The notes beneath the pieces were generated by a model, which did not search any database, was not told the DNA's origin, and worked only from the letters and a program-made list of their open reading frames with translations. The position numbers and the translations under genes are program-made. Below are positions 1-58,260 of a DNA stretch of 58,260 nucleotides, one piece after another; the first letter of the stretch is position 1; the number at the start of each line of letters is the position of its first letter. Source of the stretch: a bacterium (lineage in GTDB: Bacteria > Sumerlaeota > Sumerlaeia > MVZB01); contig JAJFUE010000020.1 in NCBI GenBank assembly GCA_021372575.1, forward strand, positions 1 through 58,260. The letters are read 5' to 3'.

Positions 1-141
1 GAGATGGTCATGCCGGGCGACAACATCGTCCTGGAAGGCAAGCTGATCACGCCGATCGCCATGGAAGAGGGCCTGCGCTTCGCGATCCGCGAAGGCGGCC
101 GCACCGTCGGCGCCGGCGTCGTCGCCAAGATCATCGAGTAA
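1..141 (+). CDS. tuf: Elongation factor Tu, C-terminal fragment (gene starts before the window)
   Basis: Frame 1 is open from the first base and stops with TAA at 139-141, giving 46 residues that match the end of EF-Tu domain 3 (MVMPGDN..., then [18 protein letters not shown]). EF-Tu is the GTPase that brings aminoacyl-tRNA to the ribosomal A site in the cytoplasm. Only the last part is present, so the GTPase domain cannot be checked. It lies 62 nt before rpsJ, the usual tuf-rpsJ junction at the head of the S10 operon. Confidence 0.95.
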
Positions 142-203
142 TTAGAGCTGGTATGAAGCCGGGGGCCACAGGGCCCCCGACGAACCTGAGGCGGATATAG
201 GTC

Positions 204-518
204 ATGGTAACTCAGCAAAAGATCCGGATTAACCTGAAGGCGTTCGATCATCGCCTGCTCGATCAGTCGGTCGGCGAGATCGTCGAGACGGCCCGGCGCA
301 CGGGGGCCAGAATCGCGGGACCCATTCCGCTGCCGACACGCATCAGCAAATACACCGTGCTGCGCTCGCCGCACGTCGATAAGAAGTCACGCGAGCAGTT
401 CGAGATGCGCCGCCACAAGCGCATGGTCGATATCCTGGAGCCGAATCAGAAGACGTTGGACGCATTGACGGAACTGGACTTGCCCGCTGGGGTGTACGTT
501 GAAATCAAGCTGACTTGA
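204..518 (+). CDS. rpsJ: 30S ribosomal protein S10
   Basis: The 104-aa product has normal length for S10 and carries its hallmarks: [16 protein letters not shown] at the N-terminus and the [15 protein letters not shown] loop that enters the 30S head. S10 sits in the head of the small subunit and also serves as NusE in antitermination. The ATG at 204 follows a GAGG-like site at 188-191. It is the first complete gene of the long ribosomal operon, and an untranslated gap of about 100 nt separates it from rplC. Confidence 0.97.
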
Positions 519-625
519 GCGGCACAGCAGGGTCACGGCCGCGGCGGTAGAAGTCGTCGGCCAACCGGTCAGACGGCCCCGTTGGTCGCCGCCGGCAAGA
601 GCCCCCGCCACGAGGAGCGCTCGGA

Positions 626-1270
626 ATGATAGGGATACTGGGTAAAAAACTGGGCATGACGCGCATCTACGATGCGGCCGGATCGGTCATTCCGGTCACG
701 GTCATTCAGGCTGGCCCCTGCCCGGTGCTGCAAATCAAGAATGTGGAGCGGGACGGCTACAACGCCCTGCAGCTCGGGTTCGACGAGATCCCCGAGCGCA
801 AGGCCAACAAGCCGATGACCGGCCACTTCAAGCGGGCCGGGGCCACGCCCCAGCGCCTCGTGCGCGAGGTCCGCATCGACAGCCTTGACGGGTTTGCGCT
901 CGGCCAGCAGCTCGACCTGTCGCTGTTTGCCATCGGCGAAAAAGTCGATGTCATCGGCGTCAGCAAGGGCCGCGGGTTCGCGGGCCCGATGAAGCGCCAC
1001 CACTCGAGCCGCGGCCCCGAGACGCACGGCTCCATGTATCACCGCCGCGCGGGTTCCGTCGGCGCCAGCGCCGACCCGTCGCGCGTCCTTAAGGGCAAGC
1101 ACATGGCCGGCCACATGGGCGCCGAGCAGGTCACCGCGCAGAACCTCGTCGTCGTGCGCATGGACCCCACCAACAACCTGCTCGTCGTGCGGGGTTCGGT
1201 CCCGGGCTGCAACAACGGCTACGTGATGATCCGCAAGAGCAAGCGCGCGAGCGCCGGCGCCAGGAAGTAG
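626..1270 (+). CDS. rplC: 50S ribosomal protein L3
   Basis: The 214-aa protein begins MIGILGKKLGMTRIYD, the conserved L3 start, and contains the extension GFAGPMKRHHSSRGPETHGS that reaches towards the peptidyl-transferase centre and includes the glutamine/histidine-rich region found in bacterial L3. L3 nucleates assembly of the 50S subunit on 23S domain VI. Start ATG at 626 has a GAGGAG site at 611-616. The gene is followed 11 nt later by rplD, consistent with translation from one message. Confidence 0.97.
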   Translation: MIGILGKKLGMTRIYDAAGSVIPVTVIQAGPCPVLQIKNVERDGYNALQLGFDEIPERKANKPMTGHFKRAGATPQRLVREVRIDSLDGFALGQQLDLSLFAIGEKVDVIGVSKGRGFAGPMKRHHSSRGPETHGSMYHRRAGSVGASADPSRVLKGKHMAGHMGAEQVTAQNLVVVRMDPTNNLLVVRGSVPGCNNGYVMIRKSKRASAGARK

Positions 1271-1281
1271 AGGGAGCAGCC

Positions 1282-1902
1282 ATGGTAAGCATGACACTGC
1301 ATAAAACCGATGGTGGTCAGGCCCCGCTCGAACTGAGCGATGCGGTCTTCGGCGCCGAGGCCAACGCCCACTGCGTGCGCGCCGCCGTGGCCCAGTACAT
1401 GGCCAACCAGCGGCAGGGCACACACGCCACCAAGATGCGCGGGGCCGTCAGCGGCGGCGGCAAGAAGCCGTTCAAGCAGAAGGGCACCGGCCGCGCCCGC
1501 CAGGGTTCGACCCGCGCCCCGCAATACCGCCACGGCGCCATCATCTTTGGCCCGCAACCGCGCGATTATTCCTACCGCATCAACAAGAAGGTTCGGCAGC
1601 AGGCCTACCGCTCGATCCTGAGCGAACTGGCCGCGAGCGGCCGCCTGATCGCCGTCGAAGGGTTCGGCCTCGAGTCGCCCAAGACGAGCAAGATCGACCA
1701 GGCGCTGCGCGGGCTGGGCGTCGATGGCCCGACCCTGCTGGTCGTCGATCACGCCGACGACGTCCTGACGCTCTCGGTGCGCAACATCCCGTGGGTGACG
1801 ATGATCAACGTCGAGAACCTGAACGTCTATGACCTGCTCGCCAACGACTGGATCGTGGCGACGGCCGGGGCGCTCAAGCGGGTCGAGGAGCAATACGCAT
1901 GA
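1282..1902 (+). CDS. rplD: 50S ribosomal protein L4
   Basis: The 206-aa product belongs to the L4/L1e family. It has the long exit-tunnel loop rich in G, K and R (residues about 45-80, ending GRARQGSTRAPQYRHGAI) and the Rossmann-like globular part. L4 binds 23S rRNA domain I and lines the tunnel. In enterobacteria it also represses its own operon, but nothing here shows that. An AGGGAG site at 1271-1276 favours ATG 1282; ATG 1288 is the alternative. It overlaps rplW by four bases (ATGA). Confidence 0.96.
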   Translation: MVSMTLHKTDGGQAPLELSDAVFGAEANAHCVRAAVAQYMANQRQGTHATKMRGAVSGGGKKPFKQKGTGRARQGSTRAPQYRHGAIIFGPQPRDYSYRINKKVRQQAYRSILSELAASGRLIAVEGFGLESPKTSKIDQALRGLGVDGPTLLVVDHADDVLTLSVRNIPWVTMINVENLNVYDLLANDWIVATAGALKRVEEQYA

Positions 1903-2192
1903 GCAAGCATCCTTACCAGATCCTGATCGGGCCGCTCCTCACCGAGCGCGCCACGGCCGCCCAGGGGCTGACCGAGCCGAAGTACAGTTTCAAGGTGCGG
2001 GTCGATAGCAACAAGGTGGAAATTCGCAAGGCCATTGAGCGCGCCTTCAAGGTGAAGGTCGTCAAGGTCAACACGGTTTTGAACAAGGGCAAGGTCAAGC
2101 GTCTGCGGATGGGCCAGCCCGAGGGGAAGCGCCCCGACTGGAAAAAAGCGGTCGTGACGCTGGCCGAAGGCCAGACCATCAATCTGATCTAA
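1899..2192 (+). CDS. rplW: 50S ribosomal protein L23
   Basis: This 97-aa protein starts inside the last codon of rplD (ATGA overlap), which implies translational coupling. The sequence PYQILIGPLLTERAT, then YSFKVRVDSNKVEIRKAIE and VVKVNTVLNKGKVKR follow the L23 family pattern. L23 borders the tunnel exit and is the docking site for trigger factor and the signal recognition particle. Length is normal and no anomaly is visible. Confidence 0.96.
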   Translation: MSKHPYQILIGPLLTERATAAQGLTEPKYSFKVRVDSNKVEIRKAIERAFKVKVVKVNTVLNKGKVKRLRMGQPEGKRPDWKKAVVTLAEGQTINLI

Positions 2193-2209
2193 GCGCGGGT
2201 ACTTAAGCG

Positions 2210-3037
2210 ATGGCGATCAAGAGCTATAAACCGGTCACTGCCAGCCGCCGCACCATGACGGTGGTCGATTACTCGGTGCTGACCAAAAAGCGGCCCGAGC
2301 GGTCGCTCACGGAGCGGCTTGGCGAGAAGAGCGGCCGCAACAACACCGGCCGCGTCTGCGTGCGCCGCCGTGGCGGCGGGCATACGCGCCTCTACCGCAA
2401 CATCGATTTCAAGCGGCTCAAGGACGGCGTCCCGGCCAAGGTCGCGGCGATCGAATACGATCCCAACCGCACCAGCTTCATCGCCCTGCTGCATTACGCG
2501 GACGGCGAGAAGGCCTACATCGTCGCCCCCGAGGGCTTGGCGGTCGGCGCCAAGGTCGAGTCCGGCCCCAGCGCCGACATCGCCCCGGGCAACGTCCTGC
2601 CGCTCAAGAACATCCCGGTCGGCACGACGGTCTCGTGCATCGAGATGAAGCCGGGCAAGGGCGCCCAGATGGCGCGCTCGGCGGGCTCGTCGGTCCAGCT
2701 CATGGGCCGCGAGGGGAGGCGCGCGATCCTGCGCCTGCCGTCCTCCGAAGTGCGCGTCGTCGATGTCGATTGCCGGGCGATGATCGGGGCGGTCGGCAAC
2801 ACCGACCACTCCAACGTCAGCATCGGCAAGGCCGGCCGCTCGCGCTGGATGGGCCAGCGCCCGAAGGTGCGCGGCGTCGTCATGAACCCGGTCGATCACC
2901 CGCACGGCGGCGGCGAAGGCCGCACCAGCGGTGGCCGCCACCCGGTGACGCCCTGGGGCAAGCCGACCAAGGGCGCCAAGACCCGCCGGCCCAAGCTGGC
3001 CAGCGACCGCCAGATCATTCGCCGGCGCAAAAAGTAA
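2210..3037 (+). CDS. rplB: 50S ribosomal protein L2
   Basis: The 275-aa product has exactly the usual L2 length. It carries the OB and SH3 folds and the C-terminal signature [18 protein letters not shown], whose histidine is near the peptidyl-transferase centre. L2 is needed for subunit association and peptide bond formation. It ends in a basic tail (RRRKK). It lies 17 nt after rplW and 25 nt before rpsS. Confidence 0.98.
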
Positions 3038-3062
3038 GACCTGGAGCGAACGGAGCTAACAC

Positions 3063-3347
3063 ATGGCCCGCAGCCTGAAAAAGGGACCCTATTACGACCT
3101 GAAGCTGGCCGAGAAAATCCGCCAGCTCAATAACCGCAACGAGAAGCGGGTGATCCGCACGTGGGCGCGCGCCTCGATGGTGACCCCCGACATGATCGGC
3201 CACACCATCGCCGTCCACAACGGCAAGCAGTTCATGACCGTTTATGTCGATGAAAACATGATCGGCCACAAGCTTGGCGAATTCGCGCCGACGCGCACAT
3301 TCCGCAGTCACGGTGGCAAGCAGGCCAAGGCCGCGACATTGAAGTAA
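3063..3347 (+). CDS. rpsS: 30S ribosomal protein S19
   Basis: The 94-aa protein begins [19 protein letters not shown] and includes the S19 signature ([25 protein letters not shown] then FVPV-like [23 protein letters not shown]). S19 forms a complex with S13 in the 30S head and contacts tRNA. The ATG at 3063 follows a GGAGC/GGAG region around 3043-3054. Length is normal. Confidence 0.97.
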
Positions 3348-3366
3348 GAGCGAGGGAGAATGAACC

Positions 3367-3771
3367 ATGAGCCGAGCCCGAGCAGCGCGCCGTCCCGAAC
3401 TGGGCGAATTCGTCGCCAGCGCCCGCGCCCGTTTCCAGCGGGTCTCGGCGCGCAAGGCGCGCCAGGGTGTCGATTTGATCCGCGGCCTCACGGTCGCCGA
3501 AGCCAATGTCCGCCTTCTGCACATGCACCGGCCGTCGGCCGGGACGATTGTGGAGAACGCGCTGAAGTCCGCGATCGCCAACGCCACGCTCAAGTATAAA
3601 GAGCGCCAGGATGAGAAGGTCGATGAGAAGGTCAACGAGCTTCTGGTCGGCGACATCCAGGTCGATGGCGGCCCGATCATCAAGCGTTTCCGCCCGCGGG
3701 CCATGGGCCGCGCGGCCTCGATCAAGAAGCGCACGGCGCACGTGACGGTCAAACTCTTCGAGCAGGTCTGA
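3367..3771 (+). CDS. rplV: 50S ribosomal protein L22
   Basis: At 134 aa this is somewhat longer than the roughly 110 aa of most L22 proteins because of an N-terminal extension of about 20 residues (MSRARAARRPELGEFV...). The conserved core follows: ARFQRVSARKARQGVDLIRG and the hairpin tip and end GRAASIKKRTAHVTVKL that reach the exit tunnel. L22 binds all domains of 23S rRNA and sets tunnel width with L4. A GAGGGAG site at 3351-3357 supports ATG 3367. Confidence 0.95.
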   Translation: MSRARAARRPELGEFVASARARFQRVSARKARQGVDLIRGLTVAEANVRLLHMHRPSAGTIVENALKSAIANATLKYKERQDEKVDEKVNELLVGDIQVDGGPIIKRFRPRAMGRAASIKKRTAHVTVKLFEQV

Positions 3772-3807
3772 TAACGATCCCTTCGGGGAATGGATGGAGA
3801 AGACACG

Positions 3808-4470
3808 GTGGGTCAGAAAATCAATCCGATCAGCGTCCGGCTGGGGATCACGCGTTCGTGGGATTCGCGCTGGTTCACGACACCGGCCAACTACGCCGCG
3901 TTCCTGCACGAGGACATCTTCCTGCGCGACTACATCAAGAAGCGCTTCCACCACGCCGGCGTGGCCAGCATCCTGATCGAGCGCGCGTCCAACCGCTGCA
4001 AGATCACCATCGCCACCGCGCGGCCGGGCATCATCATCGGCCCCAAGGGCAGCGAGATCGACTCGCTGCGGCGCGACCTCGAGCAGCGCACCGGCAAGAC
4101 CGTGACGATCAATATCGAAGAAGTCAAGCGCACGGAACTCAGCGCGCAGCTGGTGGCCGAGAACGTCGCCAGCCAGCTTCAGCGCCGCATCGGCTTCCGC
4201 CGCGCCATGAAGAAGACGATGCGCAGCGTCATGGACGCCGGCGCGCTCGGCATCAAGATCGGTTGCTCGGGCCGCCTGGGCGGCGCCGAAATGTCGCGCT
4301 ACGAGTGGTACCGCGAGGGCCGCGTGCCGCTGCACACGCTGCGCGCCGAGATCGACTTCGGCCTGGCCGAGGCGCGCACGAAGTTCGGTGCGATCGGGAT
4401 CAAGGTTTGGATCTTCAAGGGCGAGGTGTTCGCCAAGCCCCAGGGACGCGCCAAGGCTGCGAAGGCCTGA
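3808..4470 (+). CDS. rpsC: 30S ribosomal protein S3 (GTG start)
   Basis: I place the start at GTG 3808 because this gives [23 protein letters not shown], the canonical S3 N-terminus, with GGAG at 3796-3799. An upstream in-frame codon at 3790 would add six unconserved residues. The 220-aa protein has the KH domain ([18 protein letters not shown]) and the C-terminal S3 domain. S3 helps form the mRNA entry channel and its helicase activity. Length is typical. Confidence 0.95.
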
Positions 4471-4493
4471 GGCCTAACGGAGGTTAGTCGGAC

Positions 4494-4907
4494 ATGTTAG
4501 TCCCCAAGAGAGTAAAACACCGCAAAGTGCAGAAGGGCCGCCGGCGCGGCTTGGCCTGGCGCGGCAGCGCGCTGGCCTTCGGCGAGTTCGGCCTCAAGGC
4601 CCTCGATGACGCGTGGGTCACCAACCGCCAGATCGAGGCGGCCCGTATCGCCATCACGCGCCACGTCAAGCGCGGCGGCAAGCTGTGGATCAACATCTTC
4701 CCGGACAAGCCGTACACGAAGAAGCCCGCCGAGACCCGCATGGGCAAGGGCAAGGGCAACCCCGAAGGCTGGGTCGCCGTCGTCAAGCCGGGCCGCATCC
4801 TGTTCGAGATCGAAGGCGTGGACGAGCCGATGGCCCGCGAGGCCATGCGTCTGGCCGCCCACAAGCTTCCGATTAAGACCTCGTTTATCAAGCGCGTGGG
4901 CGACTGA
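4494..4907 (+). CDS. rplP: 50S ribosomal protein L16
   Basis: The 137-aa product opens [24 protein letters not shown] and has the L16 signatures [27 protein letters not shown] and [20 protein letters not shown]16 helps place the A-site tRNA in the 50S subunit. Start ATG 4494 has GGAGG at 4480-4484. It lies 23 nt after rpsC and 11 nt before rpmC. Confidence 0.97.
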
Positions 4908-4918
4908 GGGAGCAACCA

Positions 4919-5128
4919 ATGAAAAAGCAGGCAGCCAATTACCGCAACATGAGCCCTGAGGAGCTCGAAGATCAGCTCGATCAGCTCCAGACCGAACTGT
5001 TCAACCTGCGGGTCAAGAACACGACCAAGGAGCTGCAGGACACGAGCCGCATCCGCGACACGCGGCGCTCGATCGCGCGCGTGCGCACGCTGCTCGGCGA
5101 GATGAAGAAAGCCCAGGGCGCGGCGTAA
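4919..5128 (+). CDS. rpmC: 50S ribosomal protein L29
   Basis: The 69-aa alpha-helical protein has the L29 motif (LEDQLDQLQTELFNLRVKNTTKEL then TRRSIARVRTLL). L29 neighbours L23 at the tunnel exit. A GAGGGAGC site ends at 4914. The 53-nt gap to rpsQ is unusually long for this operon and holds a copy of the CCCATAAGT repeat at about 5144-5160. Confidence 0.94.
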   Translation: MKKQAANYRNMSPEELEDQLDQLQTELFNLRVKNTTKELQDTSRIRDTRRSIARVRTLLGEMKKAQGAA

Positions 5129-5143
5129 AAGGCCTTATCGGGA

Positions 5144-5160
5144 TCCCATAAGTCCCATGA
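5144..5160 (+). repeat. Nonamer repeat (CCCATAAGT type) between rpmC and rpsQ
   Basis: The short run ATCCCATAAGTCCCATGAG is the same 9-nt-phase sequence found at 28132-28173 and, in opposite orientation, at about 35651-35695. Here only two units are present. Its presence inside the ribosomal operon shows the family can occupy small intercistronic gaps. Confidence 0.55.
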
Positions 5161-5181
5161 GCATGAGTTAAGAGGGCAATA

Positions 5182-5451
5182 ATGGACGGCAAGACGACAG
5201 AACGCGGCAACGTCAAAGAGCGCACGGGCAAGGTCCTGAGCGCCCGCATGGACAAGACGATCGTGGTGGCGGTGGACCGGCTGGTCCAGCACCCGCTCTA
5301 CGGCAAGACGGTCCGTCGCACCAAGAAGCTCTACGCCCACGACGAGCAGAACCGCTGCCACACGGGCGATGTGGTCAAGGTCATTGAAACCCGGCCGATG
5401 TCGAAGCTCAAACGGTGGCGCCTGAGCGCCATCCTTGAGCGCGCCAAGTAA
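5182..5451 (+). CDS. rpsQ: 30S ribosomal protein S17
   Basis: The 89-aa product contains the S17 OB-fold pattern: [34 protein letters not shown], then [30 protein letters not shown]17 binds 16S rRNA helices 7 and 11 early in assembly. Start ATG 5182 is preceded by AGAGGG at 5171-5176. No unusual feature beyond the repeat upstream. Confidence 0.96.
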
Positions 5452-5468
5452 GTGGGAGTGGCACAGCG

Positions 5469-5837
5469 ATGATTCAGGAATACACCGAACTCGAAGTCGC
5501 GGACAACAGCGGGGCCAAGCGCCTGCGCGCGTTCAAGATCCTGGGCGGCTCCAAGCGCCACTACGGCTACATCGGCGACGTGATCGTCTGCTCGGTGCGC
5601 GAGGCGGCCCCGGACTCCAACGTCAAGAAGGGCCAGGTCGTCAAGGCGGTCGTCGTCCGGACGGTCAAGGAGATCGGCCGCGAGGACGGCTCCTACATCC
5701 GCTTCGACAACAACGCGGCCGTGCTGATCAACAACCAGAACGAGCCGGTCGGCACGCGCATCTTCGGGCCCGTCGGCCGCGAACTGCGCAAGGCCAACTT
5801 CATGAAGATCGTGTCGCTGGCCCCAGAGGTCATGTGA
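5469..5837 (+). CDS. rplN: 50S ribosomal protein L14
   Basis: The 122-aa protein has exact family length and the pattern [17 protein letters not shown] at the start and [13 protein letters not shown] in the middle, ending [13 protein letters not shown]14 lies at the subunit interface, contacts 16S helix 14 and is the target of the silencing factor RsfS. It sits between rpsQ and rplX, the usual order. Confidence 0.98.
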
Positions 5838-5861
5838 GAACTCGAAAAGGAACCGGCAGCC

Positions 5862-6182
5862 ATGAGTCTGCGCATTAAGAAAAACGACATGGTGATGGTG
5901 ATCTCGGGCAAGGACAAGGCCGCCACGGGGCGTGTCCTGTCGGTCCAGCCCAAGAAGGGGACCGCCATCGTCGAGGGCGTCAACATCATCAAGAAGCACC
6001 AGAAGGCGCGCAACCAGAATGAGCAGGGCGGCATCGTGGAGCGCGAAGCCCCGATCCTCCTGTCGAAGCTGATGCTTGCCGACAGCAAGGGCCGCGCCGC
6101 GCGCTTCGGCGTCCGCACGGACGCCCAGGGCGTCAAGCAGCGCGTCCTCAAACTCGAAGGCGAGAAAGACGTCATCGTCTAA
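5862..6182 (+). CDS. rplX: 50S ribosomal protein L24
   Basis: The 106-aa protein carries the KOW motif ([21 protein letters not shown]) followed by [24 protein letters not shown], both diagnostic for L24. It initiates 50S assembly by binding the 5' part of 23S rRNA. It lies 24 nt after rplN and 14 nt before rplE. Confidence 0.97.
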
Positions 6183-6196
6183 GGGAATAACGGAAG

Positions 6197-6823
6197 ATGG
6201 CCAAGAAAACTGACAAACCCGAAAAAGCCGAAGCCAAGGGCAAGGCCGCCGAAGCCGCGGCCCCGATGCCGCCCGATTACCGGCCGCGCCTCTATACGGA
6301 TTATCTGGGCAAGTACCGCGCCGAGCTCAAGGCCGAGATGGCGCTGGGCAACGTGATGCAGGTGCCGCGCCTCGAGAAGATCGTCTTGAACATGGGCGTC
6401 GGCGAGGGCGCGCGCGACGAGAAGATCATCGTGATGGCCGAAGAGGACCTCGCCAAGATCGCCGGCCAGAAACCGCGCCGCAACAAGTCGCGCATCGCGG
6501 TGGCCAACTTCAAGCTGCGCAAGGGCATGCCGGTCGGCTCGACCGTCACGCTGCGCGGGTGGCGCATGTATGAATTCCTCGAGCGCCTGATCAACGTCGC
6601 GATCCCGCGCATCCGCGACTTCCGCGGCCTGCCGCCGCGCTCGTTCGACGGCCACGGCAACTACAGCTTCGGCATCCGCGAACACATCATTTTCACGGAG
6701 ATCGAGGCCGACAGCCGGCCGCAGACGTTCGGCATGGACGTGACGTTCGTGACCAGCGCCACCGGCGACGACGGGTGCCGCCGCCTGCTGCGCAAATTCG
6801 GGATGCCTCTGCGCGAGAGCTGA
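6197..6823 (+). CDS. rplE: 50S ribosomal protein L5 with N-terminal extension
   Basis: The 208-aa product is about 28 residues longer than a typical L5. The added part is a Lys/Ala/Glu-rich N-terminus (MAKKTDKPEKAEAKGKAAEA). The core is normal: VPRLEKIVLNMGVGEGA, KPRRNKSRIAVANFKLRKG and GNYSFGIREHIIFTEIE. L5 binds 5S rRNA and forms a bridge to S13. The ATG at 6197 has GGAA-type spacing, and no good internal start would remove the extension. Confidence 0.95.
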   Translation: MAKKTDKPEKAEAKGKAAEAAAPMPPDYRPRLYTDYLGKYRAELKAEMALGNVMQVPRLEKIVLNMGVGEGARDEKIIVMAEEDLAKIAGQKPRRNKSRIAVANFKLRKGMPVGSTVTLRGWRMYEFLERLINVAIPRIRDFRGLPPRSFDGHGNYSFGIREHIIFTEIEADSRPQTFGMDVTFVTSATGDDGCRRLLRKFGMPLRES

Positions 6824-6881
6824 GGTAGGATATTGTTTCTGAGTGCCCGCCACCGGGCGAGTTGAGACAAGGAGTGCCTTC

Positions 6882-7067
6882 ATGGCCAGGACCTGCATGA
6901 TCGCGAAGTCGAAGCAAAAGCCGAAGTACGCAGTTCGGCAGCATAACCGCTGCCAGGTCTGCGGCCGGTCGCGCGCCTACATGCGGCAGTTCAAAATGTG
7001 CCGCCTGTGCTTCCGTAAATACGCCAGCTGGGGCCAGATCCCCGGCGTCACCAAATCGAGCTGGTAA
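6882..7067 (+). CDS. rpsN: 30S ribosomal protein S14, zinc-binding type
   Basis: From ATG 6882 the product is 61 aa, the size of type-Z S14. It has two CxxC pairs (CQVC and CRLC) that bind zinc, flanked by the S14 sequence [28 protein letters not shown]. An AAGGAG site at 6869-6874 decides for 6882 over an in-frame codon at 6843. S14 binds 16S rRNA in the 30S head. Confidence 0.96.
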
Positions 7068-7083
7068 TACCGAGGGAGATAAC

Positions 7084-7536
7084 ATGGCCGTCGTCAGTGA
7101 CCCTATCGCCGACATGCTGACGCGCGTGCGCAACGCCGTGCGGGCAAAGCAGGACAGCGTTCGGATGCCAGCCAGCAAGATGAAAATCGCGCTGGCCAAG
7201 ATCCTGCGCGAAGAAGGCTACATCAAGTACTTCAAGGTCGTCCGCGCGGGCAGCGTCAAGCGCAACCCCAAGGCCGGCGACAAGAAGGACGCCAAGCCGC
7301 TGTCGCACAACCTGTTGATCGTTTATCTGAAGTACGGCCCCGGCGGCGAGTCGATCCTCACCGGCCTGCGCCGCCTGTCGCGCCCCGGCCTGCGCCGCTA
7401 CGTCGGCAGCGACTCGATCCCGCGCATCATGGGCGGCCTCGGCATCACGATCGTCTCGACCAGCCACGGCGTCATGACCGGCCGCGAAGCGCGCAAGCAG
7501 GGCTTGGGCGGCGAGGTCATCTGCAGCATCTGGTAA
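7084..7536 (+). CDS. rpsH: 30S ribosomal protein S8 with an internal insertion
   Basis: The 150-aa protein is about 18 residues longer than most S8 proteins. The extra part is a basic segment near residues 53-72 ([16 protein letters not shown]) between the two domains. Flanking blocks are conserved: [14 protein letters not shown] at the start and [24 protein letters not shown] at the end. S8 is a central-domain assembly protein and in some bacteria a translational repressor of the spc operon. Confidence 0.95.
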
Positions 7537-7554
7537 GCCCCAAGGAGTGAGCAC

Positions 7555-8091
7555 GTGTCACGCATCGGAAAAAACCCAATCGCGATCGCCAAGGGCGTTC
7601 AGGTCACTCTGGCCGGCTCGGCCGTCTCCATGAAGGGGCCCAAGGGGAGCGCTTCGCTCGACTGCCGCGACCATGTCAAGGTCAGTCAGGTCGAGAGCCA
7701 TCTCGAAGTGGCGCGCCACAGCGACGACCGTCAGGACCGGGCCTACCACGGCCTCTACCAGCGGCTGATCGCGTCAATGATGAAGGGCGTCACCGAGGGC
7801 TTCACCAAAGAGCTCCAGCTGGTTGGCGTCGGTTACCGCGCGTCCATGGACGGCAAGACGCTCGTCATGACGCTCGGCTACAGCCACGAGGTGCGCTTCG
7901 CCCCGCCGGAGGGGATCACGCTGGCGAGCCCGGCTCAGGACCGGATCGTCGTCAGCGGAAGCGACAAGCAACTGGTCGGCCAAATCGCCGCCAATATCCG
8001 TTCGCTGCGCGGCCCCGAGCCGTACAAGGGCAAGGGCATCCGGTATGTGAACGAGCATATCCGGCGCAAGGTCGGCAAGACTCGCGCCTAA
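7555..8091 (+). CDS. rplF: 50S ribosomal protein L6
   Basis: The 178-aa product starts at GTG 7555 (AAGGAG at 7542-7547) with MSRIGKNPIAI, the standard L6 opening. It has two tandem L6 domains and the C-terminal signature GPEPYKGKGIRYVNEHIRRKVGK. L6 lies near the factor-binding site of the 50S subunit. Spacing to both neighbours is short. Confidence 0.97.
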   Translation: MSRIGKNPIAIAKGVQVTLAGSAVSMKGPKGSASLDCRDHVKVSQVESHLEVARHSDDRQDRAYHGLYQRLIASMMKGVTEGFTKELQLVGVGYRASMDGKTLVMTLGYSHEVRFAPPEGITLASPAQDRIVVSGSDKQLVGQIAANIRSLRGPEPYKGKGIRYVNEHIRRKVGKTRA

Positions 8092-8115
8092 TTGTGATAA
8101 GTCGGAGAGACGACG

Positions 8116-8478
8116 ATGGCATTGACCAAGAGAGAGGGACTTGAACGGCGTCACCAGCGGGTGCGGCGGAAGATCGCCGGCACGGCCGCACGGCCCCGCC
8201 TGTGCATCCATAAGAGCCTGCGCCACCTGTATGCCCAGGTGGTCGATGACGACGCCGGCCGCACGCTGTGCTTTGCCACGACCAACAAGAAGGCCGTCCG
8301 GGGCGAGGTCAAGCACTGCGCCAACATCGCCTGGGCCAAGAAGCTTGGCGCCGAGGTTGGCCAGCTGGCCAGGACCGCCGGCATCGAGACGGTCGTGTTC
8401 GACCGTGGCGGCTACCGCTACCACGGCGTGATCAAGGCCTTCGGCGACGCGGCGCGCGAAGCGGGTCTCAAATTCTGA
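8116..8478 (+). CDS. rplR: 50S ribosomal protein L18
   Basis: The 120-aa protein contains the L18 pattern [34 protein letters not shown] and ends [28 protein letters not shown]18 binds 5S rRNA together with L5. A GGAGAG site at 8104-8109 precedes ATG 8116. Length and order are normal. Confidence 0.97.
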
Positions 8479-8501
8479 GCAACGATCAAACGAGGATGAC
8501 C

Positions 8502-9203
8502 ATGGCAGAGCAGAGAAATAAACCCGGCGAGAGCACCGAACGGGAGCCCAGGTCGGTCGGCAAGGCCGAGCCCGGCAAGCACGGCGAGCTGCGCGAGGAG
8601 CTTCTGGCTCTGAACCGCTGCGCCAAGGTCGTCAAGGGCGGACGCCGTTTCAGCTTCTCGGCCCTCATGGCCATCGGCGACGGCGAGGGCCACGTCGGCC
8701 TCGGCTTCGGCAAGGCCAACGAGGTCCCCGAGGCCATCAGCAAGGCCACCGAGCATGCCAAGAAGCACCTCGCGGCGGTCCCGCTCATGGGCCGCACGGT
8801 GCCGCACGAGATCGTCGGCCGCTTCCTCACGGCGCGCGTCATGCTCAAGCCTGCGGCCCCCGGCACCGGCTTGATCGCCAACGCCACCGTGCGCAAGGTC
8901 CTCGAGCTCGCCGGCGTCGGCGACATCCTGGCCAAGAGCCTGGGGTCGGACAACGTCATGAACGTCGCCAAGGCCACCATGGACGGCCTCGTTCAGCTGC
9001 GCCGCCCCGAGCAGGTCGCGCGCCTGCGCGGCAAGAAGATGGAAGATCTGATCGGCAAGCGCGCCGCAACGTCCTACACCGAGACGATGAAGAAGTACTT
9101 CGGCGACCTGGCGATCGAGGAGAAGCCGGCCGAGCCGGCCGAGGCGGCCCCCGAGGCCCCCGCCGAGGGCGAAGAGATGACTCAGCCCGAAGAACAGGCG
9201 TAA
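8502..9203 (+). CDS. rpsE: 30S ribosomal protein S5 with acidic C-terminal tail
   Basis: Two in-frame ATGs occur, 8496 and 8502. GAGG at 8492-8495 abuts the first, so I choose 8502, giving 233 aa. The N-terminal dsRBD-like domain ([38 protein letters not shown]) and C-terminal S5 domain are intact. A low-complexity Glu/Pro/Ala tail of about 35 residues follows the core and has no counterpart in the usual 165-aa protein. A charged head of about 25 residues also precedes it. S5 acts in decoding accuracy at the mRNA entry channel. Confidence 0.94.
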
Positions 9204-9234
9204 CCCCAGCACGAGCAAATTGGGATAGCATTCA

Positions 9235-9423
9235 ATGGCAAAGAAACTTAAAATCACTTGGGTTCGCAGCGGCATCGCCGCCCAGCAGCCCCATCGTCGC
9301 ACGATCCGGGCGCTCGGCTTTCACCGCCTCCATGAGACGCTCGTCAAGGACGATAACGAGGCGATCCGCGGCATGATCAAGGCTGTCGATTTCATGCTGC
9401 GCGTCGAGGAGGTCGAGGCCTGA
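9235..9423 (+). CDS. rpmD: 50S ribosomal protein L30
   Basis: The 62-aa protein has the short L30 fold signature: KLKITWVRSGIAAQQPHRRTIRALGFHRLHET followed by DNEAIRGMIKAVDFMLRVEE. It shares one base with rplO (TGATG), so the two are translationally coupled. L30 is a peripheral 50S protein that is absent from some phyla, so its presence is a small taxonomic clue. Confidence 0.95.
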   Translation: MAKKLKITWVRSGIAAQQPHRRTIRALGFHRLHETLVKDDNEAIRGMIKAVDFMLRVEEVEA

Positions 9424-9875
9424 TGCTTAAGCTTCACGAATTAGTGTGCGATCCCGGTCGCCAGCAGCCGACCAAGCGCCGCGGACGCGGCGAGGGCTCC
9501 GGCCTCGGCAAGAGCGCCGGCCACGGCAACAAGGGCAAGCAGGCCCGCTCCGGCTCCGGCAAGGGCCCCAACTTCGAAGGCGGCCAGATGCCCCTCATGC
9601 GCCGGCTGCCCAAGTACGGCTTTACCAACAAGCGGTTCCGCGCCAAGCGCGCCGAAGTCAGCTTGGGCCAGCTCGAGGCAAAGTTCGAGGCGGGCGCCAC
9701 GGTTGATATGGATGCCATGCGCGCGGCGGGTCTCATCGCCAAGCAGACCGAGCGCGTTCGCGTCCTGGTCGGTGGAAGTTTCAGCAAAACCCTTAACGTC
9801 AAGGCAAGCGGCTTCAGCGCCGGCGCACGGGCAGCCATCGAGGCCGCCGGCGGCCGCTGCGAGACCGAGTCATGA
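9423..9875 (+). CDS. rplO: 50S ribosomal protein L15
   Basis: The 150-aa product has the Gly-rich basic N-terminal region of L15 (KRRGRGEGSGLGKSAGHGNKGKQARSG) and the motif FEGGQMPLMRRLPKYGF. Its C-terminal domain is complete. L15 organises 23S rRNA late in 50S assembly. Its stop overlaps the secY start by four bases (ATGA), giving coupling rpmD-rplO-secY. Confidence 0.97.
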   Translation: MLKLHELVCDPGRQQPTKRRGRGEGSGLGKSAGHGNKGKQARSGSGKGPNFEGGQMPLMRRLPKYGFTNKRFRAKRAEVSLGQLEAKFEAGATVDMDAMRAAGLIAKQTERVRVLVGGSFSKTLNVKASGFSAGARAAIEAAGGRCETES

Positions 9876-11299
9876 TAGCAGCCCTTCTTAACATATTCAA
9901 AGTCCCCGAGCTGCGGCGCAAGGTGTTCATCACCCTGGCGCTGCTGCTTGTGTACCGCATCGGCGCACACGTCCCGTCGCCGTTCATCGATCCCGCCGCG
10001 GCGAGCGAAAAGCTCGGCGGCGCGGCCGCCGGCATGTTCGGCATCGTTGATATGTTCAGCGGCGGCGCGTTCAGCCAGATGACCCTCTTCGCCCTGGGCA
10101 TCATGCCCTACATCTCGGCGTCGATCGTGATCCAGTTGCTGGCCGCCGTGTGGCCGCGCCTGGAGAAGATCTCCAAGGAGGGCGAGGCCGGCCGCAAGAA
10201 GATCACGCAGTACACCCGCTACGGCACCGTCGGCCTGGCGTTCTTCCAGGGCGTCGGCATCGGCGTGTGGCTGCTCGACCTCGGCATCAGCCGTATCCCG
10301 CAGAACCCCACGACATTCCTCATCATCACCGCCATGACGATGTGCACGGGCACGTGCTTCATCATGTGGCTCGGCGAGAAGATCACCCAGCACGGCATCG
10401 GCACCGGCATCTCGCTCATCATCGCCGTCGGCATCATCGCGCGCTACCCGCTCGACTTCCGGCTGGCATGGCTGGCGATCAAGGCCGACACGATGTCGCC
10501 GATGGGCCTCATCATGCTGCTCGCGTTGACGATCATCGTCAGCGCGCTGATCATCATCAACCAGCAGGCCAGCCGCCGCGTCCCGATCCAGCACGCGCAG
10601 CGGATGGTCGGCCACAAGATCATGCGCGGCGGCAACACCTACATCCCGCTCAAGCTCAATACGGCCGGCGTCATCCCGGTCATCTTCGCCTCGGCCATCC
10701 TGTCCTTCCCGTCGATGATCCTGCCCTACCTGGGCGCGGATCGCGCGACGGGCCTGGGCGCCGGGATCATCGACTGGATGAGCCGCGCCTCCCAGCATAA
10801 CCTCTACGACGCCGTCGGAATCACGTCGGGCGGCATCTTCGCCCTGTTCAAGATCCTCAACGTCTATACGATCAGCTACATCATCCTCACGGCGGCGTTC
10901 TGCTTCTTCTACACGGCCATCACCCTGAACCCGGTCGATCTGGCCGACAACCTGAAGAAGTCCAACGCGTTCATCCCGGGGATCAAGCCCGGCAAGCACA
11001 CCGCCGACTACATCGACCACATCCTCATGCGGATCACGGTCGTCGGCGCGGCGATCCTCATCGTCATCGCGCTCGTCCCGGAAGTCCTCGCGGTCAGCTA
11101 CGGCTTCAACTGGCAGGTCGCACAGGTCTCCGGCGGCACCGGCCTGATCATCGTCGTGGGCGTGTTCCTCGACACGATGAAGCAGATCGAGTCGCAGTTG
11201 ATGATGCGCCACTATGAAGGCTTCAAGTTCGCCGGCGCCGGCCTCGGCGGGCGCCGCCCGACGATCCGGACGCGCCGTCCGGTCCGCGGCGGAAGCTGA
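9872..11299 (+). CDS. secY: Preprotein translocase subunit SecY
   Basis: The 475-aa protein is the central channel of the Sec translocon in the inner membrane. About ten hydrophobic segments are visible. Family motifs include the N-terminal FKVPELRRKVFITLALLLVYRIGAHVPSPFI and the cytosolic loop before TM7 with GHKIMRGGNTYIPLKLNTAGVIPVIFASAIL, and a loop with NPVDLADNLKKSNAFIPGIKPGK. It ends in a basic tail. Substrates of this channel should include the array of secreted proteins downstream. Confidence 0.98.
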   Translation: MIAALLNIFKVPELRRKVFITLALLLVYRIGAHVPSPFIDPAAASEKLGGAAAGMFGIVDMFSGGAFSQMTLFALGIMPYISASIVIQLLAAVWPRLEKISKEGEAGRKKITQYTRYGTVGLAFFQGVGIGVWLLDLGISRIPQNPTTFLIITAMTMCTGTCFIMWLGEKITQHGIGTGISLIIAVGIIARYPLDFRLAWLAIKADTMSPMGLIMLLALTIIVSALIIINQQASRRVPIQHAQRMVGHKIMRGGNTYIPLKLNTAGVIPVIFASAILSFPSMILPYLGADRATGLGAGIIDWMSRASQHNLYDAVGITSGGIFALFKILNVYTISYIILTAAFCFFYTAITLNPVDLADNLKKSNAFIPGIKPGKHTADYIDHILMRITVVGAAILIVIALVPEVLAVSYGFNWQVAQVSGGTGLIIVVGVFLDTMKQIESQLMMRHYEGFKFAGAGLGGRRPTIRTRRPVRGGS

Positions 11300-11344
11300 G
11301 AAGATTGCTCCGGTTCGGCTCGCCATCTGCCGGTAGTTCGTTTT

Positions 11345-11378
11345 CGATTACGATTACGAGCACAAGCACGAGCACGAA
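11345..11378 (+). repeat. Compound hexamer repeat (CGATTA)2(CGAGCA)3, copy 1
   Basis: The 107-nt gap between secY and adk contains two CGATTA units followed by three CGAGCA-type units (one is CAAGCA) and the tail CGAACTGATAAC. The same block order and similar tail (CGAACCGATAAC) recur at six other sites in the window. The rest of the gap shows no other feature, and adk has only a weak ribosome-binding site after it. Confidence 0.85.
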
Positions 11379-11406
11379 CTGATAACCCAACGAATTGGTC
11401 AGCAAG

Positions 11407-12075
11407 ATGTCAACCGCAGCAAAAGCCGCCGTCGTGGCCCTGTTCGGCCCGCCCGGATCGGGCAAGGGCACGCAGGCTGAGCGCATTGTCGAAGAATTCG
11501 GCACGACCCACCTCGCCCCGGGCAACATGCTCCGCGACGAGATCAAGCGCGGCACCGACCTCGGCAAGGCCGCCGAGTCGATCATGAAGGCCGGCAAGCT
11601 CGTCACCGACGACGTGATCAACCCCATGGTCACCCGCCGCATCGGCGAGGAACTCAAGGCCGGCCGCGCCGTCCTGCTCGACGGCTACCCGCGGACGATC
11701 CCGCAGCTCGAATACATGGAGCAATACCTGGCCTCGATCGGCGCGCAGGTCTCGGTCGTGTTCCGGCTCGAGATCGCCATCGAGGCGCTGCTGTCGCGCC
11801 TGCTGGGCCGCCTCACGTGCCCCAAGTGCGGCGCGATCTACCATGAGAAAACGAAGCCGCCGGTCAAGCCGGGTGTCTGCGACGCGTGCGGCGCGGGACT
11901 CGTCAAGCGCCAGGATGACAACGAGCAGTCGGTCCGCCAGCGGATGGACGCCTACCGCCAGCAGACCCAGCCGATCCTCGACCGGTTCGAGGCCGAGGGC
12001 AAGGCGGTCCTGGTCGAGGCGGACCGGGATCCCGTAACGGTCTATGCCGACATCAGCCGGCGTTTGCGTCAGTAG
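11407..12075 (+). CDS. adk: Adenylate kinase with zinc-finger LID
   Basis: The 222-aa enzyme converts ATP plus AMP to two ADP in the cytoplasm. It has the P-loop GPPGSGKGTQAE near residue 15 and the AMP-binding region (GNMLRDEI, DGYPRTIPQ). The long-form LID carries CPKC and CDAC, a zinc site. I start at ATG 11407; an in-frame TTG at 11395 is possible but gives no conserved residues. The position between secY and map is classical. Confidence 0.96.
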   Translation: MSTAAKAAVVALFGPPGSGKGTQAERIVEEFGTTHLAPGNMLRDEIKRGTDLGKAAESIMKAGKLVTDDVINPMVTRRIGEELKAGRAVLLDGYPRTIPQLEYMEQYLASIGAQVSVVFRLEIAIEALLSRLLGRLTCPKCGAIYHEKTKPPVKPGVCDACGAGLVKRQDDNEQSVRQRMDAYRQQTQPILDRFEAEGKAVLVEADRDPVTVYADISRRLRQ

Positions 12076-12083
12076 GCACAGCG

Positions 12084-12842
12084 ATGGACTCCAACAGGAT
12101 AGTGCTCAAATCGGCCGATGAGATTGAGCGGATGCGCCGGTCGGGGGCTGTGCTGGCCGAGGTGATGGAACTGATTGTGGCCCATGTGGCCCCCGGGGTC
12201 AGGACGATCGAGCTCGACGCCATCGCGCGGCGCGAACTCGAGCGGCGCGGCGCCAAGGCCGCCTTCCTGGGCATGTATGGCTTTCCGGCCGCCCTGTGCG
12301 TGTCGGTCAACGAGCAGATTGTCCACGGCTTCCCCAGCCAGCGCGAGCTGGTCGCCGGCGACATCGTCAGCCTCGACTGCGGTGCGCTGATTGACGACTT
12401 TTATTCCGATATGGCCCGCACGGTGCCCGTGGGCAAAGTCGATGCCACATCGGAGAAGCTGATCGACGTGACGCGGCGGGCCCTGGCCGCCGGCACCGAG
12501 CAACTCAAGCCGGGCCTCAGGCTCGGCGACACCGGCGCCGCGATCCAGCAGCTCGTTGAGGACGAGGGTTTTTCGGTCGTGCGTGACTACACCGGTCACG
12601 GCATTGGCCGGCACCTCCACGAGGAGCCCAAGGTCCTCAATTACGGCCGGGCGGGCCGCGGCACGCGCTGGCAGGCGGGCATGGTGGTCTGCGTGGAACC
12701 GATGGTCAACGTCGGGACCGAAAAAACGCGAACGTTGGGGGACAAATGGACGGTGGTGACGGCCGACGGCAAGCGCTCCGCCCATATGGAAGATACGATC
12801 GCGATCACGGCCGCCGGGCCGCTCGTGTTGACAAAGTGCTGA
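12084..12842 (+). CDS. map: Methionine aminopeptidase, type I
   Basis: The 252-aa enzyme removes the initiator methionine from nascent proteins. The five metal ligands are visible: the two Asp in LDCGALIDDFYSDMARTV, His in GHGIGRHLHEEPKVLNYG, Glu in CVEPMVNVG and Glu in HMEDTIAIT. It starts 9 nt after adk. Its TGA stop at 12840-12842 lies inside the first unit of a heptamer repeat, so the final residues (TKC) are set by that repeat. Confidence 0.97.
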   Translation: MDSNRIVLKSADEIERMRRSGAVLAEVMELIVAHVAPGVRTIELDAIARRELERRGAKAAFLGMYGFPAALCVSVNEQIVHGFPSQRELVAGDIVSLDCGALIDDFYSDMARTVPVGKVDATSEKLIDVTRRALAAGTEQLKPGLRLGDTGAAIQQLVEDEGFSVVRDYTGHGIGRHLHEEPKVLNYGRAGRGTRWQAGMVVCVEPMVNVGTEKTRTLGDKWTVVTADGKRSAHMEDTIAITAAGPLVLTKC

Positions 12843-12972
12843 GTGCTGAGTCCTGAGTCCTGAGTAAATCGGGGCATTCGGGACCAACGACTCGGAATCG
12901 GAAATCTCGGGATTGAGCTGTTGTGCTGGGTTGGAAAAACTCAGGACTCAGCACCCAGGACTCAAGACTCAA
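12837..12972 (+). repeat. Mirrored pair of TGAGTCC heptamer arrays between map and infA
   Basis: The left array (12837-12866) is a run of TGAGTSC heptamers, the right array (12939-12972) is its inverted form, runs of GGACTCA/GCACTCA-like units. A 72-nt spacer separates them, and the two can pair as one long imperfect stem. The same heptamer recurs at 35928-35975 and inside a coding sequence at 40206-40242. The map stop codon lies in the left array. The function is unknown; it could affect termination or RNA stability between map and infA. Confidence 0.8.
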
Positions 12973-13079
12973 AAAAGGGCTTGATTCCTTTCGCGGGATT
13001 CCTTAAGATCATCGTTTTGCGCCATCCTGCGCCCACGTCGAACCATGGGCAACGGGGCCAGGAAAACGGGGTAAGAAGT

Positions 13080-13298
13080 TTGGCCAAAGAAGAAGCCATC
13101 GAGATTAGCGGGACCGTCATCGAGCCCCTGCCCAACGCGATGTTTCGCGTGGAGCTGGAGAACGGCCTGAAAGTCCTCGCGCACATCTCGGGCAAGATGC
13201 GGATGAACTTCATCCGGATCCTGCCGGGCGACAAGGTCCAGGTGGAGCTTTCGCCCTACGATCTGACTCGCGGCCGTATCACGTATCGCTTCAAGTGA
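13080..13298 (+). CDS. infA: Translation initiation factor IF-1 (TTG start)
   Basis: From TTG 13080 the product is 72 aa, exactly the IF-1 length, beginning [28 protein letters not shown] and ending [17 protein letters not shown]-1 blocks the A site during initiation. No ATG in this frame gives a sensible start, and AAGAAG at 13074-13079 gives only weak base pairing. The TTG start may keep IF-1 synthesis low. The gene lies between map and rpmJ as usual, but the upstream gap is filled by repeats. Confidence 0.94.
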
Positions 13299-13318
13299 CT
13301 TTTTCGGAGTGAAGGCAC

Positions 13319-13432
13319 ATGAAAGTTCGCGCATCCGTTAAACCGATCTGTAATAAATGCAAGATCATCCGCCGCAAGGGACAGGTGCGGATCATCTGCG
13401 AAAACCCCAAACACAAGCAGCGCCAGGGCTAG
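13319..13432 (+). CDS. rpmJ: 50S ribosomal protein L36
   Basis: The 37-aa product [19 protein letters not shown]... has the zinc ligands of the C+ form of L36: CNKC, then Cys and His in [12 protein letters not shown]. It binds 23S rRNA near the GTPase centre. A GGAG site at 13306-13309 precedes the ATG. It is a short gene that is easy to miss, in its standard place between infA and rpsM. Confidence 0.95.
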
Positions 13433-13461
13433 GCGTGCACTGAATCGGGAGGTTTGGAACC

Positions 13462-13848
13462 TTGGCTCGTATTGCCGGCATCGACATCCCACGCGACAAA
13501 CGCGTTGAAATCAGTTTGCGCTATATCTACGGGATCGGCCCGACCATGTCGCGGAAGATCCTCACCCAGGCGCAGATTAATCTGGACACGCGCGTTCGCG
13601 ACCTGACCGAAGACGAGGTCAGCCGCATCAACACGCTCATCCAGAACAGCGACCTCAAGGTCGAGGGCGACCTGCGCCGCGAAGTCCAGCAGAACATCAA
13701 GCGCCTGATGGACATCGGCTGCTACCGGGGGCTGCGCCACATCCGCGGGCTGCCCGTCCGCGGCCAGCGCACGCGCACCAATGCCCGCACCCGCAAGGGT
13801 CCGGCCAAGACCGTCGCCGGCAAGAAGAAGGCCCCGTCCAAGGGCTAA
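13462..13848 (+). CDS. rpsM: 30S ribosomal protein S13 (TTG start)
   Basis: The 128-aa product starts at TTG 13462, after GGGAGG at 13448-13453, giving [19 protein letters not shown], the S13 opening. The C-terminal block [28 protein letters not shown] contacts tRNA and the subunit bridge. Length is normal. It is followed by rpsK after about 50 nt. Confidence 0.96.
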
Positions 13849-13899
13849 GGCGTTTCACCCCACTGAATCTCATTCATGCGCTGAGCAGGCAGGATAGTG

Positions 13900-14313
13900 A
13901 TGGCAAAAAAGGAAACCAAGAAGGAAACCGCCAAGGCGGGGCGCACCCGTAAAAAGGTCAAGAAGCACGTCACCACGGGCGTGGTTCATGTCCAGGCAAC
14001 CTTCAACAACACGATCGTGACGATCACCGACCCGGCCGGCAACACGCTGGCTTGGGCGTCGGCCGGCTCCAGCGGCTTCAAGGGCTCCCGCAAGAGCACT
14101 CCGTTCGCCGCCCAGCTTGCCGCCGACAACGCCGCCCGCCGCGCCATGGACCATGGCCTGCGCGTCGTGGATATCCTGGTCAACGGCCCCGGTTCGGGCC
14201 GCGAAGCCGCGATCCGTTCGCTTCAGGCGGCGGGCCTCGACATCCGCACGATCCGCGACGTTACGCCGCTGCCTCACAACGGCTGCCGCCCTCCCAAGCG
14301 GCGCCGCGTCTGA
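13900..14313 (+). CDS. rpsK: 30S ribosomal protein S11
   Basis: The 137-aa protein has a lysine-rich N-terminus and the S11 core [17 protein letters not shown] and [18 protein letters not shown] at the end. S11 forms part of the mRNA exit region of the platform. I use ATG 13900; the in-frame GTG at 13897 is adjacent and gives one more residue. The next gene is rpoA, so rpsD is missing from its usual place here. Confidence 0.96.
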
Positions 14314-14376
14314 GTCAATCGCGTTTGTGTCGAGTGGGGTTTTTCCAGTTCCAGGTGACGTCATCAGGAGACATGT

Positions 14377-15390
14377 ATGAATTTTAAATCGATGATCAAG
14401 CCGCGACATCTTCAGTTCGATGCCGAGCAGCTTACCTCCACCTTCGGCCGTTTCGTGGCCGAGCCGTTCGAACGCGGCTTCGGGGTGACCGTCGGCAACT
14501 CGTTGCGGCGCATCCTGCTGTCATCGATCCCCGGGGCGGCCATCGTTTCCATTCGCGTCGAGGGCATCGAGCATGAATTCATGCACAAGGACGGCGTCCA
14601 GGAAGACATTTCCGACATCGTCCTGAATCTCAAGGCGCTGAACATCAAAATGTCGCCGACCATCCCGGCGATGACGGTTTATCTCGAGGCAACCGGCCCC
14701 GGCGAGGTCAAGGCCAGCCAGATCGAGTTGCCCGAGGGCGTCGAGATCCTTAATTCCGGCCAGGTCATCGCGCACCTGGCCGAGGATACCGTCCTGCAGA
14801 TGGAAATCAACCTCGCGACCGGCCGCGGCTACGTCCCGGCCTCCGAGTTCAAGAAGGACCCCGACGACATCGGCCTCATCGCCATCGACGCGGTGTTCTC
14901 GCCGATCCACAACGTCAAATATCAGGTCGAGGCCGCACGCGTCGGCCAGCAGACCGACTTCGACCGCCTGATCCTCGAAGTCACGACCGACGGGACCGTC
15001 GCCCCCGAGGACGCCGTCTCCACCGCGGCCCAGATCCTCAAGCAGCACATGGACATCTTCGTCCGCCCCGGCGAGGAGATCGAGCCGGCGCCGGCCGTCG
15101 CCGAAGAGGCCGAGGCCGTCGCGCCGACGTCCGACATCGAGGAGAAACTCGACAAGTCGATCGAGGAACTCGAGCTGTCCGTCCGCTCCTACAACTGCCT
15201 CGAGGCGGCCGGCATCAAGACCATCCGCGACCTGGTCGTCAAGGGCGAGAGCGAAATGCTCAAGTACCGCAACTTCGGCCGCAAGTCGCTGACCGAGATC
15301 AAGAATATCCTGAAAGAGATGGGCCTCGGCTTCAACATGAAGCTCGACGAAACCGGCATGCCCATCATGTCCGGCGAAGAGAAAGAGTAG
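14377..15390 (+). CDS. rpoA: DNA-directed RNA polymerase subunit alpha
   Basis: The 337-aa alpha subunit starts the assembly of RNA polymerase. The N-terminal dimerisation domain shows FGRFVAEPFERGFGVTVGNSLRRILLSS. The C-terminal DNA-binding domain (about residues 262-325) shows LSVRSYNCLEAAGIKTIRDLV and LKYRNFGRKSLTEIKNIL. The linker is rich in Glu, Ala and Pro. A CAGGAG site at 14363-14368 precedes ATG 14377. The length is typical. Confidence 0.98.
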   Translation: MNFKSMIKPRHLQFDAEQLTSTFGRFVAEPFERGFGVTVGNSLRRILLSSIPGAAIVSIRVEGIEHEFMHKDGVQEDISDIVLNLKALNIKMSPTIPAMTVYLEATGPGEVKASQIELPEGVEILNSGQVIAHLAEDTVLQMEINLATGRGYVPASEFKKDPDDIGLIAIDAVFSPIHNVKYQVEAARVGQQTDFDRLILEVTTDGTVAPEDAVSTAAQILKQHMDIFVRPGEEIEPAPAVAEEAEAVAPTSDIEEKLDKSIEELELSVRSYNCLEAAGIKTIRDLVVKGESEMLKYRNFGRKSLTEIKNILKEMGLGFNMKLDETGMPIMSGEEKE

Positions 15391-15420
15391 TTCGTAGTCC
15401 CGCCTTCAGGCGGAATTTTG
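15391..15420 (+). repeat. Palindromic repeat CCGCCTTCAGGCGG after rpoA
   Basis: TTCGTAGTCCCGCCTTCAGG and the following CGGAATTTTG start on the rpoA stop codon. They form a 5-bp stem (15400-15404/15409-15413) with loop TTCA and a short T-run. The same sequence occurs twice in inverted orientation at about 35569-35637. It could act as a weak attenuator between rpoA and rplQ, but the stem is short. Confidence 0.6.
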
Positions 15421-15451
15421 TCCCTGAGCAATCCCTTGGCGAGTAGGAACG

Positions 15452-15907
15452 ATGCGACACCGCAAACACTGCAGCAAACTGAACCGCACCAGCGAACACC
15501 GCCTGGCGCTGATGCGTAACCTGAGCGCCGCGCTGATCGAGCACGAGCGCATCCATACGACGCAGGTCAAGGCCGTCCAGCTGCGGCCGTTCGTCGAGAC
15601 CTTGGTGACCATCGCGCGGCGCGGCACGCTGGCCGACAAGCGGCTTGCGCTCTCCCGCCTGCCGCAGCGCGACGCCGTCACCAAGCTGTTCGACGTCATC
15701 GCCCCGCGCGTCGGCGAGCGCAACGGCGGTTACCTGCGCATTGTCAAGGACGTCCGCCGCATGGGCGACGGCGCCCCGATGGCCTACATCGAGTTCGTCG
15801 ATCAGGCGCCCGAAGGCGCCGAGCCGCCGAAGAAGAAGACGCTCAAGCAGCGCCTGCACGAGCGCCGCAAGGAAGTCGCCAAGATGCGCAAGGAAGCCGG
15901 CGCATAA
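15452..15907 (+). CDS. rplQ: 50S ribosomal protein L17
   Basis: The 151-aa product begins MRHRKHCSKLNRTSEHRLALMRNLSAALIEHERIHTT, diagnostic for L17, followed by GGYLRIVKDVRRMGDGAPMAYIEFVD. A basic C-terminal tail extends the usual 120-130 aa. L17 lies near the tunnel exit. It normally ends the alpha operon, but here rpsD follows. Confidence 0.96.
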   Translation: MRHRKHCSKLNRTSEHRLALMRNLSAALIEHERIHTTQVKAVQLRPFVETLVTIARRGTLADKRLALSRLPQRDAVTKLFDVIAPRVGERNGGYLRIVKDVRRMGDGAPMAYIEFVDQAPEGAEPPKKKTLKQRLHERRKEVAKMRKEAGA

Positions 15908-15918
15908 GTCAGCCCGAT

Positions 15919-15950
15919 GATCCGACGGATCCGACCGATCCGACCGATCA
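15919..15950 (+). repeat. Nonamer repeat (GATCCGACC)3 between rplQ and rpsD
   Basis: Three and a half copies of GATCCGACC/G fill part of the 75-nt gap. Related words (GGATGATCCGACGAATCGGA) appear in the hypothetical coding region near 35195-35232. No promoter or terminator is apparent around it. Confidence 0.7.
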
Positions 15951-15982
15951 CAACGCTATTTGATCACCGAGAGGAATAGACC

Positions 15983-16615
15983 GTGGCTCGTTATACCGGA
16001 CCCGTTGACCGCCTGAGCCGCCGCGAGGGGCGCGACCTGCACCTCAAGGGCGAGCGCTATTTCAAGGGTAAATCGCCGATCCAGCGCCGGCCGTTCCCGC
16101 CCGGAGCCCACATGCAGACCCGCACCAAGCTCTCGACGTTCGGCCAGCAGCTGCGCGAGAAGCAGTCGCTCAAGCGCATGTACGGCGTCCTTGAGGCGCA
16201 GTTCCACCGTTATTTCGAGCAGGCCAGCCGTTACCGCGGCGTGACCGGCACGATCCTCCTTCAGATTCTCGAGTCGCGGCTCGACAATCTGGTCTATCGC
16301 GCCGGCTTTGCCTCGACGCGCACCCAGGCCCGCCAGCTCGTCGCGCACGGCCACGTCAAGGTCGATGGCGAGAAGTGCGACCGCCCGTCGGCGCAGATCA
16401 AGCCCGGCCAGGTTATCACGCTCAAGGAAAAGGCCCGTCAGACGAAGCCGGTCCTCGAGTCGCTCGAGCTGATCGAAAAGCGCGGCGGCCGCAAGCCGTG
16501 GGTCAGCTACGACGTGGACAAGTCGGCGGCGACGTTCGTCACCCTGCCGGCCCGCGAGGAACTCGACGACGTCGAAGTCAAGGAACAGATGGTCGTCGAA
16601 CTTTACTCGCGTTAA
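15983..16615 (+). CDS. rpsD: 30S ribosomal protein S4 (zinc-free type), displaced to the operon end
   Basis: The 210-aa protein opens MARYTGPVDRLSRREGRDLHLKGERYFKGK; no cysteine cluster is present, so it is the C-minus type. The S4 RNA-binding motif follows (ESRLDNLVYRAGFASTRTQARQLVAHGHVKVDG). S4 nucleates 30S assembly and is often the feedback repressor of the alpha operon. Here it follows rplQ instead of lying between rpsK and rpoA. A GAGAGG site at 15969-15974 precedes the ATG. Confidence 0.97.
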   Translation: MARYTGPVDRLSRREGRDLHLKGERYFKGKSPIQRRPFPPGAHMQTRTKLSTFGQQLREKQSLKRMYGVLEAQFHRYFEQASRYRGVTGTILLQILESRLDNLVYRAGFASTRTQARQLVAHGHVKVDGEKCDRPSAQIKPGQVITLKEKARQTKPVLESLELIEKRGGRKPWVSYDVDKSAATFVTLPAREELDDVEVKEQMVVELYSR

Positions 16616-16634
16616 TTCGATTCACCCATTCAAC

Positions 16635-16668
16635 AAAAGGCGCGGCTTCGGCCGCGCCTTTTGCGTGT
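16635..16668 (+). terminator. Rho-independent terminator of the ribosomal operon
   Basis: A perfect 12-bp stem (16635-16646 with 16651-16662) encloses a TTCG tetraloop; the stem is AAAAGGCGCGGC and its complement, so the right arm ends in TTTT. It lies 20 nt after the rpsD stop and no ribosomal gene follows. The UUCG loop is exceptionally stable. This is the clearest terminator in the window. Confidence 0.93.
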
Positions 16669-16688
16669 ACGGAATCCTGTCCGTCCTT

Positions 16689-16740
16689 TTCGTGTTCGTG
16701 CTCGTGCTCGTAATCGTAATTGTAATCGTAATTGTAATCG
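16689..16740 (-). repeat. Compound hexamer repeat, copy 2 (reverse)
   Basis: Read on the minus strand it is five CGATTA/CAATTA units followed by CGAGCA, CGAGCA, CGAACA and CGAA. The order of blocks is the same as in the other copies. It lies between the ribosomal terminator and the first small secreted gene. The rest of the 16669-16861 gap shows only a possible TATACT -10 box at 16833-16838 without a convincing -35. Confidence 0.85.
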
Positions 16741-16861
16741 ATATCCTGTCGCCGACCATGCCCTCGTTCACCTTCGGGTTGCCGCATCCTTTTCATTTGC
16801 ATTTGTTCGGCCTTCAATTTTAATCTTCCGTCTATACTCGCTGTCGTTTGGAGCAAGAAAC

Positions 16862-17170
16862 ATGAACGCTTTGGGCCATCAGGGCCGGCTTTGGCGCAGG
16901 GGTCTGGTTATCATCATTTCCCTCATGCTCGGATTTGGCCTGAGCGGATGGGCCTCGGGTGTTGCCAGCTCCACGTTCAGGATCGTGCTGGACGCCGTCG
17001 GCTGCGGCGGAGGCTCCTCGAGTTCCGCCCATTACCTCCAGATGGACAGCGCCGTCGGCCAGGATTCCCCGGCCGGCCTCGCCGCCAGCGCTTCATATTC
17101 CGATAATTCCGGCGCCGTCCAGGCGTGGCCCGTCATTCGAAATGCAGTCGATGAATGGAGCAGATACTGA
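16862..17170 (+). CDS. Small secreted protein, GGGSS/HY family, partner of the first repeat protein
   Basis: From ATG 16862 (GGAG at 16850-16853) the product is 102 aa. Residues about 1-36 form a long basic-then-hydrophobic signal sequence. The mature part has STFRIVLDAVGCGGGSSSSA, then HYLQMDSAVGQDSPAG, and ends NAVDEWSRY. The pattern resembles a short module found in many bacterial secreted proteins, in which S-x-Y-x-L strands are followed by GQDSP. No enzyme motif is seen. Its TGA shares its A with the ATG of the next gene, so the two are probably coupled. A paralogue lies at 19514-19801. Function unknown. Confidence 0.8.
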   Translation: MNALGHQGRLWRRGLVIIISLMLGFGLSGWASGVASSTFRIVLDAVGCGGGSSSSAHYLQMDSAVGQDSPAGLAASASYSDNSGAVQAWPVIRNAVDEWSRY

Positions 17171-19365
17171 TGTTTGTTCGCAGTTCGATTGCGCTTTCCC
17201 TTTTCATCTCGCTCGCAGCCACCGCTTTCGCCGGCCCTGGCATGATCCAGTATCAGGGCCGCCTCACCGATTCGGCCGGCAACCCGATCACCACGGCCGT
17301 CAACGTGACGTTCACGTTCTGGAGCGCGGCCACCGGCGGCAGCCAGCTCGGCGGGTTCAGCGACACCGATTCCGTGACGCCCAACTCGCAGGGCCTTTAC
17401 TCGACGATGATCGGCGACGATCCGGGCACGAAGATCCCGGACGCGGTCTTCACCAGCCCGCAGGTCTGGCTCGACATTCAGGTCGGCTCCGAGCACCTCT
17501 CCCCGCGCAAGCAGATGGTCGCCACCGGCTACGCGTTCCAAAGCAACTGGGCCACGACCGCCACCGCGTCGCTGGACACCCTGGCGTCGGTTACGGGCCG
17601 CGGCTCATCGACAACGAAGGAACTGACGCTGAGTGGCGGCGTGAAAACGGCCAAGATTTCGCCTCTCAGCGCCGGCGGCAGCGTGCAGGTGGAAAACGTC
17701 TATATGGTCGGCGGCGGCATCGCGCTGCCGGTCATCGCGCCGCCCGCATCGCCCGCCAACAAAATCTATTTCACCAGCGGGACGCTTTACTGGAACGGCA
17801 CGCGCGTCATGCTCGCCAAGGGCGAGAATTACATGGTCGTGTATGCGACTTCGGACCCGGCAGCCAACGGCAGGAACCTGATCTCCACATACGCCTGTGC
17901 CAAGGCGCTTCGCCCGCATGGGAACGATCTGACGACGACCAATCGCGCCGTCGTTGTGGTTCCGCCGGGCCGGTATCAGCTCGATCAAAACAAATTTGTC
18001 CTCGATGCCGAGTATGTTGACCTGGTCGGGCTCACGACCGACCGCCAGAGCCAGTTCATTTATGGAAACCTGGATGCTTCTTCTGCGGTGCTGGTCCGCC
18101 AGGCCGCGGACGACATCCGTATCGAGAACCTGTTCCTCGATGCCTCGTGCCCAACCGAGCAGATCATCCCGCCGGCCGCGTATGACGCCGATGCGAGCAC
18201 GACGCACACCATCATCCGCAATTGCGAATTCTCCGGCCGGGGCAAGGCGTTTTCGATGTCGATCGGCGCCAGCAGCGCCGGCTATTATGAGAACGTCAAG
18301 GCCGGCCGCGGTTCATTCGGATACACTACGAATGCCGCCGGGACCTACATCAATTGCGAGGCGGAATTGTTCAGTTTCGGCTCCCTGGGCGCTGCCAGCG
18401 GATCCTTTACCAACTGCAAGGCCGGCCATTATTCGTTCGGCTATAAAAGCCCGGCCTCCGGGACCTTTAACCGCTGCACCGCCGGCAATTACAGCTTCGG
18501 TCATATGAACACCGCCGCCGGCACGTTCACCGATTGCATCGGCGCCTATGGCGCCTTTGCCTATCAGGGCACCGCCAGCGGCAAATTCTTCCGCTGCGAG
18601 GGCGGGGGAAAATCGTTCGCCGCCGAAGGGACGGCCAGCGGAACGTTCGAGCATTGCACAGGCTCGCAATACGCGTTCGGGTATAAGGGAACGGCCAACG
18701 GCACGTTCACCCGCTGCAAGGCCGAGGCCAATGGATTCGGCTACCTCGGGACCGCCGGCGGCACGTTCACCGATTGCGCCGGCGGCGATTGGTCTTTCGG
18801 CAGTATCGGCACGGCCGGCGGCAAGTTCGTCAATTGCACCGGGACCGCGTTTTGCTTCGGTTTCGCCGGCACGGCCAGCGGCGCCTTTGTCGGCTGCTCC
18901 GCGGACGGGTATTCATTCGGGACCGGCGACTACAACACCGCCGCGCTCGCCAGCGGCTCGTTCACCAATTGCATCGGCGGCGGCTGCTGTTTCGGCGCGG
19001 GCGGCGGCGGCAGCGTCATCACGACGATGAACGGCACGTTCACCAACTGCATCGGCGGCGGCCACTCTTTCGGCGGTCAATACGCCAACAATGCCGGCGC
19101 GCGCCTGCAGGGCTGCACCATGAACAGCACGACGTGGTGGGGCACGTGGTCCGGCCAGATGGAAAACTGCCGCTGGGCCTCCGACCTCAATTTGAGCGCC
19201 ACGGCCCGCATTTACAATTCGACTTTCCTCGCCACGCTGAATCTGGTCAACACCGCCGCCGGCGTGACCCAGAGCCGGGCCCGTTCGATCGTCAACGACG
19301 GCAACAACCTTTTCGGCGCGACGAATGACGCCGCCATGAACATCGAAAACGCCAATATCCAGTAG
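17170..19365 (+). CDS. Secreted 20-residue-repeat beta-helix protein, paralogue 1
   Basis: I start at ATG 17170, overlapping the previous stop, since it gives a clean signal peptide ending TAFA before GPGM; ATG 17155 adds five residues. The 731-aa product has a domain of about 110 residues starting IQYQGRLTDSAGNPITTAV, a short linker, and a section with VPPGRYQLDQNKFVLDAEYVDLVGL and IRNCEFSG that looks like a pectate-lyase-type beta-helix. From residue about 378 there are ten regular coils of AGxxSFGxxGTASGTFxxCx, then three longer coils and a conserved end (ARIYNSTFL... NLFGAT... VQ). One Cys closes each coil. No membrane anchor or sorting tag is visible. Probably exported by Sec; binding role unknown. 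Confidence 0.85.
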   Translation: MFVRSSIALSLFISLAATAFAGPGMIQYQGRLTDSAGNPITTAVNVTFTFWSAATGGSQLGGFSDTDSVTPNSQGLYSTMIGDDPGTKIPDAVFTSPQVWLDIQVGSEHLSPRKQMVATGYAFQSNWATTATASLDTLASVTGRGSSTTKELTLSGGVKTAKISPLSAGGSVQVENVYMVGGGIALPVIAPPASPANKIYFTSGTLYWNGTRVMLAKGENYMVVYATSDPAANGRNLISTYACAKALRPHGNDLTTTNRAVVVVPPGRYQLDQNKFVLDAEYVDLVGLTTDRQSQFIYGNLDASSAVLVRQAADDIRIENLFLDASCPTEQIIPPAAYDADASTTHTIIRNCEFSGRGKAFSMSIGASSAGYYENVKAGRGSFGYTTNAAGTYINCEAELFSFGSLGAASGSFTNCKAGHYSFGYKSPASGTFNRCTAGNYSFGHMNTAAGTFTDCIGAYGAFAYQGTASGKFFRCEGGGKSFAAEGTASGTFEHCTGSQYAFGYKGTANGTFTRCKAEANGFGYLGTAGGTFTDCAGGDWSFGSIGTAGGKFVNCTGTAFCFGFAGTASGAFVGCSADGYSFGTGDYNTAALASGSFTNCIGGGCCFGAGGGGSVITTMNGTFTNCIGGGHSFGGQYANNAGARLQGCTMNSTTWWGTWSGQMENCRWASDLNLSATARIYNSTFLATLNLVNTAAGVTQSRARSIVNDGNNLFGATNDAAMNIENANIQ

Positions 19366-19513
19366 CTCGAATAAGTTGCGCGCCCGCGGGCATTCTGATA
19401 GTTTAGAGCCATATTTAGATGTAAATAAACGCGTCTTTTGGAATTTCGGCCGAATCAACCGATCCGTCGATCGTTGATCCGGATGGCTTCGAATTTCTAT
19501 TGAGGTCAGCGGC
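19366..19513. other. Intergenic region between paralogue 1 and the second small secreted gene
   Basis: The 148-nt gap is AT-richer than its surroundings and could hold a promoter, since TTTAGAGCCATATTTAGATG and nearby A/T words occur at 19399-19425. No -35/-10 pair with good spacing can be defended. No hairpin with a T-run follows paralogue 1, so readthrough is possible. Confidence 0.4.
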
Positions 19514-19801
19514 ATGAACACGAAGACGTGCCTGTGCATCATCGCGCTCGCGGCGCTGCTCGCGGGCGGATCGCGCGCGTTGGCCGGTTCGCAAAGCGCG
19601 CACTACGTCGTTTCCATCGATGCCGTCGCAAGCGGCGGCGGCTCATCGGCATCCAGTCATTACATGCTTCTCGACAGCTCCGCCGGCCAGGATTCGCCGG
19701 CGTTGGGCGCCTCCTCCGGCACAAAAAAGGAGAACTCCGGCGTCATCCAATACTGGCCGTTTTTCAAAAACGCGGCCCGCGATTGGACTTGTTACGAATG
19801 A
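19514..19801 (+). CDS. Small secreted protein, GGGSS/HY family, second copy
   Basis: The 95-aa product has a signal peptide (MNTKTCLCIIALAALLAGGS..., cleavage near ALAG) and the mature module SQSAHYVVSIDAVASGGGSS, SHYMLLDSSAGQDSPAL, SGVIQYWPFFKNAARDW. Aligned with the 16862 protein it shares DAV.GGGSS.S.HY, GQDSPA and SG..Q.WP..., so they are paralogues. It lies 22 nt before paralogue 2 and is likely co-transcribed with it. Function unknown; it may be a secreted partner of the large protein, but only gene order supports this. Confidence 0.8.
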   Translation: MNTKTCLCIIALAALLAGGSRALAGSQSAHYVVSIDAVASGGGSSASSHYMLLDSSAGQDSPALGASSGTKKENSGVIQYWPFFKNAARDWTCYE

Positions 19802-19823
19802 AACATGAGAAAGGGGACATGCC

Positions 19824-21962
19824 ATGACGCTCCGCGCCTTCATCATCGTTCCGGCATCGTTGCTGCTCATGGTCGTCATCCCCGCCTTGTCCTTTGCCGG
19901 CCCGGGCCTCATCCAGTACCAGGGCCGCCTCACCGACCCGGCAGGCAATCCGGTCACCACCCCCGTCAGCATCACGTTCACGTTCTGGAGCGCGGCCACC
20001 GGCGGCACGCAGCTCGGCGGCACCTACTACGACACCGATACCGTCACACCGAATTCGCAGGGCCTCTTCTCGGCGATGATCGGCGACGAGACAGGGGCGA
20101 AAATCCCGGACTCGGTGTTCAACAGCCCGCAGGTCTGGCTCAATGTCAAGATCGGCAGCGAAAACCTCTCGCCGCGCAAGCAGCTCGTCGCCGTCGCGTA
20201 TGCGTTCCAAAGCGCCTCGAGCGCGCTGGCCACGACCGCGACGACCGCGATCTCGGCGAAAACGGCGACTTCCGCATCGACGGCCAATGTTGCCGCAAGC
20301 GCGTTTTCCGCACAGTCCGCGGCGACGGCGCTGCAATCCAACTGGGCCATGCAGGCCAACTGGGCGACGACGGCCACCACGGCGCTCTCGGCCAAATCAG
20401 CACCCGAAGCCGATACCCTGGCCAGCGTCACCGCCCGCGGCGCCTCAACAAGCAAAGAACTCACGCTCAGCGGCGGCATCAAGACGGGATCCGTCTCCGC
20501 GCCCACGAGCACAGGCAGCGTCAATCTCGAGGACGTCTCGTTCAGCAACGGCATCATCACGATCCCGTCCGTCATCCCGCCGTCCAGCGTCACCAACAAG
20601 CTTTACCAGTATAACGGCGGGCTTTACTGGTACGGCACGCCCGTCATGCTCACGCGCGGCATGGCGTATCTGTATGTGACCACGACCGCCGATCCCGTAA
20701 CGAACGGCCTGTATCTGAAACAGACCTACGACTACGCCAAGATGCTCAAGCCATACGGAAAGGATCTGTCCACGACCAACCGCCTCACCGTCCTGGTCCC
20801 GCCCGGCCATTACGACCTCGCTGCGTCTCCGTTGGTTCTGGATGCCCAGTTCATCGACCTGGTCGGCGTCTCGAGCGTACGCAACGACCAGTATCTGTAT
20901 GGGTATATGACCGACTTCGATGCGGCGCTCGTGCGGGTAACGGCCAGTGACGTGCACATCGAGAACCTGTTCATCGAGGGGACGAGCCCTAACCTCTACA
21001 TCCGGCCTCCCGCCGCATTTACCGCCGAATCCAACACGACGGGGACCGTTGTGCGCAACTGCGAGTTCTCCGGCAAGGACAAGTGCGTCGCCATGGGCCT
21101 GGAGAGAAACTACCCGGGCTATTACGAAGATTGCAAGGCCGGCGACAGCAGCTTTGGTTACAAGGGCGCGGCCAGCGGGACGTTTATCAACTGCAAGGCG
21201 GGCTTCTACAGTTTCGGATACAACGGTCAGGCAAACGGCACTTTCACCAACTGTTCGTCCGGCGGAACCTCGTTTGGTGCATACGGCAAGGCTAATGGGA
21301 ATTTCACGCACTGCATCGGTACATTTTTTTGTTTTGGATACAACGGCGTTGCAAGCGGCACGTTCACCGAGTGCGTGGGCATCGGGCAAAGCTTCGCTTC
21401 CTACGGCACGGCCAGCGGAAAATTCATCAATTGCAGCGCCGGCGATTTTTCATTCGGTTACAACGGAACCGCCAGCGGCTCGTTCACCGGTTGCACCGCG
21501 GGCGCGTCGTCATTCGGCTCGGGAACCTACAGCATAGCCGGACACGCCAGCGGAACATTCACCAATTGCAGCGGCGGCAATTATTCGTTCGGCGCCGGCG
21601 GTAGCATCAGCCTGCCTTCATATGCGACCGGTACCTTTATCAATTGCGTCGGCAACATGAACTCCTTCGGCGGGTATTACAGCAATAATGACGGCGCCCG
21701 CCTTCAAGGCTGCCGCATGACCGGTAGCATCTGGTATGGCGAATGGGCGGGCCAGATGGAAAATTGCCGCTGGGGAACAGGCCTTGTCCTGAAAGCCTCC
21801 GCGCGCATTTACGGCTCAACTTTCCTCGGGAATCTCAACCTGAACGGTACGGCGGCGGGCGTCACCCAATGCCGCGCCAAGGCGATTCTCAGCTATGCCA
21901 ACAACGTATTCGGCGCGACCCATGCCGCCGCGCTGAATATCTCAAACACGAATGTCCAGTAG
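19824..21962 (+). CDS. Secreted 20-residue-repeat beta-helix protein, paralogue 2
   Basis: The 712-aa protein has a signal peptide cleaved near ALSFA before GPGLIQYQGRLTDPAGNPVT. Unlike its relatives it has an Ala/Ser/Thr-rich insertion of about 65 residues (about 130-195, with ATTATTA, SAKTATSAST, AASAFSAQSA) after the first domain, a possible coiled or stalk segment. The pectate-lyase-like section and then, from residue about 438, six regular SFG coils and two longer coils follow, ending GDGARLQGC-like and FGATHAAALNI...VQ. GAAAGGGGAC upstream at 19808-19817 gives a usable ribosome-binding site. Confidence 0.85.
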   Translation: MTLRAFIIVPASLLLMVVIPALSFAGPGLIQYQGRLTDPAGNPVTTPVSITFTFWSAATGGTQLGGTYYDTDTVTPNSQGLFSAMIGDETGAKIPDSVFNSPQVWLNVKIGSENLSPRKQLVAVAYAFQSASSALATTATTAISAKTATSASTANVAASAFSAQSAATALQSNWAMQANWATTATTALSAKSAPEADTLASVTARGASTSKELTLSGGIKTGSVSAPTSTGSVNLEDVSFSNGIITIPSVIPPSSVTNKLYQYNGGLYWYGTPVMLTRGMAYLYVTTTADPVTNGLYLKQTYDYAKMLKPYGKDLSTTNRLTVLVPPGHYDLAASPLVLDAQFIDLVGVSSVRNDQYLYGYMTDFDAALVRVTASDVHIENLFIEGTSPNLYIRPPAAFTAESNTTGTVVRNCEFSGKDKCVAMGLERNYPGYYEDCKAGDSSFGYKGAASGTFINCKAGFYSFGYNGQANGTFTNCSSGGTSFGAYGKANGNFTHCIGTFFCFGYNGVASGTFTECVGIGQSFASYGTASGKFINCSAGDFSFGYNGTASGSFTGCTAGASSFGSGTYSIAGHASGTFTNCSGGNYSFGAGGSISLPSYATGTFINCVGNMNSFGGYYSNNDGARLQGCRMTGSIWYGEWAGQMENCRWGTGLVLKASARIYGSTFLGNLNLNGTAAGVTQCRAKAILSYANNVFGATHAAALNISNTNVQ

Positions 21963-22007
21963 GCAGGTTTCGCCGAACGGCGCCATTGAAAAAAAAGGCG
22001 GTGCCCG

Positions 22008-24167
22008 ATGTTTCGCATGCTCATCGATCGCGCGGCGGTCGTGATCGGCGTGATGCTGATCAGCTCGGCGGCTTTCGCCGGCCCGGGCCTCATCCAGTAC
22101 CAGGGCCGCCTCACCGACCCGGCCGGCAACCCCATCACAACCCCCGTCAGCATCACGTTCACGTTCTGGAGCGCGGTCACCGGCGGCACGCAGCTCGGCG
22201 GCACCTACTACGACACCGATACCGTCACGCCGAATTCGCAGGGTCTCTATTCGACGATGATCGGCGACGAGACAGGGACGAAAATCCCCGATGTGATCTT
22301 CACGGCGCCGCAGGTCTGGCTCAACGTCAAGATCGGCAACGAAAACCTCTCGCCGCGCAAGCAGATGGTCGCCACCGCTTACTCGTTCCAAAGCAACTAC
22401 GCCACCACCGCCACGATGGCGTTGGACTCAAAGGACACGCTGGCCAACGTCGCCGCGCGCGGCGCCTCGACAAGCACTGAGCTGACCCTGAGCGGCGGCG
22501 TCAAGACCGGCAGCATCTCGGCCGCCACCACCGGCGGAAGCGTGCAAATCGAGGACGTTGCGCTCAGCGAAGGCGCCATCAAGCTGCCCCCCATCACCTC
22601 CCCATCCAACGTCAGCGGCAAGCTCTACCAGGCAGGCCAGATGCTTTATTGGTATGGCATCCCCGTGATGCTCACGCGCGGCACCGCCTATGTATATGTG
22701 TCCACCACGCCCGATCCTGGTGCGAACGGCTTGAATCTGCGGGCGGCTTACTCGTACGCCAAGACGCTCAAGCCTCACGGCAAGGACTTGTCCACGTCCA
22801 ACCGCCTGACTGTCCTCGTTCCGCCCGCGCGCTACGACCTGACCGCGGCGCAGCTCGTTCTGGACACCCAGTTCATCGACCTCGTCGGCGTCTCGACGGC
22901 GCGCCATGATCAATTCCTGTATGCCAGGATGAGCACGAACGGCGCAAGCCTCCTGCGCCAGACGGCGGGCGACGTCCGCATCGAGAATCTCTTCCTCGAG
23001 GGGACATGCAACGCCGTTTTACCAACTCCCACGTCTGTGTATTACCCCGACTCCGGCACGACCCAAACCGTCATCCGCAATTGCGAGTTCTCGCCCATCG
23101 ATCAATGCGTTTCGATGGCGTTTTACGTCGATTACCCGGGCCGCTACGAAAACTGCAAATCCGGCCGACTGAGTTTCGGCTACCACGGCCGCGCCAGCGG
23201 AACCTACATCAATTGCGAAACCGGCAATTTGAGTTTCGGCTCCCACTCCTACGCCAGCGGCGCCTTTATTGAATGTTCCGCGGGAAACAGCGCCTTCGGT
23301 TATCACGGCACGGCGAACGGCTCTTTCGATCGATGCACGGCCGGCTATTATTCATTTGGTTACTATGGCACGGCCAGCGGGACGTTCAGGGATTGCTCGG
23401 CCACGAACAGCTCGTTCGGGAGCTACGGCACGGCCAGCGGCACGTTCCAGAACTGCACGGCGCAGGATGCGTCATTCGGCGGCTACGGCACCGCCAGCGG
23501 CACGTTCCTGCAATGCAACGCCGGCAACAGCTCGTTCGGGTACTACGGCACGGCCGGCGGCAAGTTCACCAACTGCACGGCCAAGGAATACAGCTTCGGC
23601 TCGATGGGCACGGCGGCCGGCGGCGTCTTCACGAACTGCTCGGGGCGGAACTACTGCTTCGGCCATGCCGGCACCGCCAACGGCACATACGAAAACTGCT
23701 CGGCCTATTCCTACTCCTTCGGCGGCGGCAGTGAAACCAAGGCCGCCACCGCCAGCGGAACGTTCAGAAACTGCAAGGCGATCAACTCTTCATTCGGCTC
23801 CGCCCAGATCAGCACGCACCCGAAATGCACGTGCAGCGGCCTTTTTATCAATTGCGTTGCGGACAATTATTCGTTCGGCGCCATCAATTCGGATAATTCC
23901 GGCGCGAGGCTCCAGGGCTGTCGCGTGAACTCCACATGGGCGGGATACTGGGGCGGCCGCATGGACAACTGCTGGATCGGCTCGGGGATCGTTTGCACGG
24001 CAACAGCCCGAATCTACGGCTCGACGTTCATCGGGTCGATCAACTTGAACAACACGGCCGCCGGCGTCACCCAGTCCCGCTGCAAGGCGCTGATGAATTA
24101 CGGCAGCAACGTCTTCGGCGCAACACCCGCCGCCGCCATGATCATCGCCGACGGCGACGTGCAGTAG
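22008..24167 (+). CDS. Secreted 20-residue-repeat beta-helix protein, paralogue 3
   Basis: The 719-aa product begins with a signal peptide ending SSAAFA and the shared GPGLIQYQGRLTDPAGNPIT domain. The pectate-lyase-like part contains LTVLVPPARYDLTAAQLVLD and IENLFLEGTC. From residue about 384 there are nine regular coils, one with an extra residue, and then longer coils (one with the KCTCSG insertion). The DNA of its first 340 bases after the signal peptide is nearly identical to paralogue 4. It follows paralogue 2 by 45 nt with no partner gene between. Confidence 0.85.
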   Translation: MFRMLIDRAAVVIGVMLISSAAFAGPGLIQYQGRLTDPAGNPITTPVSITFTFWSAVTGGTQLGGTYYDTDTVTPNSQGLYSTMIGDETGTKIPDVIFTAPQVWLNVKIGNENLSPRKQMVATAYSFQSNYATTATMALDSKDTLANVAARGASTSTELTLSGGVKTGSISAATTGGSVQIEDVALSEGAIKLPPITSPSNVSGKLYQAGQMLYWYGIPVMLTRGTAYVYVSTTPDPGANGLNLRAAYSYAKTLKPHGKDLSTSNRLTVLVPPARYDLTAAQLVLDTQFIDLVGVSTARHDQFLYARMSTNGASLLRQTAGDVRIENLFLEGTCNAVLPTPTSVYYPDSGTTQTVIRNCEFSPIDQCVSMAFYVDYPGRYENCKSGRLSFGYHGRASGTYINCETGNLSFGSHSYASGAFIECSAGNSAFGYHGTANGSFDRCTAGYYSFGYYGTASGTFRDCSATNSSFGSYGTASGTFQNCTAQDASFGGYGTASGTFLQCNAGNSSFGYYGTAGGKFTNCTAKEYSFGSMGTAAGGVFTNCSGRNYCFGHAGTANGTYENCSAYSYSFGGGSETKAATASGTFRNCKAINSSFGSAQISTHPKCTCSGLFINCVADNYSFGAINSDNSGARLQGCRVNSTWAGYWGGRMDNCWIGSGIVCTATARIYGSTFIGSINLNNTAAGVTQSRCKALMNYGSNVFGATPAAAMIIADGDVQ

Positions 24168-24227
24168 CAACGCATGCAGCAGCTCGATCGTAAACGAGAG
24201 ACTTGATATCCACAAGGCAGGTGCCCC

Positions 24228-26249
24228 ATGCTTCGCCAATTCTCCCTGATCGCCCTTCTCCTTGTTGCCGCTCCATCCTTTGCCGGCCCCGGACTGATTC
24301 AATACCAGGGCCGCCTCACCGACCCGGCCGGCAACCCCATCACAACCCCCGTCAGCATCACGTTCACGTTCTGGAGCGCGGCCACCGGCGGCGCGCAGCT
24401 CGGCGGCACTTACTACGACACCGATACCGTCACGCCGAATTCGCAGGGCCTCTATTCGACGATGATCGGCGACGAGACAGGGGCGAAAATCCCCGATGTG
24501 ATCTTCACTGCGCCGCAGGTCTGGCTCAACGTCAATATCGGCAGCGAAAACCTCTCGCCGCGCAAGCAGATGGTCGCCACCGCTTACTCGTTCCAAAGCA
24601 ACTACGCCACCACCGCCACCGCCTCGCTGGACACGCTGGCCGGCGTCACCAGCCGCGGCGCTTCGACGGGCAAAGAGCTGACCCTGAGCGGCGGCGCGAA
24701 GACCAACAAGATCTCGCCCCTCACGCCCGGCGGCAGCGTCCAGGTCGAGGGCGTGTACATGATCGCCGGCAGTGTCGCGCTGCCGGCGATCGCCCCGCCG
24801 GCCTCGACGGCCAACAAGGTTTATTTCGCCAATGGCAGTCTGAACTGGCAGGGCGTTCCCGTCATGCTCATGCGCGGCGAAAACTACATCGTCGTGCAAA
24901 CCACGTCCAATCCCGTGACCAACGGCAGCAACCTGGTTTCGGCCTACCATTACGCCAAAACCCTTCGGCCGAACGGCCAGGACCTCGAGACCTCCAACCG
25001 GCTGACGGTCCTCGTGCCGCCGGGGCTTTACCAACTGACGGCGGGCCAGCTGACGCTGGACGCCGAGTTCGTCGATCTGGTCGGCCTCTCGACCGCCCGC
25101 GCCGATCAATATCTGTTCGGCAACCTGACCGCGGAGGGCACCAGTCTCGTTTGCCAGTCCGCCAACGATGTCCGGATCGAGAACCTGACGATCGCCGCCA
25201 CGTGCGCCACTTATTATTCGACCAAACCCGTCGCGTATTTCCCAGAATCGAACAGGACCCGGACCGTCATCCGCAATTGTGAATTCATCGGCAACGACCA
25301 TGCCGAGTCGATGCGCAAGGGAGTCGATTACCGCGGCCGTTACGAGGACTGCACGGCCGGCTCATTCGCCTTCGGCTACTACGGCGCGGCCAACGGCCAA
25401 TTCATCCGGTGTAGCGCCGGCACCAACAGTTTTGGCAACCACGGCGCGGCCAGCGGAACATTCATCGATTGCTACGCGGGCCCCAGCAGTTTCGGATCGA
25501 CCGGCGCCGCAAGCGGCTCGTTCACGGGATGCACGTGTTCAGGCAGCGGATTTGGGGTTTACGGATCGGCCACGGGAAAGTTTGTCAATTGCACGGCGGG
25601 CGTCCGGAGTTTTGGCTGCGAAGAAACGGCCGGCGGCACCTTCGAAAATTGCGTGGCCGGCGACGATTCCTTCGGCATGAACGGTGTCGCCAGCGGCATC
25701 TTCATCAATTGCCGGGGCGGAGATCATGCCTTTGCCCATTGCGGAACGGCCAGCGGAACATTCACGAATTGTGCCGCCGGGACGTATTCGTTCGGCGCCG
25801 GCAGTTCCGTCGTGCCCGGGATCGCCAGCGGGACGTTCACAAACTGCACGGCCAGCGGTTACTCGTTCGGCGCCAGCACGTTCTTCGACGCGGACAGCAC
25901 GAAATCGACATGCAGCGGCACGTTCATCAACTGCGTCGGGGGATACAAGTCCTTCGGCGGCGATCGCAGCTTCAATAGCGCCGCCAAACTGCGCGGCTGC
26001 CACATGAACAGCTCCACCTGGTCCGGCACATGGTCCGGCACGATGGAAAATTGCCGCTGGAACGCCGGCGTCACCTGCGACGCCTCGGCCCGCATCTACG
26101 GCTCGACTTTCCTCGGCACGCTGAATCTGAACCACGTGGCGGCCGGCGTGACCCAATGCCGTGCCCGTGCCATTGCCAATTCGGAAAACAACGCATTCGG
26201 CGCCACCAACGCCGCGGCGTTCAACATCGCCGACGGGGACGTCCAATAG
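24228..26249 (+). CDS. Secreted 20-residue-repeat beta-helix protein, paralogue 4
   Basis: The 673-aa protein is the shortest of the four. Signal peptide MLRQFSLIALLLVAAPSFA is followed directly by GPGLIQYQGRLTDP. Seven regular coils start at residue about 376, then two longer coils and the conserved C-terminal block with STWSGTWSGTMENC and FGATNAAAFNIADGDVQ. Some coils carry additional Cys (SFGCEE, FAHCGT, SGCTCSG). The linker (ATTATASLDTLAGVTSRGAST) resembles that of paralogue 1 more than 3. No terminator is evident before the next gene at 26333. Confidence 0.85.
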   Translation: MLRQFSLIALLLVAAPSFAGPGLIQYQGRLTDPAGNPITTPVSITFTFWSAATGGAQLGGTYYDTDTVTPNSQGLYSTMIGDETGAKIPDVIFTAPQVWLNVNIGSENLSPRKQMVATAYSFQSNYATTATASLDTLAGVTSRGASTGKELTLSGGAKTNKISPLTPGGSVQVEGVYMIAGSVALPAIAPPASTANKVYFANGSLNWQGVPVMLMRGENYIVVQTTSNPVTNGSNLVSAYHYAKTLRPNGQDLETSNRLTVLVPPGLYQLTAGQLTLDAEFVDLVGLSTARADQYLFGNLTAEGTSLVCQSANDVRIENLTIAATCATYYSTKPVAYFPESNRTRTVIRNCEFIGNDHAESMRKGVDYRGRYEDCTAGSFAFGYYGAANGQFIRCSAGTNSFGNHGAASGTFIDCYAGPSSFGSTGAASGSFTGCTCSGSGFGVYGSATGKFVNCTAGVRSFGCEETAGGTFENCVAGDDSFGMNGVASGIFINCRGGDHAFAHCGTASGTFTNCAAGTYSFGAGSSVVPGIASGTFTNCTASGYSFGASTFFDADSTKSTCSGTFINCVGGYKSFGGDRSFNSAAKLRGCHMNSSTWSGTWSGTMENCRWNAGVTCDASARIYGSTFLGTLNLNHVAAGVTQCRARAIANSENNAFGATNAAAFNIADGDVQ

Positions 26250-26332
26250 TCCCGCCCGCTTGAAATTACGGGCTGGGCGTGCTTTATTGGAGAAGCGTGT
26301 TTGTGCGCGCGACTCCATGAAGGTGGTGGGCC

Positions 26333-27253
26333 ATGTCTCCGCGTGTCGTGATTGGTGCCTCAACGTTTGCCGTCAGGGATCGTGCGCCCCTGGCGATGCT
26401 CGAGCAAGCCGGCGTCGAGATCGTGCCCAATCCATACGGCCGGCCGCTGACCGAGGCCGAAACCATCCAGATCCTCGCCGGCGCCGACGGCCTCATCGCC
26501 GGCCAGGAGCCGCTCAACCGCAAGGTCCTCGCCTCGGCCGCGCCGACGCTCAAGGCCCTCGCCCGCGTCGGCATCGGCATGGACAACGTCGATCAGGCGG
26601 CCGCGCGCGAGCTCGGCATCAAGGTCTCCAACACCCCCGACCCCCCGACGGCCGCCGTCGCCGAGCTCACGATGGCCGCCATGCTCAGCCTCGTGCGCGG
26701 CCTGCCCGCGTATAACCGCGCGCTGCATGCCGGCAACTGGATCAAGAAGATCAACGCCGGCCTGAGCGGCGCGACGGTCATGCTCGTCGGCTACGGCCGC
26801 ATCGGCCGGCGCGTCGGCGAATACGCCCGCATGTTCGGCGCGAAGCTGCTCATCTGCGACCCACTGGTCAAGCCGGAGACGCTCACGAACGGCGAGCGCC
26901 TGGTTTCCCTCCACGAGGGCCTCGGCCTGGCCGACATCGTTTCGCTTCACGCCTCCGGCGCCAAACCGATCCTCGACCGCGAGGCGTTCGACGCGATGCG
27001 CCTCGGCGTAATCCTGCTCAACAGCGCGCGCGGCAGGCTGATCGACGAAGCCTCCCTGATCGACGCCCTCAAGTCGGGCAAGGTCGCCTCGGCATGGCTC
27101 GACGTGTTCTGGGGCGAGCCCTACAAGGGCGAGCTTCTCAAGTTCGAGCAGGTTCTGCTCTCCCCGCACGCCGCCACCCACACCGCCCAGTGCCGCCTCG
27201 GCATGGAATCCGAAGCCGTCCGCAACCTGCTGCGCGATTTGGGAATGCAGTAG
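26333..27253 (+). CDS. D-isomer-specific 2-hydroxyacid dehydrogenase (3-phosphoglycerate dehydrogenase-like)
   Basis: The 306-aa enzyme has the NAD-binding motif LVGYGRIGRRVGEYARMFGA with downstream Asp (ICDP), and the catalytic triad: Arg in LLNSARGRLIDE, Glu in FWGEPY and His in LLSPHAATHT. The family oxidises or reduces 2-hydroxy/2-keto acids in the cytoplasm. Without an ACT domain it is not a regulated SerA. Such enzymes often accompany sugar-acid cytidylyltransferases as here (neuA-like gene downstream), so a role in making an unusual surface sugar is possible. The TAG stop is part of a dispersed repeat. Confidence 0.85.
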   Translation: MSPRVVIGASTFAVRDRAPLAMLEQAGVEIVPNPYGRPLTEAETIQILAGADGLIAGQEPLNRKVLASAAPTLKALARVGIGMDNVDQAAARELGIKVSNTPDPPTAAVAELTMAAMLSLVRGLPAYNRALHAGNWIKKINAGLSGATVMLVGYGRIGRRVGEYARMFGAKLLICDPLVKPETLTNGERLVSLHEGLGLADIVSLHASGAKPILDREAFDAMRLGVILLNSARGRLIDEASLIDALKSGKVASAWLDVFWGEPYKGELLKFEQVLLSPHAATHTAQCRLGMESEAVRNLLRDLGMQ

Positions 27254-27363
27254 CCCGGGCATGAGGACGGGCATGCAGTTGCCCGAGCGTGAGCGAGGGA
27301 CAACCTGATTTGAACCGACAACCCTTCAAAAACCTATATGACCTATAGGCCCTATAAGACCTA
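27245..27363 (+). repeat. Dispersed repeat ATGCAGTAGCCCGAGCGT-type and CCTATAGG-type heptamers
   Basis: ATGCAGTAGCCCGGGCATG overlaps the dehydrogenase stop codon; a second version, ATGCAGTTGCCCGAGCGTGA then GCGAGGGA, follows at 27273-27301. The latter is repeated in inverse orientation at 50099-50125, next to rmlC. Positions 27337-27363 hold a separate run (TATGACCTATAGGCCCTATA) of 7-9-nt words. Nothing else is visible in this gap. Confidence 0.65.
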
Positions 27364-27381
27364 GCTCCCAGGACGCAATCG

Positions 27382-28047
27382 ATGAAAACCCTCGCCATGA
27401 TCCCGGCCCGCCTCGGCAGCCAGCGCCTCAAGCAGAAAAACCTCGCCGAAATCGACGGCGCGCCGATCATTGCGTGGGCGATCCGCCGCTGCAAGGCCGC
27501 CGGCATCTTCGACGAGATCTGGGTCAACTCCGAGGCCGACGTCTTCGCCGAGATCGCCGCGAAGGAAGGCGTCAGCTTCCACCGCCGCCCCGCCGAGCTC
27601 GCCAACAACGTCGCGACCAGCGAACAGTATGTCCACGAATTCCTCACGCGCCACAACTGCGAACGCGTCATCCAGGTCCACTCGATCGCGCCGCTGCTCA
27701 CATCCGATCAGATCCGCGGCTTCGTCGAGGCCATGAAAGCCGGCGAATACGATGCGATGCTGTCCTGCACGCTCGAGCAGATCGAATGCGCGATCGAAGG
27801 CCGCCCGATCAATTTCACGTTCGACGCCAAGACCAATTCGCAGGAATTGGCCCCCGTCCAGCGCATCAGCTGGAGCATCACCGGTTGGCGCTCCGAGACG
27901 TATCAGGCCGCGTTCGACGCCGGCAAGTGCGCCACCTACGCCGGCCGCGTCGGCTTCTACCCGATCGACCGCCTGGCCGGCCTCATCATCAAGACCGAAG
28001 CCGACCTCAAAGAAGCCCGCGCCCTGTGGCCCCTTCGTATGAGCTAA
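27382..28047 (+). CDS. Acylneuraminate cytidylyltransferase-family protein (CMP-sugar-acid synthetase)
   Basis: The 221-aa product has the nucleotide-binding start MIPARLGSQRLKQKNLAEIDG typical of NeuA/KdsB-like enzymes, which activate a keto-sugar acid with CTP. It also has VIQVHSIAPLLTSDQIRGF, matching the conserved LLQPTSPLRT region, and FYPIDRLAGLIIKTEADL near the end, close to the family pattern in which a C-terminal Asp binds metal. The sugar substrate cannot be told; no NeuB-type synthase is nearby. It follows the dehydrogenase by 128 nt, with repeats between. Confidence 0.82.
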   Translation: MKTLAMIPARLGSQRLKQKNLAEIDGAPIIAWAIRRCKAAGIFDEIWVNSEADVFAEIAAKEGVSFHRRPAELANNVATSEQYVHEFLTRHNCERVIQVHSIAPLLTSDQIRGFVEAMKAGEYDAMLSCTLEQIECAIEGRPINFTFDAKTNSQELAPVQRISWSITGWRSETYQAAFDAGKCATYAGRVGFYPIDRLAGLIIKTEADLKEARALWPLRMS

Positions 28048-28062
28048 ATCGACCCCGCGCCC

Positions 28063-28119
28063 ATGTTCGCGCCCATGTTCGCGCTCGTGCTCGTGCTTGT
28101 AATCGTAATCGTAATCGAA
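28063..28119 (-). repeat. Compound hexamer repeat, copy 3 (reverse)
   Basis: On the minus strand this reads three CGATTA units, CAAGCA, CGAGCA, CGAGCG, then CGAACATGGGCG and CGAACAT. It starts 16 nt after the neuA-like stop. Block order is conserved, but the CGAGCA side has degenerated into a (CGCGAACATGGG) doublet seen nowhere else. Confidence 0.8.
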
Positions 28120-28131
28120 TCACCGTATCAT

Positions 28132-28173
28132 TCCCATAAGTCCCATGAGCCCCATAAGTCCCATGAGCCCCAT
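28132..28173 (+). repeat. Nonamer repeat CCCATAAGT/CCCATGAGC
   Basis: About four and a half 9-nt units alternate CCCATAAGT and CCCATGAGC. The inverse form is present at 35651-35695 (ATGGGACTT...) and a short copy at 5144-5160. It stands between copy 3 of the compound repeat and the lptF promoter region. Confidence 0.75.
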
Positions 28174-28192
28174 CGCATGACTCCGCATTGAA

Positions 28193-28222
28193 TTGACTTT
28201 CCCCTTAAAATCATGGCTTAAT
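28193..28222 (+). promoter_or_regulatory. Candidate sigma-70 promoter of lptF-lptD
   Basis: TTGACT (28193-28198) is followed after 18 nt by CTTAAT (28217-28222). A second possible -10, TATGAT at 28225-28230, is too far from this -35. The predicted transcript would start near 28230 with a leader of about 25 nt. The region is AT-rich after repeats, which supports promoter activity. Confidence 0.4.
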
Positions 28223-28255
28223 CTTATGATTTAGTTGATCCGGGAGGATGCCCAG

Positions 28256-29806
28256 TTGGGCCGCATCTTAAGACTTTACGTGATTCGGGCGATTCTGACG
28301 CCGACCCTCATGGCGCTGCTGACCATCACGTTCATCATGATGGTTCAGATGATCAATAAATCGATCGACCTGTTCATGCAGCCGGGTGTGCGGCTTTCGC
28401 AGGTGCTCGGCATCCTGGGCCTGTTCCTGCCGTGGATGATCACATACGCCGCGCCGATGGCCGCCCTCGTCGGCACGATGATCGGCGTCGGGCGCATGGT
28501 CATGGACCGCGAAATCCTCGCCATGCGCGCCAGCGGCATCAACCTGCTGAGCATTTTCCTGCCGACGATCCTCGCCGGCCTGCTCCTCAGCGGCTCAATG
28601 ATGTGGCTCTCCCGCGAAGCGATCCCCGGATCGCTCAACAGGGGCACGCGCGGCCTGACCAACCTGACCTATGCGTGGGTCAACACGCTCAAGCCCGGCC
28701 AGAAATACACCGCCGACAAGCTCAACCTGAAGGAAGGCGGCGGCCTCGGCAATTTCATGCTCTATTTCGCCAGCCGCGACGAGCAGCGCCACGAGATGCG
28801 CGGCATCATCATCAAGCTCGTCCCGGACGAGACCGACGTCGTCGATGGCAATTCCAAGAAGTCCGATTCCAAGGACGGCAAAAAAGCCGGCCAGCAGAAA
28901 TCCGACGACAATCAGGACAAGAAGGAAAAGAAAGAGAGCAATAAAGATAAAGATAAGGACAAGCTGGAAAAGCAGCGCGATAAGGAGAAGGAACTCGCCA
29001 AGATTCTCACCGAATTCTACGAATCGACCACCGGATCGCTGACGGCTTCTTCCACAACGCACACGCTCGCGGCCGACATCCCGACCACCGTCCAGCTTGA
29101 CATGGACCGGTTCGTCCGTGAGCTTCATGCCCGCGGCCTGCTCCCGGCCTCCATCGACAAAAGTCGGCTCAGCGACGATCCCGAGCTGATCGAGGACCTC
29201 GCCGCCCAGCGCCGCGACAACGACATGCTCACCATTTTCGGCCAGTCCGGACGCCTCGAAAGCGATCTCGTCCGCGACGAACGCGGCAAGACCCACCTGA
29301 TTTATCAGCTTGCGATCCGCAACGGATCCCTGCACCTCAAATCCGGCGATCCGCAGAAGAAACAATACATCATGTTCCGCTTCGAGCAGACAAGCTTCAC
29401 GCAGGTCCGCGACGGCGAGCTGCCGCCCCAGACCAAGATGCTCAGCAGCGACGAGTTGCGCCGGGAACTCAAGGCCGGCCACCGCGTCGATGACGCAGGC
29501 AATATCGTTCTCAAGGACGAGGCCCGCAAGGCTTCGGCCGAGCTGGTCGAGCGCCAGACCATGCCCATGGCCCTGTTCGTTTTCATGCTGGTCGGCATCC
29601 CGCTGGCCATTCGCGTCCGCACCGGCGGAAAATCATGGGCTATTTTGCTCGCAATTGGAATGATGCTGGTTTACTTTGTGCTATTGCAAACCGGCCTCTC
29701 GATGGTCGAACGGCAAAAAGCGTTCGGCGTCGCGGTGGCCTTCCTCCCCAATCTGCTGTTCGTCGCGCTGGGGGGGCTCCTGTGGTGGCAGACCCTGAGG
29801 AGTTGA
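28256..29806 (+). CDS. LPS export permease, LptF/LptG (YjgP/YjgQ) family (TTG start)
   Basis: I choose TTG 28256 since GGGAGG lies at 28242-28247 and the product then begins GRILRLYVIRAILTPTLMALL, as in LptF/G; TTG 28235 is in frame but has no such site. The 516-aa protein has three N-terminal membrane segments, a periplasmic domain and three C-terminal segments (FVFMLVGIPLAIRVR, SWAILLAIGMML). It should form with LptB the inner-membrane extractor of LPS. The periplasmic domain has an unusual Lys/Asp/Glu-rich insertion at about residues 200-255. LptD follows after 7 nt; the second permease copy is not in the window. Confidence 0.88.
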   Translation: MGRILRLYVIRAILTPTLMALLTITFIMMVQMINKSIDLFMQPGVRLSQVLGILGLFLPWMITYAAPMAALVGTMIGVGRMVMDREILAMRASGINLLSIFLPTILAGLLLSGSMMWLSREAIPGSLNRGTRGLTNLTYAWVNTLKPGQKYTADKLNLKEGGGLGNFMLYFASRDEQRHEMRGIIIKLVPDETDVVDGNSKKSDSKDGKKAGQQKSDDNQDKKEKKESNKDKDKDKLEKQRDKEKELAKILTEFYESTTGSLTASSTTHTLAADIPTTVQLDMDRFVRELHARGLLPASIDKSRLSDDPELIEDLAAQRRDNDMLTIFGQSGRLESDLVRDERGKTHLIYQLAIRNGSLHLKSGDPQKKQYIMFRFEQTSFTQVRDGELPPQTKMLSSDELRRELKAGHRVDDAGNIVLKDEARKASAELVERQTMPMALFVFMLVGIPLAIRVRTGGKSWAILLAIGMMLVYFVLLQTGLSMVERQKAFGVAVAFLPNLLFVALGGLLWWQTLRS

Positions 29807-29813
29807 CAGCTCC

Positions 29814-32534
29814 ATGCTGATACGCTGCGCTTTGCTCCCGTTGTTGATCCTGTTGGCAGCCCTCGCCGGCGCGCCCGCCGCTTCGGCTCAAACTGCATCC
29901 GAGCCCGCGCTCGACCGCAATGAAGCACGCCGGCTCGCGGCTCCCACCGCCGTCGGCACGCCGTCCGCCGCCGCGACCGAACGCATCATCCCGTCCGAGG
30001 CCAGCCGCAACCGACTCGAGCTGCTCCGCCAGTCGCTCAACCCGGCCGTCGAGGGCGCCGCAACCGTCAATATCCGCGCCTTCGAAAACTACCTCGATTT
30101 CGACAAGGACCGCCAAATCTTTTACAGCCCCGGTCGCACGCGCGTCCAATACGGGCAATACAGCATCGAGGCCGACCGCCTGATCTTCGACCAGCGCCTC
30201 CAGGAAGTTCAGGCCGAGGGCAACGTCAGCCTCAAGTTCCGCGACACGACCATCCGCGCCGACTCCATGCGCTACAACCTGCGCGAGCGCGAGGGCTCCG
30301 CGCAAAACGTGAACGGCCAGTATGGCCCCGTCTATTTCCGCATGGCCCAGCAGCCCGCCGGCGCCCCGCCCCAGCTGCAGCGCGTCAGCGAAAACGAATC
30401 GATCTTCCGCAACACGAACGTCACCACCTGCGACTTCAAGGTCCCCCATTACTTCATCCGCGGCCGCGAAGTCATCCTCTACCAGAACGACCGCATTTTC
30501 TTCCGCGGGGCGACCGTATATATCAGCGGCGTCCCCGTCCTATACCTGCCGGTTTACACGCGCTCGCTGATCGAGCCCAGCCCGTGGAGCGTCCAGCTCG
30601 GCTACGGCTCGCGCACCGGCGCTCGCGTCCGGCTTGGCTATCGCTACAGCTTCCGCACCGAGGAGCCCTCGTTCGACAACCCCGGCCAGTACGAGACCCG
30701 TTCCGAAGGCGTGGCCCGCGTCTATGCCGACCTGCTCAGCCGGATCGGCTACGGCGCCGGCCTTGATTTCGACTATCGGCTCAACGACGGCCAGCATCGC
30801 GGCCAGGCGACCCTTTACGGCCTGAGCGACCACAACCGCAAGGTCGTCGGCGCCAAGCCCGACACCGACCCCACCGCCGATGCCGACGAAGACCTGTTCA
30901 GCGAGAACAGCCGCTGGCGCTTCGGCCTCATCAACCATTCGCAGCTCGCGAAGGACCTCACGCTCATCCTCAACGTCGATGAGTACAGCGATCCCGACAT
31001 CTTCTATGACGTCCTCGACTTCTTCCAGCCCTCGAACGAATTCGAGCGCAACCGCCAGGTCACCCGCTCCGCGCGCGGCGCCCTGACCTACTCGCACGAG
31101 GTCTATGTCGCGCGCATCATGGCGCAGGTTCAGGACCGCATCGGCCGCAACCGCTTCACCGACTTCTCCAACCCGCGCGACAACGACCGCGATTTCGACC
31201 TCGATCCCAACCGCCGGCTCGAGGACGTCGATGCCGACGGCATCAGCTCGCACCGCTGGGGCCGCGTCTCGGAGCAGCTCCCGCGCGCGACGTTCGCCAC
31301 GAGCTGGCTCCCGATCGCCCGCCGCCCGCTCTACTACAACGCCCAGATCGACATCTACCGCGCCCTCGACAAGGGCTTCAACACCGTCAGCCGCGAGGAC
31401 GACGCGTGGGTCGGCGGCTTCGAGTTCTACCAGTCGCTCATGCGGCAGTGGAAGCTCTCCGACCGCTACACGCTGCTGACCCGCGCCGGAGTCGGCGTCG
31501 GCGCCGCCGATCGCGACAACCACGACATGGGCATCGAGTTCGACGACACTTTCCCGCAGACCGTCGATGGCCTCACGTTCGTCGATGACGACACGTTCCT
31601 CGTCGGCAAGCGCAGGCGCAGCTTCGACGACATCAATCCGTTCTATGCCTGGGCCGACGCCGAGGCCCGCCTGAACGCCCGCTTCAGCGACGCCGTCACC
31701 GGCTGGCTCGGCTGGCGCGGCCGCAAGACCACCGACGACTTCATCGGCGACTGGTACGCCTCGACCGGCAGCAACACCTTCCGCGAGGATCTCTACAACT
31801 ACAAGATCCGCGAGAACTGGGTCGAGACTCAGCTCAACTACCAACTCGCGCAGCCGATCCTGAACCTCTACGCCCGCGGCGGCGCGAACCTCGTCGGCAA
31901 GGAAGACCTCTACTCGCAGGAGCCGGTCGCCTACGCCCAGACCGGTTACAACTGGCGCAACCAACTGGCGACCCTGCGGAGCGACGGCTCGGTCGGCATC
32001 CGCCGCCGCCAGATTTTCGACCCCACCGATCCCGACGAATACCAGGAAAACAAGCTGTTCTTCAACTGGCTCGGCCGCTACCAGCCGATCCACCAGCGCT
32101 GGTGGACGCAGCTCGAGTTCCGCTTCGAAGAGGCGCTGAACCCCGAAGAGAGCCGCGACAGCAACTCGCACGAGACCTTCTTCTCGGACACGGATCCGCA
32201 CCGCGAGGTCCGCTGGACGGTCAACCGGCAGCTCGGCCCGAAATACTCGACCGATTTCATGATCGATTGGGACAAGCAGGTCGGCGGCCTGCACGAGCTG
32301 TCCTGGATCATCCGCCGCGACCTGCATGACGCGGTCGCGCACGTCGAGGTCCGCATGGACACGCACAACCGCCGCGGCGAAAATGACGTCGATGACCGCA
32401 CCGACCAGCGCGCCAACAACATGGATGTGCGGTTCGGGCTTGACGTGAAGCTTGCGCAGAAAGCGATCCCGATCGGCGCCGACACCGGCCGCACGATCGC
32501 CGAAACGACGCGCGCCCCCGAACTCGCATATTAA
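29814..32534 (+). CDS. lptD: LPS-assembly outer-membrane protein LptD (OstA/Imp)
   Basis: The 906-aa protein has a signal peptide (LLPLLILLAALAGAPAASAQ), an LptA/OstA-type beta-jellyroll (residues about 95-180: FSPGRTRVQYGQYSIEADR, LQEVQAEGNVSLKFRDTTIRAD) and a long C-terminal region rich in aromatic beta strands that forms the outer-membrane barrel. LptD inserts LPS into the outer leaflet together with lipoprotein LptE. Cysteines are scarce, so the disulfide pattern of enterobacterial LptD is not present. It is coupled to the lptF-like gene. Confidence 0.9.
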   Translation: MLIRCALLPLLILLAALAGAPAASAQTASEPALDRNEARRLAAPTAVGTPSAAATERIIPSEASRNRLELLRQSLNPAVEGAATVNIRAFENYLDFDKDRQIFYSPGRTRVQYGQYSIEADRLIFDQRLQEVQAEGNVSLKFRDTTIRADSMRYNLREREGSAQNVNGQYGPVYFRMAQQPAGAPPQLQRVSENESIFRNTNVTTCDFKVPHYFIRGREVILYQNDRIFFRGATVYISGVPVLYLPVYTRSLIEPSPWSVQLGYGSRTGARVRLGYRYSFRTEEPSFDNPGQYETRSEGVARVYADLLSRIGYGAGLDFDYRLNDGQHRGQATLYGLSDHNRKVVGAKPDTDPTADADEDLFSENSRWRFGLINHSQLAKDLTLILNVDEYSDPDIFYDVLDFFQPSNEFERNRQVTRSARGALTYSHEVYVARIMAQVQDRIGRNRFTDFSNPRDNDRDFDLDPNRRLEDVDADGISSHRWGRVSEQLPRATFATSWLPIARRPLYYNAQIDIYRALDKGFNTVSREDDAWVGGFEFYQSLMRQWKLSDRYTLLTRAGVGVGAADRDNHDMGIEFDDTFPQTVDGLTFVDDDTFLVGKRRRSFDDINPFYAWADAEARLNARFSDAVTGWLGWRGRKTTDDFIGDWYASTGSNTFREDLYNYKIRENWVETQLNYQLAQPILNLYARGGANLVGKEDLYSQEPVAYAQTGYNWRNQLATLRSDGSVGIRRRQIFDPTDPDEYQENKLFFNWLGRYQPIHQRWWTQLEFRFEEALNPEESRDSNSHETFFSDTDPHREVRWTVNRQLGPKYSTDFMIDWDKQVGGLHELSWIIRRDLHDAVAHVEVRMDTHNRRGENDVDDRTDQRANNMDVRFGLDVKLAQKAIPIGADTGRTIAETTRAPELAY

Positions 32535-32537
32535 AAA

Positions 32538-32588
32538 ACGATGAAAGATGAAAGATGAGAGATGAAAAAATCGTCTCTCATTTTTTTT
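32538..32588 (+). terminator. Terminator hairpin built from GATGAAA heptamers, between convergent genes
   Basis: After the lptD stop, GATGAAAGATGAAAGATGAG leads into a hairpin: 32551-32565 pairs with 32571-32585 around an A5 loop (core ATGAGAGA/TCTCTCAT), followed by a T-run. It lies between lptD (plus) and a glycosyltransferase (minus) and could stop transcription from the plus side. The 5' arm is made of the same 7-nt words that form repeat families elsewhere. Confidence 0.7.
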
Positions 32589-32592
32589 GTGG

Positions 32593-33339
32593 CTAACGGA
32601 TTCTGCACTTGAGCAGAACCCTGACCGCTGTGATGAAGTCGCGCCAGCCGATCTTCTTGCCCTCTTCCCACGTGCGCGCCTCGAACGACACCGGCAGCTC
32701 CGTGATCGTGACGCCGCGCTTGAGCACCTTGGCCGTCACTTCCGGGCAAAACTCGAACCGCCGGCACTCGAGCGGGATCGACTGGATCACGTCGCGGCGG
32801 AAGATCTTGTAGGCGGTGGCCTCGTCGGTGATGCGCTGGCCGAACAGCAGGCTCACGATCCACGCCAGCAGGAAGTTGCCGACGCGATTGGCGAATTTCA
32901 TCCGCTTGACCGTGCCCATGAACCGCGACCCGTACACGACGATCGCCTTGCCCTCGATGATCGGCACGAGCAGGCGCGGCAGATCCTCGGGCTGGTATTC
33001 GAGGTCGGCGTCCTGGATCAGCACGATGTCGCCGGTGGCGCGTTTCAAGCCCGTGCGGATCGCGAAGCCCTTGCCGCAGTTGACGTCGTGGCGCTCGACG
33101 ATCGTGTCGGCCTTGCCCGCCTCCTTCTCCATGAGCAGCTCGTACGTGCCATCGACCGAGTGGTCATCGACGAGGATGAGCTGCTTCCTGAACGGCAGGG
33201 CGCGCACGCGCGCCAGCACGCGCTCGATCAGCGCGCGCTCGTTGTAGATCGGGATGATGATCGACACCAGCGGGTCGGGGATGGGCGCGGCGGGCGGGTA
33301 AAGCGAGGCGGCTGTTGGGTTCGTGGCTGTTGATTTCAT
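32593..33339 (-). CDS. Family 2 glycosyltransferase (dolichol-phosphate mannosyltransferase-like)
   Basis: The 248-aa product begins with a GT-A fold: LVSIIIPIYNERALIERVL, LVDDHSVDGTYELL, GKGFAIRTGLKRATGDIVLIQDADLEYQPED with the DAD metal motif. It has the DPM1-like end (GKKIGWRDFITAVRVLLKCR). One hydrophobic segment (FLLAWIVSLLFG) lies in the middle, and no C-terminal membrane segments are present. It probably transfers a sugar from a nucleotide donor to a lipid carrier or acceptor. It stands alone on the minus strand. Confidence 0.85.
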   Translation of the reverse strand: MKSTATNPTAASLYPPAAPIPDPLVSIIIPIYNERALIERVLARVRALPFRKQLILVDDHSVDGTYELLMEKEAGKADTIVERHDVNCGKGFAIRTGLKRATGDIVLIQDADLEYQPEDLPRLLVPIIEGKAIVVYGSRFMGTVKRMKFANRVGNFLLAWIVSLLFGQRITDEATAYKIFRRDVIQSIPLECRRFEFCPEVTAKVLKRGVTITELPVSFEARTWEEGKKIGWRDFITAVRVLLKCRIR

Positions 33340-33469
33340 GGAAAAAACCTCTTGCCGAGGCCCTTTTGTGGCGCGTCAGACGATTTGATCTTGACCCGCG
33401 ACGGCCCGCCCGCGCAAGCCGAAAAGCGTTCGGGCCCACGGTTCATCCACAATTCCGGCCCGGTTCGGG

Positions 33470-33475
33470 TATAAT
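33470..33475 (+). promoter_or_regulatory. Candidate -10 box TATAAT
   Basis: A perfect TATAAT lies 18 nt before the start of the small gene at 33494, so the leader would be about 12 nt and would include GAGGTGG. The -35 is poor: TTCATC at 33442-33447 lies 22 nt upstream, too far. It may be a -10 that needs an activator. Confidence 0.4.
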
Positions 33476-33493
33476 GAAAAACAGAGGTGGTTT

Positions 33494-33718
33494 ATGTTCG
33501 AGCCGATTTCCCTTGCCGAGCGGCTGCGGCGCGAGTCCCACCGCATCAGCGCGCTCATCCTCAATTCGGACCTGCCGTGGATCGACATCGAAATCCAGAT
33601 CGGCGCCATGCGCGACATGTGCGAGACCGAAGCCCCCGAAAAAGCCGAGCTGTTCGACGCGATATATACCAGCCGGTTCTATAGGCTTAAAGAGCAATGG
33701 CGGGGAGACAATGAATGA
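33494..33718 (+). CDS. Small hypothetical protein (74 aa)
   Basis: ATG 33494 has GAGGTGG at 33484-33490. The product is helical and charged (LAERLRRESHRISALILNSD, MCETEAPEKAELFDAIYTSRFYRLKEQW), has no signal peptide or Cys cluster, and I recognise no family. Both the strong ribosome-binding site and perfect -10 support a real gene. Its TGA at 33716-33718 overlaps the start of a mirrored GAAATTCG repeat. Confidence 0.6.
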   Translation: MFEPISLAERLRRESHRISALILNSDLPWIDIEIQIGAMRDMCETEAPEKAELFDAIYTSRFYRLKEQWRGDNE

Positions 33719-33890
33719 AATTCGAAATTCGAAATCCGAAATCCGAAACAAATCCGAAATAAGAAATCCGAAATAATTCCTTAACAAAAACGAAGAACGT
33801 ATCAAGTATAGGGAATTGTTTATTCGAATTTCGGATTTCGAATTTGTTTCGAATTTCGATATTCGAATTTCGGATTTATTTCGAATTTCT
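33717..33890. repeat. Mirrored pair of GAAATTCG/GAAATCCG arrays at the ends of two convergent genes
   Basis: Left array 33717-33780 is made of GAAATTCGAAATCCGAAAC-type words. The right array 33811-33890, read on the minus strand, has the same words in the same order (GAAATTCG, GAAACAAATTCG, AAACAATTCC at the end). A 30-nt spacer lies between. It is AT-rich in a GC-rich genome and forms one long imperfect hairpin. Both genes flanking it end inside it: the small gene (33718) and the ATPase (33876). Confidence 0.85.
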
Positions 33891-34922
33891 TTTCTCCACT
33901 TCCCTCTGCACGCACAGGCAGCACGACACCCAGTGGCCTGGCTCCACCTCTTGCAACTGCGGGACGTAGGTCGAGCACTCGGGCGTGGCCTTGGGGCAGC
34001 GCGGGTGGAACGGGCAGCCGCTGGGCGGGTTGATCGGGCTCGGCACGTCGCCCTCGAGCATGATCTTCTTGCCGCCGCCGCGCGGATCCATTTTCGGGAC
34101 GGCCTGAAGCAACGCCTCGGTGTAGGGGTGCAGCGGGTTGGTGAACACCTCGCGCGTCGGGCCGAGCTCGACGATCTTGCCCAGATACATGACGGCGACG
34201 CGGTGGCTGATGTGGCCGACGACGGAGAGGTCGTGCGCGATGAAAAGATACGCCAGCCCGTGGCGCGCGCGCAGGTCTTCGAGCAAATTAATAATTTGAG
34301 CTTGAATGGAAACATCCAGCGCGGAGACCGGTTCGTCGGCGATGATCAGCTCGGGCTCGACGGCGAGCGCGCGCGCCACGCCGACGCGCTGGCGCTGACC
34401 GCCGCTCAGCTCGTGCGGGTAGCGGTTGGCGGTGTCGGCCGGCAAGCCGCAGTCCTCTAGCAGCTCCGCGACGCGCTCGGCGCGCCGGCCTTTGGCCAAA
34501 CCATGAATGACGAGCGCCTCGCCGACGATCGATCCGATCGACATGCGCGGGTTGAGCGAGCTGTAGGGGTCCTGGAAAATCATCTGCACGCGGCGGCGGT
34601 AGGGGAGCCACTGGCGCTGCGGAATCTTGTAGAGGTCGGGCGAGTCGCCGAGGTGAAGATTGCCGGCGGTAGGCTCGATAAGGCGCAGCAGGAGGCGGCC
34701 GGTTGTCGTCTTGCCGCAGCCGCTTTCGCCGACGAGCCCGAGCGTCTCGCCGCGGCCGATTTCGAAACTGACATCATCGACCGCCTTGAGCACAAGCGGG
34801 TTGCCCGCCTCGTCGTGGCCCTTGACCGGGAAGAACTTCTTGAGGTGCTCGGCGCGCAGTAAAACGCCGTCGGCCTGCGCCGGTTGGGCCGTTTCGGTTG
34901 CATCAGTGGCAATCGTGTTCAT
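33876..34922 (-). CDS. ABC transporter ATPase, OppF/DppF type (orphan)
   Basis: The 348-aa ATPase has Walker [19 protein letters not shown]-loop [12 protein letters not shown], signature [16 protein letters not shown], Walker [14 protein letters not shown] and the H-loop HDLSV. It also has the Opp/Dpp C-terminal oligopeptide domain with Cys residues that bind an iron-sulfur cluster in some homologues ([15 protein letters not shown]...). It energises peptide uptake, but no permease or binding protein gene is adjacent. The last residues (RNSK) and stop are encoded by the repeat array. Confidence 0.9.
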
Positions 34923-34928
34923 CGACAG

Positions 34929-35024
34929 CTCCCGTCAGCATGGCATCTGATTTCGATCATAACAGATTCCCCGCAACGGTAAATCCATTTGCTCTCCGTG
35001 GGTTGTCTTTCCCGCTGACGGGAG
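34929..35024 (-). promoter_or_regulatory. Promoter of the ATPase gene flanked by an 11-bp inverted repeat
   Basis: On the minus strand, TTTACC (34983-34978) and TATGAT (34961-34956) are 16 nt apart. CTCCCGTCAGC at 34929-34939 and its inverse GCTGACGGGAG at 35014-35024 flank this promoter, one inside the leader near the ATG and one upstream. The downstream arm contains the GGGAG that serves as ribosome-binding site. It could be an operator pair or an RNA hairpin that hides the ribosome-binding site if transcription starts further upstream. Confidence 0.45.
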
Positions 35025-35097
35025 TACATAGGGGTGTGGCAACGCATCGTGGATGCGCCTGATGGGGGGAGGGTTTTGGCGAGCGATGGGGGAGGAG

Positions 35098-35121
35098 TCG
35101 GGTCGAAGACCCGACCTACCT
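35098..35121. repeat. Palindromic repeat GTCGGGTCGAAGACCCGACC
   Basis: A 7-bp stem GGTCGGG/CCCGACC-like palindrome with core TCGAAGA stands just after the 3' end of the minus-strand hypothetical gene at 35124. Only this copy is seen in the window. The rest of the gap 35025-35097 shows nothing recognisable. Confidence 0.5.
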
Positions 35122-35123
35122 TC

Positions 35124-35915
35124 CTAGCGGGAGCGGTTTTTCGGAAGGATTACGGAATCGGGATGATGAGAGTCGTCAGGGGTGCGGGGTATATCGGCTG
35201 ATTCGGATGATCCGACGAATCGGACGGATGTTTCCTGGGATTCGGCAGAGGATAAATCGTCGGCATCGGGGCGCGGGGGGATTTCCGCGCAGCGTTCTTC
35301 GAGGTAAGGGATCATGCGCTCGAGTTCGCGGTTGATGCGTTCGACGGATAGCGTGGGAAGAACGGGGACTTCGCGGAGCGAAGGGGTTTCGGGGAGAGAA
35401 GGAGCGCGGTCGGTGGTGGTGGGTTGACGGTGGATTGTGGGATGTGGATCGGGAATCGTGGATGGGAAATCGGGCAAGGCGGAGTACATCTGGAACGAAG
35501 GGGATAGATCGAACGAAGGGGAGAGTGCCGATCGCGAGATCGGCGTTCCCATGGCATCAGGCGTTAGGTTCGTAGTGCCGCCTTCAGGCGGAAAAAGGAC
35601 GGATGAGAGGTGTGTTCCGTCTGAAGGCGGGACTACGGACGGGGCGGGGGGAATGGGACCTATGGGACTTATGGGGCCTATGGGACTCATGGGAGAATCG
35701 GGAGGTGTGGGAGGATTGGAGAGTTTGTTCGCGAGAAAGGCCATGTGGAGAAGAGACTTGTGAATCGAGGCCACGCGGGCGAGGTCGTCGATCATGTAGT
35801 TGAGCGTGCAAACATCGGGGCACTGGTCGAGCGAGTCAAGATCTTTAAACCAGAGCTTGAGGAGGCGCTCGGCGATCGAGAGGGAAACGGAGAGGTCGGA
35901 GAGGTCGGTGATCAA
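35124..35915 (-). CDS. Hypothetical protein containing translated dispersed repeats
   Basis: The 263-aa open frame has a plausible globular N-terminus (LAERLLKLWFKDLDSLDQ, CTLNYMIDDLARVASIHKSL, about residues 10-65). After that it contains PMSPIGPISPIGPIPP, which is the 9-nt ATGGGACTT repeat translated, and PPSDGTHLSSVLFPPEGGTTN, which is the CCGCCTTCAGGCGG palindromic repeat translated. Later parts are rich in Pro and Ser. I recognise no family. Either a real small gene has been extended by repeat insertions, or only the N-terminal part is functional. Confidence 0.45.
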   Translation of the reverse strand: MITDLSDLSVSLSIAERLLKLWFKDLDSLDQCPDVCTLNYMIDDLARVASIHKSLLHMAFLANKLSNPPTPPDSPMSPIGPISPIGPIPPAPSVVPPSDGTHLSSVLFPPEGGTTNLTPDAMGTPISRSALSPSFDLSPSFQMYSALPDFPSTIPDPHPTIHRQPTTTDRAPSLPETPSLREVPVLPTLSVERINRELERMIPYLEERCAEIPPRPDADDLSSAESQETSVRFVGSSESADIPRTPDDSHHPDSVILPKNRSR

Positions 35916-35927
35916 AGTGCTTAGTCC

Positions 35928-36499
35928 TGAGTGCTGAGTGCTGAGTCCAGAGTGTCGAGTGCTTGGTGCTTAGTTTGATGGGTCTTATGGGTCTTATGGG
36001 TCCTATGGGTCCTATGGGTCCTATGGGTCCTATGGGTCCTATGGGTCCTATGGGTCCTATGGGTTGCGATATTCTTCGTGGTCATTGGGGTGATTGCGGC
36101 GTGGTCGCGTTTTGGCAAACTGAAGTTTGAACTCCTGACTGAAATTCCGGCTCCGAATGCGGGGGCGCCGCATTCTGGGGGAAATCGTAAAACAGTTTTT
36201 TAAAAAGAGGTATTCCCATAGCGACCCTTACGGACCTTAGGAAACTTAATTTTAAAAAAAATGAAAAAATTTTGCGGATGAAGTGGACCAAGTGGACGGA
36301 GGGAACAAGGACGTAAAGGACGAAAAAGGACCAAAGGGGAAATGGACGGATTGGACTGAATGGACCAAAGGATCGTGTTAGAGCGAGTGACAAAAGTCTT
36401 GAGGCAATCGCCGTAATCGAAATGGGGCTCGGTTTCGAAGTTCGGTGCTGATTCGATTACGATTACGATTACGAGCACGAGCACGAGCACGAACCGATA
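35928..36499. repeat. Cluster of four repeat families in a gene-free stretch
   Basis: The 629-nt stretch 35916-36544 holds no credible gene. In order it has TGAGTGC/TGAGTCC heptamers (35928-35975), ten TCCTATGGG nonamers (35977-36064), GGAC-led words such as GGACTGAATGGACCAAAGG (36289-36370), and copy 4 of the compound hexamer repeat (36454-36499, three CGATTA and three CGAGCA units plus CGAACCGATAAC). Positions 36190-36270 are AT-rich without obvious features. Confidence 0.85.
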
Positions 36500-36544
36500 A
36501 CTTTCGTCAAGCGCTCTAGAATCGTGCGAATACCAGAGGGCGTA

Positions 36545-37471
36545 TCATTTGTAGTCCGGCACGAGACGCGCGATGAATGTTTCTTCTTGTTCGAGCAATT
36601 CTGCGGCAACGTTTTCTGCATGTTTTAAACAAGAACGACGAGCCATGACAATGCACAGGATCGGAATCGATATTAAGGCGATTTCTAAGAAGAATGGATA
36701 GTAATTCGCGGCAATCAGTGAGCAACCACCAACAAGCATCCCGACGGCAATGAAGAAATACGGCACTCCATCGCTCCCGACACCCACATTTACCCCTATT
36801 TGACGCAACGCGCTGTAAACGGCGAACACGGGATCGCTGACGAACCAGATTACCGCAGGACCCAGGAACAACCACTGAATGGCATTGGCCTGCAAGCCGC
36901 GGCTGAAACCGCCATAGCGAAAATACAAGAACACAAGAATATTGATGGCCAGATAAATGATTCCAACGCGGACTCTCTTTTCGTATAGCTCCCGTGCCGA
37001 CCAATACCGGACCGCGGCCACGATCGCGATGTAGCTGGAGAGACTCATTCCGCTAAGCCAAATCCAGCAATTCTGCGCGGGATCCTTGGACAGGATATCC
37101 TCGGGCGATTTCATTGCGCTAACGACGTGCGGCGTCCACGGCAGCATGCTCGCCAACAGGCCTATCAGTAGAAGGGCGAGGAAATAAACAAACCAGCCGT
37201 AACGCGGCCTTATCGACGTGATTGCGATGTTATTAGCGCAAAGCGGGACCACCACATACAATAGCCAACGAAGATTATAGATCAAAGGCCGGATGACGCC
37301 CGGCCGGCCGATCCGGCGGATGAAAAACTCGGTCAACGGATGATCGGCCGCGATCAGAAACGGCCAGCGCGAGGATAGGCCGCGGAGCAACTCGGCAATT
37401 TGGGGATCTTCGATGAATTGGAACTCAGGTGGTGCCGGCGATTCGAGTGACGTTTGCGGTGCGTTGGCCAT
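36545..37471 (-). CDS. Hypothetical multi-pass membrane protein
   Basis: The 308-aa product has about seven hydrophobic segments, e.g. LLYVVVPLCANNIAI, WFVYFLALLLIGLLASML, VGIIYLAINILVFLYF, YFFIAVGMLVGGCSLIAA and FFLEIALISIPILCIVMA. It has a soluble N-terminal stretch of about 60 residues (FQFIEDPQIAELLRGLSSRW). I recognise no family motif. Codon use is less GC-rich than its neighbours, which may mean it was acquired. It is transcribed towards the repeat cluster. Confidence 0.6.
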   Translation of the reverse strand: MANAPQTSLESPAPPEFQFIEDPQIAELLRGLSSRWPFLIAADHPLTEFFIRRIGRPGVIRPLIYNLRWLLYVVVPLCANNIAITSIRPRYGWFVYFLALLLIGLLASMLPWTPHVVSAMKSPEDILSKDPAQNCWIWLSGMSLSSYIAIVAAVRYWSARELYEKRVRVGIIYLAINILVFLYFRYGGFSRGLQANAIQWLFLGPAVIWFVSDPVFAVYSALRQIGVNVGVGSDGVPYFFIAVGMLVGGCSLIAANYYPFFLEIALISIPILCIVMARRSCLKHAENVAAELLEQEETFIARLVPDYK

Positions 37472-37486
37472 GCGCGTGATCCACAG

Positions 37487-37772
37487 AATTTTTTAACAGG
37501 AGGCAACGGAGGAAACAGAGAAAGAGAACTAATGCGCTTAAGCGGATTGCAGATGATGCCAGGATCGCTCCCGGGAAGATGATCGAACCGGTAAACCGGT
37601 TCTTCCAGAAGATGCGAATCCACCGGGGGTAGGTTCGGCTCGCAAGCTCGCCAAACCAACCCCCGGCTTAGGGATCGAACCACTCCGTGGTTCAAAACCA
37701 TCATCAACTCCGATAACCAGAAAACCAGAAGTCGAATTCTCGCTTCTCTCCGTTTCCTCCTGTTCAAAATTA
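37487..37772. repeat. Mirrored pair of AACAGGAGGAAACGGAG repeats with a repeat-rich spacer
   Basis: The left arm 37487-37530 (AATTTTTTAACAGGAGGCAA, then CGGAGGAAACAGAG) is mirrored at 37743-37772 (on the minus strand AATTTTGAACAGGAGGAAAC). The right arm begins at the stop codon of the HD gene. The spacer (about 210 nt) contains small palindromes such as ACCGGTAAACCGGT and TTCGGCTCGCAAGCTCG. No gene is seen in 37472-37769. Confidence 0.75.
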
Positions 37773-38777
37773 TTCCTTCTCGTTCCAGCCGCCGATGAAG
37801 ACGCCGCCGGGGAAGTGGTTGTTGCGGGGGAGCCAGCGGGTTTGCGGGTCGCGGGCGAGGGCTTCGGCGCCGGTCTCGGCGATTTCGGCCAGGCGGGCGT
37901 CGGTCATGTCGGCCTGCGACAGGAGGAACGCCTCGGCGCACGCGGGCACGGTCGGCGAGCCGAACTCGAGCTGGCCGTGGTGCGCCAGGATGCAGTGCAG
38001 CAGCATGTTGATCTCGTCGGCGGAGCCGGGCATCTCGGCCAGCAGCGGCGTGGCGGCCTCGCGCACCCACGCGTAGCTGATCACGAGGTGGCCCTCCCAG
38101 CGTTGCGCCTCCGTGATCTCCGGCAGCGGGCTGAAGCAATACGTCTCGACCTTGCCGACGTCGTGCAGGAGCGCGGCGGCGATCAGCACCTGGCGATCGA
38201 TGTGGATCGGGTCGCTGTTGAACGAAAGGCCCGGCGCGCCGGATTGGGCGTAGGCGTCGGCCATGGCGAGGGCCACGGTGGCGACGTTGACGGTGTGCTC
38301 GAGCAGGCCGCCGGGGTAGGCCTGGTGATGATCGCGCGCGGCTGGGGATTTGTAGAACGCCTCGCGGAATCCGGCGCGGTCATAGATCATCCGGACGAGC
38401 ATGCCGGCGGCGCGGGCGGGATTGGTCTGGTCGATGAGGGCCTCGAGGCGGCGGGCGTAATCGGCCAGATCGACGCGGCCGGTTGGGACAAAATGTTCCA
38501 GCGAGGCCTCGCGATCGGGGCCGTCGAGCCGGCGCCAGTCCTGCACGATCCACTGCGGCCGGCCGTTGTAGTCTTCCTCGCGGTAATCGACTTGCAGGAC
38601 GTCGCCGGGCGTGGGAACGTCGCGGCCGGCGCAGACCCGGTCGAAATCCCAGATGCGGGCATCGATGTCGGCGAAGCCGCCGGCATCGCCCAGGTTCATG
38701 CGCAGGCTGGCGTAGTTGTCGCCGCGGCGGGTTTTTCGAATCTCAAAACTGCGGACCATCACATGGGTCGGGGGCAT
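37770..38777 (-). CDS. OB-fold plus HD-domain nuclease/phosphohydrolase (YhaM-like)
   Basis: I start at 38777, where GAGGTG precedes the ATG by 8 nt; an upstream in-frame codon at 38822 lacks such a site. The 335-aa protein has an N-terminal OB-like part (residues about 5-95: LRMNLGDAGGFADIDARIWD, GDVLQVDYREEDYNGRPQW) and an HD domain with GLLEHTVNVATVALAMA, LLHDVGKVETY and LLHCILAHHGQLEFG. This architecture is that of 3'-5' exoribonuclease YhaM. It would act in cytoplasmic RNA turnover, with divalent metals. Confidence 0.83.
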   Translation of the reverse strand: MPPTHVMVRSFEIRKTRRGDNYASLRMNLGDAGGFADIDARIWDFDRVCAGRDVPTPGDVLQVDYREEDYNGRPQWIVQDWRRLDGPDREASLEHFVPTGRVDLADYARRLEALIDQTNPARAAGMLVRMIYDRAGFREAFYKSPAARDHHQAYPGGLLEHTVNVATVALAMADAYAQSGAPGLSFNSDPIHIDRQVLIAAALLHDVGKVETYCFSPLPEITEAQRWEGHLVISYAWVREAATPLLAEMPGSADEINMLLHCILAHHGQLEFGSPTVPACAEAFLLSQADMTDARLAEIAETGAEALARDPQTRWLPRNNHFPGGVFIGGWNEKE

Positions 38778-38898
38778 GACGAGGCACCTCGCGTTGTCGG
38801 AATCGCTAACAAATTGACCCAAAGGCGCAGCAAGAGCAATTCAAATCGGCAGTGTGAGGGGGGAGAAAAATTTACATCATTTTTGTCAATTTTGGGGC

Positions 38899-38927
38899 TT
38901 GATTTTATGTTTGAAAAATTCCATACT
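38899..38927 (+). promoter_or_regulatory. Candidate promoter of the structured RNA
   Basis: TTGATT (38899-38904), 17-nt spacer, CATACT (38922-38927). Transcription would start near 38933, right at the first arm of a 12-bp stem. The region 38823-38930 is AT-rich and lies upstream of, and divergent from, the HD-domain gene. Confidence 0.45.
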
Positions 38928-38930
38928 ATG

Positions 38931-39421
38931 GTCACGCGAGATGTGGAGAAGGGCGCGGACAGTGCAAGGTAGAAGACTGAGAATGTGTGATTTTGATCTC
39001 GCGGTGGTGACGAAAAATTCTCAATTTGAATTCTCTTTTTGAGAAAAAAAAGGTCAAGTTTTCTGGGGGAAGCCCCGATAGATTTAAAAAGGGTTGAGAA
39101 AACAGGTTTTAGTAGAAAAAAGATAGTTTGGCCGGATGGATGGCACGGAAGTCGCTCTAAATAGCGGCAGCGAGAAATGAGAAAACCAGGGCGGAGGTGC
39201 CCGAACAGATATTCTAAAGTCCTACAGATCGGGGTGGCGGGTTTATCCCACCTTTGAAGTTACCTACCTGAGATTTGTCCAACCTGTAACTTCTTCTGGC
39301 TTTGAACTAAGCCGTTAACCCGCCTTAGGAATTCAACGCGTAAGCGTTGGGTTTCTCCACCCCGCCCCTCGATCTGATAGCATGAGGCCTCTCTCAGGAA
39401 ACTGAGAGAGGTTTCATGATT
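38931..39421 (+). ncRNA. Candidate structured non-coding RNA, about 490 nt, class not recognised
   Basis: No coding frame of note is present on either strand. Stems seen directly are: 38931-38942 with 38996-39011 (12 bp, 4-nt bulge); 39018-39024/39039-39045; 39189-39192/39199-39202; 39231-39235/39359-39363; 39236-39243/39317-39324 (GGCGGGTT/AACCCGCC); 39256-39263/39286-39293 (GAAGTTAC/GTAACTTC); 39298-39302/39309-39313; and 39334-39339/39344-39349 with a GUAA loop. The last four lie inside or beside the 39236-39324 helix, a multi-branched fold. A promoter precedes and a terminator follows. It does not show the conserved cores of tmRNA, RNase P RNA, SRP RNA or common riboswitches. It could be a remnant of a mobile element instead. 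Confidence 0.55.
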
Positions 39422-39424
39422 TTA
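39381..39424 (+). terminator. Rho-independent terminator with GAAA loop
   Basis: A 17-bp stem (39381-39397 with 39402-39418), 10 bp of which are perfect and GC-rich (CCTCTCTCAG/CTGAGAGAGG), encloses GAAA. The tail TTTCATGATTTTA is U-rich on the plus strand only, so it ends a plus-strand transcript. The next gene is on the minus strand (ends 39498). Confidence 0.7.
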
Positions 39425-39497
39425 GGGGCTGATCGGCAAGCGCTTTCAACATTAATCGAATCAATAATCTATGAGCATAGATGGATTTCTGAAAGAT

Positions 39498-41666
39498 TTA
39501 CCGGATCCGGTAAAGAATCATGTCGTTGGGTGGGGTGCCGTGGCTGTCGATGGGAACCAGACGGAGATCGGCGCGGGTTTCGTTGCCGGTCGGCAGCAGC
39601 GCTTCGAAGCGGCGGATTTGGCCGGGTTGCAATCTGGGCACAAAGTACATTTTGTAATACTGGTTCAGCTCATATCGATTGTAGAAGATATAGCGGACAT
39701 TATTGGCAAGCAATAAATCGAGCATGGCGTCGTTGGTTGGGGCCCGGCGGAACCACGGCACGGGTTGCGGGGTGTCGAAAAAGTCGCTGACCACGATCGG
39801 CAAATCAAAATACAGGGGCCGGTATTCCCCAATCAGGAGCGCCTTTTCGCCGGGGGCGGCATGGCGGCTCAGCCAATGCGCCGATTGCCAGTAGGGGAGC
39901 GTGTGGGCCAGGTAAACGTCGCGCTTCTGGAAGCCGAGGGCGGTTGCCAGCGCATCGGCATTGGACGAGCCGCGGCCGTTGGGCATGAGCATGAACGTCA
40001 CGTAAAGCGCCAGGGACAGCAGGATCGCCGCCCCGGCCACGGCGCGGATCGCGAGCATGGCTGCCGTGCCGGCGCGTTCCCAACCGGCACAAGCCACCGC
40101 CGCCCAGGCCAGCAGGATCGCGATCGTCGGGAACAGCATGCGACTGGACTGGTAGGTTGCAAACCAGAACACCCACGAGATGACCAGGACGAGGTAGAGG
40201 AACCACTGAGTCCTGAGTCCTGAGTGCTGAGTCCTGAGTGAAAGAGACCCGGCCAGCGCGACCAGCAACGCGATGAGCGGGAGCGGGCCGAGGATGTGGT
40301 TCTCGAAGAGGTCCGGGCGGAAGGTTGCCTGGTAGGGCGAGGCGAGGAACTCGACCGGGGCGGCGATCGGGCGCGGCCATGAGGATATCTTGAAGCCCTT
40401 TTCGCCGGCCTTCTCCATGTAGAACTTTTCCTCGGCCGCGGTCCAGTCGCCGCCGTCGAAGTGCTTGATCGCGAGCGGATAGACGGGGTTGCCGGTCCAG
40501 GCGGCGTTGCGCAGATACCACGGCGAGGCGAGCGCGAGGCCGAGGAGACCGGCGAGGAGAGCCCTTGCGATTGACGATTGACGATTGACGATTGACGATT
40601 TGAGATTCAGCGCGAACCAGATGAGGCCGAGCAGGCCGATCAGCGCGAGCATCGTGTATTTGACGCTGAGGGCGCCGGCGATCATGAAGCCGAGGATCAC
40701 GCAGCGGCGGCGGCCGGGTCGCGCCAGCGACGCTGCGCCAACCAGCGTGAACGCGAGGAAATAGGCCACAACGAACAGGTCGATGAACGCCCATCCGGCA
40801 AGGATCGCGACCGACGGGCTCGCCGCGAACGCGGCCGCGGCGGCAAGAGCGTGGCCGGGCGATTTCCTGATCCCGCTCCAGCGCATCCAGCGCAGCGCGA
40901 GCAGGAAAATGAGCGACATCGAGACGGGGAGCATGCCGAAGTGGACGACCTGCGCGGCCTCGTAGCCGCCGGCGGCCATCGCGAGCATGAACAGCATTTC
41001 GCCGAGGAACGGGAAGTTCGAGAACGCCTGGTGCGGCAGGTAATGGATGCGGCCGTCGCGCAGCCACTCGGCCGGCGCGGCGACGTGATATCGCAGTGCG
41101 TCCGACTGCACGACCGGCGAAAGGGCGTAGGGGATCGCCAGCGCAAAGACAATCAGGATGAGAACGATCGAGAAAAGTTGGAGCGAGGAAATCGTGCGTT
41201 TCGGTCCCGGGCGGCGGCGATGAAACCAAAGCCCCCAACCGGCGGCGGAAGACACGAACAGGAAAACCAAAAGGGCCCTCATGTTGGCACGGGACGCGAG
41301 CCCGGCCAGCCCAACTGCAAGCGCAAGCAAGGAGACCGGCACGGCTCCGATCAGCGGCGACAGGACCAAAGTTTCAATCGGCGCGAAGATCCGTCGCCTC
41401 GGGCTCAGGAAGTGGATGATGGTCAGCCCGATTCCGGTGATCGTGAACAGGACGGCCGCGCCGGCCGCGAGCGCGAAAAGCGATTCGGTCGGGAAATGCC
41501 AATCGCCGCGCCACGGCCCGCCCACGTCGCGGATGAGCCAGATTCCCCAGTTGATGTCGCGCGCCTGCATGATTAGGACCGCGGCCGAGAGCGCCAGCGC
41601 GATCAGCAGGGCGGCATAACGGGCGAGGGAAGTAACCGGCCGGTTCGTCATGACCAAATTGAACAT
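39498..41666 (-). CDS. Large membrane protein, GT39/ArnT-like glycosyltransferase (inferred), with two translated repeats
   Basis: The 722-aa protein has at least eleven hydrophobic segments and a first loop after the early segments with DALRYHVAAPAEWLRDGRIH, placed like the catalytic Asp loop of GT-C enzymes, then ASPWYLRNAAWTGNPVYPL. A C-terminal soluble part of about 150 residues follows the last segment. Such enzymes use polyprenyl-phosphate sugars in the periplasm. Two loops contain repeats read in frame: LKSSIVNRQSSIAR (TTGACGA heptamers) and LSLRTQHSGLRTQW (ACTCAGG heptamers). Confidence 0.72.
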   Translation of the reverse strand: MFNLVMTNRPVTSLARYAALLIALALSAAVLIMQARDINWGIWLIRDVGGPWRGDWHFPTESLFALAAGAAVLFTITGIGLTIIHFLSPRRRIFAPIETLVLSPLIGAVPVSLLALAVGLAGLASRANMRALLVFLFVSSAAGWGLWFHRRRPGPKRTISSLQLFSIVLILIVFALAIPYALSPVVQSDALRYHVAAPAEWLRDGRIHYLPHQAFSNFPFLGEMLFMLAMAAGGYEAAQVVHFGMLPVSMSLIFLLALRWMRWSGIRKSPGHALAAAAAFAASPSVAILAGWAFIDLFVVAYFLAFTLVGAASLARPGRRRCVILGFMIAGALSVKYTMLALIGLLGLIWFALNLKSSIVNRQSSIARALLAGLLGLALASPWYLRNAAWTGNPVYPLAIKHFDGGDWTAAEEKFYMEKAGEKGFKISSWPRPIAAPVEFLASPYQATFRPDLFENHILGPLPLIALLVALAGSLSLRTQHSGLRTQWFLYLVLVISWVFWFATYQSSRMLFPTIAILLAWAAVACAGWERAGTAAMLAIRAVAGAAILLSLALYVTFMLMPNGRGSSNADALATALGFQKRDVYLAHTLPYWQSAHWLSRHAAPGEKALLIGEYRPLYFDLPIVVSDFFDTPQPVPWFRRAPTNDAMLDLLLANNVRYIFYNRYELNQYYKMYFVPRLQPGQIRRFEALLPTGNETRADLRLVPIDSHGTPPNDMILYRIR
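40206..40242 (-). repeat. ACTCAGG heptamer array inside a coding sequence
   Basis: Five TGAGTSC units (plus-strand view) lie within the membrane-protein gene and keep its frame open. They encode the loop LSLRTQHSGLRTQ between two membrane segments. It is the same family as the map-infA arrays at 12837-12972. Confidence 0.8.
40568..40598 (-). repeat. TTGACGA heptamer array inside a coding sequence
   Basis: Four heptamers (GATTGAC in the plus-strand view) are translated as SSIVNRQSSIA in a loop before a membrane segment. Three units of seven bases are seven codons, so the array keeps frame when it grows in threes. Confidence 0.75.
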
Positions 41667-41679
41667 GAAAGCCGCAAAG

Positions 41680-42045
41680 AACGCAAAGGCAGGATTTAAT
41701 GGTACTCAGCCGCCCGTCGGTGGCATACGCAACCGACGTGATGAACCCGAACGGAAATCTAAATAGTCAAACGTCGCCGATATTCCGAAGAGAAATCAAT
41801 TCGCTCGGATGAGGCTTGTGGAGTATTGCGCGTTTAAGGAGAGGCTGGGAGAAGTGGTGAGGAAAGGGACGTAAAGGACCAAAGGGACCAAAAGGGGCGT
41901 GGGGGAAGGGGAAGAATGGGAATGATGGGAAGAATGGGAAAAATGGGAATGAGGGCTATAGCGGTGAGCGGGAAGCGGAATAATTAAAGGATAGTTTTTC
42001 GATTACGATTACGATTACGAGCACGAGCACGAGCACGAACCGATG
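41680..42045. repeat. Repeat-rich intergenic region with compound hexamer copy 5
   Basis: The 381-nt gap 41667-42047 has no gene. It contains GCAAAGAACGCAAAGG words (41670-41695), GGACGTAAAGGACCAAAGGG words (41866-41898), GAATGGGAA words (41912-41953), and copy 5 of the compound repeat (42000-42045; three CGATTA, three CGAGCA, tail CGAACCGATGAC). The compound copy ends 3 nt before the stop of the next minus-strand gene. Confidence 0.8.
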
Positions 42046-42047
42046 AC

Positions 42048-42986
42048 CTAAAGCTGTTCGGATTCGAGGAAGCGGTGGATGCGGTCGAGGACGGCGTGGT
42101 GGGCGGGGCCGTTGGTGGCGAGGAGGCCGGCGCGGTTATAGACGTCGGGCTTGTTATAGGAGATCGGCGCGCCGTTGAGATCGGTGAGCGTGCCGCCGGC
42201 TTCGGCGAGGATGAGGTGCGGGGCGGCGATGTCCCATTCTTTGGATTTGCCGAGCGCGAGGTTGATGTAAAGCTCGGCGTCGCCCTCGGCGATGATGCTG
42301 AGCTTGACGCCGAGCGAACCGACGTGCCAGTAGTTTTCCAGATTGAGACTGTGAATGAGCCGCATGAGGCGGCTTGTGCGGTTGGCGTTGCTTACGACCG
42401 AGCGCATGTCCTGGAGCTGCGTGCGCGTCGAGACCTGGATCGGCCGGCGGTGGTTGGCCCAGTCGGATGGCTGGGGCGGGTGGGGGACGAGTTGGCGGTA
42501 GGCGCCGCCGCCGCGGATTGCCGAATACAGGCGGCCGAGCATCGGCAGATAGACGACGGCGGCCACGGGATGCCACAGGCGGTCGTCGGGTGAGCACTCG
42601 ACGAGGGCGATGTGGATGGCGAAGTTGTCGGTGTGGTTGATGAAGTCGCGCGTGCCGTCGATGGGGTCGATGATCCAGACGCGGTCGCGGTCGAGGCGTT
42701 CGTCGCTGTCGTCGCTCTCCTCGGTCAGGTAGCCGTAATGCGAGCGGGGGAAACATCGGCTGAGGCGCTCGGAAATGAGCAGGTCGGCGGCGCGGTCGGC
42801 CTCGGTGGTGGGGCCTTCGGCCTTTTCCTCGATCATGTAAGAGCCGTTGTAGTAGGAAGCGATCACGCCCCACGCGGAGATGGCGGCGTGCGTGGCCGCG
42901 TCGCGCGCGCACTTCCAGAGGGTGGGACCACTGTCGGACAGGCTCAAGGAAAACCTCTTCATGGGACCGCGCACCAATGCATACAC
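42048..42986 (-). CDS. Inositol monophosphatase/CysQ-family phosphatase
   Basis: The 312-aa enzyme contains the metal-binding motifs of the family: Glu in LTEES, WIIDPIDGTRDFINH and the second signature EWDIAAPHLILAEAGGTLTDLNG. Members remove phosphate from inositol phosphate, fructose bisphosphate or 3'-phosphoadenosine 5'-phosphate (CysQ). The substrate cannot be decided by sequence reading. An internal ATG at 42962 would give a start closer to family length, but neither start has a clear ribosome-binding site. Confidence 0.85.
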   Translation of the reverse strand: MYALVRGPMKRFSLSLSDSGPTLWKCARDAATHAAISAWGVIASYYNGSYMIEEKAEGPTTEADRAADLLISERLSRCFPRSHYGYLTEESDDSDERLDRDRVWIIDPIDGTRDFINHTDNFAIHIALVECSPDDRLWHPVAAVVYLPMLGRLYSAIRGGGAYRQLVPHPPQPSDWANHRRPIQVSTRTQLQDMRSVVSNANRTSRLMRLIHSLNLENYWHVGSLGVKLSIIAEGDAELYINLALGKSKEWDIAAPHLILAEAGGTLTDLNGAPISYNKPDVYNRAGLLATNGPAHHAVLDRIHRFLESEQL

Positions 42987-43071
42987 ATATTTTAGAACAG
43001 GGGGGCTGAGGGTTCAATGAAAGTGTCGATACGGCGGGCGTTTGTGGGGTCTGGAATAGCTTTTTCGTTTT

Positions 43072-43192
43072 AATGGCTAAAGCCGCGTAGCGAGAAGCCG
43101 GCTAAAGCCGGCTCAAATTTTAAAAAATGGCCGATAACCACCGGCTGAAGCCGGTGGCAACACATTCAGCCCGCTAAAGCGGGCAGTCAAAT
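43072..43192. repeat. Composite palindromic repeat (GGCTAAAGCCG / CCGGCTGAAGCCGG)
   Basis: Contained here are GGCTAAAGCCG, GCCGGCTAAAGCCGGC, ATGGCCGATAACCACCGGCT and CCGCTAAAGCGG. The first part (TTTTAATGGCTAAAGCCG through CACCGGCTGAAGCCGG) matches 58016-58079 almost word for word. The adjoining 43193-43329 contains a possible TATGAT (43259-43264) for the reductase gene but no good -35. Confidence 0.75.
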
Positions 43193-43329
43193 ATCGCGGA
43201 TGACGCTTGGCAACATCGGACTGCCGGGATTTCTGAGCGCGGCGGGCGCTGTTGGTGATATGATGAAGAAAATCGGGAAGTTGATATCAGAACAAGCACG
43301 CGAAAAGCGGCCTACTCGGAGGGCGAGCC

Positions 43330-44304
43330 ATGAAATTCACGCAACTCGGCAGGACGTCGCTCAAGGTATCGACGATATGCTATGGGACATGGCAGTTCGG
43401 CGGGGACTGGGGGAGGTTCGACGAGCGCGAGGCGAAGGAGGCGATTCGGTGCGCGCTGGACATGGGGATCAATTTCTTCGACACGGCGCAGGCGTACGGG
43501 TTCGGCGTTTCGGAGCGGGTGCTCGGCGACGCGCTGCGCGGCGAGCTTAAAAGCCGCCGCGATGAGACGATCATCGCCACCAAGGGCGGGTTGCGGATGG
43601 ATGGGAAGAAACTTTTGCGCGACGCGAGTCCGGAATGGTTGCGCAAGGGGGTCGAGGAAAGCCTCAAGAACCTCGGCGTGAGCTACATCGATTTATATCA
43701 GGTGCACTGGCCCGATCTTCACACGGCGCCGATCGAGACCGCGCACGCGCTCGAGCAGATGGTGCAGGAGGGGAAGATTCGATATATCGGCGTGTCGAAT
43801 TACGACGTCAAGCAGATGAGCGAGTTCGAGCGCGTGCGCAAGATCGATACGCTGCAGCCGCCGTATCATTTGTTCCGGCGCGACATCGAGCAGGACGTGC
43901 TGCCGCATTGCGTCGAGAACAGGATCGGGGTGCTGGTGTATGGCCCGCTCGCGCATGGATTGCTTGGCGGGCAGTACGCGGCCGGGACGAAATTTGCCGA
44001 CGACGACTGGCGCAGCAAAAGCCCGGCGTTCACGGGCGGGAAGTTCGAGCGGAACCTGGCGGTGGTCGGGCGGCTCAAGGCGCTTGGGGAGACGCTGGGG
44101 CTGACGACGGCGCAACTGGCGCTCGCGTGGGTGCTGGCCAATCCGGCGGTCGATGTGGCGATCGCCGGGGCGCGGCGGCCGCAGCAGATCGAGCAAACGG
44201 CCAAGGCCGCGGACGTGCAACTGGGCGCGAAGACGCTGGCGGAGATCGAGACCATCATGCAGGACGCGGTGCCGACGGGCGGGCCGACGCCGGAAGGAAT
44301 ATAA
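43330..44304 (+). CDS. Aldo/keto reductase
   Basis: The 324-aa protein is a TIM-barrel NADPH-dependent oxidoreductase. The catalytic tetrad is visible: Asp in NFFDTAQAYGFG, Tyr in the same motif, Lys in IIATKGG and His in YQVHWPD. The cofactor motif IAGARRPQQIEQTAKA is near the C-terminus. Members reduce sugar or other aldehydes. GGAGGGCGAG at 43318-43327 is the ribosome-binding site. The next gene (MBOAT) follows by 81 nt. Confidence 0.9.
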   Translation: MKFTQLGRTSLKVSTICYGTWQFGGDWGRFDEREAKEAIRCALDMGINFFDTAQAYGFGVSERVLGDALRGELKSRRDETIIATKGGLRMDGKKLLRDASPEWLRKGVEESLKNLGVSYIDLYQVHWPDLHTAPIETAHALEQMVQEGKIRYIGVSNYDVKQMSEFERVRKIDTLQPPYHLFRRDIEQDVLPHCVENRIGVLVYGPLAHGLLGGQYAAGTKFADDDWRSKSPAFTGGKFERNLAVVGRLKALGETLGLTTAQLALAWVLANPAVDVAIAGARRPQQIEQTAKAADVQLGAKTLAEIETIMQDAVPTGGPTPEGI

Positions 44305-44385
44305 TCGCTTTTGGGCGGGGTTTTTTGCTAATTTGGGCGCTGTTTCGGTCGTATCCGACGGCTTGGTTTGAGGGCGCCCGATCGC

Positions 44386-45918
44386 ATGGTTTTCAGCTCC
44401 AATATTTTTTTATACCTGTTCCTGCCGATCGTGCTGGCGGGGTATTTTGTTTGCGTTGCGTTGAGGTGCGCGACGGGGCTCGGGCGCATACCCAATTTGT
44501 GGTTGCTCAGCGCGAGCCTGTTCTTTTACGCGTGGGGCGCGGCGTGGCTTTGCGGTGTGATGCTGCTGGCGGTCGCGATCGATTACGCGGCGGGGCTGGC
44601 GATCGCGGGCGTGGCGCCGTGGGGGAAGAAACCGGTCGAGACGCTGTCCGCGATCGAACCGCGCTCGCTCCGGCAGCGCCTCGCGCTCGTCGCGGCGCTC
44701 ACGGCCAACCTCGCCATCCTCGCGTTCTTCAAATACTTTAATTTCGGCATCGACAGCTACAACGCGCTCGTGGAGGCGGCGGGGCTCGATTCGCTGGCGT
44801 GCCACGCGGCGCTTCGCATCGCGCTGCCGCTGGGGATCAGCTTTTTCACGTTCCAGGCGATGAGCTACACGATCGACGTGTATCTGGGCAAGATCGCGGC
44901 GACGCGCAATCTGGTCGATTACCTGACGTTCGGCGCGTTCTTCCCCGTGCTGATTTCAGGGCCGATTTTGCGGTACGAAAATGTGGCCGATGATTTGGCG
45001 AATCGGAAAACGACGCTTGACGATTTCGCCGCGGGCGCGCGCCGGTTCATTGTCGGCCTGGCCAAGAAGATCCTGATCGCGAACGTTGTGGCGGCGCCGG
45101 CCGACCAGATTTTCGCGCTGCCGAAGGACGAGGTCACGGCGGCGCTGGCATGGCTCGCGGTGTTCAGCTACACGCTGCAAATTTATTTCGATTTCTCGGG
45201 CTACTCGGACATGGCGATCGGGCTGGCGCGCATGTTCGGGTTCCGCCTGCCGGAGAATTTCAATTATCCCTACGTCAGCCGCTCGATCGCCGAATTCTGG
45301 CGGCGGTGGCACATTTCGCTGTCGAGCTGGTTCCGCGATTACGTGTTCATGCCGCTGAACATGGCGTGGCGCGAGTGGATGCTGCCGGGCACCATCGCCG
45401 CGATCATCATCACGTTTCTGCTGACCGGATTGTGGCATGGCGCGAACTGGACGTTCGTGATTTGGGGCGCCTATCACGGCGGGTTGATCGCGATCGAGCG
45501 ACTGGTCGGGCTCGACAAAAAAGGCGGCTGGCGTGATTTCATTTCGCCGCTGCGGCATGTCTATGCGCTGCTCGTGATCATGTTCGGCTGGATGCTGTTC
45601 CGTTCGGAATCGTTCCATCAGGCGACGTATTTCGCGCGCGCGATGACCGGGCTGTCGCAGAGCTACGGCGGGCTGCATGGGGCGGACTACTACCTGACCA
45701 ACAAGGTGCTGGCGGCGATGGCCGCGGGGATCGTCGCCGCCACGCCGATCTATCCGTGGCTCAAGGCATGGCGCGCACGGCTGGCCGAGCGCCCGGGCCG
45801 GTTGATGCCGGCCGCGGTTTCGGCAATCAGCGTCGCCCTGCTTCTGCTGGTATTTGGACTGTGCGCGATGGAACTGGCCGCGCTCACGCACAACGCGTTT
45901 ATCTATTTCAGGTTCTAG
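44386..45918 (+). CDS. MBOAT-family membrane O-acyltransferase (AlgI/DltB-like)
   Basis: I start at ATG 44386 (product MVFSSNIFLYLFLPIVLAGY, the usual AlgI-like opening); TTG 44368 is the upstream alternative. The 510-aa protein has about ten membrane segments and the family motifs EFWRRWHISLSSWFRDYVFMPL and GLWHGANWTFVIWGAYHG, the latter with the catalytic His. AlgI-type proteins move acyl groups across the inner membrane for polysaccharide O-acetylation. The next gene encodes a matching periplasmic SGNH-like protein. Confidence 0.9.
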   Translation: MVFSSNIFLYLFLPIVLAGYFVCVALRCATGLGRIPNLWLLSASLFFYAWGAAWLCGVMLLAVAIDYAAGLAIAGVAPWGKKPVETLSAIEPRSLRQRLALVAALTANLAILAFFKYFNFGIDSYNALVEAAGLDSLACHAALRIALPLGISFFTFQAMSYTIDVYLGKIAATRNLVDYLTFGAFFPVLISGPILRYENVADDLANRKTTLDDFAAGARRFIVGLAKKILIANVVAAPADQIFALPKDEVTAALAWLAVFSYTLQIYFDFSGYSDMAIGLARMFGFRLPENFNYPYVSRSIAEFWRRWHISLSSWFRDYVFMPLNMAWREWMLPGTIAAIIITFLLTGLWHGANWTFVIWGAYHGGLIAIERLVGLDKKGGWRDFISPLRHVYALLVIMFGWMLFRSESFHQATYFARAMTGLSQSYGGLHGADYYLTNKVLAAMAAGIVAATPIYPWLKAWRARLAERPGRLMPAAVSAISVALLLLVFGLCAMELAALTHNAFIYFRF

Positions 45919-45920
45919 TG

Positions 45921-45955
45921 CAGGTCACGAAAGACACGAAAGAACACGAAAAAGC
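45921..45955 (+). repeat. Short ACGAAAG-type repeat after the MBOAT gene
   Basis: GGTCACGAAAGACACGAAAG followed by AACACGAAAAAG lies between the MBOAT stop and the next start. It is a short three-unit array with a period of 9-10 nt, one more family of intergenic tandem words in this genome. Confidence 0.6.
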
Positions 45956-45980
45956 TTACAGCGATCGAGACCGGGGATTC

Positions 45981-47150
45981 ATGCATCAGGGCAAACTCAA
46001 GATCATCGAGAATATTGTGATCGCGGCGGCGTTTGTGGCGCTGATCGGCGCGCCGCTGGCGCTGGAGATGATCAATATTCGTCCGGGTCCGGAATTGGTC
46101 GAAAACAGGCGGCTTGCCGAGGCGCCGCGGCTGGATGCCGGCCTGGCGGATTTCCCGAAGGCGTTCGAGCCGTATTTCAACGATCACTTCCGGCTGCGCA
46201 ATCCGCTGATCGTGATGGAGAAATACGTCACCGCGCGCGTGCTGAACATGTCGCCGTCGAGCAAGGTGATCATCGGCAAGGGGGATTGGCTTTTTTCCGG
46301 CGAAGGGGACGCGATCAAAAATTTTACGGGCGATCCGCCGCTGACCCAGGATGAAATGTATGCGTGGGCGAAGGTGATCCAGGAGCGGTGCCGGTGGTTC
46401 AAGGCGCGAGGCATCCATTACATGATGGTGGTCGTGCCGGAGAAGCAGACGATCTACCCCGAGTTCATGCCGGACAATATCAAGCCGTGCGCGCCGAGCC
46501 AGTCGCGGCTGGAGAACCTGATCAATTACCTGCGCGCCAACACGCAGGCGGACATCATCCATTTGCGGCCGGCGCTGATGGACGCCAAGACGAGCCACCA
46601 GCTTTATCTTTATCGCGACACGCACTGGAACTACGAGGGCGCCTACGTCGCTTACGAACAAATCGTTACGATGCTGTCGAACCAGTTCCCGGGGCTTGCG
46701 CCGATCCCGCGCGCGAAATTCAAGATGATGCCGAACACGATCAACGACGGCGACCTGGTGAACCTCATGGGGCTGACGGGGATTTACAGCGAGAACTGGG
46801 AGAAGCTTGAAGTGGCCGAGCCGCGCGCGCGGGTGGTCGATGCGAGCCAGTATGACCTGGCCTCGATCACGCAGGAGCGCTACCAGGCGCACGCGACCGA
46901 GATCGACGACCCGAAGCTGCCGAAGGCGGTCATGTATCGCGACTCGTTCTCGACAATTTTGATGCCGATGCTGTCGGAGCATTTCCGGCGCATCGTGTAT
47001 ATCTGGAACGCCAACTACAAGGCCGAGTGGGGCTGCGATTTCGATCCGACGATCATTGCGAAGGAAAAGCCGGACGTGTTCATCGAGGAATTCGTCGAGC
47101 GGAAAATAGGAGACATACCGACGAACTGGACGATTCGTGAGATGAAATAA
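45981..47150 (+). CDS. AlgJ/AlgX-like SGNH-hydrolase domain protein (DHHW family)
   Basis: From ATG 45981 the product is 389 aa. It has one N-terminal membrane anchor (IIENIVIAAAFVALIGAPLALEM) and a periplasmic SGNH-like domain with GKGDWLFSGEGD, VVVPEKQTIYPEFMP, the DTHWNYEGAYVAYEQI motif (Asp-His catalytic pair) and KAVMYRDSFSTILMPMLSEHF with the nucleophile Ser. It pairs with the MBOAT protein to acetylate an exported polysaccharide. Genes for alginate or cellulose synthesis are not present nearby. Confidence 0.87.
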   Translation: MHQGKLKIIENIVIAAAFVALIGAPLALEMINIRPGPELVENRRLAEAPRLDAGLADFPKAFEPYFNDHFRLRNPLIVMEKYVTARVLNMSPSSKVIIGKGDWLFSGEGDAIKNFTGDPPLTQDEMYAWAKVIQERCRWFKARGIHYMMVVVPEKQTIYPEFMPDNIKPCAPSQSRLENLINYLRANTQADIIHLRPALMDAKTSHQLYLYRDTHWNYEGAYVAYEQIVTMLSNQFPGLAPIPRAKFKMMPNTINDGDLVNLMGLTGIYSENWEKLEVAEPRARVVDASQYDLASITQERYQAHATEIDDPKLPKAVMYRDSFSTILMPMLSEHFRRIVYIWNANYKAEWGCDFDPTIIAKEKPDVFIEEFVERKIGDIPTNWTIREMK

Positions 47151-47199
47151 TCATTGCCGCAGAAGCGAACGCGCGGGCAGTGCGGCATTCAATAAATAT

Positions 47200-47425
47200 T
47201 TTTATCCTTTGCCGGCTGAAGTCGGGTGTGTGTTTAGCGTCGTCATCACATTGCATCATCGCATGCCGGGAGAAAACGAAAGAAAGCGTGCCATTTCGTT
47301 TGATCCGCGCCTTCAGCGCTCCATATTCATTGGGCGATCCTTGTCCTGGGGCTTCGCTTCGCTGCGCCCCAGGCTGGGATGAATTCGCGCCGTTGGCGCT
47401 TTGGTTGACGGCATCATTCGATTTT
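47200..47425. repeat. Composite palindromic repeat with CCTGGGGCTTCGCTTCGC core
   Basis: Contains GCCGGCTGAAGTCGGGTGTG followed by TGTTTAGCG, and a near-perfect palindrome CCTGGGGCTTCGCTTCGCTG followed by CGCCCCAGG at 47345-47373. Both pieces recur at 58069-58195, in the same order and distance. The 3' part overlaps the end of the minus-strand hypothetical gene. Confidence 0.75.
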
Positions 47426-47912
47426 CATTAATCTCATAGGGAACGAGGGCAATATTTTTTGCATCATCGCTTTTGGTTTCCACGCCCGTGGTATTCGCGA
47501 CCCTGAATAAACCCGACTCAAAATATTGGTGTGAATGCGAAATCGTGCGCCCCAACGTCTCCGCCGACGGCGTGTACAGCTTCGTAATTGTTGTTATCTG
47601 GTTTTCAGAAATCGAGGCGAAGATGGCAGTCGAATTCCGACTGCGACCATGATACAGCAACTGCGGCGGGATCTCGCCATTTTGACAAGGGATCGCGTAT
47701 AGATGATCAATCGGTCCGCGCGGCCATGATGATGAAGAGGAATATTTCGCCAAGAGGAAATCCAAATATCTGGATTCGGTTTCCGAGGAATCGGTAACGA
47801 ATCCTTGAACACGCGAAAGCCAGATATGCTTGTCCGGGCTTTCCCACACTGATGTCGTGACGCACGACTGGCACAAAAAACATAACACCATTGCCAAGAT
47901 GTGGTGCTTCAT
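47313..47912 (-). CDS. Hypothetical secreted protein/lipoprotein whose C-terminus is a repeat element
   Basis: From ATG 47912 the product is 199 aa (an upstream start at 47942 adds ten residues). The N-terminus (MKHHILAMVLCFLCQSCVTT) is a signal sequence, perhaps a lipoprotein one, though Cys at the -3 position is atypical. The middle (IWLSRVQGFVTDSSETESRY, YAIPCQNGEIPPQLLYHG) matches nothing I know. The last 30 residues (ARIHPSLGRSEAKPQDKDRP...) are the translated palindromic repeat at 47330-47400, so the original end was probably near 47405-47430. Confidence 0.5.
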   Translation of the reverse strand: MKHHILAMVLCFLCQSCVTTSVWESPDKHIWLSRVQGFVTDSSETESRYLDFLLAKYSSSSSWPRGPIDHLYAIPCQNGEIPPQLLYHGRSRNSTAIFASISENQITTITKLYTPSAETLGRTISHSHQYFESGLFRVANTTGVETKSDDAKNIALVPYEINENRMMPSTKAPTARIHPSLGRSEAKPQDKDRPMNMER

Positions 47913-47971
47913 TTTGGTCCAATCCTGCCGATTGCATTCCATGTCGCTTTGGGCCGAAGCGACCTACTGAC

Positions 47972-49012
47972 TTACATCTTCGGGGCGTAGTTTTTTTCGT
48001 AGTAATTCATGTATTCGCCGGACATGACGCGGCGCCACCAGGGTTCGTTTTGTTGATACCAACGGACGGTGGCGGCGAGGCCCTGTTCGAATTGGATTTG
48101 CGGTTTCCAGCCGAGCTCGCCGTGGATCTTCGCGGGGTCGATCGCGTAGCGGCGGTCGTGGCCGGGGCGGTCTTTCACGTAGCGGATGAGGCTTTCGGGC
48201 TTGCCGAGGATTTTGAGGATCGTCTTGACGATGTCGATGTTGGCCCACTCGTTATCGGCGCCGATGTTATAGACCTCGCCGGGGCGGCCTTGTTCGGCGA
48301 CCGTCAATACGGCGCGGCAGTGGTCCTCGACGTGAATCCAGTCGCGCACGTTTTTGCCGTCGCCATAGACCGGCAGCTCGCCGTCGCCCATCGCCTTGAT
48401 GATCATGAGCGGGATGAGTTTCTCGGGGAACTGCCACGGGCCGTAGTTGTTCGAGCATCGCGTGACGAGGACCGGGTAGTCGTGCGTGTGGAACCACGCG
48501 CGGCACAGGAGGTCGCCGGCGGCCTTGGAAGCCGAATACGGGCTGTTGGCGGCGATCGGGGTGGTCTCGCTGAATTTGCCCTCGGCGCCGAGCGAGCCAT
48601 AGACTTCATCCGTCGAGACCTGCACGAAACGCTCGACGCCGGCGGCCATCGCGACGGAGAGGAGCGTCTGGACGCCCATGACGTTCGTGCGCACGAACTC
48701 GGCGGCGGACAGGATCGAGCGATCGACGTGCGACTCGGCGGCGAAGTGGATGATCGTATCGACGCCGTGCCGGCGCAGGGTTTCATCGACCTTGGCGCTG
48801 TCGCAGATGTCGCCGCGGATAAACGTGTAATTGGGATGGGCGTCGAGGTCGGCGACGCTTTCGAGGTTGCCGGCGTAGGTGAGGGCGTCGTAGTTGACGA
48901 GGCGCACGCCGGGGCGTTCGGCCAGGATCATGCGGACGAAGTTGGAGCCGATGAAGCCGGCGCCGCCGGTCACGAGGATCGAGCGCAGCGTGTGTTGGGT
49001 CGTCTGGGTCAT
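47972..49012 (-). CDS. rmlB: dTDP-glucose 4,6-dehydratase
   Basis: The 346-aa enzyme makes dTDP-4-keto-6-deoxyglucose. It has the Rossmann motif VTGGAGFIGSNFVRMIL, TDEVYGSLG with the catalytic Thr-Asp-Glu, YSASKAAGD with Tyr and Lys, and RCSNNYGPWQFPEKLIPLMI. It is of the extended SDR family. The start overlaps the end of rmlA by four bases, so the pair is coupled. It belongs to the dTDP-L-rhamnose pathway for surface polysaccharide. Confidence 0.95.
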   Translation of the reverse strand: MTQTTQHTLRSILVTGGAGFIGSNFVRMILAERPGVRLVNYDALTYAGNLESVADLDAHPNYTFIRGDICDSAKVDETLRRHGVDTIIHFAAESHVDRSILSAAEFVRTNVMGVQTLLSVAMAAGVERFVQVSTDEVYGSLGAEGKFSETTPIAANSPYSASKAAGDLLCRAWFHTHDYPVLVTRCSNNYGPWQFPEKLIPLMIIKAMGDGELPVYGDGKNVRDWIHVEDHCRAVLTVAEQGRPGEVYNIGADNEWANIDIVKTILKILGKPESLIRYVKDRPGHDRRYAIDPAKIHGELGWKPQIQFEQGLAATVRWYQQNEPWWRRVMSGEYMNYYEKNYAPKM

Positions 49013-49893
49013 GCGGTGCCGTCTTTGAGGTCGTTGAGTAAGCCTGCGAGGTATGAGGAATACTCGCAGCGCGGCATTTTTTCGATGAGATTCCCGAAGG
49101 TTTCAAGGTCGATGAACTGCATGTGGTGCGCGGCTTCCTCGGGGCAGCCGATCTTGAGGCTCTGGCGCGCCTCGATGAGTGCGATGAAGTCGCTGGCTTC
49201 CTTGAGGCTGGTGCTGGTGCCGGTGTCGAGCCATGCGAAGCCGCGGCTGAGGATCGAGACCGTGAGGTCGCCGCGCTCGAGATAGACGCGGTTGACGTCG
49301 GTGATCTCGAGTTCGCCGCGCGCGGAGGGATTGAGGTTTTTGCAGATATCGACGACCTTGCCGTCGTAGAGGTAAAGCCCCGGGACGGCGTAGCGCGACT
49401 TCGGCGACTTGGGCTTCTCTTCGATCGAGATCACGCGGCAGTTGTCGTCGAACTCGACGACGCCGTAGCGCTCGGGGTCGTTAACCGGGTCGGCGAAGAT
49501 GTGGCCGCCGCTCATGAAGCTCCTGAACAGCTTGTCGAATTCGAAGTGGCCGTAAAAGATGTTGTCGCCGAGGATGAGCGCGACGGGGTCGCCGGCGATG
49601 AATTCCTCGGCGATGAGGAACGCCTGCGCGATGCCCTTGGGGGCGGCCTGCTCACGGTAGGTGATCTCGATACCCCACTGGCGGCCGTCGCCGAGGAGCG
49701 CCTCGAAGCGCGGCAGGTCGGCAGGGGTCGAGATGAGGCACACCTGGCGAATCCCGCCCAGCATGAGGGTCGTGAGCGGGTAGTAGATCATCGGCTTGTC
49801 ATAGACAGGCTGAAGCTGCTTGCTCGCGACAAGGGTGAGCGGGTAAAGCCGAGTCCCCGCGCCGCCGGCCAGAATGATGCCTTTTTCGATCAT
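49009..49893 (-). CDS. rmlA: Glucose-1-phosphate thymidylyltransferase
   Basis: The 294-aa protein has the signature KGIILAGGAGTRLYPLTLVA, KQLQPVYDKPMIYYPL, GDNIFYGHFEF and EKPKSPKSRYAVPGLY. It forms dTDP-glucose from dTTP and glucose 1-phosphate, the first step of the rhamnose pathway. It precedes rmlB on the minus strand with a 4-nt overlap. Between rmlA and rmlC (231 nt) stands a mirrored repeat pair. Confidence 0.95.
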   Translation of the reverse strand: MIEKGIILAGGAGTRLYPLTLVASKQLQPVYDKPMIYYPLTTLMLGGIRQVCLISTPADLPRFEALLGDGRQWGIEITYREQAAPKGIAQAFLIAEEFIAGDPVALILGDNIFYGHFEFDKLFRSFMSGGHIFADPVNDPERYGVVEFDDNCRVISIEEKPKSPKSRYAVPGLYLYDGKVVDICKNLNPSARGELEITDVNRVYLERGDLTVSILSRGFAWLDTGTSTSLKEASDFIALIEARQSLKIGCPEEAAHHMQFIDLETFGNLIEKMPRCEYSSYLAGLLNDLKDGTA

Positions 49894-49931
49894 TGTTGTT
49901 CACCCATGGATCGTGGATCGTGATAATTTCA

Positions 49932-50068
49932 TCGTGCTCGTGCTCGTAATCGTAATCGTAATCGTAATCGAACCGGCTCGGACTTGCTATAGTGGTTCTG
50001 AAAAGTTTTGTCCGAGAAGTTCTGTCGCGTCTCACGATTACGATTACGATTACGAGCACGAGCACGAG
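49932..50068. repeat. Mirrored pair of compound hexamer repeats (copies 6 and 7)
   Basis: Copy 6 (49932-49970, minus orientation, four CGATTA units then CGAGCA) faces copy 7 (50035-50068, plus orientation, three CGATTA units then CGAGCA). They can pair as a duplex of about 33 bp with a 64-nt loop. Inside and beside them another short inverted pair (TTTTGTCCG at about 50006 and CGGACAAAA at 50070) extends the stem. The structure separates rmlA from rmlC. Confidence 0.9.
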
Positions 50069-50098
50069 GCGGACAAAACTTTCGAGAAGCACTCTAAT

Positions 50099-50125
50099 CC
50101 CTCGCTTACGCTCGGGCTACTGCAT
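50099..50125 (-). repeat. Inverse copy of the ATGCAGTAGCCCGAGCG repeat at the rmlC end
   Basis: On the minus strand this reads ATGCAGTAGCCCGAGCGTAA then GCGAGGG, the same as the element at 27245-27301. It begins next to the rmlC stop codon, as the other copy begins at the dehydrogenase stop. Confidence 0.7.
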
Positions 50126-50673
50126 CATACCTGCCCCATTTTCGCCATCAGTTCGCGGAACGTCTGCGCGGTGACGTCGCGCTTGGAGAGGATCGGGGTT
50201 TCGACTGGCCACTGGACGGCGACGTCCGAGTCGTCCCACCTGAATCCGTCCTCGAGGTTGGGGTCGTATTCCTTGCTGCACTTGTAAAGGACCTCGGCCT
50301 CGTCGCTCAGGACGGCGTAGCCGTGGGCGAATCCGACGGGCACGAAAAACGTCTTGAAGCTCTCGGGGGTCAGCTCGATGCCGAACCACTTGCCGAGCGT
50401 GGGCGAGCCGGGGCGGATATCGACGGCGACGTCCCAGACCTTGCCGCGGATGCAACGGACGAGCTTGGCCTGGCCTTCGCCGCGCTGGAAGTGCAGACCG
50501 CGCACGGTGTTGAGGACGGATTTGACGTGGTTGTCCTGGCGCCACGGCAGGTCGATGCCGTGCTTGCGGAAGCGCGCCTCGTTGAAGCTTTCAAAGAAAA
50601 AGCCGCGGTCGTCGGGATAGACGGTTGGCGTGACGATAAGCAGGCCGGCGATCGGGCCCTGTTCGACTTTCAT
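50125..50673 (-). CDS. rmlC: dTDP-4-dehydrorhamnose 3,5-epimerase
   Basis: The 182-aa cupin enzyme has DDRGFFFESFNEARFRKHG, QDNHVKSVLNTVRGLHFQ with the catalytic His, GKVWDVAVDIRPGSPTLGKW and FAHGYAVLSDEAEVLYKCS with the Tyr. It epimerises C3 and C5 of the keto-sugar. The reductase RmlD that completes dTDP-L-rhamnose is not in the window. The gene may have its own promoter at 50750-50779. Confidence 0.95.
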   Translation of the reverse strand: MKVEQGPIAGLLIVTPTVYPDDRGFFFESFNEARFRKHGIDLPWRQDNHVKSVLNTVRGLHFQRGEGQAKLVRCIRGKVWDVAVDIRPGSPTLGKWFGIELTPESFKTFFVPVGFAHGYAVLSDEAEVLYKCSKEYDPNLEDGFRWDDSDVAVQWPVETPILSKRDVTAQTFRELMAKMGQV

Positions 50674-50749
50674 GACGGATCCTGACGCTGGAAATCAACC
50701 TTCGCGCCGGCGCAAAACAACGCACGACAGCGGCGCAAATGGATGAACC

Positions 50750-50779
50750 AAGCTATTAAAACGGGGGAGGGATTGTCAA
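50750..50779 (-). promoter_or_regulatory. Candidate promoter upstream of rmlC
   Basis: On the minus strand a consensus TTGACA lies at 50779-50774. A weak -10, TAGCTT, lies 18 nt downstream at 50755-50750. The leader would be about 75 nt. The -10 is the weak point. Confidence 0.35.
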
Positions 50780-50843
50780 GGAAGCGGATAGGCCAACAGT
50801 AAATGAGGGCCGGTGATCCAGGAGGCCGCGGCGGCACAGGCGG

Positions 50844-52733
50844 TTATTCCGGCCGGGCCTCGAGGGTAGCCTCGCGGGCCATGCGGTAATTGGGATAATA
50901 GCGGAGCAGTTGTTCGAAACACGGGCGGACGAGATCGTCTCCGCCGGCCGCGGCAATGCCGTTCAGGCGCAACAGGATGCTTTCGGCGCGAACCTGGCGG
51001 CGCCACCATGGCAACGAGGGGAGTTCCTGAAGTTCCCGCGATATCTCGCCCGTCATGGAGGCAATACGGTCGCGGGTGAGTTCATGCTCGGAAATCGTAA
51101 CGGCGTTCTCCGGGATTCGGCGCAGCCAAACGGCGAAGAATTCATCGATATAGACCGGCGCCCAGTCGGGATTATCCACGGGCTTGAATGAAAGCGGGAT
51201 CAGGCCGAGCGACAGCGAAAACACGGCGACATTCACGTGGCGCATGTCGAGGAGCCGCTTCATGAGGGCGGGGTGCTGGATCGCGGGGAAATATTCATCC
51301 TGCCAGAACGAGACCGGAAAGGCTTCGGGCCGGTTATCCACGTAGGCGGGAAGGGGGTAAATGTTGTATTCAACGAGACTGCCGATGTCGAAATCGGACA
51401 GGACCGGGCCGGGAACCGCGTGCCCGCTCATGAATTTGCGCAGGCGCTCGTAACGGGCGGGTTCGTCCAGGCCGAATGGGGTCGGCGCGATCGGCGGCGG
51501 GAACGCAAATGAATAAGTGCCGTTGAGGACGGCGCCGATCAGGAACAGGTTCATACAAAGCGCAGCCGGCGCGAGCGCGCGCCGCAGGACCGCGACAACA
51601 GGGATGTTCGAAGAAGATTGCGATACGGCCGGACCCGGCCTGGATGATTTCGCGGCCTTGGCTCGCGCCCTTCTTGCGGCCCGCGAGGCCGGCGTAGAGG
51701 CGACGCTTTCCGTTTGGGACAGGGCTATATTGGGAAAGCGAGAACGTGCGATCAGCGGAAGCGCGGCTAACGCAAGGAGCGGGGAATGGCGGGCCATGAC
51801 GAGCGACGCCACCAACGCGGTCACGGCAACGATCAGGTTGGCCAGGCCGGAGGCCCGTCGATCGCTCAGCAAGATCGCAACCGCCGAGAGGACGGTCATG
51901 GCCATCAGGATCGGGAGCGCGATGAGCATCGGGTTGATCGCGATTTTCGAAAGGGTCCATGGCGACACATTTTCGATGAGCGTGACGCCGTAATTGTTCA
52001 TGATCCGGAACGGGTAGGCCAGCCCCGACCAGCCGTTGGGGTTGGCGCAACAGGCGGCCACGGAGCCCGCGAGCCAGGCGGCTTCAACGAGAAACCGCCT
52101 CCGGGACGGGCTCTCGAAAAAACGCTCGAGGGCGATCGCGCCCATCATCCCGAGGCCGAAGATGAAATAAATATGCGTGTTCACCCACGCAGCCATGACG
52201 AGGATCGTGAGCAGCCGAGTGATCACGGCGAATCGGGAGCCGCGGATCAGTTCAAAACACAGAAGGAATAAGCCGACAAGCAGGAATGAAAAAAGCTCGG
52301 GGCGCAAGTGGGAGCGGTAGCCGAGGATTACGGCGGAGAGCAGCGCTGACAGCCAAATCCCTGCGCCCAACGGACGGGCGGCGGACTTTCGCGCGGCAGC
52401 GAGCGCAAATCCGAGCGCGGCACAAAGTATGATCGCTTTTAAAAAGATCAGGCCGTTGAGCCCGACGCGCGAATGCAGGACGGCAACGCCGCATTCGAAG
52501 AGCCAGTGATGATTGACGCAGGGGAAATCGGGGTTTGTGTAGGTGAGGAGGTTTGTTTTCGGAACGGAGCCGGAGTCGAGAATGATGCGGCCGAGGAGAA
52601 TGTGGCGACCCAGGTCTTCGGTGAAACTGATGCCCGGAGTCAGCCCGAGGCAGAACATGAGCGCGAGCGGTCCAACGAATGCGGCGAGCGTGACGGGGCG
52701 CGGGAGCTTCATGCGTTTCATCCTCGCCTGCAT
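50844..52733 (-). CDS. Large multi-pass membrane protein, GT-C-like, unassigned
   Basis: The 629-aa product has roughly ten hydrophobic segments in the first 430 residues, e.g. LAAFVGPLALMFCLGL, WLSALLSAVILGY and LIVAVTALVASLVM. A loop with FTEDLGRHILLGRIILDSG and TNPDFPCVNHHWLFECG follows the first segment, like the acidic first loop of polyprenyl-dependent glycosyltransferases. A soluble C-terminal part of about 190 residues contains DFDIGSLVEYNIYPLPAYVDNRPEAFP, seen in similar bacterial membrane proteins. The substrate is unknown. It lies upstream of rmlC, co-directional. Confidence 0.7.
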   Translation of the reverse strand: MQARMKRMKLPRPVTLAAFVGPLALMFCLGLTPGISFTEDLGRHILLGRIILDSGSVPKTNLLTYTNPDFPCVNHHWLFECGVAVLHSRVGLNGLIFLKAIILCAALGFALAAARKSAARPLGAGIWLSALLSAVILGYRSHLRPELFSFLLVGLFLLCFELIRGSRFAVITRLLTILVMAAWVNTHIYFIFGLGMMGAIALERFFESPSRRRFLVEAAWLAGSVAACCANPNGWSGLAYPFRIMNNYGVTLIENVSPWTLSKIAINPMLIALPILMAMTVLSAVAILLSDRRASGLANLIVAVTALVASLVMARHSPLLALAALPLIARSRFPNIALSQTESVASTPASRAARRARAKAAKSSRPGPAVSQSSSNIPVVAVLRRALAPAALCMNLFLIGAVLNGTYSFAFPPPIAPTPFGLDEPARYERLRKFMSGHAVPGPVLSDFDIGSLVEYNIYPLPAYVDNRPEAFPVSFWQDEYFPAIQHPALMKRLLDMRHVNVAVFSLSLGLIPLSFKPVDNPDWAPVYIDEFFAVWLRRIPENAVTISEHELTRDRIASMTGEISRELQELPSLPWWRRQVRAESILLRLNGIAAAGGDDLVRPCFEQLLRYYPNYRMAREATLEARPE

Positions 52734-52892
52734 GATTCACGCGCGCTCGACAGCAGTCAAGCCGAACAGGTAACAGAGCATTTGCGCTCGCCGCGCTCGC
52801 CTTCGCCTGCCTGTTCATGCGGCGGCTCGAATATCAGAGCTTGACCGCAAGGCGCACTTAGAGCACGATTTTTATTGACCTTGTGCCCATTT

Positions 52893-52969
52893 GGGTGGGT
52901 AGCTCAGTTGGTTAGAGCACCAGCCTTACAAGCTGGGGGTCCAGGGTTCGAGTCCCTGCCCACCCACCA
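52893..52969 (+). tRNA. tRNA-Val (anticodon UAC)
   Basis: The cloverleaf is complete: acceptor GGGTGGG (52893-52899) with CCCACCC (52959-52965), D arm GCTCAGTTGGTTAGAGC, anticodon stem CCAGC/GCTGG around CTTACAA (anticodon TAC), T stem CAGGG/CCCTG with loop TTCGAGT. The discriminator A is followed by an encoded CCA. It decodes GUA and GUG. It is flanked by the membrane protein (minus) and the HEAT gene (minus). Confidence 0.97.
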
Positions 52970-52988
52970 ATTCACCATTCACCATCCT

Positions 52989-55900
52989 TCACGGCCGGTC
53001 CTCGTAGCTCCAATATTCGGGCAGGTCGAGCAGGTATTCCGTGTCGGGCAGGCCGAATTTGTCCTCGCGCATGTAGAGGTCGTGGCGCGTCTTGGGTGGG
53101 CGCTTGAGGTCGGCCAGGATCACTTCGACGTTCCGCCGCAGCGTCGGGTCGGGATCGTTGCGGTAGCGTTCGAGGTACGGCCGCACGGGCTTGCCGAGGC
53201 CTTCCAGCGCGTGGCCCGCCATCCATTCGTGGCCGCCGACGCGCAGTTGCGGGATGAGGATCTCGGTGATGCGCCCGATCCGGCGGGTGCGGCCGGTCGA
53301 GCCGAGGATAATCGCCGCCAGCCAGCGGCGCTGGGGGTCCCCGGAGTCGAGCGAGACTTCCAGTTCGTGCGTCGCCAGTTTCGGGTGATCGATCAGGTAT
53401 TTGGCCGTCCCCTTGGCGTTGTCCAGACTCCGCCAATCGTCCAGCCAGCCGCCGGACTCGAGGTGATACTCGTCGTCCAGGTTTTCAAGCAGCACGGCGA
53501 TGAGGCGGGGTGGCGGGCCGCCGGGGTATTCGTGCGGCGCGGGCAGCGCGTCGGCGGCCCACAGCCGCTGTTGGCGGTCATCAGAGTCGAGCGCCTGCTC
53601 CAGTTTCCGGATCACCATCGGCGAGCGCAGCCGGTCCAGTTCATGGACTGCTTCCTGGGCGTTGTTGGTGACGCCGTCCGCATGGAGCTGCAGGATCAGG
53701 TGGTCGATCATCGCCGGGCTGGGGCGGTAACCGGGCATCTGCAGCAGCAGCCGCGCGACGCGCCGGTGGAAGATGCGGTTGTCGTCGCTGGAGCGCAGCG
53801 CGGCCTCGAGGATCTCGCGCTTGGCGGGGATCCGGCATCTGCCGAGCGCATTGGATGTCTGATCGACCGTTTCGCCAGCAATGTCGTAGTCGAGCTTTAG
53901 GTTCTCGACGAGGGCGCGGAAGAGGCGCGGCGTCATTTTCGCCGGATTCGGTCCTTGAACGAGCGCCAGCGCGGCGCGGCCTTGGGCCTGCGGGTCCTTC
54001 GAGCCGACGAGCTTTTCGAGGCGCTCGCGTTTGCCGGGAACGTCACGCCGCGCAAGGATTTCGAGCGCCGTCTCGGCGTTGCCCGCGATGCCGTCGTCCT
54101 CGAGGTTCTCGGCCAGCAGGGCCAGTTCGGCGGGGGCGGGCTTGTAGCTCATGTCGTATTGCAGCGCCAGCGCGGCGAGGCGGGCGAGTTGCGAGTCCGT
54201 GCTCCGCTCGTCATCCCGCAGCAGCTTCGTCCGCGCATCGGCCAGCGGCTGCGCCAGCTGCGCATTGATCATCCAATCGACGGCGCCGCGCGCGGCGTCG
54301 GCGAGCGAACCCGTGCGCAGGTTCTCGTTCATCAGCCCGAGCAACTCGAGCGTGGGGGTCGTCATGGGGTGGTTCGCCACCAACACGGCGAGGATCTTGC
54401 GCTGCTGCGTGTCGGTCGTCGATGCAAACGCCCGTTGGATCGCATCCAGCTTGTTGGCGCCGGACTGCCACTGGAGGGCGCGCCATGCGCGCTGGGCGTT
54501 CTTCGGGACGTCATCGACGCGGAAGTCGTCGATCAGCTCGGCCAGGGTTCTTTCGCCGGGCTCCTTGAACAGGCGCCGGCGGATCGAGAGCTCAATCTCC
54601 CTCGCCGTTGCCGCGACGGCGCGGTCGGGGGTCTGCACGAGCGGCGAGATCGCCTTGAGGTCGGCCTCCGTGCCGAGGTCGCGCAAGACGTTCGCGGCGG
54701 CGCGGCGGCGGGTCGCGTCGGGGCCCTTGGCCCACTCGAGGATCATCGCGCGGCCGGCGAGCTTGAGCAGCGCCTTTTCGCCGTCTTCATCGACCCACGT
54801 CTTCTCCCTGTTGGCGACGGCAATCGCCAGCGCCGGGATCGCCGGCGCGGCGGCCGGGCCCATGTCGCCGAGGATTTCGGCATAGAGCCGGCGGATGTTG
54901 CCTTTTTCGGGATCGTTCACCCCCTCGATGAGCAGCGGCAGGGCGGCGGTTTGGTCGATTTGCGCGATGGGCCAAATCAGGTCGCGGCTGACCCCGTGCG
55001 GGTCGTCCCGGTAAGTTTCGAGCAGTTGTGGCAGAACCGGCGCGGCGGCCGGGCCCAGGGCTCCGAGTCCCTCGGCGGCGGCGCGGCGGATTTCATCGTC
55101 GTTGTCGTTCAGCATGCGCACGAGCAGCGGCAGGACCGTCGATCTGGGGCGGCCGATCCCGGCCAGGTTTTTCACCGCCCAATAACGGATTTGGCTGTCC
55201 GGGTCGTAAAGCGCGTCCAGCAGTTCGGGCATGGCCGCCTCGGCCGCCGGCGAGCCGATCGCGCCGAGCGCCTGCATCGCCTCGACTGCGGCCCAGTTCC
55301 ACTCATACGCATTCCCGATAGTCCTGTCGTGGGCGCGTTTCCGGGCGTCGCGCGTTGCGGCCGCGAGCGCCGGAACCGCGGCGGCGGCACTTGGGCCCAT
55401 CTTGCCCAGCGTCTCCGCGGCATTCTTGCAAACGCCCGCGTCGCTTCCTTTCAGGCGTTCGATCAATTGTGCCAGCGTCTGCGTTGTGCGCGGGGCTTTT
55501 GGCGCCGGCGCGAGCGTCGGCAGCAGGTGCTCATTGGGCGCCACGTCACGCAGGACGGATTCGATGCTGTTCTTGAGGCCCTGATTGCCGGGCGCGGACC
55601 AGGCCCGCACCAGATCCGGCGCAAGCGGCCGGCCTTCGGCGCCAAGGTTGCCCATGGTATTGAGCGCCTGCCAGATCCGGTTTCTGTCGCCCGTGGCCAG
55701 GTCGGCCCGGTAGCGCGCGATGAGCGCGTCCAGAACCTGCCTGCGCAAATCCGGCGGCAGCTGCTTGTCGGGTTTGTTGTCCCTGGCGTCGGCCAGCGCT
55801 CGGATCAGCCCCATTTCGATTTCGCAGGCATCGCCGGGCGAGGCGCCGGCGAGCATTTGCGCGGCGTCGCCGACCCACTCCCTCGTGGGAAACGGCGACA

Positions 55901-56378
55901 TCCTGGCCGAGTAAAGCGCCATCCAGCGGACTTTGTCGTTGGCGTCCTTGAACGCGCGACGATAGGCCTGCACGAAACGCTCGCCGACCTGTTTCGATTC
56001 GGCAGCCGCGCTGTAATGGTTGAATTGAAGCACTTCGATTGCGCAGAGCCGGTGTTGGGGGTCGGGATCGTCGCAGGCGGCAAACACGGCGTCGATGCCG
56101 GCCGGGCCGATTTCCCACAGGACGGACCCCGCGATCATGCACAGATACAGGTTCTCGTTGTAGAGCAGGGGCTTGAGGGCCGGGATCGCATCGCGCGGAT
56201 CGACGCCGTGCGCCACGAGCTGCCGCACCTCGGATTTGGGGCTGTTGTTGAGGGTCTGGCCGTTCTTGAGCCGTGCGATCATGGCGTCAATCGCGGGATT
56301 CGATTGGGCTGCGAGCGCGCGGCCGGCGATGCAGATGAACAGCAGTGCGATCAGCTTGCGGGCTACGGGGTGCGGCAT
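52989..56378 (-). CDS. Secreted HEAT-repeat protein (1129 aa)
   Basis: A signal peptide (ARKLIALLFICIAGRALAAQ) opens a protein made almost entirely of HEAT-like helical pairs of about 30-40 residues, for example GKMGPSAAAAVPALAAATRD, NDNDDEIRRAAAEGLGALGP, YAEILGDMGPAAAPAIPALA. The repeats with PAAA/PAL pattern resemble the PBS-lyase type. No catalytic domain is present, so it is probably a scaffold or binding protein in the periplasm or outside. It is divergent from the FG-GAP protein at 56524. Confidence 0.85.
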   Translation of the reverse strand: MPHPVARKLIALLFICIAGRALAAQSNPAIDAMIARLKNGQTLNNSPKSEVRQLVAHGVDPRDAIPALKPLLYNENLYLCMIAGSVLWEIGPAGIDAVFAACDDPDPQHRLCAIEVLQFNHYSAAAESKQVGERFVQAYRRAFKDANDKVRWMALYSARMSPFPTREWVGDAAQMLAGASPGDACEIEMGLIRALADARDNKPDKQLPPDLRRQVLDALIARYRADLATGDRNRIWQALNTMGNLGAEGRPLAPDLVRAWSAPGNQGLKNSIESVLRDVAPNEHLLPTLAPAPKAPRTTQTLAQLIERLKGSDAGVCKNAAETLGKMGPSAAAAVPALAAATRDARKRAHDRTIGNAYEWNWAAVEAMQALGAIGSPAAEAAMPELLDALYDPDSQIRYWAVKNLAGIGRPRSTVLPLLVRMLNDNDDEIRRAAAEGLGALGPAAAPVLPQLLETYRDDPHGVSRDLIWPIAQIDQTAALPLLIEGVNDPEKGNIRRLYAEILGDMGPAAAPAIPALAIAVANREKTWVDEDGEKALLKLAGRAMILEWAKGPDATRRRAAANVLRDLGTEADLKAISPLVQTPDRAVAATAREIELSIRRRLFKEPGERTLAELIDDFRVDDVPKNAQRAWRALQWQSGANKLDAIQRAFASTTDTQQRKILAVLVANHPMTTPTLELLGLMNENLRTGSLADAARGAVDWMINAQLAQPLADARTKLLRDDERSTDSQLARLAALALQYDMSYKPAPAELALLAENLEDDGIAGNAETALEILARRDVPGKRERLEKLVGSKDPQAQGRAALALVQGPNPAKMTPRLFRALVENLKLDYDIAGETVDQTSNALGRCRIPAKREILEAALRSSDDNRIFHRRVARLLLQMPGYRPSPAMIDHLILQLHADGVTNNAQEAVHELDRLRSPMVIRKLEQALDSDDRQQRLWAADALPAPHEYPGGPPPRLIAVLLENLDDEYHLESGGWLDDWRSLDNAKGTAKYLIDHPKLATHELEVSLDSGDPQRRWLAAIILGSTGRTRRIGRITEILIPQLRVGGHEWMAGHALEGLGKPVRPYLERYRNDPDPTLRRNVEVILADLKRPPKTRHDLYMREDKFGLPDTEYLLDLPEYWSYEDRP

Positions 56379-56523
56379 TTGGCCTGGGTCCTTCGGACTG
56401 AATGGTCCTGAAACGAGTGCTGGCTATCAGAACATCGCCGATCGGCATAAGTTTGGGTGTTTGTCGGGTCTTGTGAGAAAATCGATTCACGGTTGTCAAA
56501 TTCGGCCGATGGCGGGAATCGCG

Positions 56524-57984
56524 ATGGTCTCCATTCGGTTCATGCGGGTCCTTGGGTTATGCGGATGTTTTCTGGCCGCGGTATCGGCGACGGCATACGA
56601 GATGCCCCCGTTCGTCAAGCAGATTGTCGATCCGGGCCAGGCGCCGTGGGGGAAGCAACTGGCCGACCTCGACGGCGACGGGTTCGTCGATATCGTCGAG
56701 GGCGGCGGCTACGTCAACATGCAGAATGTTTATTGGTATCGCTACCCGGACTGGGCGAAATTCCAGATCGGGACGGTCGGCGGGGACGATGATTTGCAGG
56801 TCGGCGACATCAACGGCGACGGCGCGCCGGACGTGGTCGTCAACGGCGGGATTTACTGGTATGCGAATCCGCGCGGGTCGGGCGGCGACGTGACGGCACC
56901 GTGGACGCGGCACACGATCGATGCGGGGCTCAACACGCACGACCTTGCGCTGGGCGACATCGATCGGGACGGCAAGGTGGACGTCGTGACGCGCGGCGCG
57001 GGCGATTCCGGGCCGACGTATATCCTGTTTCAGAACGGGCCCGACGACTGGACGCGTGTGCAGTTGACGAATGCGCCGATCGGCGAGGGGACCGCGCTCG
57101 GCGACATCGATCGCGACGGGAAGCTCGACATTGCGGCCAACGGTTACTGGCTCAGGCAGCCGGCGAATCCGCGAACGGATGCGTGGGCGAAATACGATTT
57201 CGGTGCGTGGGCGTCGATGGCGGCGGTTGGCCTGGCGGATATCAACAGGGACGGGCGGCTCGATGTCTTCCTGGCGCCCTCGGAAACCGGCGCGGGGATC
57301 CTGGCCTGGTTTGAGGCGCCGGAGGACCCGGCCGTGGACCCATGGACGCGCCACGACATCATGGCGGCTGAGGACCTGCATCGGTTTCACCTGGTCGATA
57401 TGAACCGCGACGGCGAACTGGACATTGCGTTCGGCGAAATGCACCAGTCCCCGCTCAAGCGGCTGGGGGTTTTGTATAACAACGGCGCGGGGACGTCGTG
57501 GACGCTGGATGTGTTCAGCACGGGCGGCGCGCACAACATCGCCGTTGGAGATGTCGGCAACGACGGCGACCTCGACATCCTGAGCGCGAACTGGAACGTC
57601 AGCGCGCCCGATGGCGGCGCGATCAATGTGTGGATCAATCAACTGGATCCCGACATCACGGCGCCGGCGGTCGCGATCACGGCGCCGGCGAACGACGCGG
57701 TCGTGAGCGGGACGGTGGAGGTTGCCGCGGATGCGTCGGATAACGCGGGGGTGGCGGGTGTGCAGTTCCGGGTCGATGACGCGGCGCTGGGCGAGGAGGA
57801 TGTCGCCGCGCCGTATGCGGTGACGTGGGACACGGATTTCGTGGCGACGGGCACGCACACGCTGCGGGCGGTGGCGCGCGACACGGCGGGGAACATAACG
57901 ACGAGCACGCTGGTCACGGTGCGTGTCGCGCGCCCGAAAATGGCGGCGGCGCGGCAGTGGCGGTATTACGGGCCGCGCCGATAG
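56524..57984 (+). CDS. Secreted FG-GAP/VCBS repeat protein with Ig-like C-terminal domain
   Basis: From ATG 56524 the product is 486 aa; starts at 56509 or 56542 are possible. A signal peptide (VLGLCGCFLAAVSATA) is followed by a seven-bladed beta-propeller-like set of calcium-binding repeats: DLDGDGFVDIVEGG, DINGDGAPDVVVNGG, DIDRDGKVDVVTRG, DIDRDGKLDIAANG, DINRDGRLDVFLAP, DMNRDGELDIAFGE, DVGNDGDLDILSAN. The C-terminal 90 residues (AITAPANDAVVSGTVEV..., DTAGNITTSTLVTVRV) form an Ig-like domain. It is likely extracellular and may bind polymers or cells. Confidence 0.88.
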   Translation: MVSIRFMRVLGLCGCFLAAVSATAYEMPPFVKQIVDPGQAPWGKQLADLDGDGFVDIVEGGGYVNMQNVYWYRYPDWAKFQIGTVGGDDDLQVGDINGDGAPDVVVNGGIYWYANPRGSGGDVTAPWTRHTIDAGLNTHDLALGDIDRDGKVDVVTRGAGDSGPTYILFQNGPDDWTRVQLTNAPIGEGTALGDIDRDGKLDIAANGYWLRQPANPRTDAWAKYDFGAWASMAAVGLADINRDGRLDVFLAPSETGAGILAWFEAPEDPAVDPWTRHDIMAAEDLHRFHLVDMNRDGELDIAFGEMHQSPLKRLGVLYNNGAGTSWTLDVFSTGGAHNIAVGDVGNDGDLDILSANWNVSAPDGGAINVWINQLDPDITAPAVAITAPANDAVVSGTVEVAADASDNAGVAGVQFRVDDAALGEEDVAAPYAVTWDTDFVATGTHTLRAVARDTAGNITTSTLVTVRVARPKMAAARQWRYYGPRR

Positions 57985-58015
57985 ATGATCAAATCCGTGG
58001 TGGCAGAATTGGTTT

Positions 58016-58260
58016 TAATTTGATTGATGGCTAAAGCCGGCTAAGAATAATAAATAATGGGCCGATGACCACCGGCTGAAGCCGGGTATGTGTTTAGCGC
58101 GTTGGTAATCGGTTGTTGTGAGCGCATGGTGAAAAGCGCGCGCTGAAAGCGCAACAAGAATATAGCCTGGGGCAAAGCGAAGCGACGCCCCAGGTCAGAA
58201 TCGCATCACGTTAGGAAGCTCTGAAAGAGCGGAAGAAACCCGTGGTCCATTTCTTTCGCG
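58016..58260. repeat. Composite palindromic repeat at the window end
   Basis: TTTTAATTTGATTGATGGCT, AAAGCCGGCTAAG, GGGCCGATGACCACCGGCTG and AAGCCGGGTATGTGTTTAGC, then CCTGGGGCAAAGCGAAGCGA with CGCCCCAGG. The first half matches 43072-43150 and the second half matches 47200-47373. So the three sites are mosaics of the same modules. The 3' limit is cut by the window edge. Confidence 0.75.

Follow-up and report, generated by a model that had tools for sequence, protein, structure and literature searches.

The window analysed here, a stretch of 58,260 nucleotides, comes from the 4.63 Mb genome of a Sumerlaeota relative, a little-known bacterium of soil and sediment. Its class is shared with the MAG SSF23 (G029), labelled Candidatus Sumerlaeaceae, phylum Sumerlaeota. 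Four tandem paralogues, P1 to P4, span positions 17155-26249, all on the + strand, and code for SFG-coil fibre proteins of 736, 712, 719 and 673 aa, respectively: P1 at 17155..19365, P2 at 19824..21962, P3 at 22008..24167 and P4 at 24228..26249. They were delimited from the ORFs, the coil counts and the alignment (P1, P2 and P4) or AlphaFold model me5049fced72a (P3). Two small secreted proteins are encoded on the same strand, HY1 (102 aa) at 16862..17170, before P1, and HY2 (95 aa) at 19514..19801, 22 bp 5' of P2; both were recognised from their sequence and from profile matches, which in other genomes adjoin MAT-like genes. P1 probably begins at the ATG at 17170, which overlaps the HY1 stop codon in the sequence TGATG. 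Just 5' of the array, the rpoA-rplQ-rpsD run, identified with Pfam, ends in a rho-independent terminator (16634..16663, + strand; fold -27.3 kcal/mol, z -5.25). An earlier note, made from the letters of the window, had placed the array directly after a ribosomal terminator, with small secreted GGGSS/HY proteins before the first two paralogues, and both observations were borne out.

On the 3' side, Pfam identified genes for a hydroxyacid dehydrogenase, a cytidylyltransferase and an LptF/LptG-type permease, the last of which suggests that the bacterium is a lipopolysaccharide-bearing diderm. From the gene spacing, two transcription units are likely, HY1-P1 and HY2-P2-P3-P4; a search of the array region for a sigma-70-like promoter found none. 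A recent foreign origin of the array is unsupported, its GC (0.62) and GC3 (0.79-0.84) being similar to those of the flanking genes. We observed also a dispersed repeat, TGCTCGTAATCGTAAT, of which the 4.63-Mb genome has 332 copies with at most one mismatch; the reversed control has 0. Its copies in the window are at 16690-16740 (between rpsD and HY1), 36454-36492, 42000-42038 and 49944-49970. Short tandem repeats with units of 7 and 9 bases, for example ATGGGTCCT x 9.7, occur at 33717-33889, 35653-36064, 40206-40239 and 41909-41950.

Alignment of the four fibre proteins showed a common architecture, consisting of a signal peptide, an N-domain of ~105 residues, a shaft, a conserved cap, regular SFG coils of 20 residues, longer coils of 25-29 residues and a C-terminal block. 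P2, taken as the reference, shares 56-61% identity over the full length with each of the other three. The regular coils number 10 in P1, 6 in P2, 8 in P3 (with one more of 21 residues) and 7 in P4, and the identity at lag 20 is 0.33-0.41 compared to 0.09-0.11 in shuffled sequences (z = 11.5-16.2). The four adjacent paralogues of shared build and the about 6 to 10 regular coils described in the earlier note were thus recovered. Within the coil, G1, F13 and A19 are invariant in 31/31 copies and C6 is present in 30/31. Positions 10, 11, 15 and 16 are highly variable, with aromatic residues (Y/F/W/H) making up 39-58% at positions 11, 15 and 16. P2 contains an additional Ala-rich shaft segment at about residues 131-196, and the shaft of the P3 model (residues 122-193) was predicted with low confidence.

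The N-terminal base (residues ~25-130) is beta-rich in the P3 model, where strands run across residues 29-120 with a pLDDT mostly of 83-95, in agreement with the alignments. The array proteins have in this way a beta-rich domain of ~130 aa directly after the signal peptide, as in the MAT superfamily of Bdellovibrio. The family model NF053851 (Bdello_MAT_N) matched six genes of the array genome, namely the four array genes and one gene on each of contigs C29 and C146, compared to 0 matches in 14 control genomes; in P1, the matching domain covers residues 27-131 (17233..17547, + strand; E 7e-4, with alignment support). The scores were 20-23 bits when the genome was searched and reached 28 bits when proteins were scanned singly; overall, the N-domains lie at 19-28 bits, far below the curated cut-off of 60, and the domain is therefore named MAT-like rather than counted as a MAT member. 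On C29, an N-domain 73-79% identical to those of the array is mounted with a propeller-type tip and has no coils, and on C146 the MAT-like base carries another tip. One base is found with SFG coils in the four array proteins, with a beta-propeller at C29 and with others in relatives: the N-domain is a module joined to exchangeable tips. Of 41 genomes searched with a profile of the N-domain, 25 contain MAT-like domains. A coil protein of Hydrogenedentes (L053) has a lipoprotein-type signal and lacks the MAT-like base, as if the signal stood in its place and the task of the base were anchoring.

In P3, the tip comprises the cap (residues 225-361), the coils (378-625) and the C-terminal block (626-719), encoded at 22680..24164 (+ strand); the cap and coils of P1 lie at about 17821..19074 (+ strand), as delimited by a cap HMM and the coil count. 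AlphaFold predicted for P3 a beta-helix that starts at residue ~225 and extends almost to the C-terminus, with a pLDDT mostly >90 and a dip at about 411-430. The structural check proposed in the earlier note gave in this way a confidently predicted fold, but no PDB match of the tip passed E 1e-3, and no solved relative therefore backs the presumed binding function. The nearest PDB folds, at E 1e-3 or weaker, were inulin lyase, AlgE6 epimerase, alginate lyase and the K2-2/Sf6 tailspikes. The section called 'pectate-lyase-like' in the note is right at the level of the fold, although no Pfam pectate lyase family matched it. These folds raise the question of whether the proteins are secreted enzymes that degrade or modify polysaccharides, the beta-helix being a lyase, an epimerase or a tailspike-like depolymerase rather than an adhesin. 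We consider this unlikely: no enzyme family of Pfam or NCBIfam matched, the near-identical coils in variable number are unlike a single active-site cleft, and the coil copies vary at scattered, probably exposed positions.

The relatives of the tip are mostly encoded in uncultivated viral contigs. Pfam and PHROGs hold no family for the cap-plus-coil tip, and no previously characterised family was found that includes the coils and has the partner genes of the array, the result that the earlier note had named as a refutation. Among viral structures, an uncultured Caudovirales protein matched best (E 7.5e-12, 29% identity). Scanning with the tip alignment recovered relatives from 115 stretches of viral contigs and from cellular genomes of Hydrogenedentota, Verrucomicrobia, Kiritimatiellae and Bacteroidota. 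Those of the first three groups include secreted proteins, and those of Bacteroidota look like prophage copies, judged by their N-termini. A single-protein pattern scan of the genome contigs found no relatives, but the alignment scan did recover them. The cap-only HMM, trained on cellular proteins, matched viral-contig proteins down to about 1e-37, so the similarity of the tips is not driven by the repeats. PHROG tail-fibre or minor-tail segments, mainly N-terminal to the coils, form one chain with the tip module in 3/10 viral proteins scanned, and the coil module itself matched no PHROG family in these ten. For the tip, the homology of cap and coils is therefore to phage-contig proteins in a tail-fibre context. 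In homologues from Hydrogenedentota and Kiritimatiellae, a phage-type shaft with NPHxVTxAQVGLGxVDNT repeats joins the MAT-like base to the coils. A tblastn search with P0003 gave no match in annotated phages and one weak match in plasmids, to a protein annotated as pentapeptide-repeat; the phage link thus rests on uncultivated viral contigs. In the cap tree, P1-P4 form one clade (100/98). Under midpoint rooting, the cellular sequences group together (95/77; one long viral branch falls among them), nested in viral sequences that spread more deeply. The tip may be phage-derived or phage-shared. Among the verrucomicrobial homologues, L049 (2242-4905) and L051 (7098-9791) contain two tandem cap-plus-coil domains per protein.

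As the tip module is common to phages, the array might be a prophage or tailocin remnant in which fibre genes were duplicated by chance. This is already largely refuted and keeps scarcely any probability, since the proteins have signal peptides, housekeeping genes stand on both sides with no phage genes nearby, the GC and GC3 follow the flanking genes, and cellular homologues in several phyla have a similar base.

We then compared base and tip at 4-fold sites. Between paralogues, the N-domain differs at 0.10-0.27 of these sites compared to 0.45-0.51 elsewhere (Fisher p 0.02 to 3e-7). For P3 and P4, 6/58 sites differ in the N-domain (P3 22077..22394, + strand) compared to 83/180 in the remainder; the two genes are almost identical synonymously over codons 40-140 and diverged in the signal peptide and the later regions. 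The C29 N-domain has a pS of about 0.5 against all four array N-domains, so the low values inside the array do not reflect a general synonymous constraint on the domain. The simplest reading is gene conversion limited to the base, which keeps the bases alike and leaves the tips free to diverge, and homogenised bases beside diverged tips are what one would predict if the base is conserved and the tips diversify. This contrast bears also on whether the proteins serve passively as structural fibres or as a coat of the cell surface (matrix, cell-wall scaffold), binding no specific ligand and having a coil number that determines nothing but length. The low-complexity repeats, the strong conservation of the probable core positions and the varying coil number would suit such a role. 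The divergence contrast speaks against it, together with the high variability of positions 10, 11, 15 and 16, the aromatic residues at three of them and the fusion of homologous modules to phage tail-fibre segments, which makes a passive role quite improbable.

HY1 consists of a signal peptide, the motif DAV-x2-GGGSSSS-x-HY-x5-GQDSP and a C-terminal W-x2-Y, and is 44% identical to HY2; the predicted HY structure has a pLDDT of 44. A profile built only from the pair in the window gave nine matches in other genomes of the class (E < 0.01). Three of these nine lie <=1 kb from a MAT-like gene, compared to 0.02 expected under uniform placement, and three others are so close to the end of their contig (about 900 bases or less) that a neighbour can escape detection. 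With a wider profile, 9/32 matches were <=2.5 kb from a MAT-like gene (expected 0.2); the sequences used to build it were excluded from this count, which keeps a residual bias from members partly found near MAT-like genes. HY lies directly 5' of a MAT-like gene in G009 (adjacent ORFs), on contig C146 of the array genome itself (overlap) and in G026, and HY-MAT neighbours occur also in other families of the class. A Hydrogenedentota genome has two loci with HY directly 5' of a MAT-like gene at a gap of ~40 bp, where HY is followed by dockerin-like segments, recognised by eye. In prophage-like IMG/VR contigs, a secreted HY-like gene was observed immediately 5' of a MAT-like gene (L221:2284-4515, L223:766-2937, L225:2343-4293). 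These contigs carry an S49 peptidase gene, accompanied upstream in L225 by a probable capsid gene, as if the pair were cargo.

The note had proposed to look for the gene order in related genomes. The HY-MAT pairing does recur there, but the coil genes have no conserved position: SSF23 has five, at three unrelated places and without HY, and no HY partner was detected for the closest coil relatives (SSF23, most Hydrogenedentota). HY-like domains are found also alone, for example L203 in G014. Solitary copies and the SSF23 genes could mean that HY is a common secreted protein with no relation to MAT-like genes, placed beside them by accident. Against the proximity counts of both profiles and the recurrence of HY followed by MAT, the two genes overlapping or separated by about 40 bp at most, we regard such an accident as very unlikely. 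The leading guess is that HY docks or assembles the base. It is possible, and we propose it tentatively, that HY serves the MAT-type base as a dedicated partner for secretion or docking, in a two-gene HY+MAT system that displays exchangeable phage-fibre tips on the cells of several phyla and is carried by prophages as cargo. The coil gene of Hydrogenedentota and Kiritimatiellae is followed by a gene for another secreted protein, with a signal peptide and NTDGA..NPDGAWLSLSP (L052:3200-4363, L055:9006-9449, L054:3348-4097, L048:9661-10167), which is a possible second partner.

The architecture, modularity, phage-contig fibre homology, base/tip contrast and recurrent HY pairing computed above fit best, in our judgement, a MAT-like array of surface fibres whose phage-type tips bind surfaces or glycans, an account that we hold to be rather probable. 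Each fibre would be exported by Sec, as the signal peptides suggest, and held at the cell surface by its conserved N-terminal beta-domain, with HY as the probable partner of the base. The Ala-rich/beta shaft, modelled as a single chain and most likely trimeric, would project a beta-helical tip composed of the conserved cap, the 6-10 regular 20-residue coils and the C-terminal block that closes it. Coil positions that vary, are often aromatic and are probably exposed may bind glycans or other surfaces (cells, particles, host). Tandem duplication would expand the repertoire, while gene conversion would keep the bases alike and the tips diverge in sequence and coil number. A MAT-like base is now seen in uncultivated phyla, with tips common to unnamed phage proteins, and the recurrent small secreted neighbour is a concrete candidate partner for a MAT-type base. 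If the two-gene reading is true, it would name a surface partner for such a base. Independently of it, the tip module, absent from Pfam and PHROGs but with relatives in 115 viral-contig stretches, would give a name to a family of proteins that are probably phage receptor-binding proteins.

Several known families resemble parts of the system. The coils of two paralogues matched weakly the pentapeptide repeat proteins (PF13599; E 3e-4 to 5e-4), which share 20-residue coils; membership was rejected at 21 bits compared to a gathering threshold of 38, with no 5-residue period (lag-5 identity 0.07-0.09). The HY proteins align to the N-terminal third of the CPR-type pilus protein PamT (NF058579; E 1e-3 to 3e-3), and were not assigned to it with 17-18 bits for a cut-off of 240 and no pilus genes in the array. 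A pectate lyase-type enzyme was rejected for lack of a Pfam match and of a PDB match at E 1e-3 or better. MAT fibres have been described in a bacterial predator, Bdellovibrio bacteriovorus, as several copies per genome in which a beta-rich domain of ~130 aa right after the signal peptide bears exchangeable tips, and the target of the N-domain on the predator surface awaits identification, according to that description (PMC10769870). The array shares the multiple copies and differs in its phylum, in an N-domain far under the curated cut-off of NF053851, in its tandem genes with homogenised bases, in an SFG-coil beta-helix tip instead of an S74 or TNF/C-type-lectin tip, and in an HY-like partner, none being found in the sections of the MAT description consulted (PMC10769870). 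Phage tail fibres and tailspikes (uncultivated Caudovirales, BFVD A0A6J5PWE7; IMG/VR L060-L138) have a homologous cap and SFG coils in variable number, some fused to tail-fibre or minor-tail segments, whereas the array tips are joined to a MAT-like base with a Sec signal, and their locus is not that of a phage. With base, tip and partner each having precedents elsewhere, the system is not of a wholly new kind; what stands of the possible new surface system of the earlier note is a repeat-based surface fibre or adhesin with small secreted partners, which fits the evidence.
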